Source: Pelagibacterales bacterium SAG-MED37 (lineage in GTDB: Bacteria > Pseudomonadota > Alphaproteobacteria > Pelagibacterales > Pelagibacteraceae). From it: a stretch of DNA of 64,000 nt. Positions 1-64,000 of this stretch are shown piece after piece. How positions within the stretch are numbered: the stretch's first letter is position 1; the number at the start of each line of letters is the position of its first letter. The notes under the pieces were generated by a model. It did not search any database, was not told the DNA's origin, and saw nothing but the letters and a program-made list of their open reading frames with translations. Location: contig JACWEG010000001.1 of NCBI GenBank assembly GCA_014653605.1, positions 62,001-126,000 of the forward strand, read 5' to 3'. Both the position numbers and the translations under genes were made by a program.

Positions 1-219
1 AATTTCAGGGTAAAGCTCAATAATAACATTTCCACATGTAACATTTAAAATGGCAATATTTTTTGGATTATCAAAATTAATCTTTTGAGGATCATAACTT
101 TTTATAAATAAACATTTGTCTTTTATCAAAAAGAAAGAACCAAAAAAAAATATCGCTAAAATAACAATAAAAGTAAAAATTATTTTTTCTAAATTTGATG
201 CTCTTATTTTTTTGATCAT
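1..219 (-). CDS. Cyclophilin-type peptidyl-prolyl isomerase, N-terminal part only
   Basis: This reading frame is open from an ATG at 219 to the window edge (73 codons) and is missing from the ORF track because it is cut. The N-terminus carries basic residues and one membrane segment (IIFTFIVILAIFFFGSFFLI), so the enzyme is probably anchored in or secreted across the inner membrane. Residues 51-73 begin a cyclophilin fold (ILNVTCGNVIIELYPEI resembles the usual T..GN..IEL.P start). Cyclophilins speed cis-trans isomerisation of proline bonds; the membrane anchor suggests a periplasmic folding helper. Its ATG overlaps the stop codon of the upstream metalloprotein gene (ATGA), so the two are probably co-transcribed. 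The catalytic core lies outside the window. Confidence 0.75.
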   Translation of the reverse strand, partial: MIKKIRASNLEKIIFTFIVILAIFFFGSFFLIKDKCLFIKSYDPQKINFDNPKNIAILNVTCGNVIIELYPEI

Positions 220-950
220 AAAATAAAATTTTGATCAATTTTGAGTAGATTACTTTTAATATACTGTATTTTTCTTTTTAAAATTGGATCAAGATTATTT
301 AAATTTACTCCAATCATTAAATGGGAAAAAACCTCTGCCATATCCTCAGAAGCGGTAGATTGAGAATATTCAGAAAAAAAACCTTCAGTTCTAATATAAG
401 TACTTAGCCCTAATTTATCTGTACAGGTGGAGCATTCAGCATATTCGAATTCTTTGACATTAAATTTAGACCAAACATCTTCATCAAATAATTGTTTAAA
501 ACTATCATTTATAATATGGAACACTTCATGGTGGATTACACGTTCAAAATAATCTTCGTTAAATTTGATATCTAAGATTAATGTTTTCATTACATGATCA
601 GGGATTCCAGCAGTATTAATATTTGATATGGATAAATCCTCACACAGGACTATGTATTTAAGATTAATTTTTTTAAGAAATTCTTGACTATATCTATTTA
701 AATTTTTTTTAATCATTTTGTATTTTTGATCGAGAATTTTCTTTTCAGAATTATAACAATTTATATTTTTTTCAACACCGAGTGTAAAAGGTTGTTTAGC
801 ATATAAGTATCTCAGTTTGTTTGGAGTTTTAATGTCATAAATTTCTAAATTTGGAATTTTTATAAGATTATAAATAGTATCAGCTTGAGTTTGAGTGAAA
901 ATAAATAAAGATAGTATAATTAATCTAATTAAGCTCATAAATTTACACAT
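216..950 (-). CDS. Secreted HExxH protein, putative zinc metallopeptidase
   Basis: The 244-aa product starts with a hydrophobic signal-like segment (LIRLIILSLFIFTQTQA), so export to the periplasm is likely; Met5 is an alternative start. A central HHEVFHIIND stretch contains HEVFH, an HExxH zinc site, and a downstream SEDMAEVFSHLM segment supplies acidic residues that could be the third ligand, as in gluzincin-like peptidases. Several cysteines, including CSTC, could form disulfides. No named family is recognised beyond the HExxH signature, and substrate and activity are unknown. It runs into the membrane-anchored cyclophilin with a 4-base ATGA overlap, fitting a small envelope-protein operon. 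The motif is visible; peptidase activity is inferred. Confidence 0.6.
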   Translation of the reverse strand: MCKFMSLIRLIILSLFIFTQTQADTIYNLIKIPNLEIYDIKTPNKLRYLYAKQPFTLGVEKNINCYNSEKKILDQKYKMIKKNLNRYSQEFLKKINLKYIVLCEDLSISNINTAGIPDHVMKTLILDIKFNEDYFERVIHHEVFHIINDSFKQLFDEDVWSKFNVKEFEYAECSTCTDKLGLSTYIRTEGFFSEYSQSTASEDMAEVFSHLMIGVNLNNLDPILKRKIQYIKSNLLKIDQNFIL

Positions 951-991
951 AGAAGATATTCCAATTTAGATGAATGTGATACAATTTTACT

Positions 992-1951
992 GTGAAAAAA
1001 AAAAGAAATAAAGATCCAATCCAACCAGTAAGTGGAACTAAAGTGCCACGGTTTGCTGGACCTTCAACATTTGCAAGATTACCTGAGCTAAGAGATGTGG
1101 AGAGTTGTGATGTTGCAATTGTCGGGATTCCATTTGATGCTGGAACCAGTTACAGACCAGGTGCAAGATTTGGACCCCAAAGTATTAGACAAGCTTCCAG
1201 ACACTTAAGAACAAATTACCATCCAAGCTATGATGTTGAACCTTTTAAAGTACAACAGGTAGCTGATGCAGGAGATATTACTTGCAACCCATTCAACATT
1301 GAAGAAGCAATTAAACAAATAGAGGTGGGAGCTGAAGAATTATTAAATAAAGTTGGGGGAATTATAAGTCTTGGTGGTGACCACACAATTGCATTTCCAT
1401 TGTTAAAAGCTGTTAATAAAATTAACAATGGTCCAGTAGCTTTAGTGCATTTTGATGCTCACCTAGATACTTGGGACACTTATTTTGGTGCACCTTACAC
1501 TCACGGTACGCCCTTTAGAAGAGCAAGGGAAGAAAATTTATTTTTAGATGATGCTTCAATGCATGTAGGTATAAGAGGACCTTTGTACAGTAGAGATGAT
1601 ATCAAAAATGATGAAAGTTTTGGATTTAAGATCATTCACTGTGATGAGTTTCAAACTCAAGGAACTGATAAAATTGCTGAAAGAATTAAAAAAAGAGTTG
1701 GAGATAACCCTCTATATTTATCTATTGATATAGATGTATTAGATCCTGCTTTTGCCCCCGGAACTGGTACACCAGAAATTGCTGGAATGACCTCAAGAGA
1801 AATGGTTAACACTATAAGAGGTTTATCAGGTTTAAATTTAATTTCAGCTGATGTTGTTGAGGTTTCACCAGCTTATGATCATGCTGAAGTAACCTCTCTT
1901 GCTGCAGCAACAATAGTTTATGAATTAACTAATTTGTTTGCAAAAAAATAA
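992..1951 (+). CDS. speB: Agmatinase/ureohydrolase family
   Basis: The 319-aa length fits the arginase/agmatinase family. The binuclear manganese site motifs are all present: GGDHT (about 128-132), HFDAHLD (153-159) and SIDIDVLDP (244-252), followed by the PGTGTPE loop typical of agmatinases. The reaction would hydrolyse agmatine, or another guanidino compound, to urea and the amine; guanidinobutyrase, guanidinopropionase or guanidine hydrolase activities share this fold and cannot be excluded. Translation starts at GTG. An aldehyde dehydrogenase follows after 20 bases in the same direction, suggesting a short operon for polyamine or guanidino-compound breakdown. The divergent spacer to the metalloprotein gene is only 41 bases. 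Confidence 0.8.
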   Translation: MKKKRNKDPIQPVSGTKVPRFAGPSTFARLPELRDVESCDVAIVGIPFDAGTSYRPGARFGPQSIRQASRHLRTNYHPSYDVEPFKVQQVADAGDITCNPFNIEEAIKQIEVGAEELLNKVGGIISLGGDHTIAFPLLKAVNKINNGPVALVHFDAHLDTWDTYFGAPYTHGTPFRRAREENLFLDDASMHVGIRGPLYSRDDIKNDESFGFKIIHCDEFQTQGTDKIAERIKKRVGDNPLYLSIDIDVLDPAFAPGTGTPEIAGMTSREMVNTIRGLSGLNLISADVVEVSPAYDHAEVTSLAAATIVYELTNLFAKK

Positions 1952-1971
1952 GGAAAGGTTAGGAGTCTGCT

Positions 1972-3405
1972 ATGGAAAATAAAAAAAATTTTTATATAGA
2001 CGGTAAATGGGTAACAGCAATAAGCAAAGAAGAAATTAAAGTAATCAACCCTGCTACAGAAGAAGAATGTGCTGTAATATCATTAGGAAACAAAGAAGAT
2101 GTTGACTTGGCAGTAAACGCTGCAAAAAAAGCTTATAGTTCATGGGCATTTTCACCGAAAGAAGAAAGAATATTATTATTAGAAAAACTTTATGAGAATT
2201 ATAAAAAAAGATGGGCAGATATTGCCAATGCAATTACTGATGAAATGGGTGCTCCAAAAGACTTTGCTACAAAACTTCAAGCTGGAACAGGTGCCGCTCA
2301 TTTAAAGTCTTTTATTAGGTATTTAAAAAATTTCGAATTTGAAAAACCATTAGGTGAACATGCTCCAAACCAAAGACTTATCTATGAACCAAAAGGAGTT
2401 TGTGCATTAATAACACCTTGGAATTGGCCAATGAACCAAGTTTGCTTAAAAGTTATGCCTGCAATAGCTTCTGGATGCACAATGGTTTTAAAACCATCAG
2501 AACTTGCGCCATTATCATCAATGATTCTTGCTGAATTGATAGATGATACCAAATTTCCTGCAGGAGTGTTCAATTTAGTTAATGGAGATGGAGCCACAAC
2601 AGGCGATGCACTAACAAGCCACCCGGATATAAATATGATTTCTTTTACAGGATCAACTAGAGCAGGAGCTTTAATCTCTCAAAATGCTGCTAAAGATTTT
2701 AAAAGAGTGAGTTTAGAATTAGGAGGCAAAGGTGCTAATATTATTTTTAAGGATGCTGACCCTGAAGCAATTGAAAGAGGTGCGTTAAGATGTTTTAGAA
2801 ATTCAGGTCAATCATGTAATGCTCCTACAAGAATGCTAGTAGAGAAATCTATGTATAGTGATGCAATAGAAAGATTGAAAAAATATACAGAAAATTTTGA
2901 GGTAGGTGACCCTAAAAAAGAAGGAGAGCATATAGGCCCAGTGATTTCTGAAACTCAATATAATAAAATTCAAACTTTAATTAAAAAGGGAATTGATGAA
3001 GGTGCTAAATTAGTTGCAGGTGGACCAGGTAAACCACCAGGACTAGACAAAGGCTATTTTGTTAAACCCACTGTATTTGCAGATGTAAATAATAATATGG
3101 AAGTCGCAAGAACAGAAATTTTTGGACCAGTATTATCGGTAATTCCATTTGAAACCGAAGAAGAAGCAATTGAAATTGCCAATGACACACCTTATGGATT
3201 AACAAACTATATTCAAACCAAAGACTCAGAAAAAGTAAAAAGAGTTGCGAGAAAGCTTAGATCAGGAATGGTTGATGTAAATGGAGCTGGTATTGCAGTT
3301 GATGCTCCATTTGGAGGTTTTAAACATTCAGGAATTGGTAGAGAAGCCGGTGAACATGGCCTTGAGGAATTTTTGGAAGTAAAATCTGTGGGTGGCTGGA
3401 GTTAA
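1972..3405 (+). CDS. NAD(P)-dependent aldehyde dehydrogenase
   Basis: A full-length (477 aa) class-type aldehyde dehydrogenase. The nucleotide-binding FTGST motif (225-229), general-base glutamate in LELGGK (Glu249) and catalytic cysteine in NSGQSCNAP (Cys282) are intact. ALDHs oxidise aldehydes to acids in the cytoplasm; the exact substrate cannot be read from sequence. Its placement 20 bases behind the agmatinase, with a purine-rich ribosome site (aggaaaggttaggag), suggests an amino- or guanidino-aldehyde from polyamine catabolism, but betaine aldehyde or other aldehydes are possible. The 3' end overlaps the convergent M20 gene by 4 bases. Confidence 0.85.
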   Translation: MENKKNFYIDGKWVTAISKEEIKVINPATEEECAVISLGNKEDVDLAVNAAKKAYSSWAFSPKEERILLLEKLYENYKKRWADIANAITDEMGAPKDFATKLQAGTGAAHLKSFIRYLKNFEFEKPLGEHAPNQRLIYEPKGVCALITPWNWPMNQVCLKVMPAIASGCTMVLKPSELAPLSSMILAELIDDTKFPAGVFNLVNGDGATTGDALTSHPDINMISFTGSTRAGALISQNAAKDFKRVSLELGGKGANIIFKDADPEAIERGALRCFRNSGQSCNAPTRMLVEKSMYSDAIERLKKYTENFEVGDPKKEGEHIGPVISETQYNKIQTLIKKGIDEGAKLVAGGPGKPPGLDKGYFVKPTVFADVNNNMEVARTEIFGPVLSVIPFETEEEAIEIANDTPYGLTNYIQTKDSEKVKRVARKLRSGMVDVNGAGIAVDAPFGGFKHSGIGREAGEHGLEEFLEVKSVGGWS

Positions 3406-4598
3406 TTTAGAAGAGATTGTTTTTTTAAACCATCTAAAAACTTTAAACACTTTTTTAATTCATTTAGTTCAATAAATTCATCTACTTTGTGAGCTTGTTC
3501 AATTGAGCCTGGACCACATACAACTGTACTCATACCAATTTCCTGAAATAATCCTGCCTCTGTTCCAAAAGACACAACTTCTCTTGAATTATCACCAGTG
3601 AGACTTGAGACTAACTCACAAGCCTCAGATTTTTCAACTCGATCGAATCCTGTTACTTCACCTATTATTTCTTTTCTAATATTTGATTTAGAAAAAACTT
3701 TTTTCATTTCTGGCAAAAGAATATCATTTGCGTATTCATCAATTTTTTTATTTAAAAAAACACCATCTTCTTTAACAACCGGTCTCGTTTCCCAATTAAT
3801 ATGACACTTATCAGCTATAACATTATGAGCAATACCTCCAAATATTCCTCCTACTTGTAAAGTTGAAAAAGGTGGATCAAATATAGAGTCTTTTGGGGCT
3901 CTTTTTTTAAGTTCATTTCTTAATTCAATTAATTTTGATGCGTATCTTGCTGCAAATTCAACAGCACTAACACCTTTATGAGGAGCAGAGCTGTGTCCTG
4001 CTAAACCCTCAAAATAAGTTGTATATTCATAACAACCTTTGTGAGCATCTATGATTTTCATTTTAGTAGGTTCACCAATAATACAAATTCCATCTTGAAT
4101 ATTTCTTTTTTGAAGTTCTTTGATTAAAATAGGAGCTCCTAAACATGCTGTCTCCTCATCAAAGGTAAATGAAAAATGGATATCTCTATTTAAATTTATT
4201 TTTGCATAAATTGGAGCAAAAGCTAAAGTGCATGCTATAAAACCTTTCATGTCACAAGAACCTCTACCATAAAGTTTGTCACCCTTAATTGTTGCTTTAA
4301 AAGGATCAGTGCTCCAACTTTTTGACACAGGAACTGTATCTGTATGACCAGATAAAATTATTGGTTTAGCACCATTAGATTTTTTTGCTTTAATAGTTGC
4401 AAAAAGATTTACTCTTTTTTTTTCATTATCAAATGTCTTAAAAGATGTTGCTCCAAGTTCTTTTAGTAAATTTTCACAATAATTAATTAATTCACTATTA
4501 TCTTCTCCTGAAATAGTCCTAAAACCTATTAGATCTGATAAAATTTTTACAGAATTATTATATAATTCTTCTAAATTAATATCTGTACTCATAACCAA
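3402..4598 (-). CDS. argE: M20 family deacylase, acetylornithine deacetylase-like
   Basis: At 398 aa this is the usual length for ArgE/DapE-type M20 amidohydrolases. The di-zinc ligands sit in SGHTDTVPV, GRGSCDMKG and the catalytic DEETACLG segment; HKGC and AGHSSAPHKG mark the dimerisation domain boundary. ArgE removes the acetyl group from N2-acetylornithine in the cytoplasm during arginine synthesis. Many alphaproteobacteria use ArgJ for this step, so a catabolic deacylase is also possible, especially beside a ureohydrolase. It is convergent with the aldehyde dehydrogenase and divergent from csaA over a 23-base spacer. Confidence 0.75.
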   Translation of the reverse strand: MVMSTDINLEELYNNSVKILSDLIGFRTISGEDNSELINYCENLLKELGATSFKTFDNEKKRVNLFATIKAKKSNGAKPIILSGHTDTVPVSKSWSTDPFKATIKGDKLYGRGSCDMKGFIACTLAFAPIYAKINLNRDIHFSFTFDEETACLGAPILIKELQKRNIQDGICIIGEPTKMKIIDAHKGCYEYTTYFEGLAGHSSAPHKGVSAVEFAARYASKLIELRNELKKRAPKDSIFDPPFSTLQVGGIFGGIAHNVIADKCHINWETRPVVKEDGVFLNKKIDEYANDILLPEMKKVFSKSNIRKEIIGEVTGFDRVEKSEACELVSSLTGDNSREVVSFGTEAGLFQEIGMSTVVCGPGSIEQAHKVDEFIELNELKKCLKFLDGLKKQSLLN

Positions 4599-4621
4599 TA
4601 ATTAATATAAATACTGCATTT

Positions 4622-4963
4622 ATGAAAGAAGAAATAACATACGATATTTTTGATAAAGTTGATATTAGAGTTGGAACAGTGGTTTCAGTAAAGAAAAATG
4701 AAAAAGCTAGAAAACCCTCATTAGTTGTTGAAGTAGATTTTGGAGAAGAAATTGGTATTAAGCAATCATCAGCTCAGATTACTCATTACTACAATGAAGA
4801 AAATTTAAAAGGTAAACAAGTTATAGGTGTTTGCAATTTTGCTGAAAAAAATATTGCTGGTGTAGTTTCACAAGTTTTGATTTTAGGTTCAATTGATAAA
4901 GAAGGAAAAGTAATCTTAGTACATCCATCTCAAAAATCTGAAAACGGTCTTCCTATAGCCTAA
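4622..4963 (+). CDS. csaA: CsaA-like tRNA-binding domain protein
   Basis: A single EMAP/tRNA-binding OB-fold of 113 aa. VDIRVGTVVSVKKNEKARKP at the start, KQSSAQITHYY in the middle and the C-terminal NGLPIA are characteristic of the CsaA family. CsaA proteins dimerise and have been linked to export chaperone-like activity and tRNA binding; the cellular role remains poorly defined. The gene is compact and followed after 4 bases by the LysE gene, so it is probably the first gene of a run leading into acnA. Confidence 0.85.
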   Translation: MKEEITYDIFDKVDIRVGTVVSVKKNEKARKPSLVVEVDFGEEIGIKQSSAQITHYYNEENLKGKQVIGVCNFAEKNIAGVVSQVLILGSIDKEGKVILVHPSQKSENGLPIA

Positions 4964-4967
4964 TTTC

Positions 4968-5558
4968 ATGCACCCTGAAATTTTATCAATGGCTTTGTTT
5001 TGGATAGTAGCAGCCTACACCCCAGGTCCGAACAATGTAATAGCTTCTTATTCAGGTTTTAATTTTGGTATAAAAAAAACATTACCACATATTTTTGGAG
5101 TTGCATTAGGATTTACTTTTCTTATTTTTCTATTAACAATTGGTTTAGTTAATGTCTTCAAAATATTTCCTATTATTCAAGTTTCTTTAAAATATTTAGG
5201 AAGTATTTTTTTAGTTTACTTAGCTTATAAAATTTATTTTTCTAAGATAGATAGTGAGAAAAAAAATGAAAACCCAGTAAAGTTCATTGAGACATTTCTT
5301 TTTCAATTCTTAAATCCTAAAGGTGTATTAATTGGTATAATTATTGTATCAACTTATGTCGAACATGGAGAGAACTATTTGAAATATGCGACTCAAGTTA
5401 TTGTTTTTGCATTCTTAGTTTCTTTAAGCAGCATTACTTTTTGGACATTTGTAGGTAAATATCTTAGGAAATTTGCGACAAATGAGAAATTTATTAAATA
5501 CTTTAATTGTGTTATGTCACTGCTTCTTATTTTAAGCATAATTACTTTTTATATATAA
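4968..5558 (+). CDS. LysE/RhtB family exporter
   Basis: This 196-aa protein has about six hydrophobic segments and the N-terminal family signature TPGPNNVI followed by GIKKTLPHIFGVALG. LysE/RhtB proteins export amino acids or related metabolites across the inner membrane with proton coupling. The specific substrate cannot be predicted. It sits 4 bases after csaA and 3 bases before acnA, giving a tight co-directional series. Membrane topology and family are visible; transport direction is from the family. Confidence 0.8.
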   Translation: MHPEILSMALFWIVAAYTPGPNNVIASYSGFNFGIKKTLPHIFGVALGFTFLIFLLTIGLVNVFKIFPIIQVSLKYLGSIFLVYLAYKIYFSKIDSEKKNENPVKFIETFLFQFLNPKGVLIGIIIVSTYVEHGENYLKYATQVIVFAFLVSLSSITFWTFVGKYLRKFATNEKFIKYFNCVMSLLLILSIITFYI

Positions 5559-5561
5559 CAC

Positions 5562-8231
5562 ATGAAACCAGGTACAAAAAATTCATACAATTCATTAACA
5601 GAAATAAAGATTAATAATAAAGACTTTAAAATTTTTTCTTTATCTAAAGCTGAGACTAATGGCCTAAATGGTATATCAAAGCTACCCAAATCCCTTAAGG
5701 TATTACTTGAAAATCTTTTAAGATATGAAGATGACTTGTCAGTTACTAAAAATCAAATTGAAGCAATAAAAAATTGGCTAAAAGAAAAAAAATCTAAAAC
5801 TGAAATAGCATATAGACCAGCAAGAGTTTTACTTCAAGACTATACTGGAATACCTGCAGTAGCAGATCTTGCTGCTATGCGAGAAGCTGTTAAGGACAAA
5901 AATAAAGATCCAAATACAATTAACCCTCTTTCAGCTGTAGACCTCGTTATTGACCACTCGGTACAAGTAGACCAATCTGCAAAAGCAGACTCTTTTGATA
6001 AAAATGTTGAAATTGAATTTAATAGAAATGGAGAACGATACTCTTTTCTTAAATGGGGACAACAGGCATTTAATAACTTTAGAATAGTTCCACCAGGAAC
6101 GGGGATTTGTCATCAAGTTAATCTTGAATATCTTTCAAAAGTTGTTTGGTCAGCTGAGCACGAGGGTCAAAATTATTTGTTTCCTGATACACTTGTTGGT
6201 ACAGATAGTCATACAACAATGGTTAATGGCTTATCTGTTTTAGGATGGGGTGTTGGAGGTATAGAAGCAGAAGCAGGAATGTTAGGTCAGCCAATATCTA
6301 TGTTAATTCCAGAAGTTATTGGTTTTGAAGTAAAAAATAAAATGCCTGAGGGCACTACAGCTACCGACTTAGTTTTAACAGTTGTTAAGATGTTAAGAGA
6401 TAAGGGTGTTGTTGGAAAATTTGTAGAGTTTTATGGTGATGGTTTGAAGAATTTAACTCTAGCTGATCGAGCAACAATAGCAAATATGGCTCCAGAGTAT
6501 GGTGCAACGTGTGGATTTTTTCCAATAGATGATGAGACTTTAAAATATTTAAAATTTTCTGGAAGAGATCAGTCCACAGTAAAAATAGTTGAGGAGTATG
6601 CAAAAGCTCAAGGATTATGGGCGAGTGATGATATTGAATTTACAGATACTTTAACTCTGGATATGTCTACAATAGTACCTACAATTTCTGGACCAAAAAG
6701 ACCTCAAGACAAAGTTTTGCTAACTGATGCATCAACAAGCTTTAAAAAAAGTTTTAAAGAAATAACTAATAAAAAAGATTTCTCAATAGCTAAAGTTCCT
6801 AATACTGATTATGAAATAAAAGATGGATCTATTCTAATTGCAGCAATTACATCTTGCACAAATACTTCAAATCCAAACGTTCTTATAGGAGCAGGTTTGC
6901 TTGCAAAAAAAGCTGTAGAGCTTGGTCTTGATGTAAAACCTTGGGTAAAAACTTCGTTAGCTCCAGGGTCTCAAGTGGTTACAGATTATTTAGCCAAAGC
7001 TGGCTTAAACATTTATTTAGACAAATTAGGTTTTAATTTGGTTGGTTATGGCTGCACTACATGCATTGGAAATTCTGGTCCATTGGCAGATAATATAGTT
7101 GAAGCTATCCAAAAAGAAGATATTTACGGTGTTTCAGTTTTATCTGGAAATAGAAATTTTGAAGGAAGAATTTCTCCTCATATTAAAGCAAATTATTTAG
7201 CATCTCCTCCTTTAGTAGTTGCTTATGCTTTAGCGGGACATATGGAATTTGATTTGTACAAAGACTCTTTTGGAAAAGATAAAAATGGAAATGATATTTT
7301 TATGAAAGATATTTGGCCGACTAATAAAGAAATAGAAGAAACTCTTAAATCATCTTTAAACGCTGAAATGTTTGTTAAAAGATACTCAAATGTTTCTGAA
7401 GGACCAAAACAGTGGCAAGAAATTAAAACAGAAAAAACAAGCATTTATAATTGGGAAGAAAATTCTACCTATGTAAAAAAACCTCCTTTTTTTGACAACC
7501 TTCCAGATGAACCAGAGGGTTTTCAAGAAATTAAAGACGCTAGACCATTACTGATCTTAGGTGATATGGTCACAACAGATCACATTTCACCCGCTGGAAA
7601 TATTCAGAAAGAAAGCCCTACTGGTGAATATTTTATGAAACATCAAATATTACCCAAAGATTATAATTCCTATGGTTCAAGAAGAGGTAATCATGAAGTT
7701 ATGATGAGAGGAACTTTTGCTAATATAAGAATTAGGAATGAAATGGCCCCAGGTACAGAGGGGGGTTTTACTAAGCTATACCCTGAAGATAAAGTAATGC
7801 CAATTTATGATGCAGTTGTGGAATATAAAAAAAGAGGAACAGACCTAGTTGTTATTGGAGGCAAAGAGTATGGAACAGGTTCTTCTAGAGATTGGGCTGC
7901 TAAAGGAACAAAACTATTAGGAGTAAAAACTGTAATTGCTGAAAGCTTTGAAAGAATTCATAGATCAAATTTGATTGGTATGGGTATTTTACCATTACAA
8001 TTTATTGATAATATAGATAGAAAAAAACTTAATTTAATTGGATCTGAGTTAATAAGTGTAATGGAAATTGAAAATGGAATTAACCCCTCTGATAAGATTA
8101 AGGTTGAAATAAAGTATGCCTCAGGAGAGATCAAAAAGATTCAAACATTATGTAGGATCGATACTAAAAATGAATTAGAGTATTATAAAAATGGAGGCAT
8201 ATTGCAATATGTCCTTAGAAATATGATTTAA
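5562..8231 (+). CDS. acnA: Aconitate hydratase A
   Basis: The 889-aa length and order of motifs match AcnA/IRP-type aconitases. The 4Fe-4S ligands are in SCTNTSNP and GCTTCIGNSGP; DSHTTMVNGL and the C-terminal swivel-domain segments YGTGSSRDWAAKG and IAESFERIHRSNLIGMG are present. The enzyme interconverts citrate and isocitrate in the TCA cycle. It is flanked by LysE 3 bases upstream and by an envelope-protein gene 2 bases downstream, so it probably belongs to a long transcript. Nothing looks truncated. Confidence 0.97.
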   Translation: MKPGTKNSYNSLTEIKINNKDFKIFSLSKAETNGLNGISKLPKSLKVLLENLLRYEDDLSVTKNQIEAIKNWLKEKKSKTEIAYRPARVLLQDYTGIPAVADLAAMREAVKDKNKDPNTINPLSAVDLVIDHSVQVDQSAKADSFDKNVEIEFNRNGERYSFLKWGQQAFNNFRIVPPGTGICHQVNLEYLSKVVWSAEHEGQNYLFPDTLVGTDSHTTMVNGLSVLGWGVGGIEAEAGMLGQPISMLIPEVIGFEVKNKMPEGTTATDLVLTVVKMLRDKGVVGKFVEFYGDGLKNLTLADRATIANMAPEYGATCGFFPIDDETLKYLKFSGRDQSTVKIVEEYAKAQGLWASDDIEFTDTLTLDMSTIVPTISGPKRPQDKVLLTDASTSFKKSFKEITNKKDFSIAKVPNTDYEIKDGSILIAAITSCTNTSNPNVLIGAGLLAKKAVELGLDVKPWVKTSLAPGSQVVTDYLAKAGLNIYLDKLGFNLVGYGCTTCIGNSGPLADNIVEAIQKEDIYGVSVLSGNRNFEGRISPHIKANYLASPPLVVAYALAGHMEFDLYKDSFGKDKNGNDIFMKDIWPTNKEIEETLKSSLNAEMFVKRYSNVSEGPKQWQEIKTEKTSIYNWEENSTYVKKPPFFDNLPDEPEGFQEIKDARPLLILGDMVTTDHISPAGNIQKESPTGEYFMKHQILPKDYNSYGSRRGNHEVMMRGTFANIRIRNEMAPGTEGGFTKLYPEDKVMPIYDAVVEYKKRGTDLVVIGGKEYGTGSSRDWAAKGTKLLGVKTVIAESFERIHRSNLIGMGILPLQFIDNIDRKKLNLIGSELISVMEIENGINPSDKIKVEIKYASGEIKKIQTLCRIDTKNELEYYKNGGILQYVLRNMI

Positions 8232-8233
8232 AT

Positions 8234-8878
8234 ATGGATGAAGAAATCTCAATAATTGATAGCAATACAAGAAATCAAAAAATTAAAGATTTTTTTATAA
8301 ATAATAAAAAAATATTAGCAACAATTACAATTTTTTTAATATTTTCAATATTAAGTTTTTACATATATCAAATTTATAAAGACCAACATAAAGAGAATAT
8401 TTCAAATAGATATAATAGTGCAATAATTGAACATAAGAACGGTGATGACTCTAATATTATCTCTGAGATGAAAGAAATTATTGAGGATAAAAACAGCACA
8501 TATTCTCCTTTGGCACTATATTATTTGATTGATGAAAATTTGATAAAAGACAAAAATGAAATTAATTATTTATTTGATGTTCTTATAAATAAAACTTCCT
8601 TAGATTATGAAATTAAAAATCTTATAATATATAAAAAGGCTCTTTTTAATGCTGATACGACTAATGAAAATGAATTATTGAATATATTGAACCCCATCAT
8701 TAATTCAAAAAGCATTTGGAAGTCACATGGATTATATTTATTGGCAGAATATTTTTACTCAAAAAATGAAAAACAAAAGTCAAAAGAATTTTTTAATCAA
8801 ATACTAAATACAAAAAATGCTAATACGGATATAATAAAAGAAACCCAAAAAAGATTAAACCGAGATCTTAGTGAATAA
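8234..8878 (+). CDS. Membrane-anchored TPR-like protein (YfgM-type)
   Basis: The 214-aa product has a short cytosolic N-terminus, one membrane helix (about residues 29-50, KILATITIFLIFSILSFYIYQIY) and a helical periplasmic domain with lengths and spacing like degenerate tetratricopeptide repeats. This is the architecture of YfgM, an ancillary SecYEG/periplasmic chaperone-network subunit. Position just before a BamB-like gene (overlap 8 bases) matches the yfgM-bamB order of other proteobacteria and is the main reason for the call. Sequence similarity by eye is weak, as expected for this fast-evolving family. Confidence 0.65.
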   Translation: MDEEISIIDSNTRNQKIKDFFINNKKILATITIFLIFSILSFYIYQIYKDQHKENISNRYNSAIIEHKNGDDSNIISEMKEIIEDKNSTYSPLALYYLIDENLIKDKNEINYLFDVLINKTSLDYEIKNLIIYKKALFNADTTNENELLNILNPIINSKSIWKSHGLYLLAEYFYSKNEKQKSKEFFNQILNTKNANTDIIKETQKRLNRDLSE

Positions 8879-10169
8879 ACTATTAATATTTATTTTAATT
8901 TCTTTTCTTCTAAATAATTGTTCATTAAACAAGAATTCAAAACTATGGAATGAGAAAGAAAAAATTGAAAATGAAAACAAGAATTTAAAAAAAATTCTTG
9001 TTAAAAAAGAAAATGCAGTGAGTGAATTAAATGCTTCATTAAAATTAAACTTGTCTAAAAGTCAAAATAATAAAAAAACAAATAATAAACTCAATAACTT
9101 TGGATCGCTGGAATATGAAGGACATCTTAATAAAATTGCAACTCATAAATTTTCAAAATTTGAAAATTTTGCGCAATCTAATTTTGAACCATTATTTTTA
9201 GATAATGGTTTAATATTTTTTAATAAAAAAGGAGACATCATAAGAATTGATGAAAATAAAAAGATTTCTTGGAAAAAAAATTATTATTCTAAAAATGAAA
9301 AAAAATTAAATCCAATTTTGTCACTTTCTTTGGTAAACAATAACTTAATAGTGGCTGATAACGTTTCAAAAATCTTTTCAATTAATAGTAATTCAGGAGA
9401 TTTAATATGGTCTAATAAAAGTGATTATCCATTTAATTCAGAAATAAAAATTAAAGATAACAAATTTTTTGTAGTTGATTACAAAAATATTTTAAGATGT
9501 TTTTATTTAAATGATGGTTCTGAATGTTGGAATGTACAGACAGAAGACTCTTTTACTGTTTCAAAATCAAAATTTTCGTTAATAATTAAAGATAACTTAA
9601 TTATTTTTAATAACTCAATAGGGGATATTACAGCAGTTGACATATCCTCAGGATTAATACAATGGCAACTTCCCACCCAAAAAAGCACTATTACTAATGA
9701 GACGTATAATTTTAACTACTCAAAATTAATAAGTGATGGTAATTCAATTTATTTTTCAAATAATAAAAATCAATTTTATTCAGTTGATTTGAAAACTGGA
9801 ACAACTAATTGGATTAATGAAATTAATTCTATTTTAACACCCATTATAGTTGATGATTTTATTTTTACTGTTTCAAATAGTGGACATCTTTTTACTCTTC
9901 AAAACAAACAGGGTAATATAATTAAGATTAACAATCTTTACAAAAATTATGATCAAAAAAAAAGAAAGAATTTAAAACCAACAGGTTTTTCCATTGGTAG
10001 TAATAAACTTTATCTGAGTAATTCAAATGGAAGTTTAATAATAATAAATTTAAATTCAGGAGATGTGTTAAAAGCTGAAAAAGTTGCTCGCAACTTTATA
10101 TCGAAACCTTACATTCAAGGTGGAAATTTATTTGTTGTTAAAAATGGATCTATAATTCAATATGATTAA
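8871..10169 (+). CDS. bamB: BamB-like beta-propeller lipoprotein
   Basis: The 432-aa protein begins with a lipoprotein signal (LLIFILISFLLNNC, lipid-modified Cys about residue 17), then a charged coiled-coil-like linker, then repeated PQQ-type blades such as NSGDLIWSNK, NDGSECWNV, SSGLIQWQL and KTGTTNWIN. BamB is the outer-membrane lipoprotein scaffold of the beta-barrel assembly machinery. Start is GTG, overlapping the TPR gene. In many proteobacteria der (engA) follows; here a cupin gene does instead. The long Asn/Lys-rich linker is unlike enteric BamB but in keeping with the AT-rich genome. Confidence 0.75.
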   Translation: MNKLLIFILISFLLNNCSLNKNSKLWNEKEKIENENKNLKKILVKKENAVSELNASLKLNLSKSQNNKKTNNKLNNFGSLEYEGHLNKIATHKFSKFENFAQSNFEPLFLDNGLIFFNKKGDIIRIDENKKISWKKNYYSKNEKKLNPILSLSLVNNNLIVADNVSKIFSINSNSGDLIWSNKSDYPFNSEIKIKDNKFFVVDYKNILRCFYLNDGSECWNVQTEDSFTVSKSKFSLIIKDNLIIFNNSIGDITAVDISSGLIQWQLPTQKSTITNETYNFNYSKLISDGNSIYFSNNKNQFYSVDLKTGTTNWINEINSILTPIIVDDFIFTVSNSGHLFTLQNKQGNIIKINNLYKNYDQKKRKNLKPTGFSIGSNKLYLSNSNGSLIIINLNSGDVLKAEKVARNFISKPYIQGGNLFVVKNGSIIQYD

Positions 10170-10171
10170 AT

Positions 10172-10600
10172 ATGTTTTTAAGATTCTTAGAAAAAATTGG
10201 AAGAAAAAAAGTTGTTCTAGATAGAGGACCCTCCCATCCTAGATATGCTGAAGCTAAACCATGGATGAATAGGTACTATGTTCTTTTGAGACATAGACCA
10301 AAATGGTTTCCCTTTAACATCTTGATCCATGAGATGTTGGCTGATGATCATGGAGACGGAGTTCATAATCATACTTTTCCTTATATTACGATAATATTAA
10401 GAGGGGGTTATTGGGAAACTTTGACCACAGGAAAATTTTGGAGACCACCAGGATACATTGGTTTTAGATCAGCTAATAATTTACATAGAGTTGATTTAAA
10501 ACCTGGTACGAAGCCTTTAACTATATTTATTTCAGGTCCTTTTGGATTGAGACGCGGACCAAGATCAGAGTACGGAATAGATTTTAAAACAAAAAAATGA
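10172..10600 (+). CDS. Cupin-fold protein of unknown function
   Basis: The 142-aa protein has a histidine-rich double-motif layout reminiscent of cupins: HEMLADDHGDGVHNH, then YITIILRGGYWE, and later NNLHRVDL, which could bind a metal ion. I do not recognise a characterised relative. It sits 2 bases after bamB and overlaps the ZapE-like ATPase start by 4 bases, so it is transcribed with them, but that context does not define its role. Fold assignment is from motif spacing only. Confidence 0.55.
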   Translation: MFLRFLEKIGRKKVVLDRGPSHPRYAEAKPWMNRYYVLLRHRPKWFPFNILIHEMLADDHGDGVHNHTFPYITIILRGGYWETLTTGKFWRPPGYIGFRSANNLHRVDLKPGTKPLTIFISGPFGLRRGPRSEYGIDFKTKK

Positions 10601-11643
10601 ATTTAAACAAATTATTTTTAAATCATTGTGAAGATAAGCAATATGAGATTAATCAAAATCAAATTGATATAATAGATAAACTTAAGGATTTCTATTCAAG
10701 TAATTTTAATCAAAATTTTCTAAAAAAATTTTTTAAAAAAGAGAAGAGCAAATTAGGATTCTACTTAGTTGGAGATGTAGGAGTTGGTAAAACGATGATT
10801 CTTAATTTTTTTTTTAAAACATTAAAGGAAAAAAAAATGAGACTTCATTTTAATGAATTTATGATTAAATTTCATAATCATATTTTTGAAAATAAAGATA
10901 AGGAAAATGGAATAAAAAATTTTGTAAAAGATTTAAGTAAAAAAACTGAAATTCTTTACTTTGATGAATTTCAAGTCACTAATATCGTTGATGCAATGAT
11001 TTTAGGAAGATTGTTTGAAAAGATATTTGAGGAAAATATTAAAGTTATTTTTTCTTCAAATATACTTATAAAAGACCTTTATAAAGATGGTTTGCAAAGA
11101 GATCAATTTATTCCATTTATTAAAATTTTAGAAAATTATTGTTTTCAGAAAGAATTGTTAATTGATGAGGATTATCGCTCAAGTAAAAATGTTAATTTAG
11201 AAAGATTTTTATCTCCAATTGATAAATCAACAAATTTTATATTTAATAAATATTTTAGAAAAGTTACCAAGAATAAAAAAAAGACACTTAAAATTTTGGA
11301 AATAAAAGGACGCCAAATAAGATTAGAAAATTTTTATGATGGAGTTATAAAATTTAACTTTGATGAATTATTTAATAAAAATCTGGGATCTGAGGATTAT
11401 ATAGCAATTGCTGATATTAGTGACTTTATCTTTATTATAAGTTTACCTAAATTTGATCAAAATAATTCCAATCAACAACAAAGATTTATTACTTTTATTG
11501 ATATTATTTATGAAAAAAGAATTCCATTAATGATTACCTCTGAGGAAAATTTAGATTTTTTAGGATCATCAAATAATTTGAATGAACCATTTAAAAGAAC
11601 AACCAGTCGACTATATGAACTAACTTCAAAGAATTATTTATAG
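10597..11643 (+). CDS. zapE: AFG1/ZapE-like P-loop ATPase
   Basis: The 348-aa length suits the AFG1-like ATPase family. A Walker A motif (VGDVGVGKTM), Walker B (ILYFDEFQVTNIVDA) with the family-specific DEFQVTD/N-type sequence, and the LYKDGLQRDQFIPFI and DYR segments are visible. In E. coli ZapE acts at the division ring and in membrane-protein quality; the mitochondrial homologue AFG1/LACE1 supports respiratory complex turnover. Overlaps the cupin gene by 4 bases and is followed after 3 bases by a YjbQ gene. Confidence 0.85.
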   Translation: MNLNKLFLNHCEDKQYEINQNQIDIIDKLKDFYSSNFNQNFLKKFFKKEKSKLGFYLVGDVGVGKTMILNFFFKTLKEKKMRLHFNEFMIKFHNHIFENKDKENGIKNFVKDLSKKTEILYFDEFQVTNIVDAMILGRLFEKIFEENIKVIFSSNILIKDLYKDGLQRDQFIPFIKILENYCFQKELLIDEDYRSSKNVNLERFLSPIDKSTNFIFNKYFRKVTKNKKKTLKILEIKGRQIRLENFYDGVIKFNFDELFNKNLGSEDYIAIADISDFIFIISLPKFDQNNSNQQQRFITFIDIIYEKRIPLMITSEENLDFLGSSNNLNEPFKRTTSRLYELTSKNYL

Positions 11644-11646
11644 AAA

Positions 11647-12066
11647 ATGAGACAAGAATTTTTTAATTATCAAGTCAATACAAATGGCCAACAGCTTTAT
11701 GAATTCACTTCGGAAATAGTTCAATGGGTAAATAAAAATAAATTTAAAAATGGTATTCTAAATTTAAATATTCAACATACTAGCGCATCGTTAATTGTTC
11801 AAGAAAATGCAGATCCAGATGTACAAACAGATTTAGTAAATTATTTTAATAAACTTGTTCCAATGGATAAATCTCTTTATATTCATACCACAGAAGGTAA
11901 AGATGATATGCCAGCTCATATTAAATCTTCTTTAACAAATAATCAGATAACTTTAAGTATTAAAAATAGCGAAATTATACTTGGAACATGGCAGGGATTA
12001 TATCTTTTTGAACATAGATTAGATCCTCAAATAAGAAAAATTTTATTCCATTTTTTAGGTGATTAA
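11647..12066 (+). CDS. YjbQ/UPF0047 family protein
   Basis: A 139-aa protein with the conserved UPF0047 signatures: NIQHTSASLIVQENADPDVQ, HTTEGKDDMPAHIK and the C-terminal GTWQGLYLFEHR. The family is small, widespread and annotated as secondary thiamine-phosphate synthase enzyme because E. coli YjbQ has weak activity of that kind; its main role is unsettled. Last gene of the plus-strand run, converging with a minus-strand hypothetical gene only 5 bases away, so the two transcripts probably overlap at their ends. Confidence 0.85.
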   Translation: MRQEFFNYQVNTNGQQLYEFTSEIVQWVNKNKFKNGILNLNIQHTSASLIVQENADPDVQTDLVNYFNKLVPMDKSLYIHTTEGKDDMPAHIKSSLTNNQITLSIKNSEIILGTWQGLYLFEHRLDPQIRKILFHFLGD

Positions 12067-12071
12067 AATTT

Positions 12072-12533
12072 TTATCGGTATGGATCGTAAGCCCACTGTA
12101 ATATTGCTTGTCTTTGTCTCTTTCTACATCCTAAGTCACCTTTTTCACAATTTTTTTCTATTGCCAAAACGTGTCTTCTAAAGTTTTTCCATCTTTTAAT
12201 TTGGATTTCGTCTATATGAGGAATTCTTCTTCCATTAGTATATCTACAATACCATTGAAACCAACCCAGAGGATCCTCTTTGAAAATCCATCCCTTTTCA
12301 ATCCAGTGTTCTCTTGATAATCCTGATACCACTTTAAATCTATTGAGATTAACATCAAAAGTTTTGCTAATTTTTACATTTTTAAACCATATTTTTGGAT
12401 ATTCTTTTACATCTAATCCAAAATAAGATCCTCCAAACACTCCTAACTCCATCATTCTTTTTGGTGTTAATTCTGGTTTAAAAATTTTATAAAAATCTAA
12501 ATTATCGACTTTGTTTTTTAAAATTTTTTTCAT
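12072..12533 (-). CDS. Conserved-looking hypothetical protein
   Basis: The 153-aa protein is rich in Trp, Lys and Arg (REHWIEKGWIF, GWFQWYCRYTNGRR, QIKRWKNFRRH) and ends in CEKGDLGCRKRQRQAILQWAYDPYR. The Cys pair plus basic C-terminal stretch suggests a nucleic-acid or nucleotide context, but no domain is recognised. There is no signal peptide or membrane segment. It follows the DpaL-like gene after 12 bases in the same direction, so it is probably co-transcribed with the lyase and the glutamine-synthetase-family gene. Confidence 0.6.
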   Translation of the reverse strand: MKKILKNKVDNLDFYKIFKPELTPKRMMELGVFGGSYFGLDVKEYPKIWFKNVKISKTFDVNLNRFKVVSGLSREHWIEKGWIFKEDPLGWFQWYCRYTNGRRIPHIDEIQIKRWKNFRRHVLAIEKNCEKGDLGCRKRQRQAILQWAYDPYR

Positions 12534-12545
12534 TAAAACTTTATT

Positions 12546-13673
12546 TTATTGATTTATTAATTTTTGATACATTTCTTTGTCTGTATCCCCCTCACATCCA
12601 ATTAGTAAAACATTTGAATTTTTATTTAGTTGCATTTTTTCTTTTATTTTCTCATTTTCACAACTTGAAATTAAACTTATTACTCCTGGTGTTGAGTTTT
12701 CTCCTGCAATAATTTTTTCATCACTAAAGTTTGCATTTCCAAGTAATTTCATAGTTTTTGCAATATCATCATCTGGTAAACTAATACAATATTTAACTGA
12801 ATTTTTTAAGATTTCCCATGGGACCAAAGATACTTCTCCACAAGACATTCCACCCATTAAACTTTCTCTTATAATGTCAATTTTTTCTATTTTGCCTGTT
12901 CTAATACTTTCCAAAACACATGCTGCACTATCAGGTTCTACAACTACAGTTATTGGTATATTTTTAAGATATCTTGCAACACCAGCAATCATTGCTCCAG
13001 CCATACCACCCACACCTGCTTGTAAAATTATGTGAGAAATTTTGTTATGATCAAGCTGGTCAACAATTTCTTTCATCATAACCGCATATCCAGCCATAGT
13101 ATATTTTGGAACAGTAATATATTCTTTCCAAGCAACATCTTGAATTATCTGCCAATTATTTTTGGTTGATTGTTTAATACATTCAATTAATGAATTTTCA
13201 TAATTACCTTTTACTTTAATTACATCTGCGCCAAGATCAGACATCACTTTACCTCTAGCATCGGTAACATATTCACTAATAAAAATTTTGCATTTAAGAC
13301 CTAGTCTTTTAGCACCCCATGCTACTGACCTTCCATGATTTCCTGCAGTCGCCGTTGCAACTACGATATCTTTATTTCCTTTTGTAACTTTTTCTACAGC
13401 ATATGCCCCTCCAAGTGCTTTGAAAGACTTTAGGTCAAAACGTTTACTCTCATCTTTATAAAAAATTTTATTTAGATTTAATTCTTTTGATAGTTTATTT
13501 AATTCTACCAAAGGAGTTGGAGAATATCCTTTCCAATTAGATATTTTTGTATAAGCATCATCAATATCTTCTTTGGATAATGAATTTAAAATTTGATTTT
13601 TGTTAAAAGAGAACTTTTGGTTTTCAAGAAATTCGGTAAGTTTCCATAAATGACCATTAGATAAGATTGACAT
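12546..13673 (-). CDS. dpaL: Diaminopropionate ammonia-lyase-like PLP enzyme
   Basis: This 375-aa fold-type II PLP enzyme has the lysine motif SFKALGGAYA, the phosphate-binding neighbourhood TATAGNHGRSVAWGAKRLG, and AGVGGMAGAM. Segments such as KYTMAGYAVMMKEI, SLMGGMSCGEVSLVPWEIL and GENSTPGVISL are typical of 2,3-diaminopropionate ammonia-lyase (YgeX/DpaL) rather than threonine dehydratase. DpaL converts diaminopropionate, and D-serine weakly, to pyruvate and ammonia. It lies 3 bases downstream of a glutamine-synthetase-family gene, so released ammonia and glutamylation may be linked. A related amino-acid ammonia-lyase with another substrate is possible. Confidence 0.75.
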   Translation of the reverse strand: MSILSNGHLWKLTEFLENQKFSFNKNQILNSLSKEDIDDAYTKISNWKGYSPTPLVELNKLSKELNLNKIFYKDESKRFDLKSFKALGGAYAVEKVTKGNKDIVVATATAGNHGRSVAWGAKRLGLKCKIFISEYVTDARGKVMSDLGADVIKVKGNYENSLIECIKQSTKNNWQIIQDVAWKEYITVPKYTMAGYAVMMKEIVDQLDHNKISHIILQAGVGGMAGAMIAGVARYLKNIPITVVVEPDSAACVLESIRTGKIEKIDIIRESLMGGMSCGEVSLVPWEILKNSVKYCISLPDDDIAKTMKLLGNANFSDEKIIAGENSTPGVISLISSCENEKIKEKMQLNKNSNVLLIGCEGDTDKEMYQKLINQ

Positions 13674-13676
13674 ATC

Positions 13677-15002
13677 TTAGCAGTCTAGCGTATTATCTCT
13701 TTCCCACCTAGTAATAGCTTTTGTTTTGTCAAAATTTTCTTTTTGTTTAAATTGGTTAATTTCAGAATTTTTAAGTTTAATATAACTATTGATAACCTCT
13801 TTACCAAAAGCATCATTTATATCTTTATTACTTTTAAGTTTTTCAAGTGATTGATCTAATTCGTTTGGAAGCTTCGGAAGATTAGGATATTTTTTATGAT
13901 CCTCATACATATTACAATCTAATGGTTTTCCTGGATCAATCTTATTTTTTAAACCATCTAAACCTGCAGCTAATATACTAGCTTGTAACAAATATGGATT
14001 TACAGACCCATCCATTAACCTTAATTCAAATCTACCAGGATCTGGAATTCTAATCATGTGCGTTCTATTGTTGCCAGTATAGGAAATACTACTAGGTGAC
14101 CATGATGCTCCAGATTTAGTTGGAGGAGCATTTATTCTTCGATAACTATTTATTGTTGGATTAAAAAAAGCTGATAATGAAGATGCATTCTTTATTACAC
14201 CTCCAAGAAAATTATAAGCCATTTTACTTAAACCTAAATTATTAGATTTATCTAAAAACTTATTTTTTTTACCATCCCAAACTGAGATGTGGGCATGACA
14301 CCCATTGCCAGTTAAATTTTCAAAAGGTTTTGGCATAAACGTTGCTCTTAATCCATGTTTTTCTGCAATCGTCTTTACCATAAATTTAAAGAAAGTATGT
14401 CTATCTGCTGTAACTAAACAGTCATCATAATCCCAGTTCATTTCAAATTGACCATTAGCATCTTCATGATCATTTTGATAAGGACCCCATCCCATTTCAA
14501 TCATGCAATCACAAATTTCTTTAATTAGATCATATCTTCTCATTAAAGCTGATTGATCATAACAAGGTTTTGACTGAGTATCTCTGGGGTCAGCTATTGA
14601 ATTACCATCTGTTGAAATGAGAAAATATTCACATTCAACACCAGATTTCATCTGTAGACTCTTTTTTTTAAGTTTTTTAATTTGATTTTTTAGCATTACT
14701 CTTGGTGATGCTTCCACAGGCTTTCCATTCATCCAAAGATCGGATGCTAACCAACCAACTTCTTTATTCCATGGTAATTGAATTAAACTATCAGGGTCTG
14801 GAATACCAAACATATCAGAGTCAGCAGGTGACATATCTAACCAAGCAGCAAATCCAGCAAATCCTGCTCCAGCTTCTTGCATTTCTTTTATAGCTCTTGT
14901 AGGAACTAATTTTGATCTTAATACTCCAAATAAGTCAACAAAACTTATTAAGAAGTATTTTATTTTTTTTTCTTTCGCAATTTTAAATAAGTTTTTTGAC
15001 AT
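13677..15002 (-). CDS. gmaS: Type III glutamine synthetase family, probable gamma-glutamylmethylamide synthetase
   Basis: The 441-aa protein belongs to the GlnT/GmaS group of the glutamine synthetase superfamily. Visible motifs include GAGFAGFA, QNDHEDANGQFEMNW, GNGCHAHISVW, NSYRRINAP and the late RFELRLMDGSVNPYL. Length and the C-terminal TRWERDNTLDC resemble proteins annotated type III glutamate-ammonia ligase, several of which are characterised GMA synthetases joining methylamine to glutamate with ATP. Context supports this: N-methylglutamate synthase and dehydrogenase genes lie nearby. However, a second superfamily member sits directly in the mgs operon, so which paralogue makes GMA is not settled, and this one is paired with dpaL. 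Confidence 0.6.
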   Translation of the reverse strand: MSKNLFKIAKEKKIKYFLISFVDLFGVLRSKLVPTRAIKEMQEAGAGFAGFAAWLDMSPADSDMFGIPDPDSLIQLPWNKEVGWLASDLWMNGKPVEASPRVMLKNQIKKLKKKSLQMKSGVECEYFLISTDGNSIADPRDTQSKPCYDQSALMRRYDLIKEICDCMIEMGWGPYQNDHEDANGQFEMNWDYDDCLVTADRHTFFKFMVKTIAEKHGLRATFMPKPFENLTGNGCHAHISVWDGKKNKFLDKSNNLGLSKMAYNFLGGVIKNASSLSAFFNPTINSYRRINAPPTKSGASWSPSSISYTGNNRTHMIRIPDPGRFELRLMDGSVNPYLLQASILAAGLDGLKNKIDPGKPLDCNMYEDHKKYPNLPKLPNELDQSLEKLKSNKDINDAFGKEVINSYIKLKNSEINQFKQKENFDKTKAITRWERDNTLDC

Positions 15003-15019
15003 GAATTAAATTAACATAA

Positions 15020-15175
15020 TTACCTAAAAAAAGAAAAAATTGTTTCTCTATAATATATAAGGTTAACAACAATAATTATTATTATAGCTAAAATAACTCC
15101 GTACTTCGATTTTGGAAAAGCAACACCTCGCATTTTGCTAGGTCTTAATTCTTTATTTTTTTCTTCTTCTTGCAT
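15020..15175 (-). CDS. Small single-span membrane protein (51 aa)
   Basis: This ORF is too short for the track. From an ATG at 15175 it encodes 51 aa: a charged N-terminus (MQEEEKNKELRPSK), then one strong membrane helix (YGVILAIIIIIVVNLIYY) and a short basic tail. The stop lies 17 bases before the start of the glutamine-synthetase-family gene, and a terminator precedes it, so it would be the first gene of the gmaS-dpaL transcript. Function is unknown. The open frame, helix and position support it; no homologue can be named. Confidence 0.5.
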   Translation of the reverse strand: MQEEEKNKELRPSKMRGVAFPKSKYGVILAIIIIIVVNLIYYRETIFSFFR

Positions 15176-15191
15176 TTTATGATTGAAAATT

Positions 15192-15221
15192 AAAAAGGGC
15201 GCTACAATTCAAGTAGCGCCC
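15192..15221 (-). terminator. Intrinsic terminator after the amt transcript
   Basis: On the minus strand a perfect 9-bp stem GGGCGCTAC/GTAGCGCCC with a 7-base loop is followed by a run of five T. It stands out for its GC content in an AT-rich region. It lies just after the 76-aa gene behind amt and separates that transcript from the gmaS-dpaL group. Confidence 0.9.
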
Positions 15222-15237
15222 AAATTTTTATTTTATA

Positions 15238-15468
15238 TTACCATTCAGCAATGTTGCTTTTATGATCATTAGCGCTATGTCTTTTTCTTGCCAATCTTTC
15301 GAGCTCTTCACTCTCAGATTTTGCAGTCAAAACATGCCAACCGATCCATATAACAAAGCCTAGGATAACCAGTAGTGTTTCACTTGAACCAGCACCAGGA
15401 TAAATAGCACCTGCAACTTCTTCTGCAGGTTTATTTAGGTGATCGATCCAGTTTGTAACTGTAGCCAT
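15238..15468 (-). CDS. Small membrane protein co-encoded with Amt (76 aa)
   Basis: The 76-aa product has an amphipathic N-terminus, one membrane helix (ETLLVILGFVIWIGWHVLTA) and a charged, probably cytosolic tail with ELERLARKRHS. It begins 12 bases after the amt stop, has its own ribosome site (GGAGAT), and the pair is closed by a strong terminator, so it is expressed with amt alone. No known family is recognised. A role as an Amt partner or stabilising subunit is an inference from the tight pairing; the usual GlnK partner is not next to this amt. Confidence 0.7.
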   Translation of the reverse strand: MATVTNWIDHLNKPAEEVAGAIYPGAGSSETLLVILGFVIWIGWHVLTAKSESEELERLARKRHSANDHKSNIAEW

Positions 15469-15480
15469 ATATTATCTCCT

Positions 15481-16881
15481 TTACCTGGTTGCGGATGAAA
15501 CTGCTTTTTCATCACTCTTAGCAGACTCCATCATTTCATAGTCAAGTCCAGCTATTTCTACTTCTCTTGGGATCCTTAATTTACCCATACCATGAAGTAC
15601 TTTAGCTATGACATAACCTGGTAACATTCCAAGAACACCAAACATTATGATTGCCCCTAAGAACTGTCCTAACGGGTTAATTGAAGCATACGTTGTTCCA
15701 TCCCACATAGCACCAACACTGTAACCAGATGCTGGATAACCGTTTAGAACAAAACCGCATATTACTAGACCAATAAATCCAGCATAACCATGTACCGCGA
15801 CTGCACCTACTGCATCATCAATTTTGAACTTACGTTCAACCCAATAATGTAGTTTGTATGAAATCACAACACCGATCATACCAATGATCATTGCTTGAAT
15901 TGGATGATATAAATCATTTCCAGCTGAAGCACATATAATACCAGCTAGTCCACTTGAGTAAGTCCAGAAAGGATCACCTTTAGCAATCCAATAACCGGCT
16001 AATAATCCTCCTGATAATGACATCAAGAAGTTAAAAGTAATACCACTAAGTGTAGTAGGGGTTACGTATATGTTTGTAGCTGTCCAATAACTTATTCCTT
16101 CCATCCCATATTCAGGTCCAAGGTCAAAGATTGGTATATTACATGCTGCATAAAATCCCCAGAATCCAGTATAAATTAAAAATAATCCTACTGTAACTAG
16201 CCAAGGATTTCTTGGTCCTATGTTTCTTGGCTCACCACTAGATGAAAACTTACCAATTCGTGGTCCCAAAACCATTAGAACACCCAAAGCAAATCCACCT
16301 GCAATTGCGTGAATTACTCCTGAGGCATAAGCATCATGATATCCTAAAATCTTAAGCATCCATCCATCGAAGTGCCATCCCCAAGCAGCATCAATTGTCC
16401 AAAAAACAGATCCAATCGCAATTGCTAAAATTCCAAATGCAAAAGTAGTTATTCTTTCAATGATTGCTCCTGAAACGATAGAAGCAGCTGTCCATGAGAA
16501 CAGTAAGAATGCAGCCCAGAACACTCCACTTATGTGGTCACCTAAGTTGACCGCCATGTATTCTGTATTAGCTAAATACCACTTTGCACTAAAAGTACTG
16601 TCGTCAGTGATAAGAGCTGTGCTTTCATTCATTATTGAAGGAGCAATTCCTGGTCCTGTTGGAAAAGCCCAATAAATCCACCAACCAAATAAAAACCAAG
16701 TTACTGTTACCAACGGTATCAGCATTGTATTTTTCATAAGAGTATGTTGATGGTGTTTGTATCGTGATGCACCAACTTCATACATACAGAAACCGACGTG
16801 AATTAAAAACATCAGTACCACTGTCACCCAGTAGTAAAATTCTGTAAATATAGTAGTAAGAGCACCTAACTGATCAGTCAT
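15481..16881 (-). CDS. amt: Amt family ammonium/methylammonium transporter
   Basis: The 466-aa protein contains about eleven hydrophobic helices in the Amt/Mep/Rh arrangement. Recognisable pieces include FCMYEVGASR near the first helix, DHISGVFWAAF, AWGWHFDGWM, the GVIHAIAGGFALGVL helix carrying a pore histidine, and VGAVAVHGYAGFIGLV with the second. It moves ammonium, and often methylammonium, across the inner membrane. Its location directly after the N-methylglutamate synthase genes suggests methylamine or ammonium supply to that pathway, although it is separated from them by a probable terminator. It is clearly divergent from the compact AmtB of enterics. Confidence 0.9.
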   Translation of the reverse strand: MTDQLGALTTIFTEFYYWVTVVLMFLIHVGFCMYEVGASRYKHHQHTLMKNTMLIPLVTVTWFLFGWWIYWAFPTGPGIAPSIMNESTALITDDSTFSAKWYLANTEYMAVNLGDHISGVFWAAFLLFSWTAASIVSGAIIERITTFAFGILAIAIGSVFWTIDAAWGWHFDGWMLKILGYHDAYASGVIHAIAGGFALGVLMVLGPRIGKFSSSGEPRNIGPRNPWLVTVGLFLIYTGFWGFYAACNIPIFDLGPEYGMEGISYWTATNIYVTPTTLSGITFNFLMSLSGGLLAGYWIAKGDPFWTYSSGLAGIICASAGNDLYHPIQAMIIGMIGVVISYKLHYWVERKFKIDDAVGAVAVHGYAGFIGLVICGFVLNGYPASGYSVGAMWDGTTYASINPLGQFLGAIIMFGVLGMLPGYVIAKVLHGMGKLRIPREVEIAGLDYEMMESAKSDEKAVSSATR

Positions 16882-16950
16882 ATTCTCTCTCCATATTAGT
16901 TTTCAAAAGCCTATTAAATTTTCTAAGGTGTGACAAATGAAACAACTACA

Positions 16951-16978
16951 AAAAACCTAATATAAACATCAGGTTTTT
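16951..16978 (-). terminator. Probable intrinsic terminator between the mgs operon and amt
   Basis: On the minus strand AAAAACCT pairs with AGGTTTTT (8 bp, 12-base loop) in the 124-base gap between the 138-aa gene and amt. The stem is AT-rich, so it may be leaky and allow some read-through into amt. Confidence 0.6.
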
Positions 16979-17005
16979 AAAAAAAAACAACTTAAGATTG
17001 TGGAA

Positions 17006-17422
17006 TTAAAATTTTAGATAAGCTTTTTTTAAATCTACAAGAGGATGTTTTGGAGACATTTGAAATTTAACTAGTAACTCTCTAGCTATCATATCTCTAT
17101 CCTGCTGATTTTCTGGTAACTTTATTGACTTTGGAATTGTAACCCATCCATTTGCATTTCTGCAAAACACCGCAGGTTTTCCCTCTTCATAACCCATATG
17201 AACATCTTCTAACCAGTTAAGATCATCCCAGCCCATAGCTTCTACATATTTTTTTAGGAATGGCGTTATTTTTTTATAATCTGGAAGTAAGTTTACATCA
17301 TATCTATAACCAATATGTTGGCCAATTAATTTTTCTCTAGCAGTTTCCTTAAAAGTACCAAGTTTCATTTTCTTTTCTTTTTTTGATTTACTTTTAATTT
17401 TACTATTTTTTTTCTTGGGCAT
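17006..17422 (-). CDS. Lysine-rich hypothetical protein at the end of the mgs operon
   Basis: The 138-aa protein starts with a highly basic stretch (PKKKNSKIKSKSKKEKKMK) and then a compact globular part with several Trp residues (EAMGWDDLNWLEDVHMGYEEG). Met19 (MKLGTFKETAREK) could be the true start, which would drop the basic leader. No family is recognised. It begins 8 bases after mgsC on the same strand and precedes a terminator-like hairpin, so it is probably the last gene of the N-methylglutamate synthase operon and may be an accessory subunit. Confidence 0.65.
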   Translation of the reverse strand: MPKKKNSKIKSKSKKEKKMKLGTFKETAREKLIGQHIGYRYDVNLLPDYKKITPFLKKYVEAMGWDDLNWLEDVHMGYEEGKPAVFCRNANGWVTIPKSIKLPENQQDRDMIARELLVKFQMSPKHPLVDLKKAYLKF

Positions 17423-17430
17423 AATTATCT

Positions 17431-18840
17431 TTATATTTTATGATAGTTATCAACTCCAACAGTATAGTTTGTTCCTGCCAATGGTACTTTTGCTAAAGCA
17501 GAAGCTTCAGATGTTAATGCAGCTAAATCTTCTGGCTCTAAAGAGTGAATATTAGTTTTTCCACAAGCTCTAGCTAAAAGTTGTGCTTCTAAAGTCATAG
17601 AATGCAAATAGTTATATACTCTTAAAGCTGCATCATCAGGATTTAATCTTGCTCTTAATTTTGGATCTTGAGTAGCAACGCCTACTGGACATCTTCCTGT
17701 ATGACAGTGGTAACATTCTCCAGCTTTTACTCCCATTTCTTTTTCAAAATTTGCTTCAGGAATGTCTTTGTTACAATTTAATGCAATCATTGAACCAGTT
17801 CCGATTGCAATTGCGTCAGCACCTAATGCTAAAGCTTTCGCCATATCAGCACCATCTCTTACTCCACCAGCATAAATTAAAGTTACTTTTCCAGTCTTAC
17901 CAACATCATCTAAGGCTCTTCTAGCTTCTCTGATGGCAGCAATTCCAGGAATACCAGTATTTGCTGCAGCTATGTGGGGACCAGCACCGGTAGAACCTTC
18001 CATTCCATCTAAATAAATAGAATCAGGATCACACTTAGCCGCCATACGCACATCATCATAAACTTTTGAAGCACCAAGTTTTAGTTGAATAGGCACTCTA
18101 TTTTTAGTCAATTGTCTTAATTCTTCGACTTTTAAAGCTAGATCGTCTGGACCTAACCAATCAGGGTGTCTTGCTGGAGATCTCTGGTCAATACCAGAAG
18201 GTAATGATCTCATTTCAGCTACTTGGTCAGTAACTTTCTGACCCATTAAATGTCCTCCCATCCCAACTTTTTGTCCTTGTCCGATAAATACTTCTATTCC
18301 ATCCGCTAGTTGAGCGTGATGTGGGTTAAACCCATACCTTGATTGAATACATTGATAAAACCATTTTTCAGAATATCTTCTTTCATCAGGTATCATTCCA
18401 CCTTCACCTGAACAAGTTGCACTTCCAGCCATTGTTGCTCCTCTAGCTAAAGCAGTTTTTGCTTCATAAGAGAGAGCACCAAAACTCATTCCAGTAATAT
18501 ATACAGGAATATCTAATTCAATCGGATTCTCACATCTTGGTCCAATTACAGTTTTAGTTTCACATTTTTCTCTATAACCCTCAATAACAAATCTTGTAAG
18601 TGTCCCAGGTAAGAAAACTAAATCATCAAAAGTTGGAATTTTTTTCATCAATGCCATACCACGCATTCTGTATCTTCCTAATTGTGCTTTAATATGAATG
18701 TCGTCTATAACTTCTGGAGTAAAAATAGCATTATGACCTAATAAACTTTTATTTCTTTTTCCCTCTTCATGTGCATGGACATCAGCTTTTCCACCAACTC
18801 CTTTACCATTAGATTTTTTTTTCTTTTTTCTTTTTGCCAT
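17431..18840 (-). CDS. mgsC: N-methylglutamate synthase subunit C (glutamate-synthase FMN domain)
   Basis: The 469-aa product corresponds to the FMN-binding barrel of glutamate synthase large subunits. It shows GMSFGALSYEAKTALARG, KLGASKVYDDVRMA, the FMN/phosphate loop ALALGADAIAIGTG and the Fe-S cysteines CYHCHTGRCPVG. In MgsABC this subunit catalyses the reductive step that forms N-methylglutamate from GMA and glutamate or 2-oxoglutarate equivalents. The N-terminus is very lysine-rich. It overlaps mgsB by one base, and the gene order after a glutamine-synthetase gene matches both mgsABC and the rhizobial glxBCD set. An ordinary glutamate synthase variant is the alternative reading. Confidence 0.85.
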   Translation of the reverse strand: MAKRKKKKKSNGKGVGGKADVHAHEEGKRNKSLLGHNAIFTPEVIDDIHIKAQLGRYRMRGMALMKKIPTFDDLVFLPGTLTRFVIEGYREKCETKTVIGPRCENPIELDIPVYITGMSFGALSYEAKTALARGATMAGSATCSGEGGMIPDERRYSEKWFYQCIQSRYGFNPHHAQLADGIEVFIGQGQKVGMGGHLMGQKVTDQVAEMRSLPSGIDQRSPARHPDWLGPDDLALKVEELRQLTKNRVPIQLKLGASKVYDDVRMAAKCDPDSIYLDGMEGSTGAGPHIAAANTGIPGIAAIREARRALDDVGKTGKVTLIYAGGVRDGADMAKALALGADAIAIGTGSMIALNCNKDIPEANFEKEMGVKAGECYHCHTGRCPVGVATQDPKLRARLNPDDAALRVYNYLHSMTLEAQLLARACGKTNIHSLEPEDLAALTSEASALAKVPLAGTNYTVGVDNYHKI

Positions 18841-19694
18841 TAGATAGCTCCTTTTTTTTCAGTTGGTTCTAAATTGTCATAATTCCAAAGTTTTTTTCCA
18901 GCTACTATTTTTTTCATTTTACTCACGTCAAAATTTTCACCAATTTCAGCAACTTTTAATTTTCTTTTTAGCCAATCTTGATCACTTTTTGTTAACTCTG
19001 AGTCTACAGCATCACTACCATAAGACCCAATTTGTCCACCTATGAAAATTGTCCCATCATACATCGAGTCACCTAAATTAATTCCTACATCTCCAAGTAT
19101 AATAATTCTTCCTCTTTGCATCATAAATCCAGTAAATGCTCCAGCATCACCACCAATTATTATTGTTCCACCCTTCATATCTATTCCAGTTCTTGCGCCA
19201 ACACTTCCTTTACAAATTAAATCACCACCTCTGATTGCAGCTCCAAAACATGATCCTGCATTTTTTTCAATTACAACTTTTCCAGCCATTAAGTTTTCCG
19301 CACATGACCATCCAACTCTCCCATTAATTCTAACAGTAGGACCATCACATGATCCCATTCCAAAATAACCTAAACTTCCTTCAAAAATTAAATTTAATTT
19401 ATTCAAAATACCAACGCCTAAACTATGTTTTCCTTGAGGATTTTTAATTACGATCGTTCCAAAGCCCTGACTCATTAAATTATCTATTTCCTTATTAGCT
19501 TCAGCAGCTGTCATATCTTTAACATCTAGATTAGTCCTTTTATTAAAATCAACATCATAAGTACCAAAGTAATAAAAATTTTCTGCTTCGTCAGGATTAA
19601 AGAATTTTTGTTGAGTTCTTCCTGTTAAAACTTCTGTATGCATACCCATAGCTTGGGCTTTTGTTTTTTTTTCAGTACTCTTTAAATTTGCCAT
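18840..19694 (-). CDS. mgsB: N-methylglutamate synthase subunit B (GltB C-terminal beta-helix)
   Basis: The 284-aa protein has the glycine-rich repeats of the glutamate synthase C-terminal right-handed beta-helix, for example GVGARTGIDMKGGTIIIGGDAG and similar turns, and no other domain. In glutamate synthases this domain is structural and helps organise the ammonia channel. As a stand-alone polypeptide it occurs in MgsABC and GlxBCD systems. It overlaps mgsA by 13 bases and mgsC by 1 base, which suggests translational coupling and fixed subunit ratios. Confidence 0.85.
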   Translation of the reverse strand: MANLKSTEKKTKAQAMGMHTEVLTGRTQQKFFNPDEAENFYYFGTYDVDFNKRTNLDVKDMTAAEANKEIDNLMSQGFGTIVIKNPQGKHSLGVGILNKLNLIFEGSLGYFGMGSCDGPTVRINGRVGWSCAENLMAGKVVIEKNAGSCFGAAIRGGDLICKGSVGARTGIDMKGGTIIIGGDAGAFTGFMMQRGRIIILGDVGINLGDSMYDGTIFIGGQIGSYGSDAVDSELTKSDQDWLKRKLKVAEIGENFDVSKMKKIVAGKKLWNYDNLEPTEKKGAI

Positions 19695-20626
19695 ACTTTT
19701 ACCTCTCCATCAAAAGGATCATAAGTATCTATTTCTTGTGGTAAAATTGATCTAATAGCTATTTCTTCAGATCCCATAGCAACTAAATCATCAGACTCAT
19801 ATAGTACCAAAGGTTTTGCGGCCATAGTATCTTTCGCCATACCTAAAGAGTCTTTTGTAGCTACAAAGTAAGTAAATACCCCATCTAAACCTGACAAAGA
19901 CTCTTTCATTCCCTCTTCTAAGGAAGCGCCATCTCTCATTTTTTCAGCAAGATAAACTGCGATCAACTCTGAATCACACTCAGACATAAATCTCATGCCT
20001 TTATTTTCTAAAGCTCTTCTATTATTCCAATAATTTGTTAATTGACCATTATGAACAACAGATACATCACTAAAAGGATAACCCCAAAAAGGGTGAGCAG
20101 ATTTAATATCTACACCTGACTCAGTTGCCATCCTCGCGTGACCAATTGCATGGGTTCCAACAACTTTATCTAAATTATATCTATCACAAACCATTTTAGC
20201 ATTTCCTAAATCTTTAATTACTTCCAGAGATTTACCCATAGAAAGAATTTCCACACCTGGAATACCCTCAATCTTTTGTGAAAACTCTAATAAATCTTTT
20301 TTATTATATTCAATTTCATATCTTAAAGAGTATGGAAGTATTCTATCTTGCTTAATAATTTTAGCTCCTAATTCTAAAAGATAATTATCAACAATTTTTT
20401 TTCTTTCATCATAAACAGATACATCCTCTGATATTGATGTACTTCCTTCTCCAACATTTTCACCTACTTTAAAACGCATGATGAAATTTTTACCATCTGT
20501 ATCACCATACAAAGCATAACCAGTTGAGTCTTCCCCTCTATGTTTAAGAGCTTGCAACATCCCTTGAAGCTCATGTCCTACTTTTGAAGATTTACCCCTA
20601 TGTATTAGTCCCGCGATTCCGCACAT
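19682..20626 (-). CDS. mgsA: N-methylglutamate synthase subunit A (class II glutamine amidotransferase)
   Basis: After the initiator Met the chain begins MCGIAGLIH, placing the catalytic Cys2 of class II (Ntn) amidotransferases at the mature N-terminus. Further family motifs are HRGEDSTGYA, GHARMATES and VVHNGQLTNYW. The 314-aa subunit would hydrolyse the amide of GMA or glutamine, passing methylamine or ammonia to MgsC. It starts 23 bases after a glutamine-synthetase-family gene and overlaps mgsB. Whether it acts on GMA rather than glutamine is inferred from operon composition. Confidence 0.85.
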   Translation of the reverse strand: MCGIAGLIHRGKSSKVGHELQGMLQALKHRGEDSTGYALYGDTDGKNFIMRFKVGENVGEGSTSISEDVSVYDERKKIVDNYLLELGAKIIKQDRILPYSLRYEIEYNKKDLLEFSQKIEGIPGVEILSMGKSLEVIKDLGNAKMVCDRYNLDKVVGTHAIGHARMATESGVDIKSAHPFWGYPFSDVSVVHNGQLTNYWNNRRALENKGMRFMSECDSELIAVYLAEKMRDGASLEEGMKESLSGLDGVFTYFVATKDSLGMAKDTMAAKPLVLYESDDLVAMGSEEIAIRSILPQEIDTYDPFDGEVKVWQI

Positions 20627-20649
20627 ATACTTCCTTTTCTAATAATTTT

Positions 20650-22119
20650 TTATGGTAGGCAATCAAGATAAGTATCTAGATCCCATTGAGTTGTTGCACC
20701 TAAAAATTTTTCCCATTCATCATTCTTATACCAATGAAATATTTTATACATTTCATCAGGCATTGCTGATTGAATTACTTTATCAGCAGCCAATTGATCT
20801 AATGCTTCACCAAGACTTAAAGGTAATTTTTTAACATCCTTACCAGCTTTTTGAGCTTCATAAATGTTTCTAGACTCTGGTTTACCTGGATCAATTTTAT
20901 TTGTTAAACCATCATCAAATGCTTTCAATAGACCTGCTCCCATCAAATAAGGATTATGCATTGAGTCTACTGATCTATATTCAAATCGTCCTGGAGCAGA
21001 AACTCTTAATCCACAAGTTCTATTTTGATAACCCCAGTCTGCATAAACAGGTGCCCAGAATCCTTGATCCCACAATCTTCGATAAGAATTAACTGTTGAT
21101 GACCCGATTGCGGTAAGTGCTCCTAAATGCTTCATTACTCCTCCTATAGATAACAAACCTACTTTACCAGGTAACTGAACATCTTTAGTATCAGGCATAA
21201 ATGTATTTGTACCACCCTCTACATAGCTAAAAACCTCGTCCATTCCTGGAATAGATTTATGACCTAATTTATTTACCTTATCTTTACCACCTGTCCATAA
21301 AGACATGTTAGTGTGACATCCACTTGCAGATACTCCCATAAAAGGTTTGGTCATAAAGCAAGCAATTAAGTTGAATTCTCTTGCTACTTGTGCACAGATT
21401 TGCCTATAAGTTGAAAGTCTATCTGCATTTCTTAAGACATCATCGTACATCCAGTTTAATTCAAGTTGTCCTGGGGCATCTTCATGATCACCTTGAATCA
21501 TATCAAAGCCCATTGCTCTAGCGTATTCCATCACTTTCATGAAAACAGGTCTTAGAGACTCAAATTGATCAATATGATAACAATAAGGTTTAGAAAATCC
21601 TTTACCTGTTGGGGTACCATCTGGATTTTTTGTTAACCACATCATTTCAGGTTCAGTGCCAACTCTCAATTGGTAACCATGTTTTTTCTTAAACTCTTCA
21701 GCAATTATTCTTAAATTTCCTCTACAATCAGATGTTAAATGCCCACCTGGATTTTCTCTTTCTTCTCTATTTCTAAAACAAGTAACGAATACTCTTCCAA
21801 CTTTTTTATCCCAGGGAAGTTGACAGAAAGTTTCAGGATCTGGGATTCCAACTAATTCTTTAGCTTCAGGCCCGTATCCTATGTAATTGTTATGTCTATC
21901 TAAAAATAAGTTGGCAGTAGCACCGTAAACTAACTGAAATCCTTTTTCACAAGTTCTTTCCCAGTGATCGGAAGGAATACCTTTACCAACCACTCTTCCT
22001 GTGACTGATATAAATTGAAAAAAAATATATTCAACTCCAAGTTCATTTATTTTAGCTCTAACTTGTTTTACAAGTTTATCTCTGCCAGGTTTATTTACGT
22101 GTTTTTCTAGATCTGTCAT
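20650..22119 (-). CDS. glnT: Glutamine synthetase family enzyme leading the mgs operon
   Basis: The 489-aa protein has superfamily motifs IQGDHEDAPGQLELNW, SASGCHTNMSLW, NSYRRLWD and PGRFEYRSVDSMHNPYLMGAG, and ends in TQWDLDTYLDC. It is about 50 residues longer than GmaS-type proteins and lacks the GAGFAGFA motif of the other paralogue. As first gene before mgsABC it could form the glutamyl-amide that MgsA uses, either GMA from methylamine or glutamine from ammonia. Operon position favours a direct pathway role, while family length and motifs point to the 13677-15002 gene as GmaS; both are plausible. Confidence 0.75.
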   Translation of the reverse strand: MTDLEKHVNKPGRDKLVKQVRAKINELGVEYIFFQFISVTGRVVGKGIPSDHWERTCEKGFQLVYGATANLFLDRHNNYIGYGPEAKELVGIPDPETFCQLPWDKKVGRVFVTCFRNREERENPGGHLTSDCRGNLRIIAEEFKKKHGYQLRVGTEPEMMWLTKNPDGTPTGKGFSKPYCYHIDQFESLRPVFMKVMEYARAMGFDMIQGDHEDAPGQLELNWMYDDVLRNADRLSTYRQICAQVAREFNLIACFMTKPFMGVSASGCHTNMSLWTGGKDKVNKLGHKSIPGMDEVFSYVEGGTNTFMPDTKDVQLPGKVGLLSIGGVMKHLGALTAIGSSTVNSYRRLWDQGFWAPVYADWGYQNRTCGLRVSAPGRFEYRSVDSMHNPYLMGAGLLKAFDDGLTNKIDPGKPESRNIYEAQKAGKDVKKLPLSLGEALDQLAADKVIQSAMPDEMYKIFHWYKNDEWEKFLGATTQWDLDTYLDCLP

Positions 22120-22189
22120 AGTTCCCTCTATTAAGAATTTTTAGTTCAAAAAGGTAACTGAAAAAAAAACTTCTGTCTACTTAGATAAA

Positions 22190-23515
22190 CTAGCTCCAAG
22201 GAAACGGACTGTTCGAAGTAGGGTGAAGCTCACCCTTCTCGTATCGGTTGAATCTAAAAGGTTTTAATAAGTCACTTTCTTGTCCTAAAATTTCTTTTGC
22301 AACTAGTTCACCAACACCAATCATTTTATAACCATGATTAGCGTCAGCAATCATATAAACATTTTCTAAAAATCTATCAAAGATTGGAAACGAGTCTGGT
22401 GTCATGCATCCTAGTCCACCTGAAGGACCTTTCCTATATAAATGAGATTTACCTTCAAATCTTTTTTGACAGTGAGCTAAAGCAGAACACCACATTTCAT
22501 TAAAAGCCTCTGTAGTTTGATACTCATGTGATTTTATTCCATAAGGATCAACATTTACTTCATCAAAATGTTTATCAACTATGTAAGGAGATGTACCTCC
22601 TTGAACACCTAAACCTTCAATGTCTGGTTTATAATAAATTCCCCAAATTTTATCAGTAATCAATTTTTTTGTAGTATCAGAATATAATGGAGCGGTGGAA
22701 TCTACATGAATAACTGGTGGTTGATTACCATCGTTTGTCTTTAAAAAATCTGGCTCTACTCCAATAACTCCTTCTTGAAGCATCCAGTATTTCCACATTT
22801 CAGTTTCATGTAATTTTCCATCGTTACCCTTAATTTTTGCAGTCTTAGGAAGTTCTAACATATTCCAAAAATCTCTTACCCATGGTCCTGCCCCAACAAC
22901 AATTTGTTCACAATCTATTGTTCCTTTATCTGTTTCTACACCAGTTACTGCTTTACTGTTGCTACCTCTTTTAAAACCTGTAACCTTTACACCTTTAATA
23001 ACGTTAACTCCATTGCTTACAGATTTTTGTTCTAGTGCTTTAATAGAGTCTTTATTAAATGCATAACCACCTTTTTTTTCATGCAGAACAGATGTTATTC
23101 CTTTGGCCTGCCAATCATCAAACATGCCCTTCATATATTTTGTACAATCTTTTTCTCCTTCTATAAATTCCGACTCATAACCAATAGCTTTTTGTTGTTC
23201 ATAAATTGACGCAACATCTTTATGCATAACTTCAGGAGAAATTTGAAGATAACCCACAGCATTATATTTCCATGCTTTTGGATCACTTTCCCAAACAGAA
23301 ACTGAGTGAGCCATTAGTTCTCTCATTGCTGGCTGAAAATAATTATTTCTTACAACCCCACATGCAATCCCGCTTGCACCAGCAGCAGTATCATCTTTCT
23401 CTAAAACTATTATTTCTCCGGGATTTTTATAAGTCTCTGAAAGCTTCCAAGCAGTGCTTAAACCGTGAATTCCTCCACCTATAATTACTACTTTAGCTTT
23501 TGTCGGTAATGACAT
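22190..23515 (-). CDS. SoxB-like FAD-dependent amine oxidoreductase
   Basis: This 441-aa flavoenzyme begins with a dinucleotide-binding motif (VVIIGGGIHGLSTAW) followed by EKDDTAAGASGIACGVVRNNYF and later GLGCMTPDSFPIFDR and ADANHGYKMIGVGELVA, the layout of sarcosine oxidase beta and dimethylglycine dehydrogenase FAD domains. Family members oxidise N-methyl groups of amino acids or amines. Unlike the second SoxB-like gene in the window, it has no partner alpha, gamma or delta genes. It lies between tdm/regulator and the glutamine-synthetase-mgs genes, so it may act on an intermediate of TMAO breakdown. Substrate is unknown. Confidence 0.75.
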   Translation of the reverse strand: MSLPTKAKVVIIGGGIHGLSTAWKLSETYKNPGEIIVLEKDDTAAGASGIACGVVRNNYFQPAMRELMAHSVSVWESDPKAWKYNAVGYLQISPEVMHKDVASIYEQQKAIGYESEFIEGEKDCTKYMKGMFDDWQAKGITSVLHEKKGGYAFNKDSIKALEQKSVSNGVNVIKGVKVTGFKRGSNSKAVTGVETDKGTIDCEQIVVGAGPWVRDFWNMLELPKTAKIKGNDGKLHETEMWKYWMLQEGVIGVEPDFLKTNDGNQPPVIHVDSTAPLYSDTTKKLITDKIWGIYYKPDIEGLGVQGGTSPYIVDKHFDEVNVDPYGIKSHEYQTTEAFNEMWCSALAHCQKRFEGKSHLYRKGPSGGLGCMTPDSFPIFDRFLENVYMIADANHGYKMIGVGELVAKEILGQESDLLKPFRFNRYEKGELHPTSNSPFPWS

Positions 23516-23605
23516 AAATCAAACTTTATTTTTAGTGAAAGTTAAATATATAATTTTTTTTATATATATAAAATATAAGTAATAAATATATTAAGTAAAA
23601 TTCTA

Positions 23606-23956
23606 TTAGAAACTAAGATTTTTTAAGGTTTGAAGATATAGATTAAATTCATCTATGAATGATTTACTTGGTTTTATAAATTTTTTTCTTTGATCATCTG
23701 ATGCCTTTTCTAAAAAAAAGAAACCCTTTTCACACGCCTCATTTATCATTAAAGCTGATTTTGGTCTGGATGTCTTAAATAATTTTGTCTTCAATTCCTC
23801 AACAGTTAGATGTTCCTCATACTTAAAAGCATGCATAACCAACAACATCATATGATAATGAGATGGAGATTTTCTAAAAAAATAATTACTAGACATATGG
23901 GAAAGTTTCATTTGATCCTCCCAAAATTCTAATAAATCTTTAGTTGTTTTTGTCAT
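23606..23956 (-). CDS. Small MarR-like winged-helix protein
   Basis: The 116-aa protein consists of helices followed by a recognisable winged-helix part: HLTVEELKTKLFKTSRPKSALMINEACEKGFFF, then KASDDQRKKFIKPSKSFIDEF, which resembles the wing and C-terminal helix of MarR regulators. Its start touches the stop of tdm (shared base at 23956), so it is made with the demethylase. A role as local regulator of the tdm/tmo region is inferred; the similarity is seen by eye and is not strong. Confidence 0.6.
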   Translation of the reverse strand: MTKTTKDLLEFWEDQMKLSHMSSNYFFRKSPSHYHMMLLVMHAFKYEEHLTVEELKTKLFKTSRPKSALMINEACEKGFFFLEKASDDQRKKFIKPSKSFIDEFNLYLQTLKNLSF

Positions 23957-26292
23957 TAGGATTTTACTCTAGTCTTTTTAGGGTCGAAATGAGGGAAAGC
24001 CACTACTTTGGCAGAAATTCTTTTTTGATGACCATCAATTTTACCAACTTCAACTTCAGTCCCTAATTCTGAATATTGATTATCAATTCTACATAAAGCT
24101 ATATTTTTATTAAGAACGGTAGACAAACAGCCACTCGTAATTACTCCTACCTGAGACCTTCCGATATGGACGCAATCACCATGTCCTGCAGCTTCCTTAC
24201 CAATCAGTTCTAATCCAACAAGTTTTTTTTGTGGATTTAATTTTCTCTCTTTTAAATTATCTTTGCCTATAAAATCTGCTTCTTTAGTTTTTAAAGGAAC
24301 AGCAAAACCAATACCTGCTTCAAATGGGTCTTGTTGACCATCAAATTCATTGCCAAACAAAATTAAACCTGCTTCAATTCTTAATTTATCTAGAGCTGCA
24401 AATCCTGCTGGTATTAAACCATCATCTTTTCCAGCTACTATTAGTTTATCCCAAACTTCAGGAGCATGTTTTGGATGACACCATATTTCATAACCAAGTT
24501 CACCAGTATATCCTGTTCTTGATACGATTAATGGAATACCTTGAAGTTCTTCTACTCTACAAACAGTAAATCTAAACCATTCTAATTCATCAATAGAAGG
24601 TTGGGTAGGTGGAGTAAAAATTATTTTTTTTAATATTTCTCTGCTTTTTGGACCTTGAATAGAAACATTACTTATTTGGTCTGTAGAATTTTTTATATTT
24701 ACTTTATAATTTTTCTTTTTTGCGATTTCTTTTAACCATTCTCCTGAATATTCATCACCACAAATCCATCTGAAACCAGTTTCACTTAATCTTAATAAAG
24801 TACCATCATCAAACATCATTCCATTTTCATAACACATAGCAGAGTAAACAACTTGACCAACTGAAAGTTTTTTTATGTTTCTTGTCAGAGTATAATTCAT
24901 TAATTCCTCAGCATCTGGTCCAATGATTTCGAATTTTCTTAATGATGAAAGATCAATTAAAACAGCTTTCTCTCGACACGCAGTATATTCCTCAACTAAA
25001 CCATGTTTAGTGTAATCATTTGGTAACCAAAATCCCCTTGCATCAATAAAGTTTCGGGTTAATTTTGAAGTTCTATCGTGAAAACCAGAGTTTCTAGTGA
25101 GCTTTTTTTCTGAGTCTGTTTTCATTCTAAAAGCAAATGATTTGGAAAATTCTTTTTTTTTGTCATATGTTCTAACAAAGATATCAGTCGGATTCCATGA
25201 ATTGCAAGGATCAATATCACTAGGACATGCGGTGGTTCCGATTGTTAAATCTTTTAAAGCTTTAAACATTACATAATCTCCCGGTCTAGCGTAAGATTCA
25301 TCAGAAATTACAGAATTAAGACCTGTAGAAGAAGTGTTAAAAAATAAGTTTATCGCATGCCAACCTTTTTGCTTTTGAACTCCATATTTACTCATTGAGC
25401 TTGTTAAATTGTCAGAGCAATTAGGATGGCCGAAGTAACCTACATCTTCATAATATTTAGAAGTGCAAGCTAAATTAAAAGTATCATGTTTACCAACAGT
25501 ATCTCTTATAACTTCGACAAGTGGTTCATGATCAGTGTCATAGAATTTTGAAAATAATCCTGGACCTGGAAAAGTATTACCCATAAATGTTCTGGTAGTT
25601 TGCCAGTCAAGTCCTTTTTCAATACCTTTATCAAGTTTTCTAGTATCAAATGCAACAAAGTCTGAACATTGCCTGCCTGCTGGACTAATTACCTGAATGT
25701 AATCACCTTCTTTAACTTGATATGAAATACATGTTTGTCTATTTATATTTTTTTCGTAATTAGGCTCAAAAACAGGGTCAGGGATAATAGACAATTCTTT
25801 ATCTTTAGTAATTTTTGCGCGTTTAATAAATATTGTTAAATCTCCTGAAGGATTTTGATCACTTATCAACATTTCATTTTTAGGTGCTGAAAAAATTACA
25901 TAACATCTGTCTTTTGATTTTAATTTTACTTTCTCACCACTAGGCGTATCTTTATCAAAAATAATCGATGATTTAGAATTATTGATATTTAAGTTTCTTT
26001 TTTTTAATTGAAGTTTAGTTATCAGAGAACTTTCATCATTATTATTTAATATCTCTTTAATAAAACTTTTTTTAATATTTTCTTTTAAACTTAATATTCC
26101 TAATTCAGATTTACCATTTTTATCAAAACAAATTATTTCACAAATTTGATTTCCTTCTTCATTAATTATTTCTATTTGATCATCAGGAAAAATTTGCAAA
26201 CCTGTTAATCCTCCGATATTGACCGTGTGTCTTTCAACTCCAGGTGGCAATACGTTTAGTCCAGGTTCTTTAATATCTAAAGTAGTAGGCAT
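23956..26292 (-). CDS. tdm: Trimethylamine N-oxide demethylase
   Basis: The 778-aa two-domain protein matches Tdm: an N-terminal DUF1989 domain (about 1-390) and a C-terminal GcvT-like folate-binding domain (about 400-770, with KLRIEAGLILFGNE and EAGIGFAVPLKT). Cys276, Cys292 and Cys356 have spacings of 16 and 64, the same as the zinc cysteines I recall for the Methylocella silvestris enzyme (263, 279, 343). Tdm splits TMAO to dimethylamine and formaldehyde, with THF accepting the C1 unit. The gene is divergent from tmoX, sharing a 101-base control region, and is followed by a MarR-like gene. Length, domains and neighbours all agree. Confidence 0.93.
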   Translation of the reverse strand: MPTTLDIKEPGLNVLPPGVERHTVNIGGLTGLQIFPDDQIEIINEEGNQICEIICFDKNGKSELGILSLKENIKKSFIKEILNNNDESSLITKLQLKKRNLNINNSKSSIIFDKDTPSGEKVKLKSKDRCYVIFSAPKNEMLISDQNPSGDLTIFIKRAKITKDKELSIIPDPVFEPNYEKNINRQTCISYQVKEGDYIQVISPAGRQCSDFVAFDTRKLDKGIEKGLDWQTTRTFMGNTFPGPGLFSKFYDTDHEPLVEVIRDTVGKHDTFNLACTSKYYEDVGYFGHPNCSDNLTSSMSKYGVQKQKGWHAINLFFNTSSTGLNSVISDESYARPGDYVMFKALKDLTIGTTACPSDIDPCNSWNPTDIFVRTYDKKKEFSKSFAFRMKTDSEKKLTRNSGFHDRTSKLTRNFIDARGFWLPNDYTKHGLVEEYTACREKAVLIDLSSLRKFEIIGPDAEELMNYTLTRNIKKLSVGQVVYSAMCYENGMMFDDGTLLRLSETGFRWICGDEYSGEWLKEIAKKKNYKVNIKNSTDQISNVSIQGPKSREILKKIIFTPPTQPSIDELEWFRFTVCRVEELQGIPLIVSRTGYTGELGYEIWCHPKHAPEVWDKLIVAGKDDGLIPAGFAALDKLRIEAGLILFGNEFDGQQDPFEAGIGFAVPLKTKEADFIGKDNLKERKLNPQKKLVGLELIGKEAAGHGDCVHIGRSQVGVITSGCLSTVLNKNIALCRIDNQYSELGTEVEVGKIDGHQKRISAKVVAFPHFDPKKTRVKS

Positions 26293-26335
26293 CTTTTATA
26301 AATATTTAGATTTATATTATATAAATATCTATGTG

Positions 26336-26364
26336 TTGACTATCCTATTAGTAAAGCACATAAT
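26336..26364 (+). promoter_or_regulatory. Sigma-70-type promoter of tmoX in the tdm-tmoX divergent region
   Basis: TTGACT (26336-26341), a 17-base spacer and CATAAT (26359-26364) give a near-consensus promoter upstream of tmoX; an AGGAGGA ribosome site follows at 26384. AT-rich repeats ATAAATAT on either side of 26300-26330 could hold the tdm promoter or an operator. Confidence 0.7.
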
Positions 26365-26393
26365 ATTAAGATTAACTAGTACTAGGAGGAATA

Positions 26394-27359
26394 ATGAAAA
26401 ACAAACTACCGTTAATTATCGGTGCGATTGTTGTCATAGCGGGTCTTGCTTTCTTCATGGGTGGAGGAGACAAATCTGCAAAAAAATCAGGCAGCGACAG
26501 TGCTGAACCTATAGTTATTGCAACTCATAACTGGTCAAGCCAAGTGGTTATGGCTCATGTTATCGGGGGAATTTTAGAATCTATGGGTAACAATGTAAAA
26601 TATGTACCAGCAGATTCACAAGCTGTTTACGAGTCAATTAGAATTGGTGATGTAACATTAGCCCACGAAGTTTGGGAATCAGCTTTTGGTAAATCTTTTG
26701 ATACTGCTAGAGAAAAGGGTGGTGTATTAGACTGGGGTGATCATGAAGCAAGAACAATTGAGGATATGGGTTATCCTGATTGGGCAGCTAAATATTGTCC
26801 AGGCCTACCAGACTGGAATGCTTTAAAAAGTCCAGACTGTGCTAAAGCGTTTGCTACACCAGACTCTGGTGGAAAAGGACGTATGTTAGAAGGTCCACAA
26901 AGCTGGCATGGAGATCTAATCCCTCAGAGAATAGAAGCTCTTGGATTAGGTGACTTATGGACTGTTAAGTTTGCTGGTGGTGCAGATGCATTGTGGGCAG
27001 AACTTAAAGCAGCTGAAGCTGAAGGAAGAGGAACTATTATCTTTAACTGGACACCAAACTTTACAGATGGAAAAGGATTTACTTTTATTGATTTTCCACC
27101 GTACTATGATGGTTGCAGACCAGTTGATGGTGGTGATGGTAAATGTGGAGCTCCAGATGGTTACTTGAAAAAAGCCGTTAATGAGAACTTCCCAAAAACT
27201 CATCCTAATGCAGCAGCAATGTACAAAAAATTATCATTTAACACTAGTCAAATTGGAGCAATGGCTGCTTTAGTTGACGAAGATAAAATGACTCATGAAG
27301 ATGCTGCTAAAAAATGGTTAGCTGATAACAAAAGTGTTTGGGAGAAGTGGACTAAGTAA
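26394..27359 (+). CDS. tmoX: TMAO-type ABC transporter substrate-binding protein
   Basis: The 321-aa protein has an N-terminal membrane/signal segment (LPLIIGAIVVIAGLAFFMG) and an OpuAC-like periplasmic fold: VIATHNWSSQVVMAHVIGGIL, LAHEVWESAFG and WTPNFTDGKGF. This family binds quaternary amines; with tdm next door it is the probable TMAO receptor TmoX. It has a strong ribosome site and its own promoter, and is followed by an intrinsic terminator, so the binding protein can be made in excess over the membrane subunits downstream. Glycine betaine or choline binding is the alternative. Confidence 0.85.
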   Translation: MKNKLPLIIGAIVVIAGLAFFMGGGDKSAKKSGSDSAEPIVIATHNWSSQVVMAHVIGGILESMGNNVKYVPADSQAVYESIRIGDVTLAHEVWESAFGKSFDTAREKGGVLDWGDHEARTIEDMGYPDWAAKYCPGLPDWNALKSPDCAKAFATPDSGGKGRMLEGPQSWHGDLIPQRIEALGLGDLWTVKFAGGADALWAELKAAEAEGRGTIIFNWTPNFTDGKGFTFIDFPPYYDGCRPVDGGDGKCGAPDGYLKKAVNENFPKTHPNAAAMYKKLSFNTSQIGAMAALVDEDKMTHEDAAKKWLADNKSVWEKWTK

Positions 27360-27390
27360 CCACTTTCTTTAAACCATAAATAAATTAGAT

Positions 27391-27424
27391 TCTCCCCTAG
27401 TTTTACTAGGGGGGATTTTTTTTT
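27391..27424 (+). terminator. Intrinsic terminator after tmoX
   Basis: A 10-bp stem (TCTCCCCTAG against CTAGGGGGGA, one G-T pair) with a 5-base loop is followed by nine T. It separates tmoX from the MORN gene and the tmoW/tmoV genes, implying partial termination or a separate promoter for the latter. Confidence 0.9.
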
Positions 27425-27448
27425 AAATTTAATATATTTTATTTTTAG

Positions 27449-27826
27449 ATGAAAAAAATTTTAACATATATCTTTTTGAGCTTAATAATTTCAAATACGA
27501 GTTTTGCGAAAAAGTCGGGTTGTACAGATGGCGATTGTAATAATGGATTTGGAACCTGGACTTATACGGATAAGACAACTTATGTTGGGCAATGGCAAAA
27601 TGGTTCAAAAAAAGGAAAAGGTATTGAGACTTGGCCTAATGGGTATGTCTATGAAGGTGAATTTAATGATAGTAAATGGCATGGTGAAGGAACTTTAAAA
27701 TTTCCAGATGGATCTTCTTACAGTGGAGAATGGAAAAATAATAAGATGCATGGAAAAGGAATTTTTAAATGGTCAGATGGAAAAGTAATTGAGGGAACAT
27801 GGAAGGAAGGGGATTATGTTAAGTAA
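27449..27826 (+). CDS. Secreted MORN-repeat protein
   Basis: The 125-aa protein starts with a signal peptide (ILTYIFLSLIISNTSFA) and then contains about four MORN repeats such as YVGQWQNGSKKGKGIETWPNG, YEGEFNDSKWHGEG and YSGEWKNNKMHGKG. MORN repeats form beta-hairpin arrays that bind lipids or proteins, so this is probably a periplasmic or surface protein. It lies between tmoX and tmoW, an unusual place for a gene of this type, and overlaps the next orphan gene. Function is unknown. Confidence 0.85.
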   Translation: MKKILTYIFLSLIISNTSFAKKSGCTDGDCNNGFGTWTYTDKTTYVGQWQNGSKKGKGIETWPNGYVYEGEFNDSKWHGEGTLKFPDGSSYSGEWKNNKMHGKGIFKWSDGKVIEGTWKEGDYVK

Positions 27827-28340
27827 GTTCAATCAATTTCCAGAAAGTTTCAAAGGATTGATAGGATTGACATGTTTAACAATAATAATTTTTTTTACTT
27901 TTTTAATACTTAATATTTTTTTTGGACCAGATAAAGATGCTGAATTGAAAATTGCTGAACAAAAAAAAGTACAAGAAGAAGCAAATGAATTGATAGCATC
28001 GTTACCAAGAGGTGTTTTAACATTCTATAAATCTGAAAAAGGGCAACAATTATCAGCAGATGAATATAAGATGATTTGCATCAATACAAAAATAATTACA
28101 CAAAGAGCAATAATGGGGGCCAACATTATTGATAATGACGCATTTGATTTATACACAGCTAATGGTGGAACAACTGGAAAATATTCAGTAAATTGGGACG
28201 AAAGTCAGAATAGATGTTTTGCTAAATTTACAGTCAAGCCATTATCTGGTTCTTCCAAATCTGTAATAGTTGAAGGTGAAGCTTTAGGCTTTTTAAAAAC
28301 TAGTATTGATACAAGGGTTTATTTTATTAAGAATTTTTAA
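27816..28340 (+). CDS. Membrane-anchored hypothetical protein
   Basis: I place the start at the ATG at 27816, preceded by a purine-rich site (ggaaggaagggg), rather than at the track start 27789. The 174-aa product has one N-terminal membrane helix (LIGLTCLTIIIFFTFLILNIFFG), an acidic linker and a small soluble domain with two cysteines (MICINTK, NRCFAKF). No family is recognised. It overlaps the MORN gene by 11 bases, so the two are translationally coupled and may act together at the envelope. Confidence 0.65.
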   Translation: MLSKFNQFPESFKGLIGLTCLTIIIFFTFLILNIFFGPDKDAELKIAEQKKVQEEANELIASLPRGVLTFYKSEKGQQLSADEYKMICINTKIITQRAIMGANIIDNDAFDLYTANGGTTGKYSVNWDESQNRCFAKFTVKPLSGSSKSVIVEGEALGFLKTSIDTRVYFIKNF

Positions 28341-28386
28341 TGGAGTATTTAATAATAATAATAGTATAAATATATAGAATATAAAT

Positions 28387-29424
28387 ATGACAACAACACC
28401 TGTAATTAAATGTGAGTCTGTCTATAAAATATTTGGAGCAAATGCAGAAAAAATGCTTCAAAATTCAAATGGCAATGTAGATGCAAAAATATTTCAAGAT
28501 GCAGGTTGTATTGTAGGGGTTAACAATGCTTCTTTTGAAGTATCAAAAGGAGAAATGTTAGTTGTAATGGGTTTATCTGGTTCTGGTAAATCAACTCTAC
28601 TGAGATGTATTTCACGATTAACTGATGCTACAGGTGGAAAAATTTTTATCGAAGGTCAAGACTTGTTAGCAATGAATGATAAGCAATTAATTGAGTTAAG
28701 AAGAAGTAAAATGGGTATGGTTTTTCAAAGTTTTGCATTACTTCCTCATAAAACTGTTTTAGAAAATATTGCGTTTCCACTTCAAATTAAAGGAGGTGAA
28801 ACTGATGACAGTATTAAAAAAGCTATGGAGATGGTTGAATTAGTAGGTTTAAAGGGAAGAGAAAATTATTTTCCTAGAGAATTATCTGGAGGTCAACAAC
28901 AGAGAGTTGGTATTGCACGATCATTAGCTGTTGAACCAGATATATGGTTTTTAGACGAACCTTTTTCTGCATTGGATCCACTTATAAGAAAAGAGATGCA
29001 AGATGAATTTTTAAGACTCCAAGGGGTTTTAAATAAAACAATTCTTTTTATTACACATGACTTTGATGAAGCACTAAGACTTGCTGATAGAATAGCTATT
29101 ATGAAAGATGGTTTAATTGAACAACTGGATACTCCAGCAAATATTGTTTTGAGTCCAAAAACTGAATATGTGAGAAAATTTACAGAAGAAGTACCAAGAG
29201 AAAAAGTATTAAAGATAGAATCAATAATGGATAAATCTGTAAATGAAAAAGATAAAAATATGATTAGTGTTTCTAAAGATGCAATTATTGAAACAGTAGC
29301 AGAAAAAATATTGAGTCAAGAAAACTCAGTAAACGTTTTAGATGCAAACAATAATATAGTTGGAAGTGTTAAACCATCAAAGATAATTCAAACAGTTTTT
29401 AGAACTGGAAAAGAAAAGTCGTAA
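28387..29424 (+). CDS. tmoW: TMAO/quaternary-amine ABC transporter ATPase
   Basis: The 345-aa ATPase has Walker A (GLSGSGKST), signature LSGGQQQR, Walker B (WFLDEPFSALDP) and the switch histidine in FITHDFDEALRLADR. Its long N-terminal extension (VYKIFGANAEKML) and C-terminal domain are those of ProV/OpuAA-type ATPases. It would energise uptake with TmoX and TmoV. The permease gene follows after 6 bases. Glycine betaine/proline transport is the family alternative; the tdm neighbourhood favours TMAO. Confidence 0.88.
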   Translation: MTTTPVIKCESVYKIFGANAEKMLQNSNGNVDAKIFQDAGCIVGVNNASFEVSKGEMLVVMGLSGSGKSTLLRCISRLTDATGGKIFIEGQDLLAMNDKQLIELRRSKMGMVFQSFALLPHKTVLENIAFPLQIKGGETDDSIKKAMEMVELVGLKGRENYFPRELSGGQQQRVGIARSLAVEPDIWFLDEPFSALDPLIRKEMQDEFLRLQGVLNKTILFITHDFDEALRLADRIAIMKDGLIEQLDTPANIVLSPKTEYVRKFTEEVPREKVLKIESIMDKSVNEKDKNMISVSKDAIIETVAEKILSQENSVNVLDANNNIVGSVKPSKIIQTVFRTGKEKS

Positions 29425-29430
29425 TATTCT

Positions 29431-31554
29431 ATGGAAATAATTAAGAAATATCCAAAAGCTATCCAATGGTTCTTTTTATTTATTATTTTTTTTGGTTTAT
29501 GTTTTGCCATTCAAATACCAGAGGGGTATGAGTTTGCAAAAGCTGGAACTGAATTTATTGATAAAGATAAGTTAGACCAAACTAAGTATAGTGTTTTTTG
29601 GAGATTGCCGGCCTTTATTGCTTGGATGCCAGGATGGATAAATGACTCTGTATACTTTTTATTAAATGAGTGGTTTCCAATTGAATACTTTGACTCCAGT
29701 ATTCAAGAAACAAAATCTAGACCATTGGTTCTACATATAACAAGATTAATTTCTAGTTCTATGCTTTTTTTAATCCAATTTATTCGTGAAATTTTAATTG
29801 GTGGAGTTGATACTATAGTTGCTTTTACAAGTTGGGATTTTTTAAGTGCAAATCCTTGGGCAAAGTTACCAGGTTTACCTTGGACAATTGTTGCTGGTGG
29901 AGCAGTCTTACTAGGTTACAAACTTAGTGGAAAAAATTTAGCAATATTTGCTGCGATAACCATGATATTCATTTCTGCTTTTGGCCAATGGAAGCCATCT
30001 ATGCAAACTTTATCATTTGTATTGGTTGCAGCACCAATTTCTTTTGCTTTAGGTCTTGGTTTTGGAGTTTGGGCATATAGAAGCAAAAGAGTAGAAAATA
30101 TTTTAAATCCTCTTTTGAATGTTGCTCAAACCATGCCTCATTATTCATATCTTGTACCAATAATGGTTTTATTTGGAATAGGTGATCATGCTGGAGCAAT
30201 AGCAACAATTATTTTTGCAACACCTCCAATGGTTAGACTAACTTTACTAGGTCTAAGAAAAGTATCTCCTGAAGTTATTGAAGCAGGTAAGATGAGCGGC
30301 TGTACAGATTATCAATTGTTATCTGAAGTTTTAATTCCAACTGCAAGAAGAGATATTTTAATAGGTGTCAATCAAGTTATAATGCAATGTTTAGCAATGG
30401 CTGTAATAGCCTCGTTTATAGGTGCAAAAGGTCTGGGGTGGAATTTGCTACTTGCATTAAATCAATTAAGAATTGGTTTGGCACTTGAGGCGGGTGTGTG
30501 TATTACTTTGATAGCAGTTTTATTGGATAAACTGTCATTAGCATGGGCAAATAAACAAAAAAACTATTTTGAAAATCCAACAGATTTTGAGAAAAATAAG
30601 TATCTTTATATATTTGGTGGAGTTGTTATTGCTGGATATCTACTTTCTTTTATAGGGACCTTCCTTTTTAAAGAAGGTTTTAACTATTTTTTTATTGTTC
30701 CGCACAATAAAGGTATTTCTACTGAGGCATTCTGGAATGCAGGAGTAGATTGGGTTTTAGCTAATTTTTTTGATACACTCAAAATTTTCAATACTTGGCT
30801 AATAGTAGATGTCTTAATTCCTATGAAAAATGCATTTTTGAGAATGCCAATTGTTGCTACATTTATTTTATTTATGGGTGCAGGTTATATAATTGGAGGA
30901 ATTAGATCTGCATTAGTTATTGGAAGCTTTACTTTGTTTATAGCTTTAACAGAATGGTGGGACAGAGCGTTAATAACAATGTACATGGCAACTTTTGGTG
31001 TTTTAGTTTCAGGAATTCTTGGAATAACAATTGGTACTTTAAGTGCTCAAAATAAAACTAGCTCAAGAATAGCTATAGGTGTGTGTGACACTCTCCAAAC
31101 TTTCCCATCTTTTGTTTATTTAATTCCAGTTATAATGCTCTTTGGAGTAACAGATACATCTGTTCTTATTGCCGTTGTAGTTTATGCAACAATTCCTGCA
31201 ACAAGATACACTATTGAAGGGCTAAGAAGTGTACCTTCTGCTCTACATGATGCTGGATCTATGTCTGGAGTAACTCGATTACAAAGATGGATAAAAATAG
31301 AACTACCACTTGCGTTTCCACATATGATGTTAGGAATTAATCAAACAGTCGTATTTGCATTATTTATGGTAATCATTGGTGCAATGATTGGAACAACAGA
31401 TTTAGGACAGTATATTCTAAAAGCTTTATCTGACAGGCAAGGAACTGGTAACGGCTTAATGTTAGGATTATGTGTTGCTTTTATAGGCTTAGCTGTTGAT
31501 AATTTAATTAGAACTTGGGCAGATCAAAGAAAAAAACTTCTAGGAATTGAATAG
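29431..31554 (+). CDS. tmoV: Fused double-permease subunit of the TMAO-type ABC transporter
   Basis: At 707 aa this is about twice the size of a ProW permease. It contains two tandem permease units, each with an EAA-type coupling loop: EAGKMSGCTDYQLLSEVLIP in the first half and DAGSMSGVTRLQRWIKIELP in the second, each followed by a GVNQ/GINQ helix. One polypeptide could therefore supply both membrane halves that are normally a homodimer. It is the inner-membrane channel for the TmoX ligand. The duplication is visible; substrate is from context. Confidence 0.88.
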   Translation: MEIIKKYPKAIQWFFLFIIFFGLCFAIQIPEGYEFAKAGTEFIDKDKLDQTKYSVFWRLPAFIAWMPGWINDSVYFLLNEWFPIEYFDSSIQETKSRPLVLHITRLISSSMLFLIQFIREILIGGVDTIVAFTSWDFLSANPWAKLPGLPWTIVAGGAVLLGYKLSGKNLAIFAAITMIFISAFGQWKPSMQTLSFVLVAAPISFALGLGFGVWAYRSKRVENILNPLLNVAQTMPHYSYLVPIMVLFGIGDHAGAIATIIFATPPMVRLTLLGLRKVSPEVIEAGKMSGCTDYQLLSEVLIPTARRDILIGVNQVIMQCLAMAVIASFIGAKGLGWNLLLALNQLRIGLALEAGVCITLIAVLLDKLSLAWANKQKNYFENPTDFEKNKYLYIFGGVVIAGYLLSFIGTFLFKEGFNYFFIVPHNKGISTEAFWNAGVDWVLANFFDTLKIFNTWLIVDVLIPMKNAFLRMPIVATFILFMGAGYIIGGIRSALVIGSFTLFIALTEWWDRALITMYMATFGVLVSGILGITIGTLSAQNKTSSRIAIGVCDTLQTFPSFVYLIPVIMLFGVTDTSVLIAVVVYATIPATRYTIEGLRSVPSALHDAGSMSGVTRLQRWIKIELPLAFPHMMLGINQTVVFALFMVIIGAMIGTTDLGQYILKALSDRQGTGNGLMLGLCVAFIGLAVDNLIRTWADQRKKLLGIE

Positions 31555-31560
31555 AATATT

Positions 31561-32520
31561 ATGAAAAATATTTTAATAATTGGTGGCGGAGCCATGGGAT
31601 CTGCATTTACAATTCCATGCATTGATAATAAGAATAGAGTTACAATAACTGAGCCATATAGTAAAATATTTATAAAAAATCTATCATCAAAAAATAAATT
31701 TCACTCAGCCTTAAAGATTAATCTTTCAAAAAAATTAAAATTTAGAAAATTTTCTAGTGACTTATTAAATGAAAAATTTGATTTAATAGTTATTGCGTTA
31801 AGCCTATCCGGTATTGATTTTATTGGAAAACAATTAAAAAATTTAAGAGTTAAATCACCAATTTTAGTACTCACAAAAGGCTTAAAATACGAAAAAAAAA
31901 ACAAAAGAATTTGGACTATCTCTGAGCAACTTATTAAAAATTATAATGCTTTAAATGTTTCTGTGTTAAAAGGTCCTTGCCTAGCTAAAGAACTCGCAAG
32001 AAAGAATCAAACGAGTGTAGTTATCGCTAATAAAAATATTAAAATTGCTAAATCTATTGGAAAAATTATTTCTACCAAATATTATTTAACAGAGTATTCA
32101 AAAGATGTAGCTGGTATAGAAGTAAGTTCAGCAATTAAGAATATCTATTCCATGATAATAGGTGCTGGCCAAAGTCTAAACTCATCATCAAACTTATTTC
32201 AAAAATCAATACTTGAAATGAAATATTTGATTAAATACTTTAAAGGGAAAGATGAAACGATTTCAGGACTTGCAGGAGTGGGAGATCTGTATGTAAGTGC
32301 TGCTGGTGGAAGAAATAGCAAGATGGGTAGTTACCTTGGAAAAGGATTTACTTTTAAATCAGCTAAGAGAAGGTTTATGCCTAAAGACACCATAGAAGGA
32401 GAGCAGTTAGCAAGAGAGATTGCACCATTTATATTAAAAAAAATTAATAAAAAAAAAATTCCTTTAATGGTCTATTTGCTTAAAGCAATTTTAAATAACA
32501 AAAAACTTAAGATCATTTAA
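31561..32520 (+). CDS. NAD(P)-dependent glycerol-3-phosphate dehydrogenase-like protein
   Basis: The 319-aa protein has an N-terminal nucleotide-binding motif (ILIIGGGAMGSAF) and GpsA-type blocks: LTKGLKYE, KGPCLAKELARK, VAGIEVSSAIKNIYSM with the catalytic lysine, and GLAGVGDLYVSAAGGRNSKMG. GpsA reduces dihydroxyacetone phosphate to glycerol-3-phosphate for lipid synthesis, or works in reverse. It sits 6 bases after tmoV and 10 bases before an alcohol dehydrogenase; the context suggests carbon catabolism, and it could be a second, catabolic copy. A second GpsA elsewhere cannot be seen here. Confidence 0.8.
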   Translation: MKNILIIGGGAMGSAFTIPCIDNKNRVTITEPYSKIFIKNLSSKNKFHSALKINLSKKLKFRKFSSDLLNEKFDLIVIALSLSGIDFIGKQLKNLRVKSPILVLTKGLKYEKKNKRIWTISEQLIKNYNALNVSVLKGPCLAKELARKNQTSVVIANKNIKIAKSIGKIISTKYYLTEYSKDVAGIEVSSAIKNIYSMIIGAGQSLNSSSNLFQKSILEMKYLIKYFKGKDETISGLAGVGDLYVSAAGGRNSKMGSYLGKGFTFKSAKRRFMPKDTIEGEQLAREIAPFILKKINKKKIPLMVYLLKAILNNKKLKII

Positions 32521-32530
32521 TTAAATATAT

Positions 32531-33691
32531 ATGAAATTTAATTGGAATTATCCAACAACTGTTTGGGTCGGGGAAAACAGAATAAATGAATTAAGCGACG
32601 CATGCAAAAATTTAAATCTTACAAAACCATTATTTGTTACTGATAAAGATTTGATAAATTTACCTTTTATTAAAAATATTGTTTCAAAAAATTTAAAAAA
32701 ATTTGATAATTTTACTATTTTTTCAAACTTTACAGGTAATCCAACTGGTGAGAATGTTGACGAAGGTGTAGAAGAATTCAAAAAAAATAATTGCGATGGA
32801 GTTATTGCAATAGGTGGAGGAAGCGCTCTTGATGTTGGAAAAGCGATCGCTTTCATGTCAGGACAAAATAGACCTATTTGGGATTTTGAAGATATCGATG
32901 ATTATTGGAAAAGAGCAAATGAAAATAAAATTTCCCCAATAATAGCTATACCAACTACTGCAGGCACAGGATCAGAAACTGGGCGAGCTTCTGCGATTAT
33001 AAATAAAAAAACTGGAGTCAAAAAAATTATATTCCATCCTAAAATTTTACCTTCAATTGTAATTTTAGATCCATCTTTAACAATAGAACTTTCACCAAGA
33101 CTAACAGCGGCAACAGGTATGGATGCATTAGCACATAATCTTGAAGCATTGTGTGCACCAAATTTTCATCCTATGGCAGAAGGAATAGCTTTAGAGGGAA
33201 TGAAGTTAATCAAAAATTCACTCTTAAAAGCTTTTAAGGATGGAAAAAATATTGAAGCAAGACAAAATTTATTAGCTGCATCATCAATGGGTTCAACTGC
33301 TTTTCAAAAAGGATTAGGAGCTATACATTCTTTAAGCCACCCTGTTAATGCACAATTTGATGTTCATCATGGATTATCAAATGCTATTTTCATGCCATAT
33401 GTTTTAACATTCAACAAATCTTCAATTGAAAATAAGATAATTTCAATTTGTGATTATTTAGATTTAGAAAAAAATTTTGATAGTTTTCTAAAGTGGATAT
33501 TAGATCTTAGAAAAAATTTGAATATTCCAAACAAATTATCTGATGTCATGGATTGTTCAGATTTGGATTTAGATAAACTATCTTTAATGGCCTTTGAAGA
33601 TCCATCGACAACTGGAAATCCAAAAAAAATCTCTAAGGAAGATCTTAAATTAATGTATCAACATAGTATCTCAGGAGAGCTATTTAAATGA
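32531..33691 (+). CDS. Iron-containing alcohol dehydrogenase
   Basis: The 386-aa protein has class III/Fe-ADH motifs: IGGGSALDVGKAIA (coenzyme loop), PTTAGTGSETG, GMDALAHNLEALCAP and HSLSHPVNAQFDVHHGLSNA, where the histidines and aspartate would bind the metal. In SAR11 an enzyme of this type has been proposed to oxidise methanol and other small alcohols; that is recalled literature, and the substrate here is not readable. Neighbouring fhs and N-methyl oxidation genes fit one-carbon metabolism. The following amidotransferase gene overlaps by 4 bases. Confidence 0.88.
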   Translation: MKFNWNYPTTVWVGENRINELSDACKNLNLTKPLFVTDKDLINLPFIKNIVSKNLKKFDNFTIFSNFTGNPTGENVDEGVEEFKKNNCDGVIAIGGGSALDVGKAIAFMSGQNRPIWDFEDIDDYWKRANENKISPIIAIPTTAGTGSETGRASAIINKKTGVKKIIFHPKILPSIVILDPSLTIELSPRLTAATGMDALAHNLEALCAPNFHPMAEGIALEGMKLIKNSLLKAFKDGKNIEARQNLLAASSMGSTAFQKGLGAIHSLSHPVNAQFDVHHGLSNAIFMPYVLTFNKSSIENKIISICDYLDLEKNFDSFLKWILDLRKNLNIPNKLSDVMDCSDLDLDKLSLMAFEDPSTTGNPKKISKEDLKLMYQHSISGELFK

Positions 33692-34470
33692 AAAAACTAT
33701 TAATTGTTGAAGGAAATTTAAGTGAGGAAAATAACAAATTTTCGGCTGAGGGGATTCAAACCCATACTGAAAGTTTAAAAGATAGTCTAAATTATTATAC
33801 AAAAGATTTACAATTTGACGTCATAAATCCTTCATCTGATAAAAGCCTGGAATCAACAAAGAATAAACTCTCAATATATGATGGATTAATCTGGGGAGGG
33901 AGTAGTTTAAATATTTATAACGATACAATTGAAATTAGAAGACAAATTGGATTCATGAAAGAATGCTTAAAAAAAGTAAGAAATATCCTAGCTATTTGTT
34001 GGGGTATGCAAGTAGCAGTAACAGCTGCAGGAGGTGAGGTTAAGAAAGCAGATGATTCCCATATAGGAATAGCAAATGAAATTATTATTAATGAAAACGG
34101 ATTAGCTCATCCAATTTATAAAGATAAAGATAAAATATTTAATTCACCAGCATTTAACTTTGATGAGGTAAGGACTTTACCTAGAAATGCAGTTTGTTTG
34201 GCTTCTAATAAAATTAATAAAGTACAAAGTATTTATTTTAAAGTTAATAATACCAATGTTTGGGGTTTACAATATCATCCAGAAATAACTTATGAAAAAA
34301 TGATAAGTTTAATTGAGTTTAGAAAAGATAGATTAATAAAAAGTAGAAAAGTTTTTGAAAGTGAAAAAGACGTTGAAAAACATATATTGTTTATAAAAAA
34401 AGAAATTTTAAAAGCTAATAAGCAAAAAAGAATGGTTGAGTTAAGAAACTGGCTTAACTATTTAAATTAA
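33688..34470 (+). CDS. Class I glutamine amidotransferase-like protein
   Basis: The 260-aa protein has the nucleophile-elbow motif [11 protein letters not shown] (Cys) and the WGLQYHPE catalytic His-Glu segment of class I amidotransferases, resembling stand-alone GMP-synthase-like GATases. The Rossmann-type start ([13 protein letters not shown]) is followed by the [12 protein letters not shown] strand. Stand-alone members include glutamyl-amide hydrolases, so it might cleave a gamma-glutamyl amide; that is speculation from context. It overlaps the alcohol dehydrogenase and converges on fhs with a 4-base overlap. Confidence 0.7.
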
Positions 34471-36152
34471 AATAAACCTTCTATTTCCCCTTTTTTATTC
34501 AATTTTATCGAGTCAGCTGCCGGAACTCTCGGTAAGCCAGGCATTGTCATGATAGCCCCACAAACAACAACTATAAATTCAGCACCTGATGAAAGTCTAA
34601 TTTCTCTTAAAGGTAAAGCATGTCCGGTTGGAGCTCCTTTAAGACTTGGGTCTGTAGAAAAACTGTATTGAGTTTTTGCAATACAAATAGGTAGATCACC
34701 ATATCCAGACTCCTCAAAACTCTTAAGTTGTTCTCTAATTTTAGTGTCTGCTATAACTTCATCAGCTCTATAAATTTCTTTAGCAATAGTTTCTATCTTT
34801 TTAAATAGAGGAGTTTTGTTTTCATATAAAAATTTAAATTTAGTATCATTTTTTTCACATAAATCAGCTACTAGAGCTGCTAAATCTTTTGTGCCTTCAC
34901 CACCATTTGCCCAATGGGTACATAGACTAGCTTTAACACCTAAACCATCACAAAAACTTATTAAAGCTTTTACCTCTTTATCAGTATCTTTAATGAAATG
35001 ATTTACAGCTATTGCAACGGGTAGGCCAAATTTTTTAACATTTTCGACATGTCTTTGAAGATTCACTAATCCTTTTTTAAGTGCATCAACATTTTCATTT
35101 TTTAAATCATCTTTTGCGACACCTCCGTGCATTTTAAGAGCTCTTATTGTTGCAACAATTACAACACAACTTGGTTTAAGATCTGATTTTCTACATTTAA
35201 TATCAAGAAATTTTTCAGCACCTAGGTCAGCTCCAAATCCAGCCTCTGTTACAACATAGTCTGCAAGTTTTAGGCCAGCTTTTGTTGCTATAACGGAGTT
35301 ACATCCATGAGCAATATTTGCAAAAGGTCCTCCATGAATAATTGCCGGATTATTCTCCAATGTCTGAGTCACATTTGGTCTAATTGCGTCTTTAAGTAAA
35401 ACAGTCATAGGACCTTGAGCTTTTAAATCTTTTGCAAAAATAGGTTTTTTCTCTCTTGTATAAGCTACTGTAATATTACCTATTCTTTTTTCTAAGTCTT
35501 CAAGATTATTTGCTAAACAAAAGATAGCCATTATTTCAGAAGCAACCGTTATATCAAATCCATCTTCTCTAGGAAAACCATTTGCTACGCCACCTAAATT
35601 TATATTGATAGATCTAAGGGATCGATCATTCATATCCATAACTCTCTTCCAAACAATTCTTCTTACATCTATATTCAATTTATTACCCCAATAGATGTGA
35701 TTATCAATTAATGCAGATAAAAGATTGTGAGCTGATGTTATTGCATGAAAGTCACCTGTGAAATGTAGATTTATCTGTTCCATTGGTACAACCTGGGCAA
35801 ATCCACCTCCAGCAGCACCACCTTTCATACCAAATGAAGGACCCAAACTTGGCTCTCTTAAACAAACAATAGATTTTTTTCCAATTTTATTTAATCCATC
35901 ATTTAAACCTACAGATGTAGTAGTTTTTCCCTCACCAGCAGGTGTTGGAGTTATAGCGGTAACTAAAATTAGTTTTCCATCAGGTTTATTCTTTAATGTA
36001 TCAAGATACTCCAAGTTAATTTTTGCAATATGTCTTCCCATGGGACTAAAAGCAGTGCTTTCATCCGGTACATTAACTTTAGCCAATATATCGTTGATTG
36101 GTCGCATCTTTGCTTCTCTTGCTATTTGGATATCTGATTTTACTTCACTCAT
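34467..36152 (-). CDS. fhs: Formate-tetrahydrofolate ligase
   Basis: The 561-aa length and motifs are those of Fhs: the ATP loop [51 protein letters not shown] and [13 protein letters not shown]. Fhs couples formate, THF and ATP; in catabolic C1 metabolism it can run in reverse, releasing formate and making ATP. This fits a cluster that produces methylene-THF from N-methyl groups. It is divergent from the four-subunit oxidase, sharing a 127-base spacer that must carry both promoters. Confidence 0.97.
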
Positions 36153-36279
36153 TAAAAGTCCTTTATAAATATTAAAAAGCTGGTCGATTAGTATCTCTTT
36201 TTATAGCCTTTGGAAATATCTAAAAATTATATATAAAAAAAATATGAACTATTTATATTCATTATTATAAAATTTATTC

Positions 36280-37536
36280 ATGCAAAAATACTCAATATTT
36301 AATCTGATTAAAAATGCTTTTTCCAATCATCAAAAATGGGATTTAGCTTGGAAAGATCCAACACCTAAGAAAGAGTACGATGTTGTCATTATTGGAGGTG
36401 GAGGCCATGGGCTAGCAACTGCATATTATTTAGCAAAAGAGCACAATATTACAAATGTTGCAATTATAGAAAAGGGATGGATTGGTGGAGGAAATGTTGG
36501 ACGTAATACAACAATAATTAGATCAAATTACATGCATGATGATAATGCATTGTTTAGTGAATTTGGAATGGATCTTTGGAGAAAGATGAGCCAAGATTTA
36601 AATTATAATGTGATGTTTTCCCCAAGAGGGATTATTAACTTAGCTCATTCAGATGCACAAATGAATGTTTATGCAAGACGAGGAAACTCGATGAGGTTGA
36701 ATGGTATTGATGCAGAATTATTAAACAGAGAACAAGTAAGAGAAATTATTCCAATGGCTGACTTTTCTGAGAACGTCAGATTTCCAATTTTTGGTGGACT
36801 CATGCAGCCTAGTGCAGGAACAGCAAGACATGATGCAGTAGCATGGGGTTATGCTAGACAAGCCGATTCTATGGGTGTGGATATAATTCAAAATTGTGAA
36901 GTAATAGGTTTTGATATTTCAGGAGGAAAAGTAGAAGGTGTTCGAACTTCTAGGGGAGATATTAAGGTTAAAAAAATTGGATTATGTGTTGCTGGCAGTA
37001 CTAATATTTTAGCTGACAAACTTAATATGACTTTACCTATTGAAACTCATCTTCTTCAAGCATGTGTTTCAGAACCAGTTAAACCAGTTTTAGATAGAGT
37101 GGTTACTTTTGGTGCTGGCCATTTTTATATAAGTCAATCAGATAAAGGTGAAATGGTTATGGGTGGAGACTTAGATGGATATAATAGTTATGCTCAAAGA
37201 GGAAATTTACCAACACTTCAGCATGTACTTACTGAAGGAATAGCAATGATGCCATTCTTAAGTAAATTAAAAATGCTTAGGACATGGGGTGGAATTATGG
37301 ATATGTCGATGGATGGTTCACCTATTATTGACAAAACTCACATTGAAGGTTTGTATTTGAATTGTGGTTGGTGTTATGGTGGGTTCAAAGCTACTCCAGC
37401 ATCTGGTTGGACATTTGCACATACTATTGCTCAAGATAGAGTTCATGAATTAAACGCAGGATATAACCTAAATAGATTTAATACAGGCCACTTACTTGAT
37501 GAAAAGGGTCTTGGCACAAAAACTTGGATTTCATAA
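36280..37536 (+). CDS. mgdA: N-methylglutamate dehydrogenase / sarcosine oxidase beta subunit
   Basis: The 418-aa flavoprotein carries a dinucleotide motif (VVIIGGGGHGLATAYYL), NVGRNTTIIRSNYMHDDNA and the late MDMSMDGSPIIDK and NCGWCYGGFKATPASGW, all typical of SoxB/MgdA. The subunit holds FAD and covalently bound FMN in heterotetrameric sarcosine oxidase. The next three genes encode the delta, alpha and gamma subunits in the canonical BDAG order with junctions of 0 to -4 bases. Near mgsABC, N-methylglutamate is the favoured substrate; sarcosine from betaine breakdown is the alternative. Confidence 0.88.
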   Translation: MQKYSIFNLIKNAFSNHQKWDLAWKDPTPKKEYDVVIIGGGGHGLATAYYLAKEHNITNVAIIEKGWIGGGNVGRNTTIIRSNYMHDDNALFSEFGMDLWRKMSQDLNYNVMFSPRGIINLAHSDAQMNVYARRGNSMRLNGIDAELLNREQVREIIPMADFSENVRFPIFGGLMQPSAGTARHDAVAWGYARQADSMGVDIIQNCEVIGFDISGGKVEGVRTSRGDIKVKKIGLCVAGSTNILADKLNMTLPIETHLLQACVSEPVKPVLDRVVTFGAGHFYISQSDKGEMVMGGDLDGYNSYAQRGNLPTLQHVLTEGIAMMPFLSKLKMLRTWGGIMDMSMDGSPIIDKTHIEGLYLNCGWCYGGFKATPASGWTFAHTIAQDRVHELNAGYNLNRFNTGHLLDEKGLGTKTWIS

Positions 37537-37806
37537 ATGCTTCATATTAAATGTCCACATTGTGGAATGAGATCACAAAATGAATTTTCTTATGGTGGTG
37601 ATGCAACTGTTAAAAGACCTGAGCTAGGTAAAGAAATATCTGATCATGACTGGGATAATTTTGTTTACAATAGAAAAAGTTTAAGAGGAAAACATTTAGA
37701 ATTATGGCAACATTTATCAGGATGTAGACAATGGATAAAAGTTGAAAGAGATACTGCTACTCATGAAATATTTAGAACATCAAAAGCTAATGAGGATAAT
37801 TCGTAA
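37537..37806 (+). CDS. mgdB: N-methylglutamate dehydrogenase / sarcosine oxidase delta subunit
   Basis: The 89-aa subunit begins MLHIKCPHCGMRSQNEF and later has HLSGCRQWIKVERDTATHEI, the zinc-binding Cys-Cys-His-Cys pattern of SoxD. It is a small structural subunit that binds zinc. It follows the beta gene directly and shares its last base with the alpha gene start. Confidence 0.92.
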   Translation: MLHIKCPHCGMRSQNEFSYGGDATVKRPELGKEISDHDWDNFVYNRKSLRGKHLELWQHLSGCRQWIKVERDTATHEIFRTSKANEDNS

Positions 37807-40802
37807 TGGATCAAAATTTTCGATTATCAGATGGTGGTTTAATAAATAGAGATAAAAAGTTATCATTTAAGTTTAATAGTAAAACTTATTATGGTTTTGA
37901 AGGAGATACTCTAGCCTCAGCTTTAATAGCTAATGGTGTTCATTTAATTGGTAGAAGCTTTAAATACCATAGACCAAGAGGATTTTTTGGTGCTGGTGTC
38001 GATGAGCCATATGCAATAGTTCAGCTATATAGAAATGGTGAAACTGAACCAAACATAAAAGCCACAGAACAGGAGCTTTTTGAGGGTTTAGAAGCAACAA
38101 GTGTAAATTGTTGGCCAAGTGTTAACTTTGATATCGGAGCAATAAACAACTTTTTAAAAATATTTCTTCCTGCTGGATTTTATTACAAAACATTTATGTG
38201 GCCAAAAAGTTTTTGGTATAAAGTTTATGAACCTTTTATTAGGAAAGCAGCAGGTCTTGGTGTTGCATCAATCAAACATGATAAAGAAAGATACGAACAT
38301 AAATATGAATATTGTGACTTATTAATTGCTGGTTCAGGACCATCAGGTTTAGCAAGTGCATATGCTGCAGCAAAAAATGGGGCACGAGTAATTTTAGCTG
38401 AAGATAAAGCTAGATTTGGTGGAACACTTCTTACAAGCGAAGTAAATATTGGAAATAAATCAGGTAAAGAGTGGGCTGAAGGAATAATTGCTGAACTTAA
38501 AGAAATGCCTAACGTAACAGTTAGAAATAGATCTCAGGTTTTTGGCTATTACGATCATAACATGCTGGTGATGTCTGAAAGAATTAGCGATCATCTTTCA
38601 AAGACAAAAAAATTTCATCCAAAACAAAGACTTTGGTACATTAGAGCAAAAGAAGTTCTGATTTCTTCAGGATCAATTGAAAGACCAATAGTATTTGGTA
38701 ACAATGATACCCCAGGAGTAATGCTTTCATCAGCAGCAAAAGAATACTTAAAAGTTTATGGAGTATTAGTTGGAAGAAACCCTTTAATTTTTACTAACAA
38801 TGATAGTGGATATGAAACAGCAATTGAATTTAAGAAAAACGGTGTTGATCCAACTATCTTAGATACAAGAAAAGATCCTCAATCTGAAATAATCAACGAA
38901 GCAAAGAATTTAGGAATAAACATTAAGTTTTCATATGTAGTAGTAGCTGCTCAAGGTTATAAAAAAGTAAAATCAGCTGATATTGCAAAAATTTCAGATG
39001 ATAAAGAGCAACTTGGATCAGTTGAAAATATAAAGTGTGACTGCATTTGTGTTTCTGGTTTTTGGACACCGACAATTCACTTAGCTTCACAATCTGGAAA
39101 TAAAACAAAATTCAACGAAGAAATTGATGCATTTGTACCAGGAATATCGAAACAAAATGAAACAACATTGGGTGCAGCGAATGGATCTTATACTTTAGAA
39201 GGGACTTTAAAAAACTCTTTTGAAACCGCTTATGAGTTATCAAAAAAAATTACTAACAATACTAATAAAATTTCTTTACCAAATGTTGTTGAAAAAAAAT
39301 CAACGACACATGATAAATTTTGGTGTGTACCATTACCTAAAGGAAAGAATTACAAAAGATTTTTAGATTTTCAAAATGATGTTGCAGTTTCTGACATAGA
39401 AATTGCATTAAAGGAGGGTTATCGATCAATTGAACATGTAAAAAGATACACCACTCTTGGAATGGCTACTGATCAAGGTAAAACGAGCAACTTAAATGGT
39501 TTACAATTAGTATCGAATATTGAAAATAAAGTAGTACCAAATGTTGGTCACACAACTTTTAGACCTCCATATACGCCAGTTTCAATAGGTGCAATTGTTG
39601 GAAGAGAAATAGGAAAACATTCAAAACCTACAAGAAAATCTCCAATGCATAAATGGCATGAACAAAATAATGCGATATTTGTAGATGCAGGTGTGTGGTT
39701 AAGACCAAGATATTATAAACAAGGAAATGAAAATTTATTTGAAGCGTCTAAGAGAGAAGCAAAAAATGTGAGAACAAATGTAGGTGTATGTGATGTAACT
39801 ACCTTAGGTAAAATAGATATTAAAGGACCAGATGCAGCAGAACTACTTAATAGAGTTTATACAAATGCTTGGCTAAAGTTACCAGTGGGTAAAGCAAGAT
39901 ACGGGGTTATGTTAAGAGAAGATGGAATTGTTATGGATGATGGAACAACTACAAGAATTTCAGAAAATCATTATCATATGACAACAACTACCGCTCAAGC
40001 TGCAAACGTTCTTTCACATTTAGAATATTATTTGCAATTAGTTTGGCCAGATTTAAATGTAAATGTAGTTTCAACTACAGAACAATGGGCAGGAGCAGCA
40101 GTCGCAGGGCCTAAATCCAGAGATTTATTGAAAAAATTATTCCCAAAATCTGATGTTTCAAACGAAGGGTTACCTTTTATGGGTTTCATTGAAGGAGACT
40201 TATTTGGTGTAAAAGCTAGAATTTTTAGAATTTCTTTCTCAGGTGAACTTGCATATGAGGTAAATGTTGAATCTGATAATGGAAACTTTATGTGGGAAAA
40301 AATTATTGAAATTGGGCAAGAATTTAAAATCCAGCCATATGGAACCGAGGCATTATCAACTCTTAGAATTGAAATGGGTCATGTTGCAGGATCAGAGTTA
40401 GATGGAAGAACAATTCCTTATGACAATTCTCTTGAAGGTTTATTAAGTAAAAAGAAGGACTTTATTGGCAAAAGATCTTTAACTAGAAAAGCATTTATAG
40501 CTGAAGATAGACAAAAAATTGTTGGGGTAGTTCCTTTAGATAAAAAAACAAGTATTCCAGAAGGGTCACATTTAGTTAAAGACTCGAATGCACCATTGCC
40601 AAATCCAAAATTAGGCTATATCTCAGCTTCATGTTGGAGTGTTGAACACGATAATCCATTTTCTCTAGCAATACTAAAGAATGGGAAAAATATGATCGGT
40701 GAAAAGTTATTTGTAATGTCGCCTCTTAAAAATAAAGTAATTCCAGTTGAGATTGTTTCTTCTCACTATGTTGATCCAAAAGGAGAAAGGGTTAGATCAT
40801 GA
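37806..40802 (+). CDS. mgdC: N-methylglutamate dehydrogenase / sarcosine oxidase alpha subunit
   Basis: The 998-aa protein has the three SoxA parts: an N-terminal ferredoxin-like domain ([25 protein letters not shown]), an NAD-binding flavoprotein-type domain ([21 protein letters not shown], about 170-480) and a C-terminal GcvT/folate domain ([19 protein letters not shown] to the end). The folate domain captures the methyl-derived C1 unit as methylene-THF. It overlaps the gamma gene by 4 bases. Length and order are complete, with no sign of disruption. Confidence 0.93.
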
Positions 40803-41386
40803 GTTTAATATCAGCTTTAACAAATGCTCATTCAATAGGTCAATTTGGTGATCATGAAGGCAAAAATGATAATAATCTTTTAAAAATTTCTGAAATAAAA
40901 AACTTACTAATAGTTCAAATAGTGCAGTATAAAAATTCTAAAGTTTCATTTGAAACTATTGACATTGATGGTTTAAGATTAAGAGAAAAACCATTAAGCG
41001 TATCATATAATAATGACACTAGAATTTTGTGGAACGGTCCAAAAAATTGGCTTTTGGTTTCAACAAAAAAAGATTTACTTAAAAATATTTCACAAAATTT
41101 TAAAGAAACAGATTTTGCTTTAACTGACTTATCTCATTCAAGAGCTATAATTCAATTAGAAGGACAAGAATCAAAGGAAGTATTGAAGAAAGGGTGTCCT
41201 TTTAATTTTAATGATTTAGAAAAAAACAATTCTATAAATTCTATATATAATGGAATAGCAATTACTATTGATATGTTGGAGGACAATCCAACTAAAGTAA
41301 GATTGTTTGCTCTCAGAAGTTTTGGAGAGTCTTTGTATCATTCAATAACAGATGCATCTTTAGAGTTTGGTTATAAATCAATTTAA
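40799..41386 (+). CDS. mgdD: N-methylglutamate dehydrogenase / sarcosine oxidase gamma subunit
   Basis: The 195-aa protein fits SoxG in size and in its weakly GcvT-like pattern ([51 protein letters not shown]). SoxG associates with the alpha subunit near the folate site. It is the last gene of the four-gene operon and is followed after 5 bases by the convergent EamA gene. Sequence conservation of gamma subunits is low, so position carries much of the call. Confidence 0.88.
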
Positions 41387-41391
41387 GCATC

Positions 41392-42240
41392 TTAATCTCT
41401 TGTAGCAATATAAACACCTATTGTAGTTATTAAAAATCCTATTAAATCTAAATTAGTTAAATTCTCATTTAAAAATAACCAAGCCATAAAAGCAGATGTA
41501 GCTGGTATTAAAAAAAATATTGAAACAGTTTTACTTGCTGAATTTTTTTTAATTAAATACATCAATATTGTAAAAGCCCCAAATGATACTAAAAATATTT
41601 GATGACTCATTGCTACAATGAATGTTTTAGTAAAATCAATATATGGTTCTGCAAAAAATATTATTACTACTAAATGAAAAAAACACCCGCCAACTGCTTG
41701 ATAAAAATTGCTTACAGATAAAGGTAAGTTATTACTTAATTTTTTTTGCCAAATAGTTGATGAAGTAATTGCAATTAAAGCTAATATTGTTGCAATCAAA
41801 CCCATTAATGGTATTTTCGAACCAACATCTAAACCTAGGACCAATACTGCACCCACAAATCCAAGAAATACTCCAACCCATTGTTTCATAGTCACTTTTT
41901 CACCCAGTATGGGTCCACTAAGTGCGTTGGTTAAAACAGGCTGAAGAGTAACTATTAAAGCTGCAATTCCAGTTGGTATACCAATAGAAATTGAGTAAAA
42001 CACTCCTCCCAAATACAATCCATGAAAAAGAACTCCACTTAAAACAGATTCAACTAAATTTTTTCTTTTAATTATAATTGAATGTTTTGAGTAAAGTGAA
42101 AAAAGGTAAAACCCGATCGCTACAAAAAAAAATCTAAATGCTAGAGCTGAAAAGGGATCACTATTATCTATAATTGGTTTAGTGGTAATAAAGGCTGAAG
42201 ACCATAACAATATAAATATTAGTGGAAATATTCTGACCAT
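41392..42240 (-). CDS. EamA/DMT-type membrane transporter
   Basis: The 282-aa protein has ten hydrophobic helices in two repeats, with GLYLGGVFYSISIGIPTGIAALIVTLQPVL and the GEKVTMKQWVGVFLGFVGAVLV loop typical of the EamA family; the second repeat ends LDLIGFLITTIGVYIATRD. EamA proteins export metabolites or amino acids. Substrate is unknown. It converges with the last mgd gene and is divergent from a lipoprotein gene. Confidence 0.88.
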   Translation of the reverse strand: MVRIFPLIFILLWSSAFITTKPIIDNSDPFSALAFRFFFVAIGFYLFSLYSKHSIIIKRKNLVESVLSGVLFHGLYLGGVFYSISIGIPTGIAALIVTLQPVLTNALSGPILGEKVTMKQWVGVFLGFVGAVLVLGLDVGSKIPLMGLIATILALIAITSSTIWQKKLSNNLPLSVSNFYQAVGGCFFHLVVIIFFAEPYIDFTKTFIVAMSHQIFLVSFGAFTILMYLIKKNSASKTVSIFFLIPATSAFMAWLFLNENLTNLDLIGFLITTIGVYIATRD

Positions 42241-42366
42241 TTCAGGTCTTATAAGGCATTTATACTTACATTAGATTATTAAATTTAGTTTAATTTAGTC
42301 ATGAAAATGGGCTTTTTTAATTCTATCTTGAGTTGTAACACTAAATGTATAAGAATCGTGTTTACT

Positions 42367-42690
42367 ATGATTAATAAAAAAGTAATTTTCGGATTATTTT
42401 TATTAAGTATGCTCGGGGCTTGTGGAGCGCCAACAGCTATGTTGGGACCAGCATACACTTTTACTACAACTGGTAATATTGCGCAGGCAGGACTTTCTTA
42501 TGGGTCTGATAAACTTATAACAAGCTATACAGGAAAAACTCCAATAGAAAATATTGAAGATATAACATCTAAAAATCTATCAGTTAAAAAAAATATTCAA
42601 AAACAAACCTTACAAAGTGAAGATTTTTATCAATTAGTTAAGAGCAAGATTGAAATGACAAAAGGTAAAATTAAATTGTCTAATCAATAA
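42367..42690 (+). CDS. Small lipoprotein of unknown function
   Basis: I choose the ATG at 42367 over the track start 42301, because translation from there gives a clean lipoprotein signal: MINKKVIFGLFLLSMLGAC with LGAC as lipobox and Cys19 as lipidation site. The 107-aa protein then has a Gly/Thr-rich stretch (GPAYTFTTTGNIAQAGLSYG) and a basic C-terminal half. Similar small lipoproteins with a TTGN-type repeat start are common in SAR11, from memory, but no function is known. It converges with the 145-aa gene. Confidence 0.65.
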   Translation: MINKKVIFGLFLLSMLGACGAPTAMLGPAYTFTTTGNIAQAGLSYGSDKLITSYTGKTPIENIEDITSKNLSVKKNIQKQTLQSEDFYQLVKSKIEMTKGKIKLSNQ

Positions 42691-43117
42691 TATTTAGAAT
42701 AATTAAATGCTTTTGTTTAGTTTCTTTACACCATAATTCATAACTTTCACACATTCTCCATAAATGATCAAAAGCTCTTTGAGATAATTCTAGAGGGAAA
42801 TGACTTTTAGCATAATATAACTCAGGAAATTGAATTAATTGTTTAATCATCATATCTTTCTGAATATGAAGTAACTTTATTGTTTCATCCGGTATTTTTT
42901 TTTTAGTTTTAATATCAATAAAATTATTTTTTTTTAAATTTTCAATATACTTGTCGTGAAATTCACCACTACTTATTTCTTTGTATTCATTTGTTCCAAT
43001 GAATGACTCCAGAGCGTTAATATTTGAAAAATCAGGATTTTTTTTTTTAATTTGACAAATTTTTAAATATATTAATTCTGCTACGTGTAATACGTATGGC
43101 TTTTCTTTAGATGACAT
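42680..43117 (-). CDS. Hypothetical helical protein
   Basis: The 145-aa protein is lysine- and leucine-rich, predicted mostly helical, with no signal or membrane segment. Short features include YVLHVAELIYLKICQIKKKNPDF and FDHLWRMCESYELWCKETK. No family is recognised. Its start shares one base with the stop of the racemase gene, so it is co-transcribed with it. It overlaps the convergent lipoprotein gene at its 3' end. Confidence 0.55.
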   Translation of the reverse strand: MSSKEKPYVLHVAELIYLKICQIKKKNPDFSNINALESFIGTNEYKEISSGEFHDKYIENLKKNNFIDIKTKKKIPDETIKLLHIQKDMMIKQLIQFPELYYAKSHFPLELSQRAFDHLWRMCESYELWCKETKQKHLIILNIID

Positions 43118-43866
43118 TATCTATTTTTATATTTTTTCATAGCTGAATGAGCTAAGATTAAATTAGGATCTAAAAATATTTTTGATGATTTAATTGTTTT
43201 AAATGATTTAAATGCAAAAATAGCAATTGGTAATTCAGTACAACCAAGAATTATTTTTTTACATCTTTTTTTCATTAAAAAATTAATGGCAGGTTTTATA
43301 ATCCTACTAGCTTCTTTTACCTTTCCCATTTTTACAAATTTAATGGCCTTATTAACAGAATTATTTTGATTTTTTTTGTCTGGAAAAACTAAATTATAGT
43401 TCTTATCAAAAAAATTATTATAAACACCAGTTTTTAAAGTTCCCTCAGTAGCAAGTAGACCGATACTTGAATTTTTTTTACATGTTTTTTTTGTAAAATT
43501 AAAAACCTCTTTTGGCATGTTAATTATAGGTAAATTAATTTTTTTCTGTAAATCTTCATACCAATAATGTGCAGTATTACATGGTATAACTATAAATTTA
43601 CATTTACTTTTTTTAAGAACCTGACATCCTTTAATTAAACTTTTTAAAACTAATAAATATTTTTTTTGACTTTTTTTGTTATTTTTTTTATTTGATAAAT
43701 TTCCAGTTTGAACACCTATTGACTCGGGTCTTCCTGGAATATTAGATTTATTATAGAGTATGAATAGGGGGTAATCTTGATCAAATTTTCCTCTATATAA
43801 GATTGCTAACTTATTACAAAAATCAAGACCTGCTTGAGTTCCCATTCCACCTAAAATACCAATCAT
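43117..43866 (-). CDS. Aspartate/glutamate racemase family protein
   Basis: The 249-aa protein starts with GILGGMGTQAGLDFCNKL and carries the two catalytic cysteine motifs of the Asp/Glu racemase family, VIPCNTAHYW and LGCTELPIA. Such enzymes interconvert L- and D-amino acids without PLP. Aspartate racemase is the most likely specificity from length and first-motif form. The gene follows the cspA gene downstream of a long imperfect hairpin. Confidence 0.82.
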   Translation of the reverse strand: MIGILGGMGTQAGLDFCNKLAILYRGKFDQDYPLFILYNKSNIPGRPESIGVQTGNLSNKKNNKKSQKKYLLVLKSLIKGCQVLKKSKCKFIVIPCNTAHYWYEDLQKKINLPIINMPKEVFNFTKKTCKKNSSIGLLATEGTLKTGVYNNFFDKNYNLVFPDKKNQNNSVNKAIKFVKMGKVKEASRIIKPAINFLMKKRCKKIILGCTELPIAIFAFKSFKTIKSSKIFLDPNLILAHSAMKKYKNR

Positions 43867-43904
43867 ATATAAGTTATATTTTTTTGTTTGTTGTAGAATA
43901 GTTC

Positions 43905-43962
43905 ATTGGCTATAAAAATAAATCAATTCTTAAATTAAGAACTGAAATTGATTATAGCCAAT
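43905..43962 (-). repeat. Long imperfect inverted repeat between cspA and the racemase gene
   Basis: An outer 11-bp stem (ATTGGCTATAA at 43905-43915, TTATAGCCAAT at 43952-43962) encloses a second pairing TCAATT/AATTGA. Transcribed from the cspA side it would form a long hairpin without an obvious T-run. It may protect or end the cspA transcript, or control the racemase gene. Confidence 0.75.
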
Positions 43963-43979
43963 AAATGATAGTGTGAAAA

Positions 43980-44186
43980 TTATGCAGTTTTTAAGTTAAC
44001 TGCTGAAGGACCTTTAGGACCATCTTCAACATCGAAAGTCAAAGCTTGACCCTCATCTAAACCGTTCATACCAGCATCTCTTACTGCTGAAACATGTACA
44101 AACACATCTTTTTCTTTATCTTCTCTTTCAATAAAACCAAAACCTTTGGTTGGATTGAACCACTTTACTTTACCTTGTAGACTCAT
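43980..44186 (-). CDS. cspA: Cold-shock family protein
   Basis: The 68-aa single cold-shock domain has both RNA-binding motifs, KGFGFIE and DVFVHVSAV, after [13 protein letters not shown]. These proteins bind single-stranded RNA and DNA and act as RNA chaperones, and in slow-growing marine bacteria they are often made constitutively. A 118-base leader before the next upstream gene and a long hairpin just downstream suggest control at the RNA level. Confidence 0.95.
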
Positions 44187-44304
44187 ATTTATCTTCTTAC
44201 TTTTTGTTGTATTAATTTATTACTTATAATTAAGTAATTTTAGCTTTCTTTAGAATTTAGAGGGTTTTGTCAACTAAATAGATGTTTTTGGGACCTTTTT
44301 TACA

Positions 44305-44772
44305 CTAACCGTTGTTTATCTGTTTAGTTAAATAGATAGAGTTTATATCCTCTTTATAATGTGCAAAAGGCTCACAAGGAGCAAAATCACATTTTTTAAA
44401 TAGTTTTCGTGCTGGTTCAAAAAATTTACCTGCACCTGTCTCTATACTTAATCTTTTTATATTTAATTTCTTGGCTTCAAAGATTAAATGGTCAATTACT
44501 TGTATACCATTACCTTTGTTTCTATAATTGTCGTGAATTCGAATTGATTTAAATTCTCCATGTTCTTTTGTAAGAAATTTCAAAGCACCACAGCCAAATA
44601 ACTTTTCCTCTTGCCACAGACTCCAAAATTTAATTGACGGAGTTTTAAGACCAGGTATGTCAAGAACATGCGCACTTCCTTCAGGGGACGCAGCTTTTAA
44701 TTCTTTAAAATGTTTTATCAAAAGCTGATTAACCTCAGGGTGATCAAAATTTCCTTCTATTGATTTAAGCAT
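44305..44772 (-). CDS. GNAT family N-acetyltransferase
   Basis: The 155-aa protein shows the GNAT acetyl-CoA loop SIRIHDNYRNKGNGIQVIDHL and the ending RLSIETGAGKFFEPARKLFKKCDFAP typical of small YitI/ElaA-like acetyltransferases. Substrate is unknown. It begins immediately after the purK stop, so it is part of the purE-purK transcript. Confidence 0.85.
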   Translation of the reverse strand: MLKSIEGNFDHPEVNQLLIKHFKELKAASPEGSAHVLDIPGLKTPSIKFWSLWQEEKLFGCGALKFLTKEHGEFKSIRIHDNYRNKGNGIQVIDHLIFEAKKLNIKRLSIETGAGKFFEPARKLFKKCDFAPCEPFAHYKEDINSIYLTKQINNG

Positions 44773-45819
44773 TTATAGTAAAGTTGTTATATGACCCATT
44801 TTTCTTTTCTCTTTTATCTCTTTCTTTAGATAATCAAAAAAAAATTCATTCTTACCTAGTTCTATATTTTTTCTATAAGGTTCAATTTGGTTGCCAATTA
44901 AATTTACCATTTTAGCATTAGATAATTTTTTTAATGGAACTTTTTCAAGTGAGCATACAGCCCTTACATGATTTTCAAATTGGCTTACATTATAAGCGTT
45001 GATAGTTAAATGACCAGAATTATGAACTCTTGGTGCAATTTCATTTACATATAGATTTTCATTTCTGTCAATAAAAAATTCTACACATAATGTACCAATG
45101 TATTTAAGTTCTTCTGAAATCATGATAGCCCAATCTTTTGATTGATTCAAAATTTTTTTACTAATTTCAGCAGGTATTACTGAATATTTCAGAATTTGAT
45201 CTTGATGGGTATTTTCTATTGGATCATAAATCTCGTAATTATTATTACCATACCTTGTTATTATGACTGAAATTTCTTTTTTAAGCTTTACTAGCTTTTC
45301 TAGTATGTAACCTTTAGAAAAATCTATATTTAATGAATTTATATCCTCAGCTGTTTTGATTGGATACTGACCCTTTCCATCATAGCCCATTGTAGTAGTT
45401 TTCAAAATTCCTGGTAAAAAATCTCCCAATGTTTCAATATCAGATTTTTTTTCTATAGATACATATCTTGTTGTTCTTATATTAAGCTTATTTACAAAAT
45501 CTTTTTCAGCAATTCTATGTTGTATTAGTCTATTAACCGATGGTTTTGGCAAAACAGGTTTTAATTTATTCATTTCATTAAGAGTTTCGTAAGGAATATT
45601 TTCAAATTCATAACTAACAACATCAACTTTACTAATAAATTCTAATATTTTTTGTTTATCATCATATCCTCCAAAAATAAATTCATCACAAAAATTTTGT
45701 GCTGGAGCATCTTTATCATCTGAATAAACGACTGTTTTAATATCTAATTTTTTTGCTGCTGATGACATCATGCTACCTAATTGACCTCCACCAATAATTC
45801 CAAGATTTTTTACTGTCAT
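44773..45819 (-). CDS. purK: 5-(carboxyamino)imidazole ribonucleotide synthase
   Basis: The 348-aa ATP-grasp enzyme has the family start LGIIGGGQLGSMM, KTTTMGYDGKGQY, a carboxylate-rich YVNEIAPRVHNSGHLT active-site loop and the C-terminal NLIGN motif. PurK converts AIR, bicarbonate and ATP to N5-CAIR in purine synthesis. It follows purE after 7 bases in the usual purEK order. Confidence 0.97.
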   Translation of the reverse strand: MTVKNLGIIGGGQLGSMMSSAAKKLDIKTVVYSDDKDAPAQNFCDEFIFGGYDDKQKILEFISKVDVVSYEFENIPYETLNEMNKLKPVLPKPSVNRLIQHRIAEKDFVNKLNIRTTRYVSIEKKSDIETLGDFLPGILKTTTMGYDGKGQYPIKTAEDINSLNIDFSKGYILEKLVKLKKEISVIITRYGNNNYEIYDPIENTHQDQILKYSVIPAEISKKILNQSKDWAIMISEELKYIGTLCVEFFIDRNENLYVNEIAPRVHNSGHLTINAYNVSQFENHVRAVCSLEKVPLKKLSNAKMVNLIGNQIEPYRKNIELGKNEFFFDYLKKEIKEKRKMGHITTLL

Positions 45820-45826
45820 CCTTTTA

Positions 45827-46318
45827 TTATTTTGGATTTTTCTTTACAGACTTAGTTTGAGATAATCGCCAACTTTTCAATCTTTTCTTTATATCAGGAT
45901 TACTATTTGCAAGAATTGAGGCAGCTAATAAAGCAGCATTAATTGCTCCATCTTCTCCTATTGCTAAAGTTCCCACAGGAATACCTTTGGGCATTTGGGC
46001 AATAGATAAAAGGCTATCTAGACCTTTGAGTTTTTTACTCTCAATTGGAACACCTAAAACAGGAATCGAAGTTAAAGCTGAAATCATTCCTGGAAGATGA
46101 GCAGATCCTCCTGCACCAGCAATTATTACACCAATATTATTTCTATCTGCAGAACTTGCATAATCAAACATTCTATTTGGGGTTCGGTGAGCTGATATTA
46201 TTTTTGTTTCAAATTTAATACTTAAGTTTTTAAGGATTTTAACAGCTAATTTCATAGTTTTATAGTCAGATTGACTACCCATAACAATAGAGACTTTGAG
46301 TTTTTTAATATTTTTCAT
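45827..46318 (-). CDS. purE: N5-carboxyaminoimidazole ribonucleotide mutase
   Basis: The 163-aa protein has class I PurE motifs: VSIVMGSQSDYKTM near the N-terminus, ISAHRTPNRM and GAGGSAHLPGM, and the VGTLAIGEDGAINAALLAASIL region. It isomerises N5-CAIR to CAIR as an octamer. It is the first gene of the purE-purK-GNAT transcript; the 102-base spacer to the divergent dipeptidase holds its promoter. Confidence 0.97.
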   Translation of the reverse strand: MKNIKKLKVSIVMGSQSDYKTMKLAVKILKNLSIKFETKIISAHRTPNRMFDYASSADRNNIGVIIAGAGGSAHLPGMISALTSIPVLGVPIESKKLKGLDSLLSIAQMPKGIPVGTLAIGEDGAINAALLAASILANSNPDIKKRLKSWRLSQTKSVKKNPK

Positions 46319-46420
46319 GATATTTTAAGCTTAATCTTTATTTCAAAATTAAATAATAAATTCAATAAAATAAATAGTATTTAAAAAACATATTGGTATG
46401 CTTAATCATTATTCATCAAA

Positions 46421-47386
46421 ATGAAATTTAAAATAGATAATTTACAATACTGCAATTGGTCTAGAAAAATTTTTGAAATTAATAGAGAGGCTGGGCTTGA
46501 TGCAGTGCATGTGACAATAGTATATCATGAGGATTTTGATGAACATTTGAATGAAATCCAAAAATGGAAAAAATTATTTGAAGAAAACTCAGACTTAATT
46601 TTTCTTGGAAACAATTTTAAGGATATTGAGAAAGCTAATAAAGAAAAAAAAACAGCAATTTTTTTTGGATTTCAAAATTGTTCACCTATTGAGGATGATA
46701 TTAACTTAGTTGAAAAAGTTCATGAACTCGGATGTAGATTTATGCAACTAACTTATAATAATCAATCCTTATTGGCTACCGGATGTTATGAAAAGATTGA
46801 CAGTGGTGTAACAAATTTTGGCCGAGAAGTAATCAAAGAAATGAATAGAGTAGGTGTTGTCGTGGATATGTCTCATTCAGCAGAGAAAAGTACTTTTGAT
46901 GCAATAGAAATTAGTGAAAAACCAATTGCTATAACTCACGCTAATCCATCATTTTGGCACGCTGCTAAAAGAAATAAATCGTCAGAATTATTAAAAACTT
47001 TAAGTGATAGTGGTGGTATTCTAGGTTTATCTCTTTATCCGCATCATCTAAAAAATAATACAAATTGTACTTTGGAAAGTTTTTGTGAAATGGTAGCCAG
47101 AACAGCTGAAGTTATGAGTGTAAAAAATATTGGAATTGGTTCTGACCTTTGTTTAAATCAACCAGATGAAATTGTTGAGTGGATGAGAAATGGAACTTGG
47201 TCTAAAAGTAAAAATTATGGGGAGGGATCAAAAAATAAACCAGGTTTTCCAATTCAACCAAAATGGTTTGAAGATGCAAGAGGTTTTAAAAATTTAGAAA
47301 CAGGTTTAAAAAAAGTTGGATTTTCAGAGACTGAGACTGATGCAATACTTGGTAACAATTGGTATAATTTTTATAGAACTATTTAG
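46421..47386 (+). CDS. M19 (membrane/renal-type) dipeptidase
   Basis: The 321-aa enzyme shows M19 features: DAVHVTIVYHEDF near the start instead of the usual DGHxD, then VGVVVDMSHSAEKSTFDAIEIS, KPIAITHANPSFWHAAKRNKS and IGIGSDLCLNQPDE. The second half of the dinuclear zinc site is clear; the N-terminal His-x-Asp ligands are altered (HVTI for H.D), so activity may differ from classical dipeptidases. M19 enzymes cleave dipeptides and D-amino acid-containing substrates. It is 2 bases before a 553-aa unknown gene and heads a four-gene unit. Confidence 0.8.
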   Translation: MKFKIDNLQYCNWSRKIFEINREAGLDAVHVTIVYHEDFDEHLNEIQKWKKLFEENSDLIFLGNNFKDIEKANKEKKTAIFFGFQNCSPIEDDINLVEKVHELGCRFMQLTYNNQSLLATGCYEKIDSGVTNFGREVIKEMNRVGVVVDMSHSAEKSTFDAIEISEKPIAITHANPSFWHAAKRNKSSELLKTLSDSGGILGLSLYPHHLKNNTNCTLESFCEMVARTAEVMSVKNIGIGSDLCLNQPDEIVEWMRNGTWSKSKNYGEGSKNKPGFPIQPKWFEDARGFKNLETGLKKVGFSETETDAILGNNWYNFYRTI

Positions 47387-47388
47387 AA

Positions 47389-49050
47389 ATGAATGTAGAA
47401 CTAAGAGATCCCAATATCATTATGAAGCTATCAAGGCTGGGTTCATTTCACCAATCTAGATTATCTTTTTTAAGAAGTTTTTTAAATGAATTTAAAGATT
47501 GGGATTATAGAAGAGATTTATTTGATTTAGATAAAGATGGATTTGGTACAGCAGTATATTCTTTTAAAAAAAAAGACAGAATTTATTCTTTAATTTGTTA
47601 CGCAAATAAAATCAATGATGATGAAAGATCAGATAGAGTAATAGCAACCAAGTGGGACGCAGCTTTTACATTGCATGATGGCGTGCCTTTAAAAGAAGAT
47701 ATTGAAAGATTAAGAAATGAAGTTCCAAAACAAGAAGTTGGTAGGCTTTCTTATAAAGAATTAACATTATCTAGAGCTAATAAATCTGTAAGAGTATTTG
47801 ATCATGTTGTTGAAAGTTTAAGTAATGGATTGCAACCAAATTTAGACTTGCTTGAAAAAGTGGGATATTTGTACAGAACAACAGCAGTATATGGATCAGG
47901 TAAGTTTGGTTTAGCAGATCGATTTAGAATTAAAAATAGAGAAGAAATTAACGGACCATTTAGATTAGAGATGATGCTGGTTTATCTAGTTAGACAATTT
48001 ACATTTGATCAAGTTAATCACGTAGCAAAAAATAGAAATCCTAAATCAGCTGTTAAACTTGATCCAAAAATTTGTAGAAATTTGGGAATTGGAAATTCAA
48101 CTGGATTAGGGATGGCCCCGTTTATTGTTAATCATCCAACATTACTTAATAATTGGATTCTTAGTAGAGAAGTTGCGCTCAAAAAAATAAGAGAAATTAA
48201 AATTGCTGAAACTCAAGATATAAGTTTGTTTCAAGAATGTGTCAAAAATTCTCTTAAAAATATTACTAGTTGGAACACAGAGAATGAATATCAACTTAAA
48301 AAGATAAAGCTTTTACTTAAGGACGTAAGAAAATTTATTCATTTTCTAGAAAATGAGTTTGATTTTAAAAAAGATTATCCATTTAATGAAATCTACCTTT
48401 GGCTAGAGAAAGAAACTTGTGAGGAGTGCATTGAGTATATTGTTTCAATAATGATGGAACCATTTGGTGAAATAGTTCAGCCTTTAATTAGTCAAATGAG
48501 CTCAGAAGAAGAAAAATACTTTAATATTCCTACTGAGCGAAATGTAGAAGACTTGAAGAAAATTTTAGAAAATAAGTATTCAGATATTCTGAAAATTGAT
48601 TTTAATAAAAAAGATAGTAATCAAAAATTTTGGTTTATTTCAAAAAACAAAGAAGAACCAAGATTAGCCAATCGTTTTGAAGAGAGTGGTGCAGATTTAG
48701 AACAACCTCTAGCAATAGCGAGAGATATAAAAAAACTATATGAAAGACTATTGTCTTTGAAAAATAATTTGAAAATTAATCAGTTTTTAATAGATAATTC
48801 TGATTTAAGACATGTTGTGAGAAGGGCTTTTATTATTGAAAACTTTCCATATTCAGAAATACAGGACAATACTATAGGAGAAAATATAGTACCAATTGAT
48901 ATGCTGCGATTGAAATTGTCTTTTTTTGGAGCTCTAAAATTTGACCCAAGATCTGACAAATGGCTAAGAATATGTATGTTTCAAGGTGCACCACTTCCAA
49001 ATGAATTAAAAGATTATGATGAGCAATGGGTTTATAAAACCTTCTCTTAA
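47389..49050 (+). CDS. Uncharacterised 553-aa protein
   Basis: I do not recognise the family. The soluble-looking 553-aa chain has no signal or membrane segments. Distinct blocks that look conserved are ATKWDAAFTLHDGVP, YGSGKFGLADRFRI, RLEMMLVYLVRQFTFDQVNHVA, GNSTGLGMAPFIVNHP, IMMEPFGEIVQ and DLRHVVRRAFIIENFPYSE. The Asn/His/Arg-rich motifs suggest an enzyme. It lies 2 bases after the M19 gene and 3 bases before the DUF3726-like gene, so these three are likely to work in one pathway. Confidence 0.8.
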   Translation: MNVELRDPNIIMKLSRLGSFHQSRLSFLRSFLNEFKDWDYRRDLFDLDKDGFGTAVYSFKKKDRIYSLICYANKINDDERSDRVIATKWDAAFTLHDGVPLKEDIERLRNEVPKQEVGRLSYKELTLSRANKSVRVFDHVVESLSNGLQPNLDLLEKVGYLYRTTAVYGSGKFGLADRFRIKNREEINGPFRLEMMLVYLVRQFTFDQVNHVAKNRNPKSAVKLDPKICRNLGIGNSTGLGMAPFIVNHPTLLNNWILSREVALKKIREIKIAETQDISLFQECVKNSLKNITSWNTENEYQLKKIKLLLKDVRKFIHFLENEFDFKKDYPFNEIYLWLEKETCEECIEYIVSIMMEPFGEIVQPLISQMSSEEEKYFNIPTERNVEDLKKILENKYSDILKIDFNKKDSNQKFWFISKNKEEPRLANRFEESGADLEQPLAIARDIKKLYERLLSLKNNLKINQFLIDNSDLRHVVRRAFIIENFPYSEIQDNTIGENIVPIDMLRLKLSFFGALKFDPRSDKWLRICMFQGAPLPNELKDYDEQWVYKTFS

Positions 49051-49053
49051 ATT

Positions 49054-49665
49054 ATGAAATCTTTAAGTGAAATTGAGACAACAGTAAAAAGAGCAAGTAG
49101 AGCTGCTGGTTATTCGTGGGGCATAGCAGAAGAGGTTGGAAAATCTATAAGGTTATCTGAATTATTTGGTTTTCCAGGAATTAAACATCTTAATCAATAT
49201 TATCAAAATAAAAAAAAAAAAAATTTTGATGATATAAAATTAATTGATAAGATTAACAAATCAAAAGGGTTATCTTTTTGTCCAATCACTTTAGGTGTAA
49301 ATTTTATTGATCAAGTTAAGAACATAGAAACTTTAACAAAATTTTCAGTTGAAAAATTAGCTTATCCATTGTTGCTTTTGCCTTTTTTAAGTAGAGGTTC
49401 AGAAATTATTGGAAAAAAACTATTATTCTCATTTGATGATAGTAAATTTTTGTTAAATTTTAATGTGAGTATTTCCTCAAATTTTTGGAACAAAGAGATT
49501 CCAGTTTTAGCAAATCAAGTAGAAATAAGTTTCTTAAATAATGAAGATAATTTTTCTAATCAAGATTGGAAAAATCTTTACAAACTAGCTGAGGATACTT
49601 TTGTAGAGGAAACAGATAGTTTAAAGGAGGGTGCTGCAGGTGCTGGTTTGACTGATAATGATTGA
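49054..49665 (+). CDS. DUF3726-like protein
   Basis: The 203-aa protein begins with LSEIETTVKRASRAAGYSWGIAEEVGKSIRLSELFG and ends in a Gly-rich DSLKEGAAGAGLTDND, which I associate with DUF3726 proteins of alphaproteobacteria. Function is unknown. It overlaps the next microprotein by 8 bases and follows the 553-aa gene after 3 bases. The Gly-rich C-terminus resembles an active-site or nucleotide loop but this is not established. Confidence 0.75.
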   Translation: MKSLSEIETTVKRASRAAGYSWGIAEEVGKSIRLSELFGFPGIKHLNQYYQNKKKKNFDDIKLIDKINKSKGLSFCPITLGVNFIDQVKNIETLTKFSVEKLAYPLLLLPFLSRGSEIIGKKLLFSFDDSKFLLNFNVSISSNFWNKEIPVLANQVEISFLNNEDNFSNQDWKNLYKLAEDTFVEETDSLKEGAAGAGLTDND

Positions 49666-49816
49666 GGACAAAGAGATTGAAAAAAATTTAAAAGATTTAG
49701 ATGATGTATGTGATGAATGCAAAGAAGAGGATGAAAGTGTTTCTCAAAATTTAATTCTTATGGGATTTAAAATATGTAAATCCTGTAGAACTTCTAAAAC
49801 TATTTTTCCACTTTAA
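49658..49816 (+). CDS. 52-aa microprotein with two CxxC pairs
   Basis: This ORF is below the track cut-off. Its ATG at 49658 overlaps the end of the DUF3726-like gene (ATGATTGA), suggesting coupled translation. The product is acidic and contains VCDECKEE and ICKSCR, two CxxC pairs 18 residues apart, a layout suited to a zinc ribbon or rubredoxin-like site. It ends overlapping the convergent Yip1-like gene by 4 bases. No homologue is recognised. Confidence 0.65.
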   Translation: MIEDKEIEKNLKDLDDVCDECKEEDESVSQNLILMGFKICKSCRTSKTIFPL

Positions 49817-50355
49817 ATGTGATTAACTGGCAGCACATTCATTCTGCTCATGACAAAAGAAATTGATAAAAAAGCTATAATTAAGAAAGATAAAAACACT
49901 ATTCCAAATGATTTGAAGTTTGATTTAAGATTTAAAACTTGTTTTGTAGAAATTATTAGTCCAGCGAAAATCCAAAATTGAGTTAAGAAAATTATTGGTA
50001 TCATTAAATCGGGAGTGACAGCAAAAAATCTAAGTAAACCAGGTGCATGAGCAAAACCAACCGCAGTTAAAACTTTTTTAAAAGGAACTTTACTTTGTTT
50101 ATCTGGAAATAGTTTTACACCAATAACAAATATAAAAATCGCCCAAATAAACCAAGTTAAAATTGCTGTTAGACCAGACATTGCTACAGCTGTTTTAATT
50201 ACAGTATTGGCTGCAACAGCTCCTGCTATCCCATCTAAAATCATAATCAAACCTGCAAAATATATTGAGGCTTCACCAAAATTTTTATTATCACTATAAA
50301 GAGATTTATCTAATTTTATAGATTTTAAAATTATACCAAGAAACTCACCAAACAT
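49813..50355 (-). CDS. Yip1-domain-like membrane protein
   Basis: The 180-aa protein has about five hydrophobic helices, with IYFAGLIMILDGIAGAV, GLTAILTWFIWAIFIFVIG and a conserved-looking KVLTAVGFAHAPGLLRF loop typical of the bacterial Yip1/DUF1282 family. Function is not known. Its ATG overlaps the stop region of a 34-aa membrane protein upstream, and it converges with the microprotein gene. Confidence 0.75.
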   Translation of the reverse strand: MFGEFLGIILKSIKLDKSLYSDNKNFGEASIYFAGLIMILDGIAGAVAANTVIKTAVAMSGLTAILTWFIWAIFIFVIGVKLFPDKQSKVPFKKVLTAVGFAHAPGLLRFFAVTPDLMIPIIFLTQFWIFAGLIISTKQVLNLKSNFKSFGIVFLSFLIIAFLSISFVMSRMNVLPVNHI

Positions 50356-50460
50356 TTATTTTTTTTTATTTTTTTGTTCTTTGTATGAAACAATTAATGG
50401 AAAGAGTATTAAAGCAATAGTTATTATAATGCAAATTGCAATTAGGAAACCTTTAGTCAT
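50356..50460 (-). CDS. 34-aa single-span membrane microprotein
   Basis: A short ORF from ATG at 50460: MTKGFLIAICIIITIALILFPLIVSYKEQ and a lysine-rich tail. It is one membrane helix with a basic end. It lies directly before the Yip1-like gene with no gap and after a terminator hairpin, so it would head that two-gene transcript. Evidence is the open frame, composition and placement only. Confidence 0.45.
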   Translation of the reverse strand: MTKGFLIAICIIITIALILFPLIVSYKEQKNKKK

Positions 50461-50470
50461 TTAGAGTTTG

Positions 50471-50495
50471 AAAAAGGGGAGTTTTACTCCCCTTT
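50471..50495 (-). terminator. Intrinsic terminator of the metF-like/DmdA-like operon
   Basis: A 9-bp stem (AAAGGGGAG/CTCCCCTTT) with a 5-base loop lies just after the stop of the DmdA-like gene; on the minus strand it continues into T-rich sequence. The A-run on the other side could make it work in both directions. Confidence 0.9.
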
Positions 50496-50501
50496 ATTAA
50501 A

Positions 50502-51860
50502 TTAGCCTTTAACTACTTCTCTTGTATTAGCATTGAATGATTCCTTAAATGGAATATCAACTATTACTGCATCTACTGGTGCCCCCGCTTTGTCAGAATA
50601 TTTTTCAGGTAGATGAATTTTATACTTAGTACCAACTTTACCCTTAGGAAATCCATTTGGATTTAATGTTCCATCAAAAGGGACATATCCCATTGCAATA
50701 TTAGTTTTTTTCTCTGGATGATACCAAGGAGAAGTTAGAAATCCTACAGGATCTCCTCCATCTTCATTTGAAATTAACCAAAAATCTGGTGCATAATCTT
50801 CAATTGGTTTTCCTCCCAATTCAAGACCTACCAATTGTAGTTTATAGGGTTTTTTTCCAGCTTTAAGTTCACCTTTCATTTTTTCTAGAGCAGCTTTACC
50901 AACATAATCAGCTTTCTTATTCCACTCTCCTTTACCAGATAGTGAAACTTGGTAACCTAAATTACATTGGAAAGGATTATGTTGTTGATCCATATCTTGT
51001 CCCCAAGAAAGAATTCCTGCTTGAATTCTTCTATGATGAGCTGGCGCTATAACCATTAGATTATGTTTTTTTCCTGCATCTAAAACTGCATTCCACATAT
51101 CTTCAGCGTACAAAGTTGCATCTCTTAAATATATTTCATATCCCGCTTCACCTGAGAAACCTGATTGCGAAATAACACAACTTCTACCGCCAACCTTAAC
51201 TTCAGCTAGTCCATAAAATGGCATATTGTCAAAATCGACTTGATCTCCACAAAGATCTTTCATCAAAGCTTTAGACTTTGGACCTTGAATTTGAACAGGA
51301 CAAGCATCTATTTCTTCAACTGTACAATTAAATCTTTGATCAGCATTTACTCCTTGTAAATACATACCAATATCTGAGTCAGATAAAGAAAACCAAAATT
51401 CATCTTTAGAAATTCTTAATAGAATTGGATCATTTAAAACTCCACCGTATGCATTACATAAAATTACGTATCTTGCTCTCATAGGAGAGATCTTAGTTGC
51501 ATCTCTTGTTATTACATAGTCTGTAAACTTTTCTGCATCTGGACCTTTAACTCTAATTTGTCTTTCAACAGCAACATTCCACATGGTTACATGATTTACA
51601 ATTGCATCATATTCTACCATTGCTCCACCATCTTCTGGTTTTACATATCCTCTTGGGTGATAAATACGATTATATACAGTTGCTCTCCAACAACCTGCTT
51701 GCATTGATAAATGCCAATAAGGTGATTTCCTTACTCTTGTTGAAATTAACATTTCAACTTTTGTTGGCCCACTTTGTCTTAGATTATATGGTACTTCTCG
51801 ATCAGATTGATCAACAGAGGTAACATGTTTTAATTTAGTATAGTCAAACTCTTTAGACAT
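50502..51860 (-). CDS. DmdA-like GcvT-fold THF-dependent demethylase, substrate unknown
   Basis: The 452-aa protein belongs to the GcvT/DmdA aminomethyltransferase superfamily. WNVAVERQIRVKGPDAEKFTDYV, NDPILLRISKDEFWFSLSDSD, IQGPKSKALM and SGFSGEAGYEIYL align by eye with DMSP demethylase, but it is about 80 residues longer, with an N-terminal extension, and it is not the classic SAR11 DmdA. The family moves a methyl or methylene group from substrate to THF. It is translationally coupled (8-base overlap) to a MetF-like gene, which could process methyl-THF. DMSP, another sulfonium, or an N/O-methyl compound are candidate substrates. Confidence 0.75.
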   Translation of the reverse strand: MSKEFDYTKLKHVTSVDQSDREVPYNLRQSGPTKVEMLISTRVRKSPYWHLSMQAGCWRATVYNRIYHPRGYVKPEDGGAMVEYDAIVNHVTMWNVAVERQIRVKGPDAEKFTDYVITRDATKISPMRARYVILCNAYGGVLNDPILLRISKDEFWFSLSDSDIGMYLQGVNADQRFNCTVEEIDACPVQIQGPKSKALMKDLCGDQVDFDNMPFYGLAEVKVGGRSCVISQSGFSGEAGYEIYLRDATLYAEDMWNAVLDAGKKHNLMVIAPAHHRRIQAGILSWGQDMDQQHNPFQCNLGYQVSLSGKGEWNKKADYVGKAALEKMKGELKAGKKPYKLQLVGLELGGKPIEDYAPDFWLISNEDGGDPVGFLTSPWYHPEKKTNIAMGYVPFDGTLNPNGFPKGKVGTKYKIHLPEKYSDKAGAPVDAVIVDIPFKESFNANTREVVKG

Positions 51861-52581
51861 AACTATTCTCCTTCAACCACTTGTTAGTTTCCTTCAAGCC
51901 GCCGAATGTATAAATGTGGAAAAAATCAGTATGCGATTTAACTTTCCCAATTAAATCATTAGGGTCTTTAGGTTTTAATAAATCTAACGCCTTACTAAAA
52001 TTAGATTTAAGAAAATTTAAGGAATTTTTTGCTCCAACAATATTAGCAAATTTTATTAAGCTAGATATTTTAAGAGGGCCAGTAATTCCCACATGCACTG
52101 GTACGCTTTGTTTAGAAATAAAATCTATAATAGGCTGAGGATCTAATAACCATTGGGTTACAATATAATCAGCATAAGGCTTCTTATCTATCATAGCTTT
52201 TTCTAAATCTGAGTCGGATATATCAGGACTCCCCTCGGGGTGTCCAGCAATTCCTATCTTCATTTTTTCAAAATAACCTGTTTCTAAAAGTTGAAATGAG
52301 CTATCAAATTTTCCCATTGGCTCTCTACCACCACCAATAATCAAAGCTTGTTTTACTCCTCCATCTTTACATCTTAAAACATAGTCTTTTAACTCTTTTT
52401 CATTTTGCATAGATCTAGCTGGAAAGTGAGGTACAGGATTAAATCCCTTTTTAACAAGTTCAATAGCTTTTTGAGCAGTCTCTTTATAATCTCCTCCTGG
52501 CAACATAGTAATATAAACATCACTTACTAGAGGGATAGTTTCTATTTCGGTGTTAGGACCAATTTCTAAAGAAAAGTTCAT
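51853..52581 (-). CDS. Short MetF-like methylenetetrahydrofolate reductase family protein
   Basis: The 242-aa protein has the MetF barrel pattern: VSDVYITMLPGG, KKGFNPVPHFPARSM, ALIIGGGREPMG, IGIAGHPEGSPDI and YIVTQWLLDPQPI. Typical MetF is about 280-300 aa, so this is a shortened paralogue, and the classical GD-rich loop is replaced by GGGRE. It could oxidise methyl-THF made by the following DmdA-like enzyme to methylene-THF, using FAD. It is the first gene of the pair and is divergent from the Rieske oxygenase gene. Role in catabolism rather than methionine synthesis is inferred. Confidence 0.75.
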   Translation of the reverse strand: MNFSLEIGPNTEIETIPLVSDVYITMLPGGDYKETAQKAIELVKKGFNPVPHFPARSMQNEKELKDYVLRCKDGGVKQALIIGGGREPMGKFDSSFQLLETGYFEKMKIGIAGHPEGSPDISDSDLEKAMIDKKPYADYIVTQWLLDPQPIIDFISKQSVPVHVGITGPLKISSLIKFANIVGAKNSLNFLKSNFSKALDLLKPKDPNDLIGKVKSHTDFFHIYTFGGLKETNKWLKENSYV

Positions 52582-52658
52582 TTTTTCAGATCATTATCTT
52601 TTTTGTAAAAGCTGTCAAAGAAATTCAACAATATCCAAATCGAAATTTGTTGCCAAAA

Positions 52659-53876
52659 ATGATGCTCATGATAATTTTTTTTGTGGCTCAAAATTACAAA
52701 AATAAAATTTTATCTGAAATCTTAGATCTGAAAAAATTACATGCAGTGAATAAGCCTATTGAGACTGCTAACGGTCTTCCAAATGAATGCTACACAGATA
52801 AAGACTATTTTAACTATGAAAAGGACAAGGTTTTTTGTGATAAGTGGACAGTGATCGGGGTTGGAAGTTCAATTCCAAATCCAGGAGATGTCAAACCATA
52901 CAATCTACTCGGGATTCCTTTAATTATGATTAGAGATAAAGATATGAAGATTCGAGTTTTTCATAATGTGTGTAGTCACAGAGGTTTTAAACTTTTAGAC
53001 AAAACGTGTTCTCTAAAAAATGTTATCAGATGTCCATATCACTCTTGGGCCTATGACTTTAAAGGAAATCTAGTTGCAACACCTCACATTGGTGGTCTTA
53101 ACAATCATCAGTCAGAAAGATTCGATAAAACAAAAAGTAATTTAAAAGAAGTTAAAAATAAAGTTTGGATGGATATTATTTTTATTAACTTAAACTCTAA
53201 TGAAATTGATTTTGATGAATATATTAAGCCTCTTGACAATAGATGGTCTAAATTTATCAATAAAGAAGATCATAGATTAATAGTTCATTCAAATGATTAT
53301 GGTTACTTTAATTTAGATGTAAAATGTAATTGGAAATTTGCTATAGAAAATTATTGTGAAAGTTATCATCTACCAACTATTCATCCAGAACTAAACAAAG
53401 TCTCTAATATTAATGATCATTATCATATACAAGGTTTACCAAATAGATTTGCAGGGCAAGGAAGTAATAAGTATGAACAACTGATCAAGGGAAATAAAAA
53501 ATTTAACACTTTTTCAAATTGGGATAAGAATAATTTAAAAAAATCTGAATATGTAGCTTTATTTCCAAATGTTATGATTGGTTTACATATAGACCATTTT
53601 TATGTTTTTTGGTTAGAACCTTTGGCAATCAATAAAACTAGAGAACATATGCAGATGTATTATGTGGGTAATGCAAGTGCTAATGGGAAAGAATTGAAAG
53701 AGATGAGAAAAGAAAATTTAAAATTTTGGAAAAATGTAATGTTAGAGGATGTAGTTGCAATTGAAGGAATGCAAAGTGGAAGAAATTCACCTTCATATAA
53801 TGGAGGAAATTTTTCTCCAACAATGGATCAACCAACTCATCAATTTCATAAATGGGTAGCAGGAAATTTAATCTAA
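52659..53876 (+). CDS. Rieske oxygenase, glycine betaine/carnitine/choline monooxygenase type
   Basis: The protein of about 405 aa has a Rieske 2Fe-2S centre (CSHRG and CPYHSW, 17 residues apart) and a mononuclear iron site in ENYCESYHLPTIHPEL. That ENYxExYH...HPEL form is characteristic of enzymes that hydroxylate quaternary amines, such as GbcA, CntA and plant choline monooxygenase. Glycine betaine demethylation would feed the dimethylglycine dehydrogenase-like enzyme downstream. No reductase gene follows directly, but a plant-type ferredoxin lies 3 kb on. The track start is TTG at 52647; I use the first ATG, and ATG 52668 or GTG 52683 are also possible. Confidence 0.8.
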   Translation: MMLMIIFFVAQNYKNKILSEILDLKKLHAVNKPIETANGLPNECYTDKDYFNYEKDKVFCDKWTVIGVGSSIPNPGDVKPYNLLGIPLIMIRDKDMKIRVFHNVCSHRGFKLLDKTCSLKNVIRCPYHSWAYDFKGNLVATPHIGGLNNHQSERFDKTKSNLKEVKNKVWMDIIFINLNSNEIDFDEYIKPLDNRWSKFINKEDHRLIVHSNDYGYFNLDVKCNWKFAIENYCESYHLPTIHPELNKVSNINDHYHIQGLPNRFAGQGSNKYEQLIKGNKKFNTFSNWDKNNLKKSEYVALFPNVMIGLHIDHFYVFWLEPLAINKTREHMQMYYVGNASANGKELKEMRKENLKFWKNVMLEDVVAIEGMQSGRNSPSYNGGNFSPTMDQPTHQFHKWVAGNLI

Positions 53877-53877
53877 A

Positions 53878-54285
53878 ATGAAAATAGTTTTAATAATGGG
53901 TTTACCTGGATCAGGAAAAACAACTTTAGCTAATGAATTGGGGCCTATGTTAAATGCAAAAAGATTAAATGCTGATGAGGTTAGAAAAGAAGCTAATGAT
54001 TGGGATTTTTCAGAAGAAGGAAGAAAAAGACAGGCTAAAAGAATGGCTAACTTTGCAATAAAACTTAAAGAGCGAGGAAATTTTGTGATAGCAGATTTTA
54101 TTTGTCCAACACCTGAGGCTAGAAGTTTATTTCCAGCTGATTTCATAATTTGGGTAGATACAATTAAAGAAGGAAGATTTGAAGATACTAATAAGATGTT
54201 TATTAAACCTGATAAGTATAACTTTCATGTTACTTCACAAGATGCTAAAAATTGGGCACCAAAAATATATAAGGAGATAAAATAA
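53878..54285 (+). CDS. Small P-loop kinase, APS-kinase-like
   Basis: The 135-aa protein has Walker A in MGLPGSGKTTLANELG, LNADEVRKEANDWDFS with a phospho-acceptor-type Asp, and FVIADFICPTPEARSLF, close to adenylylsulfate-kinase and small polynucleotide-kinase-like folds. At 135 aa it is shorter than CysC (about 200 aa). It starts one base after the Rieske gene stop and overlaps the nucleotidyltransferase gene by one base, so the two form a coupled pair. Substrate is unknown; sulfate activation is not established. Confidence 0.75.
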   Translation: MKIVLIMGLPGSGKTTLANELGPMLNAKRLNADEVRKEANDWDFSEEGRKRQAKRMANFAIKLKERGNFVIADFICPTPEARSLFPADFIIWVDTIKEGRFEDTNKMFIKPDKYNFHVTSQDAKNWAPKIYKEIK

Positions 54286-54659
54286 TGGTTTACAAATGGG
54301 ATAATAAAAAACCTACTGCACAAATGTTGGGAAGATGGCAACCATTTCATGACGGTCACTATACTTTATTTAAAGAAATAATAAAAAAAACTGGTCAAGT
54401 CTGTATTCAAATTAGAGATGTTCAGGGTGTAGATGACAATCCATTTGATTTTGACACAGTCAAAAAGAACATTGAGGATAGATTGAATCCAGAATTTGAA
54501 GGGCGATTTAAAATTATGATGGTACCTAATATTACCAATATTTGTTACGGTAGAGGAGTAGGCTATAAAATTGAAGAAATTGAACTTTCAAAAGAAATTC
54601 AAGAAATTTCAGCTACCAAAATAAGAGCCAAGATGAGAGAAGAAGGTAAACTTAAATAA
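54285..54659 (+). CDS. Cytidylyltransferase-like nucleotidyltransferase
   Basis: The 124-aa protein contains GRWQPFHDGHYTLFKE, a HxGH-type nucleotide-transfer motif, and a C-terminal ISATKIRAKMREEG matching the ISSTxxR loop. These place it in the HIGH-motif nucleotidyltransferase superfamily with NMNAT, PPAT and CTP-dependent transferases. It is compact, and its start codon overlaps the kinase stop (TAATG). Together they could phosphorylate and then nucleotidylate a small molecule or headgroup, but the substrate is unknown. Confidence 0.75.
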   Translation: MVYKWDNKKPTAQMLGRWQPFHDGHYTLFKEIIKKTGQVCIQIRDVQGVDDNPFDFDTVKKNIEDRLNPEFEGRFKIMMVPNITNICYGRGVGYKIEEIELSKEIQEISATKIRAKMREEGKLK

Positions 54660-54665
54660 TTTTCA

Positions 54666-55436
54666 ATGAACATTAAAGTCATTAATAAAAAAAACGTTTC
54701 AAGAGTAATCATTAATGAACCCAAAACTTATAATTCTTTATCTTTTAAAAATTTGAATGATCTAATTAAAGTTTTTAAAAAGTTAGATAATGACAAGAAT
54801 GTTAAAGTAATTATTCTTGAAGGGGCTGGTAAAGGATTTAGTGCGGGACATAACTTGAAAGAAGTAAGAGGTTTAAAGAAAAAAGAAAAATACCAAAAAT
54901 TATTTAACCTTTGTTCAAAATTGATGTTGCAAATAGTTGAAGGAAAAAAACCAGTAATTGCTAAAGTGCATGGTGCTGCCTACGCCGCAGGATGTCAGTT
55001 AGTTGCAAGTTGTGATTTAGCTTATAGCACTAAAGATGCTTTATTTGCTACACCAGGAGTAAATATTGGATTATTTTGTAGCACTCCAATGGTAGCGGTT
55101 AGCAGAAAGATAAGCAGGAAACCAATGATGAAAATGTTACTAACTGGAGAACCTATCAAAGCAAATTATGCAAAAGAAATTGGTCTGATTAATGATTGTT
55201 TCTCAAAATCAAAATTAAACAATGAAGTTTTAAAAATAGCCCAAAAAATTGCTTCAAAATCAAATTTAACTATCAAAATTGGTAAACAAACTTTTTATAA
55301 ACAGTTAGAGATGCCTTTAAGAAAAGCTTACGCCTACACTAGCAAAATGATGACAATTAATATGATGGCAATGGATGCAAAGGAAGGAATTTCTGCATTT
55401 CTAGAGAAAAGAAAACCGATTTGGAAAAATAAATGA
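54666..55436 (+). CDS. Crotonase family protein of the ECHDC3 type
   Basis: The 256-aa protein has the crotonase oxyanion-hole region GKGFSAGHNLKEV and HGAAYAAGCQLVASCDLA, followed by FATPGVNIGLFCSTPMVAVSR. In ordinary enoyl-CoA hydratases the two catalytic glutamates sit in GGGCE and PE segments; here they are Gln (GCQL) and Gly (TPGV), the same changes as in the eukaryotic ECHDC3 family. So water addition by the standard mechanism is unlikely. It sits between the nucleotidyltransferase and a small membrane protein, 4-base overlap with the latter. DmdD-like activity on methylthioacryloyl-CoA is less likely for the same reason. Confidence 0.85.
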   Translation: MNIKVINKKNVSRVIINEPKTYNSLSFKNLNDLIKVFKKLDNDKNVKVIILEGAGKGFSAGHNLKEVRGLKKKEKYQKLFNLCSKLMLQIVEGKKPVIAKVHGAAYAAGCQLVASCDLAYSTKDALFATPGVNIGLFCSTPMVAVSRKISRKPMMKMLLTGEPIKANYAKEIGLINDCFSKSKLNNEVLKIAQKIASKSNLTIKIGKQTFYKQLEMPLRKAYAYTSKMMTINMMAMDAKEGISAFLEKRKPIWKNK

Positions 55437-55621
55437 CGATTAAAAATATTTTAATCGTTATATTTATATTTGTAGGTTTATATGTAGTTTTAGATTTTAG
55501 AGACCATAATTTTAAAAGAGCTATAGACGCTTGTATTGCTGGAAGTAAAAAGTTGGATAAACCAATGACTACTCAGCAAGCAAAAGAGTTTTGTGAAGAT
55601 CAGATTAATAAAGATAAGTGA
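55433..55621 (+). CDS. 62-aa membrane-anchored hypothetical protein
   Basis: The protein has one N-terminal membrane helix (IKNILIVIFIFVGLYVVLDF) and a soluble tail with two cysteines (AIDACIAGSKK, AKEFCEDQINK) that could form a disulfide in the periplasm. It overlaps the crotonase gene by 4 bases and the SBP56 gene by 4 bases, so it is embedded in the operon. No family is recognised. Confidence 0.7.
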   Translation: MTIKNILIVIFIFVGLYVVLDFRDHNFKRAIDACIAGSKKLDKPMTTQQAKEFCEDQINKDK

Positions 55622-56994
55622 TGAATGATTTAGAAAAAACAAATAATACTTGTTGTGGTCCTGGTTATGCTAGTCCGTCTGAAGCAATTAAAGCACCTAA
55701 TGAAAAACTTTTATATACAATAGCTATTTACACTGGAACAGGAATTCAAAAACCTGATTATCTTGCAACTGTAGATGTTGATCCAGATAGTCCAACTTAT
55801 TCAAAGGTTATTCACCGTTTAGAAATGCCAGGGATTGGAGATGAATTACATCATATGGGATGGAATGCATGCTCTTCATGTCACGGTGATGCAGGAATGA
55901 GCAGAAAATATCTTTTAGTACCAGGTGTTAGATCAAATAATATTCATATAATAGATACAGCAACAGATCCATTTGCTCCAAAAATTCACAAAGTAATTAA
56001 AGGCTCAGAAATAAAATCTAAAACTAATTTGTCAGGACCACATACGGTTCATTGTCTAGGATCTGAAATTATTATTTCTTTTCTTGGTAATGCCAAGGGT
56101 GAAGCTCCTGGTGGATACTTGCATCTTAACAAAGATTTCGAAATTGTTGGAAGATGGGAAAACTCAATGGGAGATATCCCTTTTAGCTATGATTTTTGGT
56201 ATCAGCCACGTCACAACGTGATGGTAAGTTCAGAATGGGCTGCACCTAATACTTTTATGCCAGGCTTTGATTTGGAAGAAGTAGGACACTTAAAATATGG
56301 ACGAAGGCTTCATATCTGGGATTTTAAAAAAAAAGAACCAATTGAATCAATGTATCTTGGTGAGGATGGTCTAATACCATTGGAAGTAAAATTTAAGCAT
56401 GATCCTGATAGCACTCATGGATTTTGTGGGGCAGCACTCAGTTCTAACGTTATTCATTTTTGGAAATCCAAAGAGGGAAAGTGGGAGTGGGAAAAAGTTA
56501 TAGATGTCAATAATGAACCTCACCCAGATTGGCCTATACCTATTCCTGGTGTAATGTCTGCAATTCTAGTTTCAATGGATGATAAATATCTTTATTTAAA
56601 TAACTGGCTTCATGGAGACATGAGGCAATACGATATAACAGACCCACACAAACCAAAATTAACTGGACAAGTATGGATTGGTGGACTTTTAGGCAAAGCA
56701 CCAATTATTAATGGAGTAAAAATTGCAGGCGGTCCCCAAATGTACCAATTATCTTTAGATGGTAAACGAATGTACGTAACAACTTCTCTATTTTCAACTT
56801 GGGATAATCAATTTTATCCTAACATAAGAACACAAGGCGGCGCTATGGTTATGATTGACTGCGATGTTGAAAATGGTGGTATGAAAATTAATAAAGATTT
56901 TATAGTTGATTTTGGTAAAGAACCTAATGGCCCAAGTAGATGTCATGAAAGTAGATATCCGGGTGGAGATTGTACAAGTGATATATGGCTGTAA
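55618..56994 (+). CDS. mtoX: Selenium-binding protein 56 family, putative methanethiol oxidase
   Basis: The 458-aa protein shows the SBP56 pattern: CCGPGYASPSEA at the N-terminus, HHMGWNACSSCHGD, SGPHTVHCLG, DSTHGFCGAAL and the C-terminal RYPGGDCTSDIWL. Bacterial MtoX, which is a copper enzyme, oxidises methanethiol to formaldehyde, hydrogen peroxide and sulfide; human SELENBP1 does the same. In MtoX-type enzymes a signal peptide directs export, but none is obvious here, so a cytoplasmic location is likely. Methanethiol comes from DMSP demethylation, which suits a marine SAR11 cell. Its ending overlaps the ferredoxin gene by 10 bases. Confidence 0.85.
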   Translation: MMNDLEKTNNTCCGPGYASPSEAIKAPNEKLLYTIAIYTGTGIQKPDYLATVDVDPDSPTYSKVIHRLEMPGIGDELHHMGWNACSSCHGDAGMSRKYLLVPGVRSNNIHIIDTATDPFAPKIHKVIKGSEIKSKTNLSGPHTVHCLGSEIIISFLGNAKGEAPGGYLHLNKDFEIVGRWENSMGDIPFSYDFWYQPRHNVMVSSEWAAPNTFMPGFDLEEVGHLKYGRRLHIWDFKKKEPIESMYLGEDGLIPLEVKFKHDPDSTHGFCGAALSSNVIHFWKSKEGKWEWEKVIDVNNEPHPDWPIPIPGVMSAILVSMDDKYLYLNNWLHGDMRQYDITDPHKPKLTGQVWIGGLLGKAPIINGVKIAGGPQMYQLSLDGKRMYVTTSLFSTWDNQFYPNIRTQGGAMVMIDCDVENGGMKINKDFIVDFGKEPNGPSRCHESRYPGGDCTSDIWL

Positions 56995-57362
56995 AGAAAA
57001 TTACTATTATCAATCGTAAAAATAAAACTTTTGAGGTCTCAGACCGAAAACCCTTGCTACAAGAATTACGTGCTCAAGGAGTTGATCTTCCCTATGGATG
57101 TGAATATGGAGGCTGTATAACTTGTGCAGCAAAACTTATTAATGGTGAAGTAGATCAACGTTCTCAAGTAGCTTTAAACAATAGACAAATTAACAATGGT
57201 TATGTTGTTTTATGTGTTGCTCGACCAAAAACTGATTGTGAAATTGAAATTGGAGTTGAAAGTCACGATAAACTCTACCGCAATCCTTTTCTTGACCCAC
57301 TTGCACCACATGAGTTAAAAGCTGATATTGCAACTCAAAAAAATATTAAAAAGAATAAGTAA
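56985..57362 (+). CDS. Plant-type 2Fe-2S ferredoxin
   Basis: The 125-aa protein has the plant-ferredoxin pattern Cys-x4-Cys-x2-Cys in GCEYGGCITCAAKL, with the fourth cysteine in VVLCVARP. It is an electron carrier with one 2Fe-2S cluster and has a C-terminal tail beyond the domain. It overlaps the SBP56 gene and touches the CoA-binding gene. It might supply electrons to the Rieske oxygenase at the head of this cluster; there is no reductase gene nearby. Confidence 0.9.
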   Translation: MAVKKITIINRKNKTFEVSDRKPLLQELRAQGVDLPYGCEYGGCITCAAKLINGEVDQRSQVALNNRQINNGYVVLCVARPKTDCEIEIGVESHDKLYRNPFLDPLAPHELKADIATQKNIKKNK

Positions 57363-57812
57363 ATGGACCATACCAAGCCTTATAGTGATGAATATTTAAA
57401 AGATATTTTGCAATCTGTTAAGACTATAGCAATGGTTGGTGCTAGTCCTGATAAAACTAAATTTAGTTATGGCGTCTTAAGAGTGCTTCATGAAACTGGA
57501 TATGATATGATACCAGTTAATCCAAAACCTGAAATCAAAGAAATACGAAATTTAAAAGTATATCCTAATCTTGCATCAATTGATCGACCTGTCGATATGG
57601 TTGAAGTTTTTAGGAAACCTGAAGATCTATATGGAGTTGCTGAGGAAGCAATTGCTATTGGCGCAAAAGTATTATGGGGACAAATAGGTGTTATCAATCA
57701 TGACGCTGCTAATCTTGCAGAAGAGGCTGGTCTAAAGGTAGTAATGAATAGATGTCCAAAGATTGAACTCTTCCGACCATTTTGGAAACCAAGACTTGAT
57801 CAAAAAATATAA
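57363..57812 (+). CDS. CoA-binding domain protein (YccU-like)
   Basis: The 149-aa protein consists of one Rossmann-type CoA-binding domain: TIAMVGASPDKTKFSYGVLRVL, then YDMIPVNPK, VDMVEVFRKPED, GAKVLWGQIGVINHDAANLAEEAGLKVVMNRCPKIE. Such stand-alone proteins are common and lack the ligase domains of acyl-CoA synthetases. A thioester or CoA-related role is suggested by family, not shown. It follows the ferredoxin gene with no gap and ends the operon. Confidence 0.88.
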   Translation: MDHTKPYSDEYLKDILQSVKTIAMVGASPDKTKFSYGVLRVLHETGYDMIPVNPKPEIKEIRNLKVYPNLASIDRPVDMVEVFRKPEDLYGVAEEAIAIGAKVLWGQIGVINHDAANLAEEAGLKVVMNRCPKIELFRPFWKPRLDQKI

Positions 57813-57845
57813 TACAAAAACACAACTCAAGTATAATAAAATATC

Positions 57846-57857
57846 AATACTAGTATT
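57846..57857. repeat. 12-bp perfect palindrome in the spacer before the flavodoxin-fold gene
   Basis: AATACTAGTATT reads the same on both strands and lies in the 70-base gap between the CoA-binding gene and the flavodoxin-fold gene. It could be an operator half-site pair; by itself it is short and AT-rich enough to arise by chance. Confidence 0.4.
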
Positions 57858-57882
57858 ATTTAATTATACTAAAAGTATTTAA

Positions 57883-58452
57883 ATGAAAAAAATTTTTCTT
57901 TTATATGGTCATTATGATGACAAATCATTTAATGCTGCAATTAAAAATACTTTCACTAAGACAGCTGAAGAAAATGGTCACTTAGTTGACAGTGTTGATT
58001 TATATCAAGAGAAATTTAATCCAGTTTTTGCAGGTGAAGAACCAGATGAAATAGTTTTAGATCATAGAAAAAGAATAGATGCATGTGATACAATTGTATT
58101 AATTGCACCTATTTGGAATTTTAGAATGCCGGCAATAGTTGAAGGATGGATAGATAAAGTATTAGCTCCACCTTGGGCATTTAAATTTCAAAAGCTCTGG
58201 GGAAATTATGGGTATCCAATAGGAAACCTTAGAGATAAAAAAGCAATTATTTTTTGTACTTATGGATCACCAAGATTAGCAATCACAACATTTTTTTTAA
58301 ACTTACCAATTAGAAGGTTGAAAAGGGGTGTTTTCCACATGTGCGGCATTTATAATATCAATTATAGAAGATATTTTGCTGTACCTTTCGTAAGTGATAA
58401 AAAAAGAGAAGAGTTTCTAAATGATGTTAAAAAAACTGCCCTTAATATTTAG
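57883..58452 (+). CDS. Flavodoxin-fold NAD(P)H oxidoreductase
   Basis: The 189-aa protein follows the NAD(P)H:quinone oxidoreductase (flavodoxin_2) fold: FLLYGHYDDKSFN at the phosphate end, IVLIAPIWNFRMPAIVEGWIDKVL and KKAIIFCTYGSPR. It would bind FMN and transfer electrons from NAD(P)H to quinones or other acceptors. The partner is unknown. Its end overlaps the secreted-protein gene by 32 bases. Confidence 0.85.
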   Translation: MKKIFLLYGHYDDKSFNAAIKNTFTKTAEENGHLVDSVDLYQEKFNPVFAGEEPDEIVLDHRKRIDACDTIVLIAPIWNFRMPAIVEGWIDKVLAPPWAFKFQKLWGNYGYPIGNLRDKKAIIFCTYGSPRLAITTFFLNLPIRRLKRGVFHMCGIYNINYRRYFAVPFVSDKKREEFLNDVKKTALNI

Positions 58453-58897
58453 TATAGTTACAATCATTTTTTTAAATATTTCATATTCAAATGCTGATTT
58501 AAAATCTCCAAATAATTTAATTTTACCAGCAGAAGTAATTAAGATTCAGTTAGTAGGTCTAATGGATAATGATAAAGATTTTAAAGACAGTGGGATTGAA
58601 CAAACTTGGAATTTTGCTCATCCAAATAATAAAAAGAATACTGGCCCTTTACCAAACTTTAAAATGATGATTAAAGGAAATTCATACCAAATGTTAATTG
58701 ATCATTTGAATCACACAATTACAGAGCTTGGAAGTAGTGACAAATGGGCTCAATTTGAAGTTATCATTTTAGATAAAAACAAAATTTATCATAAATTTAA
58801 TTGGCAGGTTGAAAAATATACTATGGATGGACCCTTAAAAGACTGTTGGTTGACTACTATGGTATCTAATCCCATATCATTGGGAAGTTCAATTTGA
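58421..58897 (+). CDS. Secreted DUF4864-like hypothetical protein
   Basis: The 158-aa protein has a signal peptide (LPLIFSIVTIIFLNISYSNA), so export is likely. The mature part (EQTWNFAHPNNKK, MMIKGNSYQMLIDH, KFNWQVEKY) resembles DUF4864 domains in pattern. Function is unknown. Its start lies within the flavodoxin-fold gene, so translation is coupled; alternative Met2 is equally placed. Confidence 0.6.
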   Translation: MMLKKLPLIFSIVTIIFLNISYSNADLKSPNNLILPAEVIKIQLVGLMDNDKDFKDSGIEQTWNFAHPNNKKNTGPLPNFKMMIKGNSYQMLIDHLNHTITELGSSDKWAQFEVIILDKNKIYHKFNWQVEKYTMDGPLKDCWLTTMVSNPISLGSSI

Positions 58898-58953
58898 TAT
58901 TCTTAGATACAATTTTGTTTCGTAATGAATAAAAATTTAGTAGGAATCGCTTA

Positions 58954-61386
58954 ATGAAATCTAAAACAAAAGTAGTAGTTGTTGGTGGTGGAGTAGTAGG
59001 AGTCAGCGCACTTTATCATTTAGCTAAAAAAGGCTGGTCTGATGTAGTTCTTGTAGAGAGAAAAGAATTAACTTCTGGATCTACTTGGCATGCTGCAGGA
59101 TTATTACCACTTTTCAATATGAGCTACTCTGTAGGTCAATTACATAAATATGCAGTCGATCTATATAAAAAATTAGAAGATGAAACAGGAAAGAATGTTG
59201 GATTTAGTGTTGTATCGAATATTCGTTTAGCAAGTACAAAAGATAGAATGGATGAATACCATCAATATGCTGGAGTAGCTAAAACTATTGGTGTTGATGT
59301 AAAATTTTTAACGCCTCAACAAGTAAAAGAAATTTGGCCTTTATGTCATACTGATGATTTAGTAGGTGCTATTCAACATCCTGAAGATGGTTATATTCAG
59401 CCTGCAGATTTAACTCAAGCACTTGCTACAGGTGCAAGAAATATGGGAGCCGAGATTTACAGGAACACAACAGTGATTGCAATGAAGCAAAATAAAGAAG
59501 GATGGATTGTTGAAACAGACAAAGGTTCGATTGAATGTGAACATATAATTTCTTGTTCTGGAAACTTTGCAAGACAAACTGGGGAAATGGTTGGATTAGA
59601 TATTCCAGTAATTCCTGTTGAACATCAATATATTGTTACTGAGCCTCACCCAGAAATTCAAAAAAGAAAAAAAGAAGGTCTTCCTGAAATGGGAGTGCTA
59701 AGAGATAGTGATAGTAGATGGTATATGAGAGAAGAGGCTGGTGGATTAATATTAGGTCCTTATGAAGATGGTGCTCCTGCTTGTTATGTAGAAGGTCCAT
59801 CTAAGAGTTCAGAATATGAATTATTTCAAGAAGATTTAGATAGACTTGCCCCACACATAGAAGGAGCAATACATAGAGTTCCTGCTTTTGGTGAGGTAGG
59901 AGTTAAAAAAGTTTATAATGGTGCAATTTGTTACACACCAGATGGAAATCCTATAGTTGGACCAGCTTGGGGTCTAAAAAATTTTTGGATTAATGAAGGT
60001 CATAGTTTTGGAATTACTGCTGCTGGTGGAGCTGGTTGGCAATTAGCAGAATGGATAGTAGATGGAGAACCAACCATTGATATGCTAGGCGTTGAACCAA
60101 GACGTTATGGAAACTATGCAACTAAATCTTATTTAAAAGCTAAAAATGAGGAAGCTTACAGTCATGTTTTTATTACTCACTATCCAGATGAAGAAAGACC
60201 AGCTGCAAGACCTTTAAGAACATCACCATGTTATGAAAGAATGAAAAATTTAGGTGCAGTATTTGGACAAAAATTTGGTTGGGAAAGACCAAATTTTTTT
60301 GCAACTGATGGCATGGAACAAAAAGATGATTGGTCTTTTAGAAGATCTAAATGGTTTGATGCTATAAAAAAAGAATGTCAAAACGTAAAAAAAAATGTTG
60401 GCCTTTTAGATATGACAGCTTTTGCCAAATGTAGAATAAGAGGACCAAAAGCAGAGGAATTTTTAGATTATTTAGTGGCTAACAAGCTTCCAAAAAAAAT
60501 TGGAAGAATAAATTTATGTCATGCTCTTAATACTAAGGGTGGTGTTCATTCAGAATTTACAATTATGAAAGAAGCTGAAAATAAATATTATCTTGTTTCA
60601 GCAGGCGCAAATTTAAGATTAGACCATGACTGGATCCAAAAGTGGATGCCCACAGATGGATCAGTTATATTTGAAGACTTAACAAATAGTACTGGAGTAC
60701 TTGTTGTGGCAGGGCCAAAAGCAAGAGAATTAATGCAAAAAGTTTCTGTAGATGATTTTTCAAGCGAAAATTTTAAATGGTTAACAGCTAAAAATGTTAA
60801 CGTTGGATATGCTCCAGTCAATGCTATGAGAGTAAACTTCGTTGGTGAATTAGGCTGGGAGCTACACCATCCGATTGAATATCAAAACCATATATTTGAT
60901 AAGTTAATGGAAGCAGGAAAAGATTTGGGAATTAAACCTTTTGGAATAAGAGCAATGAATAGCTTGAGACTTGAAAAATCTTATAAATTAGTTGGTACAG
61001 AATTATCTATTGAGTATTCACCTTACGAGTCTGGTTTAGATAGATTTATTCATCCTAACAAAGGTAATTTCATTGGGCTTGAGGCTTTAAACAAATGGAG
61101 AGAAAAAGGTTTTGATAATAAATTAGTTACACTAGAAGTTCACAACACAACAGACTCAGATGTTTTAGGAAACAATCCCATTTATAAAGATGATAAAGTA
61201 GTAGGAAGAGCTACAGGTGGAGAATATGGATTTAGACTGGATAAATCTATAGCTTTAGCAATGGTGAAACCTGATCTTGCTAATGTTGGTGAAAAACTTA
61301 AAGTTGATATATTAGGAAAAATGTACGAGGCTACAATTTTAGAAGAAAGTCCATACGATGTTGAAAATAAATTGTTGAGAGCCTAA
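58954..61386 (+). CDS. Dimethylglycine dehydrogenase-like FAD/GcvT enzyme
   Basis: The 810-aa enzyme has an N-terminal FAD domain ([17 protein letters not shown]) with [10 protein letters not shown], where His46 matches the histidine that holds FAD covalently in DMGDH, then a linker and a C-terminal GcvT/folate domain ([36 protein letters not shown]). DMGDH oxidises dimethylglycine to sarcosine, with THF taking the C1 unit and electrons passing to ETF. The next genes are etfB, sharing one base, and etfA, which supports this strongly. Sarcosine dehydrogenase is the close alternative. Confidence 0.87.
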
Positions 61387-62135
61387 TGAAAATTTTAGTC
61401 GCAGTAAAAAGAGTTATTGATTACAACGTTCAAATAAGAGTTAAAGAAGATAATACAGGTGTAGTTACTGATAATGTTAAGATGTCTACTAATCCACCAG
61501 ATGATAATGCTATAGAAGAGGCGGTAAAAATTAAAGAGGCTGGAAAAGCTACTGAAGTTATAGCTGTTAGCATTGGAGAAGAGAAAGCTCAAGAGACGGT
61601 ACGTAAAGCTTTAGCAGTAGGTGCAGACAGAGGTATACTTGTTAAGACTGAGGGGATTTTAGAACCATTAGCAGTTTCTAAACTTTTACAAAAAATAGTT
61701 GAAAAAGAAAAACCAGATTTAGTTTTTATGGGCAAACAAGCAATTGATGATGATTGTAATCAAACTGGTCAAATGCTAAGTGCATTACTTAATTGGCCTC
61801 AAGCGACTTTCGCATCTAAAATTGAGATTAAAGATAAATCCTTGGAAGTTACAAGAGAAATCGATGAGGGGTTAGAAACAATAGAAATAAATGTTCCAGC
61901 AATCGTTACATGTGATCTAAGATTAAATGAACCTAGATATGCGTCATTACCAAATATAATGAAAGCCAAGAAAAAGCCAATTGAACAAATAAATGCGTCA
62001 GATTTAGGAGTAGATACAACTCCAAGAATCGAGCAAACTAGGGTTGAAGAACCACCTAAAAGAAAAGCAGGTATAAAAGTTTCTAGTGTGGCAGAATTAG
62101 TTCAGAAATTAAAAAATGAAGCAAAGGTAATATAA
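61386..62135 (+). CDS. etfB: Electron transfer flavoprotein beta subunit
   Basis: The 249-aa length and the start [25 protein letters not shown] are typical, with the AMP-site-region segment [21 protein letters not shown] and the recognition loop [21 protein letters not shown] that docks to dehydrogenases. EtfAB carries electrons from DMGDH-type and acyl-CoA dehydrogenases to ETF:quinone oxidoreductase. It is transcribed between the DMGDH-like gene and etfA with no gap. Confidence 0.97.
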
Positions 62136-63089
62136 ATGTCAGTTTTATTAATAGCAGAACATAATAATAAAGAACTTAGACCTTTTACTCTTAATGCTGC
62201 AACTGCAGCTTCTCAAATAGATACAGATGTTCATGCGGTTATTATAGGTCATGAATGTGGAGAAGCAGCTAAAGCACTTTCAGAATTAGAATTGATAAAA
62301 AAAGTTATTCAAGTTGAAGCTCCTCACTATGAAAATTTTGTTGCTGAAAATTTTGCCCCAGTAATTGTTAAATTATCAGAAAATTATTCACACATTATTT
62401 CTTCCGCAAATACTTTTGGTAAAAATTTAATGCCAAGAATTGCTGCAGCTTTAGATACTTCTCAAATTAGTGATATTACAAAAGTTGTGTCTAATGATAC
62501 TTTTTTAAGACCAATTTATGCTGGGAATGCTTTTGCTACTGTAAAAAGTAAAGACAACAAAAAATGTGTAACAATAAGACCTACCTCATTTGATCCTTGT
62601 GAAAGTTCTGGGGGATCTGCACCTATTGAAAAAGCAGAAGCAGGTGAAGAATTTGTACAAACAAAATTTATAAAAAGAGAAGAAATTAAATCTGATAGAC
62701 CTGAACTTGGAACGGCTAGAGTAGTTGTTTCTGGTGGTAGAGGAATGCAAAGTGGTGATAATTTTAAATTAATTACTTCACTAGCTGACAAATTAAATGC
62801 AGCAATTGGTGCATCTAGAGCAGCTGTTGATGCAGGTTATATAAGTAATGATCATCAAGTTGGGCAAACAGGTAAAGTTGTAGTGCCAGATTTATATATT
62901 GCAGTAGGTATATCTGGAGCTATTCAACATTTAGCTGGAATGAAAGAAAGTAAAGTAATAGTTGCAATTAACAAAGATGGTGAAGCACCAATATTTAGTG
63001 TTGCTGATTATGGTCTTGAAGCTGATCTTTTTGAAGCACTTCCTCAATTCTTAGAGGAATTGAACAAATTAAACACTATACAAAAATAA
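62136..63089 (+). CDS. etfA: Electron transfer flavoprotein alpha subunit
   Basis: The 317-aa subunit has the FAD-binding C-terminal domain: VSGGRGMQSGDNFKLI, AIGASRAAVDAGYISND, QVGQTGKVVVPDLYIAVGISGAIQHLAGM and INKDGEAPIFSVADYG. It binds FAD and forms the heterodimer with EtfB. It follows etfB immediately and is followed after 23 bases by the ETF:quinone oxidoreductase. Confidence 0.97.
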   Translation: MSVLLIAEHNNKELRPFTLNAATAASQIDTDVHAVIIGHECGEAAKALSELELIKKVIQVEAPHYENFVAENFAPVIVKLSENYSHIISSANTFGKNLMPRIAAALDTSQISDITKVVSNDTFLRPIYAGNAFATVKSKDNKKCVTIRPTSFDPCESSGGSAPIEKAEAGEEFVQTKFIKREEIKSDRPELGTARVVVSGGRGMQSGDNFKLITSLADKLNAAIGASRAAVDAGYISNDHQVGQTGKVVVPDLYIAVGISGAIQHLAGMKESKVIVAINKDGEAPIFSVADYGLEADLFEALPQFLEELNKLNTIQK

Positions 63090-63112
63090 TATAATCTGTA
63101 AAAAATTAGATT

Positions 63113-64000
63113 ATGTCCAGAGAGACGATGGAATATGATGTTGTAATAATAGGTGGTGGACCATCAGGTCTATCAACAGCTATTAAACTTAAACAGCTTG
63201 ATTCAAATTTAAATGTTTGTTTACTAGAAAAAGCATCAGAAATAGGTGCGCATATTTTGAGTGGAAATGTTTTTGAGACTAGAGCATTAGATGAATTAAT
63301 TCCTACTTGGAAAGAATTAAACTCACCTATTAAAACTAAAGTTAGTAAGGAAAAATTCTTGTTTTTAGGAAAAACAAAATCATTAAGCTGGCCAACATGG
63401 CTTTTACCCTCGGTTCAACAAAATCATAAAAATTATATCATCAGTCTTGCAAACTTATGCAGATGGCTTGCTGAGCAAGCTGAAGCATTAGGTGTTGAGA
63501 TTTTTCCAGGGTTCCCAGCTAGTGAAATTTTATATAACGAGGATGGCTCTGTTAAAGGAGTAGCAACTCAAGACATGGGTATAGATAAAGAAGGAAATAA
63601 AAAAGATAGTTTTGAACCGGGCATTGAACTTTTAGGTAAAGTAACAGTCTTCGCCGAAGGTTGTAGAGGTCATTTGGGAAAACAGTTAATTAAAAATTTT
63701 GAACTAGATAAAGGCAAAGATCCTCAACAATATGGCATTGGTTTTAAAGAAATTTGGGAAATAGATGAGAAAAATCATGAAGAAGGAATGGTAATGCACA
63801 CCGCTGGATGGCCGCTTGATAAAAATACATATGGTGGAAGTTTTATCTATCATGCTGAAAATAAGCAGATTTTTTTAGGATATGTAATTGGTTTAGATTA
63901 TAAAAATCCACATTTATCTCCGTTTGATGAATTTCAGAGATTTAAAACTCATCCTGCAATTAAAAAGATTGTTGAAGGTGGAAAAAGAATTTCTTACGGA
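63113..64000 (+). CDS. Electron transfer flavoprotein:ubiquinone oxidoreductase, N-terminal part
   Basis: From ATG 63113 the frame is open to the window end (296 codons), so it is cut and absent from the track. The N-terminus has the FAD motif VVIIGGGPSGLSTAIKL followed by LEKASEIGAHILSGNVFE, and then AEGCRGHLGKQLIK and the GWPLDKNTYGGSFIYH segment, matching ETF-QO. This membrane-associated flavo-iron-sulfur protein passes electrons from ETF into the quinone pool. The 4Fe-4S region lies beyond the edge. Its position completes the DMGDH-ETF-ETF-QO chain. Confidence 0.93.
   Translation, partial: MSRETMEYDVVIIGGGPSGLSTAIKLKQLDSNLNVCLLEKASEIGAHILSGNVFETRALDELIPTWKELNSPIKTKVSKEKFLFLGKTKSLSWPTWLLPSVQQNHKNYIISLANLCRWLAEQAEALGVEIFPGFPASEILYNEDGSVKGVATQDMGIDKEGNKKDSFEPGIELLGKVTVFAEGCRGHLGKQLIKNFELDKGKDPQQYGIGFKEIWEIDEKNHEEGMVMHTAGWPLDKNTYGGSFIYHAENKQIFLGYVIGLDYKNPHLSPFDEFQRFKTHPAIKKIVEGGKRISYG

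What the first reader, a model, noticed from the sequence alone, without database searches (positions are those of the whole stretch)
50502..52581. DmdA-like demethylase coupled to a shortened MetF-like protein: uncharacterised methyl-to-THF module
The two minus-strand genes overlap by 8 bases and end at a strong terminator. The 452-aa enzyme resembles DMSP demethylase by motif but is about 80 residues longer, and the 242-aa partner is MetF-like but short and lacks some usual MetF features. DmdA makes methyl-THF, and a dedicated MetF could oxidise it to methylene-THF. The methyl donor is unknown and could be a sulfonium, betaine or other marine osmolyte.
Basis: partly seen in the sequence, partly recalled or inferred. 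Interest (0 to 1): 0.65.

Follow-up and report, generated by a model that had tools for sequence, protein, structure and literature searches.

The report
Betaine demethylase paired with folate-oxidising MetF
Two overlapping genes, near-universal in one branch of the ocean's commonest bacteria (SAR11), look like a two-enzyme unit that moves a methyl group from a salt-protecting betaine (most likely glycine betaine) onto the vitamin folate and then oxidises it for energy, a B12-free route not reported for this step in the papers I could read.

Summary
In this SAR11 genome a 452-aa GcvT-fold protein (50502-51860, -) and a 242-aa MTHFR-like protein (51853-52581, -) overlap by 8 bases and end at a strong hairpin. 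The pair is not new as a sighting: Sun et al. 2011 describe what must be its HTCC1062 counterpart, SAR11_1264/1265, as metF plus an aminomethyltransferase of unknown substrate. The MetF-like protein belongs with the SYK-6 type MTHFR, shown to oxidise methyl-THF and to pair with THF-dependent demethylases. The 452-aa protein is neither DmdA, GcvT nor LigM; it forms its own strongly supported clade, spanning SAR11, other alpha- and gammaproteobacteria and haloarchaea. New here is a substrate case. Orthologs recur in glycine-betaine degradation clusters (dimethylglycine dehydrogenase, sarcosine oxidase, GbdR, serine ammonia-lyase, formate-THF ligase). Two gammaproteobacteria with the full GbdR cluster lack every known first-step glycine-betaine demethylase tested (GbcA, BHMT, MttB/MtgB). 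In 25 of 44 SAR11 relatives a betaine-type ABC transporter sits directly upstream in the same direction. Best reading: a B12-independent glycine betaine:THF methyltransferase feeding an oxidative MTHFR. DMSP or another betaine remains possible in SAR11, because the linked binding protein is DmpX-like. No activity was measured.

The parts
50502..51860 (-). 452-aa GcvT/DmdA-superfamily THF methyltransferase; predicted glycine betaine (betaine-type onium):THF methyltransferase
   Evidence: PF01571 134.7 bits; DmdA model 228.9 vs cut-off 410; own clade, 100/100 support; 158 columns at least 97% conserved over 36 core orthologs
51853..52581 (-). 242-aa MTHFR-like protein of the SYK-6 (S6MTHFR) type; predicted methyl-THF oxidase
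   Evidence: Best PDB match 7xg9 E 4.8e-31 vs 5.5e-3 for the next; 7xg9/7xlf are SYK-6 MTHFR; the only PF02219 hit in this 79%-complete genome
51853..51860 (-). 8-base overlap of the two genes (translational coupling inferred)
   Evidence: Conserved in 57 of 58 SAR11 loci checked
50473..50495 (-). Terminator-like hairpin AAAGGGGAGT-AAA-ACTCCCCTTT followed by T, just after the 452-aa stop codon
   Evidence: -14.6 kcal/mol, z -3.2; sequence
52647..53876 (+). Divergent neighbour: Rieske oxygenase alpha subunit, nearest solved relative carnitine monooxygenase CntA; below the GbcA cut-off; start codon uncertain. Context, not part of the module
   Evidence: GbcA model 128 vs 670 bits
58954..61386 (+). 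FAD + GcvT-domain oxidoreductase (dimethylglycine/sarcosine dehydrogenase-like), 7.1 kb from the module; probable next step(s)
61386..63089 (+). ETF beta and alpha subunits, probable electron acceptor of the 810-aa dehydrogenase
   Evidence: PF01012, PF00766

Best explanation
The 452-aa protein binds THF in a GcvT/DmdA-type fold and takes one methyl group from a betaine, most likely glycine betaine, in a redox-neutral transfer (glycine betaine + THF -> dimethylglycine + 5-methyl-THF), without cobalamin, oxygen or homocysteine. The co-translated 242-aa S6MTHFR-type protein then oxidises 5-methyl-THF to 5,10-methylene-THF. FolD and formate-THF ligase (and formate dehydrogenase) carry it on to formate and CO2 with energy gain, while dimethylglycine goes on to sarcosine and glycine through the FAD/GcvT dehydrogenases. 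SHOWN here: gene pair, fold families, clade, conservation, gene neighbourhoods, absence of other known first-step enzymes in two genomes. INFERRED: substrate, reaction direction, co-translation, physical coupling.
For: (a) Gammaproteobacteria L151, L152, L191, L192 carry AMT-MetF-FTHFS-GbdR-SdaA-DMGDH; the regulator passes NCBIfam's GbdR cut-off (500.8 vs 480). (b) Alphaproteobacteria carry AMT with SoxB/D/A(/G) and DMGDH, e.g. L136, L144, L145, L146; also gamma L189. (c) Haloarchaeal plasmids carry AMT + MTHFR with FolD, FTHFS, BCCT, ilvA/glyA and FAD-dependent oxidoreductases. (d) A DMGDH-type gene lies within about 10 kb of the AMT in 16 of 32 genomes against 0.55 expected, and in 9 of 18 families against 0.38. 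(e) G644 and G677 (estimated 100% complete) have the GbdR cluster but no Rieske alpha subunit, no GbcA, no MttB/MtgB, and only MetH plus non-BHMT homocysteine methyltransferases. (f) In 25 of 44 SAR11 relatives an OpuAC-type binding protein and a ProW-like permease lie directly upstream of MetF-AMT on the same strand, gap 61-78 bases. (g) The MetF-like protein matches the SYK-6 MTHFR, which oxidises methyl-THF beside THF-dependent demethylases (PMC12585457, PMC13001107). (h) Ca. P. ubique lacks metH and metE (PMC5069961), so methyl-THF has no methionine-synthase outlet there and would have to be oxidised. (i) The need for a MetF implies methyl-THF as product, which fits an onium donor and not dimethylglycine or sarcosine (established chemistry).
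Against: The SAR11 binding protein next to the pair is nearest to DmpX, a DMSP binder (PMC10030565), with the tryptophan cage kept, so in SAR11 the donor may be DMSP. SAR11 has a BHMT for glycine betaine (PMC3160333). G872 and G1123 also carry true GbcA, and the G949 cluster contains an MttB-family gene. About half of the orthologs show no informative neighbours. No binding-pocket model was obtained: AlphaFold mean pLDDT 41. No assay.
Confidence: 0.55

Rival explanations
1. The same type of enzyme, but the main donor is another carboxylated or quaternary onium compound (proline betaine, carnitine or choline-type, beta-alanine betaine, homarine), with glycine betaine minor.
For: Divergent CntA/GbcA-like Rieske oxygenase beside it in SAR11; creatinase/ectoine-hydrolase-like M24 gene beside it in L149; MttB-family gene in the G949 cluster.
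Against: GbdR + SdaA + DMGDH + sarcosine oxidase clusters fit glycine betaine -> glycine -> serine -> pyruvate. No other substrate-specific gene set recurred among the neighbourhoods I could read.
Confidence: 0.18
2. In SAR11 the enzyme demethylates DMSP or another sulfonium (a second, DmdA-like DMSP demethylase), with MetF oxidising the methyl-THF.
For: Sister clade to DmdA; the linked binding protein in 25 of 44 relatives is closest to DmpX, with Trp35, Thr64, Trp84, Glu113, Trp152, Tyr200 and Trp202 kept (PMC10030565); SAR11 uses DMSP heavily.
Against: Related SAR11 genomes also carry true DmdA (L165, 521 bits vs cut-off 410). The DmdA tryptophan tied to DMSP specificity (W197 of 3tfh; PMC7487153 numbers it W171) is Phe in all 36 core orthologs, and Arg194 is Gln. 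Orthologs lie in glycine-betaine clusters.
Confidence: 0.13
3. It removes the second methyl of DMSP breakdown (methylmercaptopropionate), as Sun et al. 2011 speculated.
For: Relatedness to DmdA and adjacency to metF (PMC3160333).
Against: Methylmercaptopropionate is now known to go through DmdB and DmdC in Ca. P. ubique (PMC5069961). A thioether is a poor methyl donor for THF (established chemistry). Orthologs occur in glycine-betaine clusters and haloarchaea.
Confidence: 0.03
4. The protein is a GcvT-like aminomethyltransferase or a non-catalytic folate-binding protein, and MetF is an ordinary biosynthetic reductase.
For: Belongs to the GcvT superfamily.
Against: Far below GcvT models (146 vs cut-off 300 bits); Arg of the GcvT SRTGY motif is Gln; the MetF-like protein is not canonical and groups with the oxidative SYK-6 type; Ca. 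P. ubique has no MetH/MetE (PMC5069961).
Confidence: 0.06

Closest known systems
LigM + S6MTHFR module of Sphingobium lignivorans SYK-6 (with LigH, formate-THF ligase)
   Same: THF-dependent demethylase of GcvT descent plus a reverse-running MTHFR, neighbouring genes, with formate-THF ligase nearby in gamma, alpha and haloarchaeal versions; the MetF-like protein is 29% identical to S6MTHFR.
   Different: Demethylase is far from LigM/DesA (33.7 and 40.8 bits vs cut-offs 580 and 800); substrate is probably a betaine, not an aryl methyl ether; the MetF-like protein is about 45 residues shorter with Gly in place of the Asp120 position.
DmdA, DMSP demethylase (Pelagibacter 3tfh)
   Same: Nearest solved relative; GcvT fold; shared motifs; redox-neutral methyl transfer to THF expected.
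   Different: Separate clade, 83 residues longer, W197 -> F and R194 -> Q, conserved N-terminal extension VPxNLRQSG, coupled to its own MTHFR.
SAR11_1265/SAR11_1264 of HTCC1062 (Sun et al. 2011)
   Same: Same gene pair by description: aminomethyltransferase of unknown substrate adjacent to metF, close to DmdA, some ten genes from dmgdh. Identity inferred from the description, not from the HTCC1062 sequence.
   Different: That paper suggested the second DMSP methyl group; the evidence here points to betaines.
GbcAB, BHMT and MtgB, the known glycine-betaine demethylases
   Same: Would do the same first step, glycine betaine to dimethylglycine.
   Different: Those use O2 + Rieske iron-sulfur, homocysteine, or cobalamin; this would use THF directly and belongs to another protein family.

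Membership tests
DmdA (NCBIfam NF009133 equivalog) | Model score at or above 410 bits | tested here: not met
   228.9 bits; true SAR11 DmdA L165 scores 521
DmdA (NCBIfam NF009133 equivalog) | Tryptophan of the DMSP pocket (W197 of 3tfh; W171 in PMC7487153 numbering, matched here by alignment) | tested here: not met
   Phe in all 36 core orthologs
DmdA (NCBIfam NF009133 equivalog) | Falls inside the DmdA clade | tested here: not met
   Sister to DmdA + DmdA-like (that group 100/97); AMT core 100/100
GcvT | Model score (NF001567 cut-off 300; TIGR00528 235.85) | tested here: not met
   146.1 and 125.7 bits
LigM / DesA | Model score (cut-offs 580 / 800) | tested here: not met
   33.7 / 40.8 bits
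GCV_T superfamily (PF01571) | Pfam gathering score 25.6 | tested here: met
   134.7 bits
S6MTHFR-type (oxidative) MTHFR | Closest to SYK-6 MTHFR rather than canonical MTHFR | tested here: met
   7xg9 E 4.8e-31 vs 0.0055 for T. thermophilus; fold search top three all SYK-6, low-confidence model
S6MTHFR-type (oxidative) MTHFR | Gene paired with a THF-dependent demethylase | tested here: met
   Paired with a demethylase-family gene: 8-base overlap, 57 of 58 loci; AMT and MetF neighbours in haloarchaea, alpha and gamma. That the partner is a demethylase is itself inferred
S6MTHFR-type (oxidative) MTHFR | Oxidises 5-methyl-THF to methylene-THF | not testable with these tools
   needs enzyme assay
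Canonical MetF (PF02219, TIGR00676/00677) | Curated cut-offs | tested here: not met
   21.5 vs 24; 21.7 vs 293.7; 26.7 vs 310 bits
Glycine betaine catabolic cluster (GbdR regulon type) | GbdR, DMGDH/sarcosine oxidase and serine deaminase beside the first-step enzyme | tested here: inconclusive
   Met for orthologs L150-L152, L191, L192; the window itself has only the DMGDH-like gene 7 kb away
Glycine betaine:THF methyltransferase (proposed) | Makes dimethylglycine and 5-methyl-THF | not testable with these tools
   needs enzyme assay

The most novel reading that the evidence does not exclude
A fourth, B12- and O2-independent class of glycine betaine demethylase: a direct glycine betaine:THF methyltransferase, spread across SAR11, other proteobacteria and haloarchaea, that with its oxidative MTHFR turns a major nitrogenous osmolyte of the ocean into folate-bound C1 for energy, solving the SAR11 'unknown aminomethyltransferase' open since 2011.
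Probability: 0.5. Interest if true: 0.78.

Novelty: new variant of a known kind. Interest (0 to 1): 0.6.

Why it matters
[quoted passage not shown] Models route its first methyl through BHMT to methionine, which cannot carry a large catabolic flux unless methionine is spent as fast. A THF-dependent route would let the first methyl be burned for energy like the other two. It would also give a function to a gene near-universal in one Pelagibacter genus, and explain how gammaproteobacteria with a GbdR regulator but no GbcAB degrade glycine betaine. It is directly testable with two purified proteins.

Tried and rejected
AlphaFold of the 452-aa protein with the SAR11-only alignment allowed by the tool gave pLDDT 41, useless for the pocket. 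The MetF-like model is weak (57) but its best matches are SYK-6 MTHFR. Rfam on the window: no riboswitch or other RNA. Promoter scan: no excess over shuffles. The Rieske neighbour as part of the module: rejected as a fixed part because it is missing in 6 of 44 SAR11 relatives and absent from the gamma clusters. Loci where the AMT stands without betaine genes (L138, L139, L141, L147, L193-L202) were inspected for another recurring partner; none was found beyond closely related genomes. A phage-record hit at 39% (MT835505, human faeces) was not pursued.

Full report
WHAT IS THERE. The window is from a Pelagibacteraceae (SAR11) genome of 0.98 Mb, 79% complete. On the minus strand a 242-aa gene (51853-52581) is followed by a 452-aa gene (50502-51860) with an 8-base overlap. 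A GC-rich hairpin just past the second stop folds at -14.6 kcal/mol, z -3.2. The arrangement is conserved: 80 near relatives carry the 452-aa gene at 93-99% identity, and the MetF-like gene with the same 8-base overlap was found in 57 of 58 loci. Twenty-four of 27 genomes of the same genus and many, not all, of the other genera of the family have it.

THE 452-AA PROTEIN. Pfam places it in GCV_T (134.7 bits). It falls short of every curated equivalog: DmdA 228.9 of 410, GcvT 146 of 300, LigM 34 of 580, DesA 41 of 800. Its nearest solved relative is SAR11 DmdA 3tfh (E 6e-42). In a maximum-likelihood tree of 58 sequences the orthologs form a clade (core 36 rows, 100/100) that is sister to DmdA plus DmdA-like proteins; the join of the two groups is 100/100 (outgroup branches are long, so the root is uncertain). 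The core clade includes haloarchaeal plasmid copies, about 50-57% identical to the SAR11 protein. Across the 36 core members 158 columns are at least 97% identical, including an N-terminal extension (VPxNLRQSG) that DmdA lacks. The DmdA residues W197 and R194 are F235 and Q232 here, without exception in the core clade. PMC7487153 names the tryptophan as the DMSP-specific residue, under the number 171; I matched the two by alignment.

THE 242-AA PROTEIN. It scores under the curated cut-offs for MTHFR. Against solved structures it matches 7xg9 at E 5e-31, while the best canonical MTHFR is at 0.0055. The fold search names 7xg9 and 7xlf as the MTHFR of Sphingobium sp. SYK-6, free and with methyl-THF (weak model, pLDDT 57). 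That enzyme oxidises methyl-THF to methylene-THF beside the THF-dependent demethylase LigM (PMC12585457; Yu et al. 2025 as cited in PMC13001107). The alignment with orthologs and 7xg9 keeps the Glu of the SxE motif (7xg9's own N-terminus was not in the aligned piece), the PH, the TQ and a C-terminal HxxxFGG...W pattern (haloarchaeal copies vary the FGG); the E. coli Asp120 position is Gly in SAR11 and in L136. Sphingobium and rhizobial plasmids also carry this type, the rhizobial one next to another aminomethyltransferase gene. It is the only PF02219 gene found in this incomplete genome. Because Ca. P. ubique lacks metH and metE (PMC5069961), methyl-THF there has no methionine-synthase outlet, so an oxidative role is the natural one (inference).

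PRIOR KNOWLEDGE. Sun et al. 2011 (PMC3160333) describe SAR11_1265, an aminomethyltransferase of unknown substrate close to DmdA, next to metF SAR11_1264, and suggested it removes the second methyl in DMSP breakdown. SAR11_1253 is their dimethylglycine dehydrogenase; here a DMGDH-like gene lies 7.1 kb away. I take these to be the same genes from gene order and description; the HTCC1062 sequence itself was not compared. Smith et al. 2016 (PMC5069961) list both transcripts at 0.1-0.2 of the exponential-phase level under some of the conditions tested. No paper among those searched assigns a substrate.

SUBSTRATE EVIDENCE FROM NEIGHBOURS. In gammaproteobacteria L151, L152, L191 and L192 the order is AMT-MetF-formate-THF ligase, then GbdR, serine ammonia-lyase and a FAD/GcvT dehydrogenase. 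L150 has the same cluster with only a MetF remnant. The regulator passes the GbdR equivalog cut-off. In alphaproteobacteria the gene sits with SoxBDA(G) and DMGDH (L136, L142, L144, L145, L146; also gamma L189). In haloarchaea it sits with MTHFR, FolD, formate-THF ligase, BCCT, IlvA or GlyA, and FAD-dependent oxidoreductases. Counting one protein type only, DMGDH-like genes are within about 10 kb in 16 of 32 genomes where 0.55 are expected from their genome-wide density, and in 9 of 18 families where 0.38 are expected (the count treats families as independent). On the tree the DMGDH linkage needs at least 6 changes of state and the MetF linkage at least 5, so the linkage was made or lost several times rather than inherited as one block.

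THE MISSING ENZYME. G644 and G677 (estimated 100% complete) have the full GbdR cluster yet no Rieske alpha subunit at all, no GbcA-like protein and no MttB/MtgB. Their homocysteine-methyltransferase-family proteins are MetH plus proteins that score with homocysteine S-methyltransferase or with nothing, not BHMT. The AMT is the obvious candidate for glycine betaine to dimethylglycine there. Redox-neutral transfer to THF would yield methyl-THF, which explains why a MetF is needed; dimethylglycine and sarcosine are demethylated oxidatively to methylene-THF and need none (established chemistry).

IN SAR11 ITSELF. In 25 of 44 relatives with full flanks an OpuAC-family binding protein and a ProW-like permease lie directly upstream of MetF, same strand, 61-78 bases away. 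In the L040 example the divergent genes are a Rieske oxygenase, a homocysteine-methyltransferase-family gene and a DMGDH-like gene. The binding protein is closest to 7yle, DmpX, a DMSP binder; seven of its eight named pocket residues are kept (PMC10030565, read off the alignment). So in SAR11 a betaine-type substrate is well supported, but DMSP is not excluded. The window's own genome lacks this transporter next to the pair.

VERDICT. A real, conserved, previously sighted pair. The general mechanism (THF demethylase + oxidative MTHFR) is a known kind; the demethylase clade and its likely betaine substrate are new. I put 0.55 on glycine betaine as the main donor. Steps shown: sequence families, clade, conservation, neighbourhoods, missing alternatives in two genomes. 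Steps inferred: substrate, direction, coupling.

Noticed in passing
window 55618-57362: SBP56-family protein (distant match to methanethiol oxidase MtoX) with a 2Fe-2S ferredoxin, found in only 5 of 44 near relatives at this place: a variable insertion between otherwise conserved genes.
   Followed up: partly
window 58954-61386 vs L040:351-2756: At or near the same place SAR11 relatives carry a different DMGDH-like paralog (about 37% identical to the window's 810-aa one), as if the two types had been exchanged.
   Followed up: partly
L127 1-16916, L129 11231-14564: Haloarchaeal plasmids carry an apparent folate/C1 gene island around the AMT: formate-THF ligase, two FolD-like genes, pabA/pabB-like genes, MTHFR; DHFR and MTHFR in Haloarcula.
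   Followed up: no
L164:619-1752 (G000:C54): A second SAR11 paralog (378 aa) scores 391.8 bits on the DmdA model, just under the 410 cut-off, and branches outside true DmdA: another aminomethyltransferase of unknown donor.
   Followed up: partly
window 47389-49665: Two adjacent conserved genes (553 and 203 aa), present in 39 of 44 relatives; the 553-aa protein has no Pfam match.
   Followed up: no
L005 upstream of 8001; L150 upstream of 11026: Rare loci where the MetF-like frame is broken or reduced to a remnant while the AMT stays intact.
   Followed up: no
L188 (G949:C29): Cluster of MttB-family gene, DMGDH, formate-THF ligase, MetF, AMT and a GbdR-like regulator together: possible two-route betaine locus.
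   Followed up: no
MT835505.1 32890-34032: A 'Bacteriophage sp.' record from human faeces encodes a GcvT/DmdA-family protein 39% identical to the query; could be host DNA in the record.
   Followed up: no
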